From Phycisphaerae bacterium (GTDB taxonomy: Bacteria > Planctomycetota > Phycisphaerae > SM23-33): a stretch of DNA of 11,480 bases. The notes beneath the pieces were generated by a model. It was not told the DNA's origin. It searched no databases and saw only the letters and a program-made list of their open reading frames with translations. Where the stretch lies: NCBI GenBank assembly GCA_030754715.1, contig JASLZV010000023.1, forward strand, positions 1 through 11,480. The letters run 5' to 3'. The translations under genes and the position numbers were made by a program. Positions 1 to 11,480 of this stretch are shown one piece after another (position 1 is the first letter of the stretch; every line of letters starts with the position of its first letter).

Positions 1-140
1 GAAGTCGTGCAAGTAAGGATTTGTGGGAAGATTGCGTGAAGTAATGCGGTAATGGACAACCAAAGCAACCGCGCAGAATAGGTTAAAGCGAAAAACCCAT
101 GTACAAAGTAATTTTCTTCAACTTCTTTCAGATGATTCAT
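1..140 (-). CDS. DUF6356-like small membrane protein, C-terminus off the window edge
   Basis: An open frame starts with ATG at 140, overlaps the portal stop codon as ATGA, and stays open to base 1 (46 codons seen). The peptide begins MNHLKEVEENYFVHGFFALT and continues with a hydrophobic stretch from about residue 13 to 40, rich in L, F, A and I. The pattern of HLKE, then Y-x-x-H, then a hydrophobic helix with HAxxP matches my memory of the DUF6356 family, short membrane proteins of unknown function found in proteobacteria and their phages. An AAGGTG ribosome site lies about 7 bases upstream, inside the portal gene, so translation is probably coupled to the portal. The true length is unknown because the gene leaves the window. 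The family call is from recall and the function is unknown. Confidence 0.68.
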   Translation of the reverse strand, partial: MNHLKEVEENYFVHGFFALTYSARLLWLSITALLHAIFPQILTCTT

Positions 141-2392
141 CCTTCAGCACCTTGTATCTTGCCAAATTGGTCATTTTGCAATACTTCACTCATCTTCTTC
201 CCCTCTGGGTCGATACCAATATCCGGCTCAGTCTCCATGAGCATCTTATGAACGAGGGATTCTTTTTGCAGTAGCAACTCACCCCTCTCGATGTCGTTTC
301 TCTCCGCTTTAAGGCGGGTATCGATAACAGCAATCTGATGGCGTAATTGATCGGCGCGATCCCTACTATCTGTATTAATAATCGTAGACTGAACATCACC
401 AAGAGCCTTCTCTTTAGCGGCCATGACTTCAGCCTGACCCTTGATTTGTGCCGCGAGAATTCTCGACTGTGCGTCGATCTCAGCCTTCGCACCCTTATCG
501 GTAAGCGCCTGCATAGCGCCTTCCATCTGCTCAAGACGACCCTGCATTTCACCAAGCATGGTGCCTTCTTTCTCTTCGATAAAGCGCGTTGAATCCTTAT
601 ACCCAAGGGCACCAAACACTTCCTTGGTAATTTCGTTCTGATTCAAGTAAGCGATGATGTCTGGGTTAACGTCACCAAGCGTCCTGATTCCGATAAGTAA
701 TCTCTCGATTTTCTTAACCGGGTCTGTTGCGCCAATACCGACGTTAACACCTATGGTCACTTCATTGCGAAGCAGATCATCAGCATCATCCCCCATGAAC
801 CTTTGGAATATTTCCGCACCAATGCCGCCTTCTTCAGCGGCCTTATTGACAGCGACTTCCAGAATAACGTCATCTGTTTCGTAATACTGTTCCAACCTAA
901 TCAGTTGCCGAAGCACAGGTTCTACCCATGTCTCAGCAAAGGTGCGAATCATGTATTCGATCTGAGCGTTGGCATCTGAACTAAGCATCTCCATGCCGCC
1001 AACCGTTTCGTTCATGTTGCGGTTAGTCTGCACAGTTGCTTGGGAGAACGTACCCGCGATGTCATCGAAATCTACATTGAGTCGATCCTGCTCCTCGTAA
1101 CTCGACGCTGTAACGTCGGGCGTGTTCACTATTTGCACGTCTTGGACGGGGTCGTCCATCATCACAGAACCACCCGGAACACTTCGCTTCAAAGCGTTAA
1201 TGTCTATATTCGCGCTACGCCTTATGTGGTAACGCTTATTGAGAACCAGTTGGACGTTATCAAATCGTTGGTTTGCAATATCGTTGGCCGCAGTCTGCAA
1301 GTCCTGCGTCAACTCAACCAGTGAGGATGGGTGTACGCGGTGGGCTTCAATCATGCTAGACCCCATTACATAAGGTCTCTCACCGTCGCGAAGATGCGGA
1401 TAGATTTCAGTAAGCGCCTTCGGGCTAGTTAGTAGATATCGCGTCCCCGCAGTGTAGAACAACCAATCCTTACCCTCCTTGCGAATAATATTCTTGTGGA
1501 TGAAGATTGTTGTAAATTCTGAAATGTCTTGGCGCGACTGCGAAGTGGGGTCTTGCTGTTTCCCTTGACGCGCTTGCCTTGTGGAGTCGAATTCATTCTG
1601 CTTGGTGGATTCAAGTAATTCGTCTTTAGTAAGCGTCTTCCATTTCGGTTCGCCAGTCTTTACATCCACCTCTGACATCTTCTCGATGACATCCTGTAGA
1701 TACATGGGGATGACTTCGATAACGTATGGGGATGTTCCAATTGGATCATTCCAGTCAGAGGCGGCGTCAATGCGAAGGTTTTCAGCGGCAATTAATCGAA
1801 TATACGGACAATCTTTTACAACAACTTTACCCTCTACTTCAGTCACCGCAGGAGTCCCATCCTCATTCAGTATGACATTGCCAGACTCGTCGGTTAACTC
1901 CTCGACCCTCTTCTTCCTCTCTTCCTTGTACTCCCAATACTGATGAGAGATGACAGAACCGAAAACCATTGATTCTTGGTAAGCCGCTATTAAAATTTGA
2001 AACCAAGGAATAGTTTTGGTCAATCGAAACTGTAGTAGATTCTTTATTACACGAGCGGATGCACGCTGTGTCCGATCAGAATCATTCTCTGGGTAGACTG
2101 AAATAATATCTTGGGTAGAGAAGAACGCGGCGGCGGCGGCGGCTTCATTCGTTCTAATAGCACTGCGCGTCTTCGGTCTAAATAGCCGCGCACGATGCTT
2201 GTAGGACTGTGCGCCATACTTTGACCCAGATGGGTGATTAGACCGAAATAGGGCGATATTCCTTTCCCACTGCTTTCGGAAGTTAGTATCGAGGTAAGTT
2301 GTTGACTGCCTATAAGCATCGCCTGCCAATTTCAACCACGGCGAGCGTTCCTGACTTGCGTCTTCTAAAGGGACTCTATTATCATCAGCCAT
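137..2392 (-). CDS. Phage portal protein
   Basis: The 751-aa product resembles the long portal proteins of podovirus-like phages, which form the dodecameric ring at one capsid vertex through which TerL pumps DNA. The N-terminal third holds a KTRSAIRTNEAAAAAAFFST stretch typical of these portals, where a conserved basic segment precedes an Ala-rich helix. The Ala run is encoded by repeated GCC codons at about 2125-2146. A charged insert (KEERKKRVEE, then acidic) follows near residue 160. The C-terminal 150 residues are strongly helical and rich in E, K and Q, as expected for the barrel and coiled coil. I chose ATG at 2392 (MADDNRVP) because AGGTGAGG lies 12 bases upstream. A GTG at 2410 in the same frame lacks a site. 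The start overlaps the previous gene by 8 bases. Its place downstream of TerL supports the call. Confidence 0.86.
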   Translation of the reverse strand: MADDNRVPLEDASQERSPWLKLAGDAYRQSTTYLDTNFRKQWERNIALFRSNHPSGSKYGAQSYKHRARLFRPKTRSAIRTNEAAAAAAFFSTQDIISVYPENDSDRTQRASARVIKNLLQFRLTKTIPWFQILIAAYQESMVFGSVISHQYWEYKEERKKRVEELTDESGNVILNEDGTPAVTEVEGKVVVKDCPYIRLIAAENLRIDAASDWNDPIGTSPYVIEVIPMYLQDVIEKMSEVDVKTGEPKWKTLTKDELLESTKQNEFDSTRQARQGKQQDPTSQSRQDISEFTTIFIHKNIIRKEGKDWLFYTAGTRYLLTSPKALTEIYPHLRDGERPYVMGSSMIEAHRVHPSSLVELTQDLQTAANDIANQRFDNVQLVLNKRYHIRRSANIDINALKRSVPGGSVMMDDPVQDVQIVNTPDVTASSYEEQDRLNVDFDDIAGTFSQATVQTNRNMNETVGGMEMLSSDANAQIEYMIRTFAETWVEPVLRQLIRLEQYYETDDVILEVAVNKAAEEGGIGAEIFQRFMGDDADDLLRNEVTIGVNVGIGATDPVKKIERLLIGIRTLGDVNPDIIAYLNQNEITKEVFGALGYKDSTRFIEEKEGTMLGEMQGRLEQMEGAMQALTDKGAKAEIDAQSRILAAQIKGQAEVMAAKEKALGDVQSTIINTDSRDRADQLRHQIAVIDTRLKAERNDIERGELLLQKESLVHKMLMETEPDIGIDPEGKKMSEVLQNDQFGKIQGAEG

Positions 2393-2732
2393 GATCGAAA
2401 GTAACCTCACCTAGAACATCCCGATCTAAATGCATTAGTTCCTCTTCATTGGCGGCACCTCTTGTAATATTTGCTCTCTCAAGCAATTCACCCGCCCAAT
2501 GGATAACCTTTTTATATTCTGGGTCAATGTCTAAAACGCGAATCCACATTCCATAGCGATGGGATAAATCGTGATTCCAAATCGCCAACATGGAGTAGTC
2601 GTTACTAGGGCCAACAGCCCACAGATGACCGGGATAATGCTTCTCCAACATGTCAGCGACGTTTTTCACCAACGTAACAATCGACGCCTCTTTGTACATG
2701 GAGTGCTTATGTTCATCGACAATAACTCTCAT
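2385..2732 (-). CDS. Hypothetical protein, 115 aa
   Basis: I do not recognise this protein. It is a soluble-looking 115-aa protein with a helical N-terminal half (residues about 15-32, VTLVKNVADMLEKHY) and a Trp- and His-rich centre (HLWAVGPSNDYSMLAIWNHD). Its C-terminus is acidic. There is no signal peptide or membrane segment. Its start codon overlaps the stop of the 51-aa gene as ATGA and its own end overlaps the portal start by 8 bases. It is therefore locked into the TerL-portal translation unit and has no clear ribosome site of its own. A head-assembly or DNA-modifying accessory role would fit the position, but nothing in the sequence shows it. Confidence 0.8.
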   Translation of the reverse strand: MRVIVDEHKHSMYKEASIVTLVKNVADMLEKHYPGHLWAVGPSNDYSMLAIWNHDLSHRYGMWIRVLDIDPEYKKVIHWAGELLERANITRGAANEEELMHLDRDVLGEVTFDHG

Positions 2733-2884
2733 TTACGTTGCCCATACGGCCTCTTAGGCTGTTCTGAAAATGTTCGACCATTGGAAAACCTGTAAACAAC
2801 AATAGGTTGCTCTGGGCCTGCTACTCGCGACACATGATCGCGCCAAAGATACCGGCGCTCTATAACTTTCTCTTTTAATGCCAT
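2729..2884 (-). CDS. Small basic hypothetical protein, 51 aa
   Basis: This short frame runs from ATG at 2884 to a TGA that overlaps the next ATG (ATGA at 2729-2732). It has one of the best ribosome sites in the window, GGAGGA ending about 7 bases before the start. The product begins MALKEKVIERRYLWRDHVSR and is rich in Arg and Lys. It has a central PIVVYRFSNGRTF segment and a basic tail ending GQRK. The strong site and tight overlaps on both sides (10 bases with the 60-aa gene upstream) argue that it is real despite its size. Small basic proteins at this position could bind DNA or the packaging complex. No family is recognised. Confidence 0.72.
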   Translation of the reverse strand: MALKEKVIERRYLWRDHVSRVAGPEQPIVVYRFSNGRTFSEQPKRPYGQRK

Positions 2885-3057
2885 GTCGTATCCTCCGGTG
2901 GCTTGTGTGACTCGACCACAGACTGAAGCACGATGGCATTTATCAGGTGGGCTAAATCTCGCGTTATCTGCATCAACGCAATCTCCTCTTGGGGTCTATC
3001 CATATATTGACTTAAAAAACTCACGGCTACTTCTTCTGAAGAAGTTCCTTCATCCAT
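2875..3057 (-). CDS. Small acidic hypothetical protein, 60 aa
   Basis: A 60-aa product starting MDEGTSSEEVAVSFLSQYMD, acidic at the N-terminus, with a long predicted amphipathic helix over residues about 22-50 (PQEEIALMQITRDLAHLINA and onward). It ends HKPPEDTTWH. AGAGAGG lies about 8 bases upstream of the ATG, overlapping the end of TerL, whose stop is 15 bases away. The gene end overlaps the start of the 51-aa gene by 10 bases. The family is not recognised. The helix and acidic character would suit a small binding partner of a larger protein, but that is inference from composition only. Confidence 0.7.
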   Translation of the reverse strand: MDEGTSSEEVAVSFLSQYMDRPQEEIALMQITRDLAHLINAIVLQSVVESHKPPEDTTWH

Positions 3058-3072
3058 GTTGCAACCTCTCTA

Positions 3073-4683
3073 TTAGTAGGCAGGCAATGCTTCTGGCTCT
3101 AAATCGTCTGGATATAAAACCTGTGGCGGTGAGGCTTTTATGTCATAAATTCGTGACATCGCATCCATCATGTCAACGTGTACCGCAGGGAATAAGTTGT
3201 ACTCGTTATCAAGCATCTTCTGCGTAACGTCATAAGGCCGTCCAGTCTCATCAACCTGTCTAATCGCTTTAACAATCAGTGAGGCGTCTCCCATTTCAAA
3301 TGCTTGCCGTTGCCTCTTTGTTACGTCTTTAGATGACGGGGCCAAGAAGAAGCGCCAGTTCTCAAAGTCAGGCTGTAGTCTCTGAACGCGATCCCGTTTA
3401 GAACCCGGCCCTTCTCTCGGCCACGCCAATTCCTCTATAGGGAAGTAATAATTCTCGATCTTCATCATTTCAGTGAAATGTTCGATATCAGAATCCTTCC
3501 CATACCGTTCATAGCCGACCTTCACGGTCTGCACTCCCGGTTGCTTTATCCACTTTTGGCGTATTTTTTTTACGGATAGCCACCGATCTTTTAGGTTCAT
3601 CCGGTGGCAGTACCCATCCAAAAGGTACTTATTAGATGCGTGATCCACGCCAATTACGGCGATAGCCGTTCTGTCTGAACTTTGCTTTTTGGAGTGGGCG
3701 GGATCACACAAAATATAAACATTCAAGATGCGCGGTCTGATCTCCACCCGCCTGATCCACTCTGGATCGAAGACTTGATCAGAACCCGCGATTGGATTTT
3801 GTAACATCTGGCAGGCTAGAACGTATTGCCCCATAGATGTTTTTTTCTTATCCCATTCTGGTTGCGAAAGCAGTACGGGTACACCGTCGGGAGTACCGCT
3901 TTCTGTGGCCGGATATATGCGCGTTTCCGTGCCACGATCTATCAACTCTCGGTAAGTATCCGCGTAGTGATATCGCGTACCGATATACCATTCTCTGTTT
4001 GCCCCGCCTGCCAAGTTTTGACTAAGGTCGAGCGATTCTGTTGTCTTGGCTATCTGGTCTGGCGTGTTGACCGAATCCCTAGTGACAACATCGTCGTATA
4101 TTCTTAAATCGTAGTGACGGGATATGGGCTGTCCATCCACCAAACCCCATGCTTCTACTGTCGCCTCTTTGGGGTTGGCGGTTCGCTTAACAATGATCCC
4201 GGCGTCTTCCGACCACTGCGGAGAATCCTGTCTGGGGTTCTGGTAACAGATGTCTGGGAATAATTCACGCAGAAATTCATTAACCTCGAATTCGCGTTTT
4301 ATCTGCTTTAAGAATCCCTTTGCGATAGGCCGCGTGTGCGAAAATATACCTATCGTAGTATTCGGGTTCCGTAGAACCTCTTGTATCGTCCCCGCGTAGG
4401 TAATAATCGTTGACTTGTAATGGCCCCTAGCCCACAGGTCTAAGCGCCCATCCGAGCCTTTCTCAACCTCTCTGCATCTATCGTACAACCAAGGGTGTAC
4501 CGCGTCTTTGCGGTTAAGCAGAACAACCAACAGGAACCAACGGTCAATTTTTGCAAGTTCCCGTATAAAGACCTTATGGGCCTTGGATGAAAGAAGTTTT
4601 TTATAAAAATCCCCACACTGTTGCAGTGAGGCAGAGGGAAGAAAGTTTTCAGCATGTTCCCTAAATTCCGCTAGGTCAGGCAT
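3073..4683 (-). CDS. Terminase large subunit (packaging ATPase and nuclease)
   Basis: The 536-aa protein carries both terminase domains in order. In the ATPase half, a variant Walker A RGHYKST sits at residues 86-92, a Walker B LRIYDDVV with acidic pair D197/D198, and a coupling-type segment GTRYHYADTY at 235-244. In the RNase H-like nuclease half, D327 lies in ILCDPAHS, E392 in GYERYG, and D504/D507 in HVDMMDAMSR, which fits the usual acidic metal-binding triad. The enzyme drives DNA into the procapsid and cuts concatemers, docked on the portal encoded two kilobases downstream. The length is normal for the family. The ATG at 4683 overlaps the previous gene by 8 bases and lacks a clear ribosome site, so coupling is likely. 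Confidence 0.95.
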   Translation of the reverse strand: MPDLAEFREHAENFLPSASLQQCGDFYKKLLSSKAHKVFIRELAKIDRWFLLVVLLNRKDAVHPWLYDRCREVEKGSDGRLDLWARGHYKSTIITYAGTIQEVLRNPNTTIGIFSHTRPIAKGFLKQIKREFEVNEFLRELFPDICYQNPRQDSPQWSEDAGIIVKRTANPKEATVEAWGLVDGQPISRHYDLRIYDDVVTRDSVNTPDQIAKTTESLDLSQNLAGGANREWYIGTRYHYADTYRELIDRGTETRIYPATESGTPDGVPVLLSQPEWDKKKTSMGQYVLACQMLQNPIAGSDQVFDPEWIRRVEIRPRILNVYILCDPAHSKKQSSDRTAIAVIGVDHASNKYLLDGYCHRMNLKDRWLSVKKIRQKWIKQPGVQTVKVGYERYGKDSDIEHFTEMMKIENYYFPIEELAWPREGPGSKRDRVQRLQPDFENWRFFLAPSSKDVTKRQRQAFEMGDASLIVKAIRQVDETGRPYDVTQKMLDNEYNLFPAVHVDMMDAMSRIYDIKASPPQVLYPDDLEPEALPAY

Positions 4684-4954
4684 TAGGCAAGTAGCGCTTA
4701 AATTTCCCAGAATCTACAGGCGGTGGGCCATTACGACTAAACACATCTTGCATAAACTTTCTCTTCCCTTCTTCAAGCGCTTGAACCGTTCTCATGGTGT
4801 TATCAGCCATCGCCATCTTGGTTTCACCTATGGCTTCTGCTTTGGCAAGATACGGGTCTTTCTTTGCATCGGAACGCGCATCCTTCCTGACATAACCGAT
4901 ATTCTTGCCTTTTGGTTTTGTGTTTACTCTTTTCCGTGGTTTTGCCATATTCAA
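4676..4954 (-). CDS. Hypothetical small basic protein just upstream of TerL, possible terminase small subunit
   Basis: A 92-aa product from a TTG start at 4954, or 90 aa from ATG at 4948 (MAKPRKRVN). I favour TTG because GGAG lies six bases before it. The ATG is also possible, with that site 12 bases away. The first 35 residues are very basic (KPRKRVNTKPKGKNIGYVRK). A helical middle segment (residues about 37-70) and a Pro-containing tail follow. Terminase small subunits, which recognise the packaging site, are commonly encoded directly before TerL, so that role is reasonable. No helix-turn-helix or family motif is visible, so it stays a guess. It overlaps TerL by 8 bases. Confidence 0.72.
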   Translation of the reverse strand: MNMAKPRKRVNTKPKGKNIGYVRKDARSDAKKDPYLAKAEAIGETKMAMADNTMRTVQALEEGKRKFMQDVFSRNGPPPVDSGKFKRYLPNA

Positions 4955-4984
4955 TCACCGCTCCAGTAAAATTTTTCCATTAAC

Positions 4985-5266
4985 TTAGTACCCGCTTGTT
5001 GAGCGCTTCCCTTCCGGGTCTCTGGGCTTCTGGGGCAGAGTCCCCCGAGTCCTATATGACCCACTCTTTACTAAGACGCCCAATTTATCCCTATGTCGTC
5101 TGAGAGCCTTTAATTTCTTCTCAAACGCATGTTTGTCGAGTCTTTTCTTAGCGCCGCCCTTTGCTCGCTCTTGTGCGCGACGCAACTTCCGCTTTTCTTC
5201 AGTGCGCTGTTGCGCGTTTTTGTCTCGCCTCTTGTCTGCTTCTTGGTAGGGGTGAGGTTTTTTCAT
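4985..5266 (-). CDS. Small highly basic hypothetical protein, 93 aa
   Basis: The product is extremely rich in Lys and Arg throughout. Residues 8-60 form one long charged helix (EADKRRDKNAQQRTEEKRKL and onward) and the tail is Gly, Pro and Ser rich. Its ATG overlaps the stop of the HNH gene as ATGA. The composition suggests nucleic-acid binding or a scaffold-like coil. With its neighbours HNH and TerL, a packaging accessory role is plausible but not shown, and it is a second candidate for the terminase small subunit. There are no membrane or export signals. No family recognised. Confidence 0.72.
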   Translation of the reverse strand: MKKPHPYQEADKRRDKNAQQRTEEKRKLRRAQERAKGGAKKRLDKHAFEKKLKALRRHRDKLGVLVKSGSYRTRGTLPQKPRDPEGKRSTSGY

Positions 5267-5493
5267 TTTAGCGCCCTATTCCTTGAACGAGTCATCACCT
5301 TTAGGTTGCCGGAACTGTTATCAAGGGGCCGACGATTTGCATGATGCACATCCCTCTTGTCCCCTTTTCTAACGCGCCCAAGTTTTATCATCTTTCGACG
5401 GGCCTTATTTCTATTACTTCTCTCAGCAATAGCCTCTTTCGATGAGTGGAACTTTGTGTACTCGCGCTTATAGTTGCGGGGTTTTCCACCCAT
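5263..5493 (-). CDS. HNH homing-type endonuclease
   Basis: The reading frame gives a short HNH nuclease of a type common in phages. From ATG at 5493 it begins MGGKPRNYKREYTKFHSSKE and is 76 aa. The middle is very basic (RSNRNKARRKMIKLGRVRKG). The core reads DKRDVHHANRRPLDNSSGNL, holding the HH pair and the N-x-x-x-x-D-N-S-x-x-N-L arrangement of the HNH metal finger. The frame also extends to a TTG at 5538, adding 15 residues, but that start has only a weak site and related proteins as I recall them start near NYKREY, so I favour the ATG. HNH proteins encoded beside terminase genes are known to assist TerL cutting at cos sites in some phages (HK97-type). That role is likely but inferred from position. 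Confidence 0.85.
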   Translation of the reverse strand: MGGKPRNYKREYTKFHSSKEAIAERSNRNKARRKMIKLGRVRKGDKRDVHHANRRPLDNSSGNLKVMTRSRNRALK

Positions 5494-5555
5494 CGAGGAA
5501 TATTCATGCCTATTCCGCGCCCTAATCAGACCTTTCAACTGCTCTTACTCATTGG

Positions 5556-5933
5556 TCAGACTTCTTCCCCGTCTGGTTTCTTTTCTGGTAACGGGGGTAT
5601 TTCTACTCCACCTGTCTCTAAAGCATAAGGCGTATACCAAAACATACAGGTCATGCCCTCTCCACCATTAGACCTGATATTGTGAATCACAACACTGGTA
5701 GCAGGCTCCCTCGACTGGACGATGTAGAGCGTCCCTACGCCCTCTAACACCAATCTATGGGTGGGGATAGCCCCATGCTCCATAAAGCCCATGAAGAGTT
5801 TTGTAGGCGGGCCTGACGCGCAAAACGCCCGTATTGGGATAAGTTGGGGGCCAAGTATCTGAGCCAAGCCTGTATTAGGGGCGACAAGCATTGACGCCGC
5901 AAAGATTGCGGAGAAAATCCATCTACCCATCAT
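5556..5933 (-). CDS. Exported hypothetical protein with signal peptide, 125 aa
   Basis: The N-terminus is a clear Sec signal peptide: MMGR, a hydrophobic core over residues 5-18 (WIFSAIFAASMLVA), and a likely signal peptidase I site after A24 (GLA, then QILG). No lipobox is present. The mature part is about 100 aa with two Cys residues (about positions 38 and 95), a beta-rich look (LVLEGVGTLYIVQ, TSVVIHNI) and an acidic Pro-rich tail. The start overlaps the stop of the 85-aa gene as ATGA, with GGAG 5-6 bases upstream. Exported phage proteins can alter the cell envelope, block superinfection or help lysis. Nothing here decides between these, and no family is recognised. Confidence 0.8.
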   Translation of the reverse strand: MMGRWIFSAIFAASMLVAPNTGLAQILGPQLIPIRAFCASGPPTKLFMGFMEHGAIPTHRLVLEGVGTLYIVQSREPATSVVIHNIRSNGGEGMTCMFWYTPYALETGGVEIPPLPEKKPDGEEV

Positions 5934-6187
5934 CCAGACTCCGTTGTTTCATCTTCCTTGATGATGTTGTAGTGAACTGACCCGTCTTTCTGATGTTCGA
6001 TCCGGTAGTGAACCGGAACCATCTTGTAGACGGTGAACTCAGACCCATCTTCAGGCGGGATGTTTTGGGTTACGTTGTCGAGGACTCGATCCATGACAGC
6101 GAACGGACTTAAATTCTTGCCCATTGCTGTCTCGAAAAAACGATCCATCGCTCGAACTTGTGGGTTGTTTAATAACATTGATACCAT
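5930..6187 (-). CDS. Hypothetical protein, 85 aa
   Basis: A soluble 85-aa protein starting MVSMLLNNPQVRAMDRFFET. The N-terminal 40 residues look helical, and the C-terminal half looks like a small beta sheet (FTVYKMVPVHYRIEHQKDGS, then VHYNIIKEDE). The start is well fixed by AAAGGAG seven bases upstream. A perfect inverted repeat lies about 30 bases further up (6218-6240), so this may be the first gene of a separately controlled transcript carrying the packaging genes. Its end overlaps the exported protein as ATGA. No family recognised. Confidence 0.8.
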   Translation of the reverse strand: MVSMLLNNPQVRAMDRFFETAMGKNLSPFAVMDRVLDNVTQNIPPEDGSEFTVYKMVPVHYRIEHQKDGSVHYNIIKEDETTESG

Positions 6188-6217
6188 GATTTACTCCTTT
6201 GTTTTACACCATTTAAT

Positions 6218-6240
6218 AATAGTCCCAAAATGGGACTATT
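6218..6240. promoter_or_regulatory. Perfect 10-bp inverted repeat, candidate operator
   Basis: AATAGTCCCA and its exact reverse complement TGGGACTATT flank a 3-base AAA spacer. It lies in the 68-base gap before the 85-aa gene. It is not followed by a T-run on either strand, which argues against a simple terminator. A TATTAT resembling a -10 box overlaps its end on the minus strand, although no good -35 is seen. A dimeric repressor site is the best reading. A weak stem-loop in the leader RNA is the alternative. Confidence 0.5.
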
Positions 6241-6255
6241 GATTTGAGTTGAACA

Positions 6256-6558
6256 TCACCTAACTTTCGTCGCTAGAATCTTATCTAGCATCGACTCGAT
6301 TGTTTCCAACCGATACAGCATCACATTCAGATTCTTTACAGATTCCGCTACCTTCTCTTGGTCGCCTGTAAGTTTCTTGAGGTTGTGTATCTCGATTCCA
6401 CACTGCTTGGCTTCTTTCTCTAAAGCCGGTATGGCGGTTCCTTGTATACCCGCTAAACGGGCAACCTCAGAAGACATACCAGAGGCCCACCAAATAGCGC
6501 CAATGGTTTGTACAGTTAGAAAAATAATTGCACTGAAAAATTTAGAATCGATAATCAT
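6256..6558 (-). CDS. Membrane-anchored coiled-coil protein, 100 aa
   Basis: One N-terminal hydrophobic segment (residues about 7-26, FFSAIIFLTVQTIGAIWWAS) is followed by a charged region with heptad-like spacing from about residue 55 to 96 (IHNLKKL, VKNLNVMLYRLETIESML). This single-anchor plus coiled-coil layout resembles inner-membrane spanins and similar phage envelope proteins. No Rz1-like partner is visible next to it, so a spanin call is not justified. It is the first gene of the leftward train. Its ATG at 6558 has only a weak GGA site about 7 bases upstream. It could also be a holin-associated or exclusion protein. Confidence 0.75.
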   Translation of the reverse strand: MIIDSKFFSAIIFLTVQTIGAIWWASGMSSEVARLAGIQGTAIPALEKEAKQCGIEIHNLKKLTGDQEKVAESVKNLNVMLYRLETIESMLDKILATKVR

Positions 6559-6600
6559 TGTCTGTCCATAAAAGCGCTTGGCTCAAAGCAAATGAAAAGT

Positions 6601-6629
6601 TGTCTGAGAGGGATTCTCTGGTTATACCA
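6601..6629 (+). promoter_or_regulatory. Weak sigma70-like promoter candidate reading rightward
   Basis: TTGTCT (6601-6606) and TATACC (6624-6629) are separated by 17 bases, matching four of six consensus bases each. If used, it would transcribe the structured non-coding region and then the rightward operon. It is supported by position and spacing only. Confidence 0.25.
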
Positions 6630-6860
6630 ATGGAGTGGCTAAACCCGCATGCCCCCGCCGCAACCGTCGGTTATCACCCGAAAACGGTCAGCCATGCATA
6701 CACGCGCTCCCCTCCTCTGGTCAGCGAAGTTACGCCGCCGTGTTGGCCTGCGGATTAATAGTCTGCTGTCCCTTCAGTGATTGCCGGGGTCGCAAGCACA
6801 GGTGTGCATTAGTTGTCAAGGAATCCCTTCCACGCGCCCCCCCTTCACGCGCACCCCTCG

Positions 6861-6904
6861 CGGCCCTCGGCCCTCGGCCCTGCCTGCCTGCCTGCCTGCC
6901 TGCC
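6861..6904. repeat. Adjacent short tandem repeats (CGGCCCT x3, TGCC x6)
   Basis: Three perfect 7-base copies of CGGCCCT (6861-6881) run directly into six perfect copies of TGCC (6881-6904). They sit in the C-rich non-coding region. Such short repeats vary in copy number by polymerase slippage. No function is evident. Confidence 0.85.
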
Positions 6905-7195
6905 CCGCTGTTGTCCGGCACTAGGTCTCCCCGACCCATGGGCCATAACGGAATTCTCCCCGCCTCAGTCAGGGGACTGGCCTGCCGTCTTACCCAAGCG
7001 CTTCTCAGGCTCCCATTCCCCCCTAGCACTGGGTAGGTGCCTGTCCCTTCTCCTGTCCCACACAGGCGCTTGTAAGGCCCGTCCGATGGCCTTCCGCCAG
7101 TCCTCCCATATCCCCCCCCCTGCTGAGTCCAATCAGGCGTCTGCCTGCGGTGTTTTGTTCCCGCCCTGATCATCTGCTGATAAGGTCGGTTAGGT

Positions 7196-7589
7196 GCCGA
7201 AAGGTGTTGAGAATGGTGTAGGGTTCAGGCATAATGCGCCCTACGGGGGAGGTATTCCCCCACGGGGCAGGCTCAGTGTCCCCGTTGTCTGAAAGGCGGA
7301 CTGGCCCCCGAGAGGAGGCCGCTCCAGTTCCTGAGTCGCGCCGCAACCGATGCGGACACGCCCGAGACAAGTTTGGCATGGGCGTCACCGACCGAGGTGC
7401 ATCTGGTCAGGAATAGATACGCGGAGCCAAGCGAGATACGTAGGCGACCCCCTTCTTTCTGTCTACTGATCATGGTTGATGCACGGGTCACGGGCTTTGC
7501 CCCTCGCCTGACACAAGCAGGGGATTGTGGATTCATCGCTGAAGGCTCACGTAACGAGCCTTGAGCGATGCAACCATCAACACACCATT
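7196..7589 (+). ncRNA. Candidate large structured RNA or structured 5' leader
   Basis: Three perfect hairpins abut with no spacer: 7218-7244 (GTAGGG/CCCTAC), 7245-7261 (GGGGGA/TCCCCC) and 7262-7285 (ACGGGG/CCCCGT). Next come 7303-7320 (GGCCCCC, loop GAGA, GGAGGCC, one mismatch), 7341-7355 (CCGCA/TGCGG), 7359-7384 (CGCCC/GGGCG), 7440-7466 (GTAGGC/GTCTAC with a G-U pair), 7512-7529 (CACAA/TTGTG) and 7534-7570. AATGGT at 7212-7217 can pair with ACCATT at 7584-7589 to close the whole array. The loops GAGA and GAAA (7199-7202, CC/GG closed) and the G-U pair only make sense on the plus strand. Large phage RNAs such as GOLLD and ROOL are known, but I cannot match this to any family. The ends are estimates. 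Confidence 0.42.
7534..7570 (+). promoter_or_regulatory. 14-bp stem-loop in the leader of the rightward operon
   Basis: CATCGCT (7534-7540) pairs with AGCGATG (7564-7570), and AAGGCTC (7542-7548) pairs with GAGCCTT (7556-7562). A single G-G mismatch separates them and the loop is ACGTAAC. No T-run follows, so it is not a standard terminator. It ends 33 bases before the ATG at 7604, so it may affect translation or RNA stability of the operon. Confidence 0.6.
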
Positions 7590-7603
7590 AACTAGGAGAT
7601 TAA

Positions 7604-7858
7604 ATGAACGTCCGACAAGACATCATCAGCCTCACTCAGTTCTATCGCAACATGAGGCATCCTTACTCTGTGACATGGAATGGCCGTGCCTACCATGACA
7701 CCGACACTAACGACCTTGTCAATCAGGTCATCGACACCGAGTTGGAATTCGTTGGGATCGCGATCAGAAAGTTGGACGCATTCAACGAAGACCATGCAGG
7801 CGAGTTGCAAGAGTTGCTGTTCTACCGCGACTACCTGTCCAACGGTCTGCCTCAGTAG
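7604..7858 (+). CDS. Hypothetical protein, 84 aa, first gene of the AAA+/VWA operon
   Basis: The start is fixed by AGGAG five bases before ATG. The 84-aa product begins MNVRQDIISLTQFYRNMRHP, has a short aromatic and polar segment (YSVTWNGRAYHD), then two acidic helices over residues about 37-80 (NDLVNQVIDTELEFVGIAIR and ELQELLFYRDYL). It has no export signal or membrane helix. It lies 37 bases before the ATPase gene and is surely co-transcribed. Unlike the three genes after it, it lacks the CTGCGAGG leader, which suggests separate translational control. The family is not recognised. Confidence 0.8.
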   Translation: MNVRQDIISLTQFYRNMRHPYSVTWNGRAYHDTDTNDLVNQVIDTELEFVGIAIRKLDAFNEDHAGELQELLFYRDYLSNGLPQ

Positions 7859-7881
7859 CACCTATCTTTTAACTTCTCTTT

Positions 7882-7889
7882 CTGCGAGG
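7882..7889 (+). promoter_or_regulatory. Shared CTGCGAGG leader, copy 1 (ATPase gene)
   Basis: CTGCGAGG followed by AAAATC and then ATG at 7896. The GAGGA part is the ribosome site and the CTGC before it is also conserved in copies 2 and 3. A pyrimidine-rich stretch precedes it. This fixes the start at 7896 rather than any upstream ATG in the same frame. Confidence 0.7.
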
Positions 7890-7895
7890 AAAATC

Positions 7896-8969
7896 ATGCA
7901 AACATCATTCGGCGAGATCGCGCCTGCTGTCGATCACAATCAACTGACACGTCTAATCAAACAGTGTGTCACTGGCCATCAACCACTCATGGTCTGGGGC
8001 TTGCCCGGACTAGGCAAGACTGACAATGTCAGCGACACCATGACAGCGCTTGGATACAAGGTCATTGTCGTTTACGCATCTGACTACGATGCGGTCGATG
8101 CCAAGGGTATGCCTTACAACTCTGACGGTGTTACATCTTACGCACGTCCACCGTGGTTCCCTTCGGTTGGCTGTGGCAAGGTTGTTATCTTTCTCGATGA
8201 GATTGTGCAGGCACCACAGCCTGTCCAAGTCTGTTTCTCCCGCCTTGCTAAAGAGGGCGTGATCGGCGATCTCACACTACCCAATGGAGACGGCGATGAG
8301 TGCATCGTCATTGCGGCAGGCAATCAGCACACCGCTCGTGCAGGGTCACACCGTATGCCTACGCACCTCGCTGATCGGTTCGCGCACTGTGAACTAGTTC
8401 CCAACCGTGACTTGTTCATTGACTGGGCGCGGTCGCATGACATTGATGAGCGCGTGCCTGCCTTCTTGCAGTTCAAGCCTGACTGCTTCTATGACTTCGA
8501 CGCCAAGCGTCAGGAGTATGCGTATCCGACGGCGCGGTCATGGGCCAAGGTGTCCGACCTTATCTCTGATCTGGCGTCCGACGATGTGTCGATGTTGGAA
8601 CTGACTGTCGGTGCCAAAGTTGGTCAGGGCGTAGGCCGGGACTTCGCCTCTTTCTGTGCGACGCTCGACAGCATCCCCGACGCAACGGCTATTGCTCTTG
8701 GTCAAGGTCAGGCCGACGTGCCCGAGAATCTTGGTCTGCTGTACACCTTGACTGTCGCACTTGCCCGTCGCACTCTTGACGATGCAAGCGCTGAAAATAT
8801 CTGGGCCTACCTCAGCCTCGTGCCAGAAGAGTTTCAGATTTTCTGGCTCAAGGATTGCGAGGCCATGTTGGCCAACCCCAATGTCGAGTACGACTACGAC
8901 CTGAGTCAAGCGCCCGTGTTCGCTGAGATTGCACAGCGTCTGGCAGGCGCACTTGGGATCACCTCTTAA
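7896..8969 (+). CDS. MoxR/CobS-like AAA+ ATPase
   Basis: The 357-aa product is a compact AAA+ (AAA_5-type) ATPase. Walker A GLPGLGKT is at residues 35-42, Walker B VVIFLDEI at 96-103 (D101, E102), sensor 1 N143 in IVIAAGNQ, and a probable arginine finger R161 in HLADRFAHCEL. A sensor-2-like arginine R214 lies in YPTARSW. A later GAKVGQGVGRDF segment (239-250) recalls phage members of this group. Such ATPases form hexamers and work with VWA-domain partners, as MoxR and cobaltochelatase CobS do. A VWA protein is encoded two genes downstream, so a shared machine is likely. The frame stays open upstream to 7680, but that part overlaps the 84-aa gene and has no ribosome site. The substrate is unknown. 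Confidence 0.9.
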   Translation: MQTSFGEIAPAVDHNQLTRLIKQCVTGHQPLMVWGLPGLGKTDNVSDTMTALGYKVIVVYASDYDAVDAKGMPYNSDGVTSYARPPWFPSVGCGKVVIFLDEIVQAPQPVQVCFSRLAKEGVIGDLTLPNGDGDECIVIAAGNQHTARAGSHRMPTHLADRFAHCELVPNRDLFIDWARSHDIDERVPAFLQFKPDCFYDFDAKRQEYAYPTARSWAKVSDLISDLASDDVSMLELTVGAKVGQGVGRDFASFCATLDSIPDATAIALGQGQADVPENLGLLYTLTVALARRTLDDASAENIWAYLSLVPEEFQIFWLKDCEAMLANPNVEYDYDLSQAPVFAEIAQRLAGALGITS

Positions 8970-8982
8970 AAGGCTATCGCCT

Positions 8983-9004
8983 CATGGCTCCTTCGGGAGC
9001 CATG
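8983..9004 (+). terminator. Strong C(UUCG)G stem-loop, possible partial terminator
   Basis: CATGGCTCC and GGAGCCATG form a perfect 9-bp stem closed by the very stable TTCG loop. ATCG/CGAT (8976-8979 with 9007-9010) can extend it. A T-run follows at about 9015-9021, a little far for a classical terminator. It may reduce read-through or protect the upstream mRNA. Confidence 0.6.
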
Positions 9005-9033
9005 CACGATGTTCTTTTTTTCACACCAACCTA

Positions 9034-9041
9034 CTGCGAGG
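9034..9041 (+). promoter_or_regulatory. Shared CTGCGAGG leader, copy 2 (305-aa gene)
   Basis: CTGCGAGG then TTAATC and ATG at 9048, with the same six-base gap as copy 1. It decides the start of the 305-aa gene over an upstream ATG at 9009, which has no site. Confidence 0.7.
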
Positions 9042-9047
9042 TTAATC

Positions 9048-9965
9048 ATGGAAATCACCACAGCCAATGGCGCTCCGGTGCTGTCTGAAAATGCGATGTT
9101 CAGCACACCCTCTGTTCAGCGCTTCAACAACAAGCGCAACTCCTCTCGTGCGACCGAGCAATTGAAGGCGCACTTCAAAACTACTGGCAACAAGACGGTA
9201 TCCGGTGTCGAGTACCTGTTCGACATTGAGCATCCTGATTGGAAGGCCATCACGCAAGCCGAGACTGTCTTGCGAAAGATTCACGCGACGTACACTTTTG
9301 CTTTGCCGTCATCCGGTGAGGGTCAGAGTCGTGGCCCCCGCCTGTTACCGAATAAGGTAGCGACGCTGTACCTTGGCATGATGCATGACGCCATTGATGT
9401 GTTTGATCAGGCAGTCAACGCCTACGCTGTCAATTACGACAAGCATATTGACGCATCCGAACAGCGCCTTAACGGATTGTTTGAGCGGTCAAAGTATCCG
9501 TGTCGTGATGATTTTGTTGCGCGTCACCATGCGTCTGTTTCGCTGACTGGTCTGCCCACTGTTGAGGGTATCCAAGCAGGCGAGTACACCGACGCATACC
9601 GTGAGGCTGAGATCGAGCGCCAACAAGAGGCGGTCAACGAGTGCACTAAACAGATCGTGAATCGCGTGCTTGATCACGTCAAGCGCTTGGCTGATGGGTT
9701 GGATCGGATCGATCAGCCCCGCTCCAAGTTTAGTGACGTTCTGTTCGGTAACCTTGTTGAACTGACCGACTCGATCATCCCCGCCTGTAACGTGGCGAAT
9801 GATCCGGCGCTTGATCAGTTGGCTGTTGATGTCAGCACGATGGTTAAGCGTGCAGGCAACAAGCCGTCAGCAATGGCCGACACCGTTAAGGTCGGTGAGG
9901 TTGTGCGCGATCAAATCCGCAAGGATGCATCACGCATCGCCAACAAGGCATCCTCAATGCTTTGA
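9048..9965 (+). CDS. Hypothetical protein between AAA+ and VWA genes, 305 aa
   Basis: I do not recognise a family. The product starts MEITTANGAPVLSENAMFST and has a polar N-terminus (NNKRNSSRATEQ). A mostly helical body follows, including LLPNKVATLYLGMMHDAIDV near residues 100-120 and long charged helices at about 185-225 (YREAEIERQQEAVNECTKQI). The last 45 residues are basic and helical (VRDQIRKDASRIANKASSML). There is no signal peptide, membrane helix or obvious catalytic motif. It shares the CTGCGAGG leader and lies between the ATPase and its presumed VWA partner, so it is probably a third subunit, adaptor or substrate of that machine. This is inferred only from gene order. Confidence 0.85.
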   Translation: MEITTANGAPVLSENAMFSTPSVQRFNNKRNSSRATEQLKAHFKTTGNKTVSGVEYLFDIEHPDWKAITQAETVLRKIHATYTFALPSSGEGQSRGPRLLPNKVATLYLGMMHDAIDVFDQAVNAYAVNYDKHIDASEQRLNGLFERSKYPCRDDFVARHHASVSLTGLPTVEGIQAGEYTDAYREAEIERQQEAVNECTKQIVNRVLDHVKRLADGLDRIDQPRSKFSDVLFGNLVELTDSIIPACNVANDPALDQLAVDVSTMVKRAGNKPSAMADTVKVGEVVRDQIRKDASRIANKASSML

Positions 9966-9983
9966 TGTTTATCACAAGGGTCA

Positions 9984-10000
9984 GGGGGGCATCGCCCCCC
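9984..10000 (+). terminator. GGGGGGC/GCCCCCC stem-loop after the 305-aa gene
   Basis: A perfect 7-bp G/C stem with an ATC loop, followed six bases later by a short CTTTTC. It is too weak in T residues for a confident terminator, so partial termination or mRNA protection is likely. It mirrors the stem-loop after the ATPase gene. Confidence 0.5.
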
Positions 10001-10018
10001 ATCGCCTTTTCACTTTCC

Positions 10019-10026
10019 CTGCGAGG
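10019..10026 (+). promoter_or_regulatory. Shared CTGCGAGG leader, copy 3 (metallopeptidase/VWA gene)
   Basis: CTGCGAGG then AAAATTCTT and ATG at 10036, with a gap of nine bases instead of six. A pyrimidine-rich stretch again precedes it. It sets the start well downstream of earlier ATGs in the same frame. Confidence 0.65.
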
Positions 10027-10035
10027 AAAATTCTT

Positions 10036-10749
10036 ATGCAAACCCCATTAGATTTTATGCGGTCTGTTCGTTCGATTATGTTGTTGCAACCTCAGACCCG
10101 GTACATAGGTAGCAACGTCATGCTGTTGGAGTTGATCGAGTCCAACGATATTGACACTGCCTGCACCAACGGCAAGGTTATTAAGTTCAACCCTGAGTTT
10201 GTCTCTCAGTTAACCAAGCGCCAAGGCATCTTCCTGTTAGCGCATGAGGTCATGCACTGCATCCTCAAGCACCCTTGGCGTCGCGGTGGACGTGATCCTA
10301 AACTCTGGAACATCGCCTGCGACTTCGTTATCAATGGTCACCTGATCATCATGGGTCTTGGCGAGTTCATCACCGACGGCCTGCATGACGAGCAGTACAA
10401 TGGCATGAGCGCTGAACGTGTCTACGCCTTGCGTATGCTCGAAGACGATCCCCAGTCAGACGATCCCCAGTCAGGCGACGAGTCAGGCGATCCTCAGTCA
10501 GGCGATCCTCAGTCAGGCGATCCTCAGTCAGGCGATCCTCAGTCAGGCGATCCTCAGTCAGGCGACGAGTCAGGCGAACAGTCAGGCGACGATCAGTCAG
10601 ACGATCAGTCAGGGACGATCAGTCAGACGATCAGTCAGGCGATGATCAGCAAGGCGGCGGTAGCGGCGACGGTGTGCCGACGTTTGAAGAGGCCATGCAG
10701 TCTGGTATCGGCGGTGTTGAAGACGCCCCCGCTGATGAGCCTGAGTTAG
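10036..10749 (+). CDS. HExxH metallopeptidase-like domain protein (DUF2201 N-terminal type), frameshifted before its VWA half
   Basis: Read from ATG at 10036, residues about 55-107 hold a zinc-peptidase-like signature: HEVMH at 70-74, followed by WNIACDFVIN (91-100) with D96 as a likely third ligand. This matches the putative metallopeptidase domain found at the start of DUF2201 proteins. An acidic DPQSG repeat linker follows from about residue 138. After codon 193 (GGG, 10612-10614) the frame is wrong: the remaining 44 codons give an unrelated basic tail that stops at 10749. The real continuation is in the frame starting at 10614, which encodes the VWA domain. The intact protein would be about 450 aa. 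As it stands, only the N-terminal domain and linker would be made from this start. Confidence 0.82.
   Translation: MQTPLDFMRSVRSIMLLQPQTRYIGSNVMLLELIESNDIDTACTNGKVIKFNPEFVSQLTKRQGIFLLAHEVMHCILKHPWRRGGRDPKLWNIACDFVINGHLIIMGLGEFITDGLHDEQYNGMSAERVYALRMLEDDPQSDDPQSGDESGDPQSGDPQSGDPQSGDPQSGDPQSGDESGEQSGDDQSDDQSGTISQTISQAMISKAAVAATVCRRLKRPCSLVSAVLKTPPLMSLS
10486..10560 (+). repeat. Five perfect 15-bp tandem repeats encoding GDPQS
   Basis: GGCGATCCTCAGTCA is repeated five times without change, with degenerate copies on both sides from about 10447. It encodes an acidic flexible linker between the metallopeptidase-like and VWA domains. Identical copies at the DNA level suggest recent expansion by slippage or recombination. 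Confidence 0.93.
10585..10637 (+). repeat. Two 26/27-bp tandem copies, the second missing one C
   Basis: The first copy (10585-10611) starts GGCGACGATCAG. The second (10612-10637) is identical except that GGC has become GG. This single missing base is what throws the gene out of frame. Confidence 0.9.
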
Positions 10750-11387
10750 AGCGTGAGTGGGATAGAAATATCATGGTCACCACTCAGCAGGCGAAAGACT
10801 CCGGCACCCTGCCGGGTAACGTCGCGCAGGCAATCGACAAACGCAACGAGTCAGCGATCAGTTGGCAAGACCAGTTGAACGATCTCATGTCTGGTATCGG
10901 CTCACTGTCTGAGCAGTCATGGGCCAAAAAGAATCGGCGCTTTGAAGAGTACCTTCCCGGCATCGAGACTCGCGGTCTGGGTCACGTCGTTATCGGCACT
11001 GACACAAGCGGTTCGATGGATAAGTCTGAACTGGAACGTGCGGTGTCAGAAACGATGGAAGTCTGTGACATCTATTCGCCTGACCTGACGTTCATTCCCT
11101 GCGACAGTCGGATCGATGATGATACGGTTCAGCAGTTTGAATCGGGGTGCTACCCCGACGATGCAAGTGAGTTCAACTTGCATGGCGGTGGGGGTACTGA
11201 CCCCAAACCTGTCTTTGATTGGTGCGCTGAAAACGGTGAGCCTGACGTGATGATCTTCTTCACTGATGGGTACGTTTACAAATGGCCAGAAGACCCCGGC
11301 TACCCCGTGGTCTGGGCCTTCACCTCACCTGTCACAAAACACAACCCGCCTGCACCTTTTGGCACTGTGATCGAGTGCTGTATCTGA
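10674..11387 (+). CDS. VWA-domain protein (DUF2201/CobT-like C-terminal half), separated by frameshift
   Basis: The frame is open from 10614 to 11387. The listed start is a GTG at 10674 with only a weak site, so the true start is probably the upstream ATG at 10036 with a corrected frame. In GTG numbering, a VWA domain covers about residues 103-225 and has a complete metal-ion MIDAS: DTSGS at 110-114, T175 in GGGGTDPKPVF, and D198 in FFTDGY. An acidic helical segment (about 20-95) precedes it. VWA domains bind partners through a coordinated Mg, and CobT- and MoxR-associated VWA proteins dock on AAA+ hexamers. The ATPase at 7896-8969 is the expected partner. If the frameshift is real, the VWA half may be translated poorly or not at all. 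Confidence 0.85.
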   Translation: MPTFEEAMQSGIGGVEDAPADEPELEREWDRNIMVTTQQAKDSGTLPGNVAQAIDKRNESAISWQDQLNDLMSGIGSLSEQSWAKKNRRFEEYLPGIETRGLGHVVIGTDTSGSMDKSELERAVSETMEVCDIYSPDLTFIPCDSRIDDDTVQQFESGCYPDDASEFNLHGGGGTDPKPVFDWCAENGEPDVMIFFTDGYVYKWPEDPGYPVVWAFTSPVTKHNPPAPFGTVIECCI

Positions 11388-11396
11388 TCATCGCAG

Positions 11397-11447
11397 AGGT
11401 CGTTGGCCCCCCGACCTTAACTGGGGGCCGCATCAGCAACACTGATG
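11397..11447 (+). promoter_or_regulatory. Potential H-type pseudoknot plus hairpin after the VWA gene
   Basis: AGGTCG (11397-11402) pairs with CGACCT (11412-11417), while GGCCCCC (11405-11411) pairs with GGGGGCC (11423-11429). The two stems interlock with a 2-base first loop, no junction base and a 5-base last loop, which is sterically reasonable for an H-type pseudoknot. A 6-bp hairpin (CATCAG/CTGATG, 11431-11447) follows. No T-run is present. It may stabilise the mRNA end or control the next gene, which lies beyond the window. Confidence 0.5.
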
Positions 11448-11480
11448 ATCGGTCAATCCGTGAAACGCCCTCACTATCAC

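Follow-up and report, generated by a model that had tools for sequence, protein, structure and literature searches.

A probable structured RNA at the head of a phage operon

The gap between the two gene arms of a phage contig appears, from its sequence, to hold a new family of phage RNA, a promoter-proximal leader of ~330 nucleotides (nt). At the level of sequence comparison, the family is shown by homologues in two other phages, by conserved helices, by its placement between a promoter-like site and a gene start, and by near-identical phages that differ at this very point. We infer transcription from a promoter at 7207–7235, membership of an early operon, and action in cis. That a real structured RNA lies here is, judged from the sequences, very probable, and the decisive support for it is comparative.

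The window, that is, the whole 11,480-nt stretch of DNA analysed here, is a single contig (C155) from an incomplete metagenome-assembled genome of 498 contigs, and its DNA is that of a phage. The left arm, on the minus strand, carries portal and large terminase genes; the right arm, on the plus strand, consists of an 84-residue gene, a MoxR-like AAA+ ATPase, one unassigned gene, and a VWA/DUF2201 gene. The gap between the arms (6559–7603) is without a convincing gene, and the GC skew shifts where the two transcription arms meet, next to the RNA. The first gene 3′ of the RNA (7604–7858, plus strand) is an open reading frame of 84 amino acids for which a search for relatives returned 12 proteins, itself counted, and Pfam and PHROG searches returned no match. 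It is preceded by a ribosome-binding site, AGGAG (7594–7598, plus strand), and followed by the AAA+ ATPase (7896–8969, plus strand), which matches phrog_1297 (E 7.5e-66) and has no Pfam match at 0.001. Four IMG/VR fragments (L012, L049, L050, and L051) are 99.77–99.98% identical to portions of the left arm, and a covariance model search found the RNA absent from all four.

Homologues in two other phages

A terminase search gave 42 related loci, including L034, whose terminase is 82% identical to that of the window. At the RNA, L034 and the window share two aligned blocks, of 134 and 76 bases, with 75–76% identity, and the L034 copy lies directly 5′ of an AAA+ gene whose product is 47% identical over 155 residues to the window AAA+ protein. 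A pattern built on the blocks common to these two sequences led to L057, an IMG/VR contig of 4,990 bases in which none of the window proteins has a match. Upstream of its RNA, L057 encodes an HTH_17 protein, a Cas4-like nuclease, and, farther away, an AAA_24 ATPase resembling Sak4; a small unassigned gene lies downstream. The RNA copy was matched by blastn with E-values, relative to small local sets, of 6e-20 for L034 and 1e-34 for L057. Across a core of 188 bases, identities are 140/178 between window and L034, 152/188 between window and L057, and 142/186 between L034 and L057 (76–81%), which places the three copies about equally far from one another. The RNA is known from these three different uncultured phages, a family of three members.

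A covariance model of 139 positions (R1), whose core is helix P3, was searched against 95 loci and the window (L046 omitted) and matched three of the 96 sources, namely the window, L034, and L057. Nothing convincing came from 32 loci (best E 0.15), and two of 18 whole records matched, again L034 and L057. In overlapping sets of 397 genomes from the class, 392 from the phylum, 35 from the family, and 38 from the order, the first two searched with stricter filters, the sole match was the window's own genome, which holds no further copy elsewhere. The RNA family is rare within the data searched. Loci from the pattern scan beyond L034 and L057 were rejected by a profile search (111 loci, omitting L001 and L002 from the window's own genome and L054, a duplicate of L034) and by the model searches (95 and 32 loci); six pattern-scan loci, with exact spacing in five and near spacing in one, were without the RNA by model search.

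The preliminary description had proposed an undescribed structured RNA; a structured RNA foreign to Rfam is supported by the two homologues with their compensatory changes and by cmscan. At the gathering level, cmscan found no match at the RNA in the window or L034, and at a permissive level none in the window, L057, or L054; the group I intron model (Intron_gpI) had no match at the RNA in the window, L034, or L057. A mir-3070 match at 7612–7642 (E 4.4) was discarded as chance. Against 50,697 phage records, the three copies found no relatives by blastn, with short matches only at E ~5–6, and a plasmid search with the window copy returned three records, the best at E 3e-3 over 52 bases within a dehydrogenase gene. 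The titles among the matches listed in an open-access literature search include no such RNA, a scope that leaves room for prior publication.

The AAA+ gene was also used as a handle. The window sequence as a single query found no relative in viral contigs; a search with an AAA+ alignment found six distant loci, with 48–97 bases ahead of the gene; genome contigs gave none. The AAA+ tally came to 4 of 60 genomes, the window's own and three weak matches.

Conserved architecture of the RNA

Ten helices fit all three copies, with 162 of 165 cells in standard pairs, counts that are biased toward these helices since they were placed by hand with the sequences in view; the outer part of P5 (P5a) entered the count for the window and L034 alone. 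Two-sided compensated changes occur in 17 of the 57 pairs, ten of them outside P5. When the 3′ strands were shifted 1–6 bases in either direction, a control that uses the same choice of helices, 51–71 paired cells and 0–3 compensated pairs were left.

The RNA opens with a pseudoknot domain (7263–7337, plus strand, as are all elements below) whose two interlocking stems are both kept via two-sided changes across the three sequences. Stem PK1 (7263–7267 with 7280–7284) reads CGGGG/CCCCG in the window, CCGG/CCGG in L034, and ACCGG/CCGGT in L057, and stem PK2 (7270–7276 with 7331–7337) reads CTCAG/CTGAG, CCAG/CTGG, and CCTAG/CTAGG, respectively, each lengthened by G-U or G-C; L034 has one non-pair per stem. 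A hairpin reported earlier at 7263–7284 is real and corresponds to PK1. Between the strands of PK2, the window carries an insertion (~7285–7330) with a GAGA-looped hairpin that is missing in both relatives, so the GAGA loop at 7310–7313, once offered as proof of the strand, lies in a part that neither of them has. The window has one other insertion, at 7245–7261, and L034 has one, in P3, whose bases include another GGAGCCAAAGG-like block that may be a duplicate of an internal hairpin.

Helix P2 (7341–7344 with 7352–7355; loop AACCGAT) is invariant, and P2b (7358–7363 with 7380–7385) is ACGCCC/GGGCGT in the window and ACCGTC/GGCGGT in both relatives. The long-range helix P3 is present in all three copies and is made of three segments (7390–7393 with 7486–7489, 7397–7403 with 7478–7484, and 7404–7408 with 7468–7472). 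Its region (7389–7490) is mostly invariant, with GTGCATC/GATGCAC at the center, a C-A non-pair at 7389/7490 in the window, and one compensated pair in P3c; being nearly invariant, P3 says little by itself. Hairpin P4 (7500–7523) pairs CCCCT with AGGGG, with a T-A to C-G change in L057, and has a conserved loop ending in GACACAAGC. Hairpin P5 (7535–7540 with 7564–7569 and 7542–7548 with 7556–7562) varies widely in sequence and is kept as a hairpin; it is the final element before the ribosome-binding site and is not followed by a T run. PK2, P2, P2b, P3, P4, and P5 were all absent from the preliminary description, whose dense array of abutting hairpins gives way to a conserved anatomy of pseudoknot, long-range helix, and few hairpins.

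An alternative partner for the 5′ pseudoknot strand is the P4 loop, through CAGGC/GCCTG in the window and CGGGCG/CGCCCG in L034, with one pair broken in L057. RNAalifold favors this pairing over the pseudoknot, and the prediction could be a second state or a method error.

Promoter-like sites, boundaries, and the genes behind the RNA

A sigma-70-like promoter, TTGAGA-17-CATAAT (7207–7235, plus strand), matches 10 of 12 consensus bases and has a predicted start at ~7241–7243. It is the sole plus-strand position in the window to reach this score, which one other position reaches on the minus strand. By our own scoring, promoter-like sites also lie 5′ of the RNA in L034 (TTGACA-17-CAGATT, 9/12) and L057 (TTGCAT-17-TATACT, 8/12), giving a site on the same strand in three of three copies versus one of three by a stricter scanner, which asks for at least 4 of 6 bases per hexamer and lists the window site alone, with none before L034 or L057. 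Promoter-like sites show no surplus over the whole region (3 found versus 2.6 expected). The core starts 7–8 nt past the −10 hexamer in L034 and L057, and by analogy with this position the window RNA would start at ~7242. Given the promoter-like site just upstream and a gene start 28–36 nt downstream, we place the RNA at about 7242 to 7570, or ~330 nt.

These boundaries are narrower than the interval first proposed (7196–7589), within which the first hairpins and the closing helix run into the promoter and, with an RNA start at ~7242, would be promoter DNA. The hairpin at 7218–7242 includes the −10 hexamer of the top-scoring promoter-like site and is therefore probably promoter DNA rather than RNA; the arms of the suggested closing helix (7212–7217 with 7584–7589) are indeed complementary, but the 5′ arm falls within the promoter. 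A GAAA loop at 7199–7202, cited as evidence for the strand, lies 5′ of the predicted RNA start. The hairpin at 7245–7261 (GGGGG..CCCCC, plus strand), in the interval between promoter and core, belongs to the window alone and is missing from L034 and L057.

The distance from P5 to the start of the first gene is 34 bases in the window, 36 in L034, and 28 in L057, and the first genes differ: the 84-residue protein in the window, the AAA+ protein in L034, and another small protein in L057. The L057 gene frame is open back into the RNA as far as an ATG at 4431, and its start at 4539 is our choice, based on the ribosome-binding site. On the RNA strand, no terminator-like site was found inside the RNA or ahead of the gene in any of the three copies, and a terminator-like site at 7134–7147 sits 5′ of the promoter. 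Elsewhere on the plus strand of the window, the motif CTGCGAGG occurs three times (7882–7889, 9034–9041, and 10019–10026), each copy directly 5′ of a rightward gene, and not at all on the minus strand; in L033 and L034 it also precedes the first gene, and it looks, from these positions, like a common ribosome-binding context.

Folding energy and strand

The folding excess claimed for 7196–7589 is present (z −3.3), but it is equal on the minus strand and gone over the full gap 6559–7603 (z −0.6 on the plus and −0.5 on the minus strand). Slightly different limits give −3.6 and −2.9 (7160–7603) or −3.8 and −3.6 (7186–7603), and the core by itself (7264–7603) gives −2.5 and −1.3. The neighboring segment 6559–7160 scores +0.3 and −0.4, and seven 400-base control stretches range from +0.9 to −2.9 over both strands. 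The relatives are unremarkable, with −1.4 and −1.2 for L034 and −1.2 and −0.6 for L057. The excess in the window is modest and not strand-specific, and with both strands alike and the relatives unremarkable, we rejected folding stability by itself as proof of an RNA. RNAalifold on a MAFFT alignment (276 of 435 columns retained, namely the ones occupied in two or more sequences) gave energies below all 150 column shuffles, with z −4.0 on the plus and −4.75 on the minus strand; with scores about equal on both, energy does not tell the strand.

The plus strand is nonetheless supported by eight G-U cells within the conserved helices, by the promoter-like sites in three of three copies, and by the orientation of the downstream genes. 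The preliminary description had chosen the same strand on grounds that fall in non-conserved parts. Its G-U pair exists, although the partner of G7444 is U7462 and not 7461, and the helix that contains it has one mismatch in L057 and is lacking from L034 by alignment.

Exchange between near-identical phages

L034 has a close twin, L033, with 99.47% identity across 10,013 bases. In the reversed reading, the similarity ends at L034 base 15778, after the −35 element (from 15760) and before the −10 element of the L034 promoter-like site; the likeness thins over the final ~145 bases, with the first differences near the junction at 15634. Past base 15778, L034 has the RNA and the AAA+ gene, whereas L033 has a different leader and an ArdC-like antirestriction gene (PF08401 and PF18818; 10439–11443 in the reversed reading). 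The L033 leader was considered as a second RNA family and is unsupported (z +0.5). Two further phages of the same terminase group, L045 and L052, have terminases 82–83% identical and both carry AAA+ relatives. By the covariance model, the records of L033, L045, and L052 contain no copy of the RNA; those of L045 and L052 are fragments of 48 kb and 16 kb, and the RNA could still occur elsewhere in these two phages. With close relatives whose records lack it, the RNA is unlikely to be essential for packaging or replication. The pair L033 and L034, near-identical natural phages with and without the RNA, makes its effect testable.

Possible functions

A promoter-proximal position, different genes behind, and the missing terminator would suit an RNA whose target is the transcript it belongs to or the polymerase carrying it. 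Tentatively, and by analogy, we favor a cis-acting leader that modifies RNA polymerase, put-like in its working and unrelated to HK022 put. The RNA would begin ~20 nt 5′ of the pseudoknot, or nearly at it in the relatives, continue through the long-range helix and hairpins, and end ~34 nt ahead of the first start codon in a rightward operon that is probably early. The nascent RNA would fold on leaving the polymerase and either modify the elongation complex or bring a host factor to the polymerase, and the modified polymerase would read through the operon. Counting against antitermination, no terminator to be overcome stood out in the operon, with 3 terminator-like sites on both strands versus 3.7 expected.

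HK022 putL lies directly 3′ of the early promoter PL, and put elements, ~70 nt with two stem-loops, are described as active without dedicated protein factors behind early promoters (PMC9378689). As far as that account goes, the window RNA is alike in being a phage RNA behind a promoter-like site at the head of an operon, but at ~330 nt it is four to five times longer and has a pseudoknot and a long-range helix, a likeness of description only. A polymerase-modifying role, if real, would make it an RNA antiterminator of a far larger type.

A leader that controls the first gene through a small molecule or protein, as riboswitches and protein-binding leaders do, is a doubtful second reading. It would suit a conserved fold in a 5′ leader, with a sequence-conserved core 28–36 nt before the start codon in all three copies, and the pairing of the 5′ strand with the P4 loop that RNAalifold favors over the pseudoknot would provide two mutually exclusive states, although L057 disrupts one of the alternative pairs. 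The window RNA departs from riboswitches in the differing first genes of the three phages, in the lack of a terminator after the RNA or any other visible expression platform, and in having no Rfam match; single-sequence folds, inspected by eye, do not consistently mask the ribosome-binding site.

We think it rather unlikely that the RNA acts in trans, for example made early and freed by cleavage at P5 to serve as a decoy for a host or defence component or to inhibit it, its joining to the first mRNA then being incidental. A promoter-like site of its own, its occurrence in L057, a phage without a gene in common with the window, and the antirestriction gene ArdC in the same slot of the twin phage L033 would all fit, but it has no terminator of its own, is attached to a downstream gene in three of three copies, and has no known partner. 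In a more specific form, which we regard as improbable, the RNA would be a mobile early cassette that disables a host or defence component and shares its slot with ardC. Should the RNA counter host defence, it would join a barely explored class.

A replication element, either a preprimer transcript or an origin between the divergent arms, seems quite improbable. ColE1 RNA II is such a preprimer, the RNA adjoins the arm junction where the GC skew shifts, and in L057 it follows the Cas4-like nuclease gene, with the AAA_24 ATPase farther away; an essential origin, however, should not allow L033, L045, and L052 to be without a copy at the corresponding place. It is very improbable that the conserved sequence is not an RNA at all, being instead a palindromic DNA site for protein binding or recombination, a coding remnant, or chance: the folding excess is the same on both strands and one window frame is open across the core, but all frames of L034 and L057 are interrupted by stops, the eight G-U cells would be mismatches in the complementary strand, neither a pseudoknot nor a helix across ~100 bases is a feature of DNA sites, and the compensated changes far exceed those of slid registers.

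Comparison with large phage RNAs

GOLLD RNAs, many of them >800 nt and often near tRNAs, and ROOL RNAs, found in phages and prophages and containing pseudoknots, are both given as without known function in the source consulted (PMC12286853). The window RNA resembles GOLLD in being a large phage RNA and ROOL in being a phage RNA with a pseudoknot. Within what that source describes, it differs from GOLLD in its ~330 nt, its lack of an Rfam match, and the lack of a nearby tRNA, and from ROOL in its placement as a 5′ leader and in lacking both an Rfam match and a tRNA within the window. ARAGORN, run on the window alone, found 0 tRNAs. The likeness to GOLLD and ROOL suggested earlier is thus unsupported: Rfam has no match, the window lacks tRNA genes, and the size is well below 800 nt. 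Few large structured phage RNAs are known and their roles are mostly open; the present RNA is compact, immediately follows a promoter-like site, and has a pseudoknot kept by compensatory changes across phages without common genes.

Other features of the window and related contigs

The non-coding stretch at 6600–7170 is cytosine-rich, with C runs and 6.5 units of CCTG at 6879–6904, and is without folding excess; L040 and L015 likewise have G+C- or C-rich stretches close to their contig ends. L015, a relative phage, contains a group I intron at 11183–11404 (Rfam RF00028, 64.1 bits). L050 carries a terminase fragment 100% identical to that of the window plus a second terminase at 54%, and is likely a chimeric contig. 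The DUF2201_N and VWA gene of the window (10036–11387) has a frame change inside a tandem repeat (15-base unit, 10446–10649), which is either natural slippage or an assembly error; its counterpart in L045 is a single open frame.
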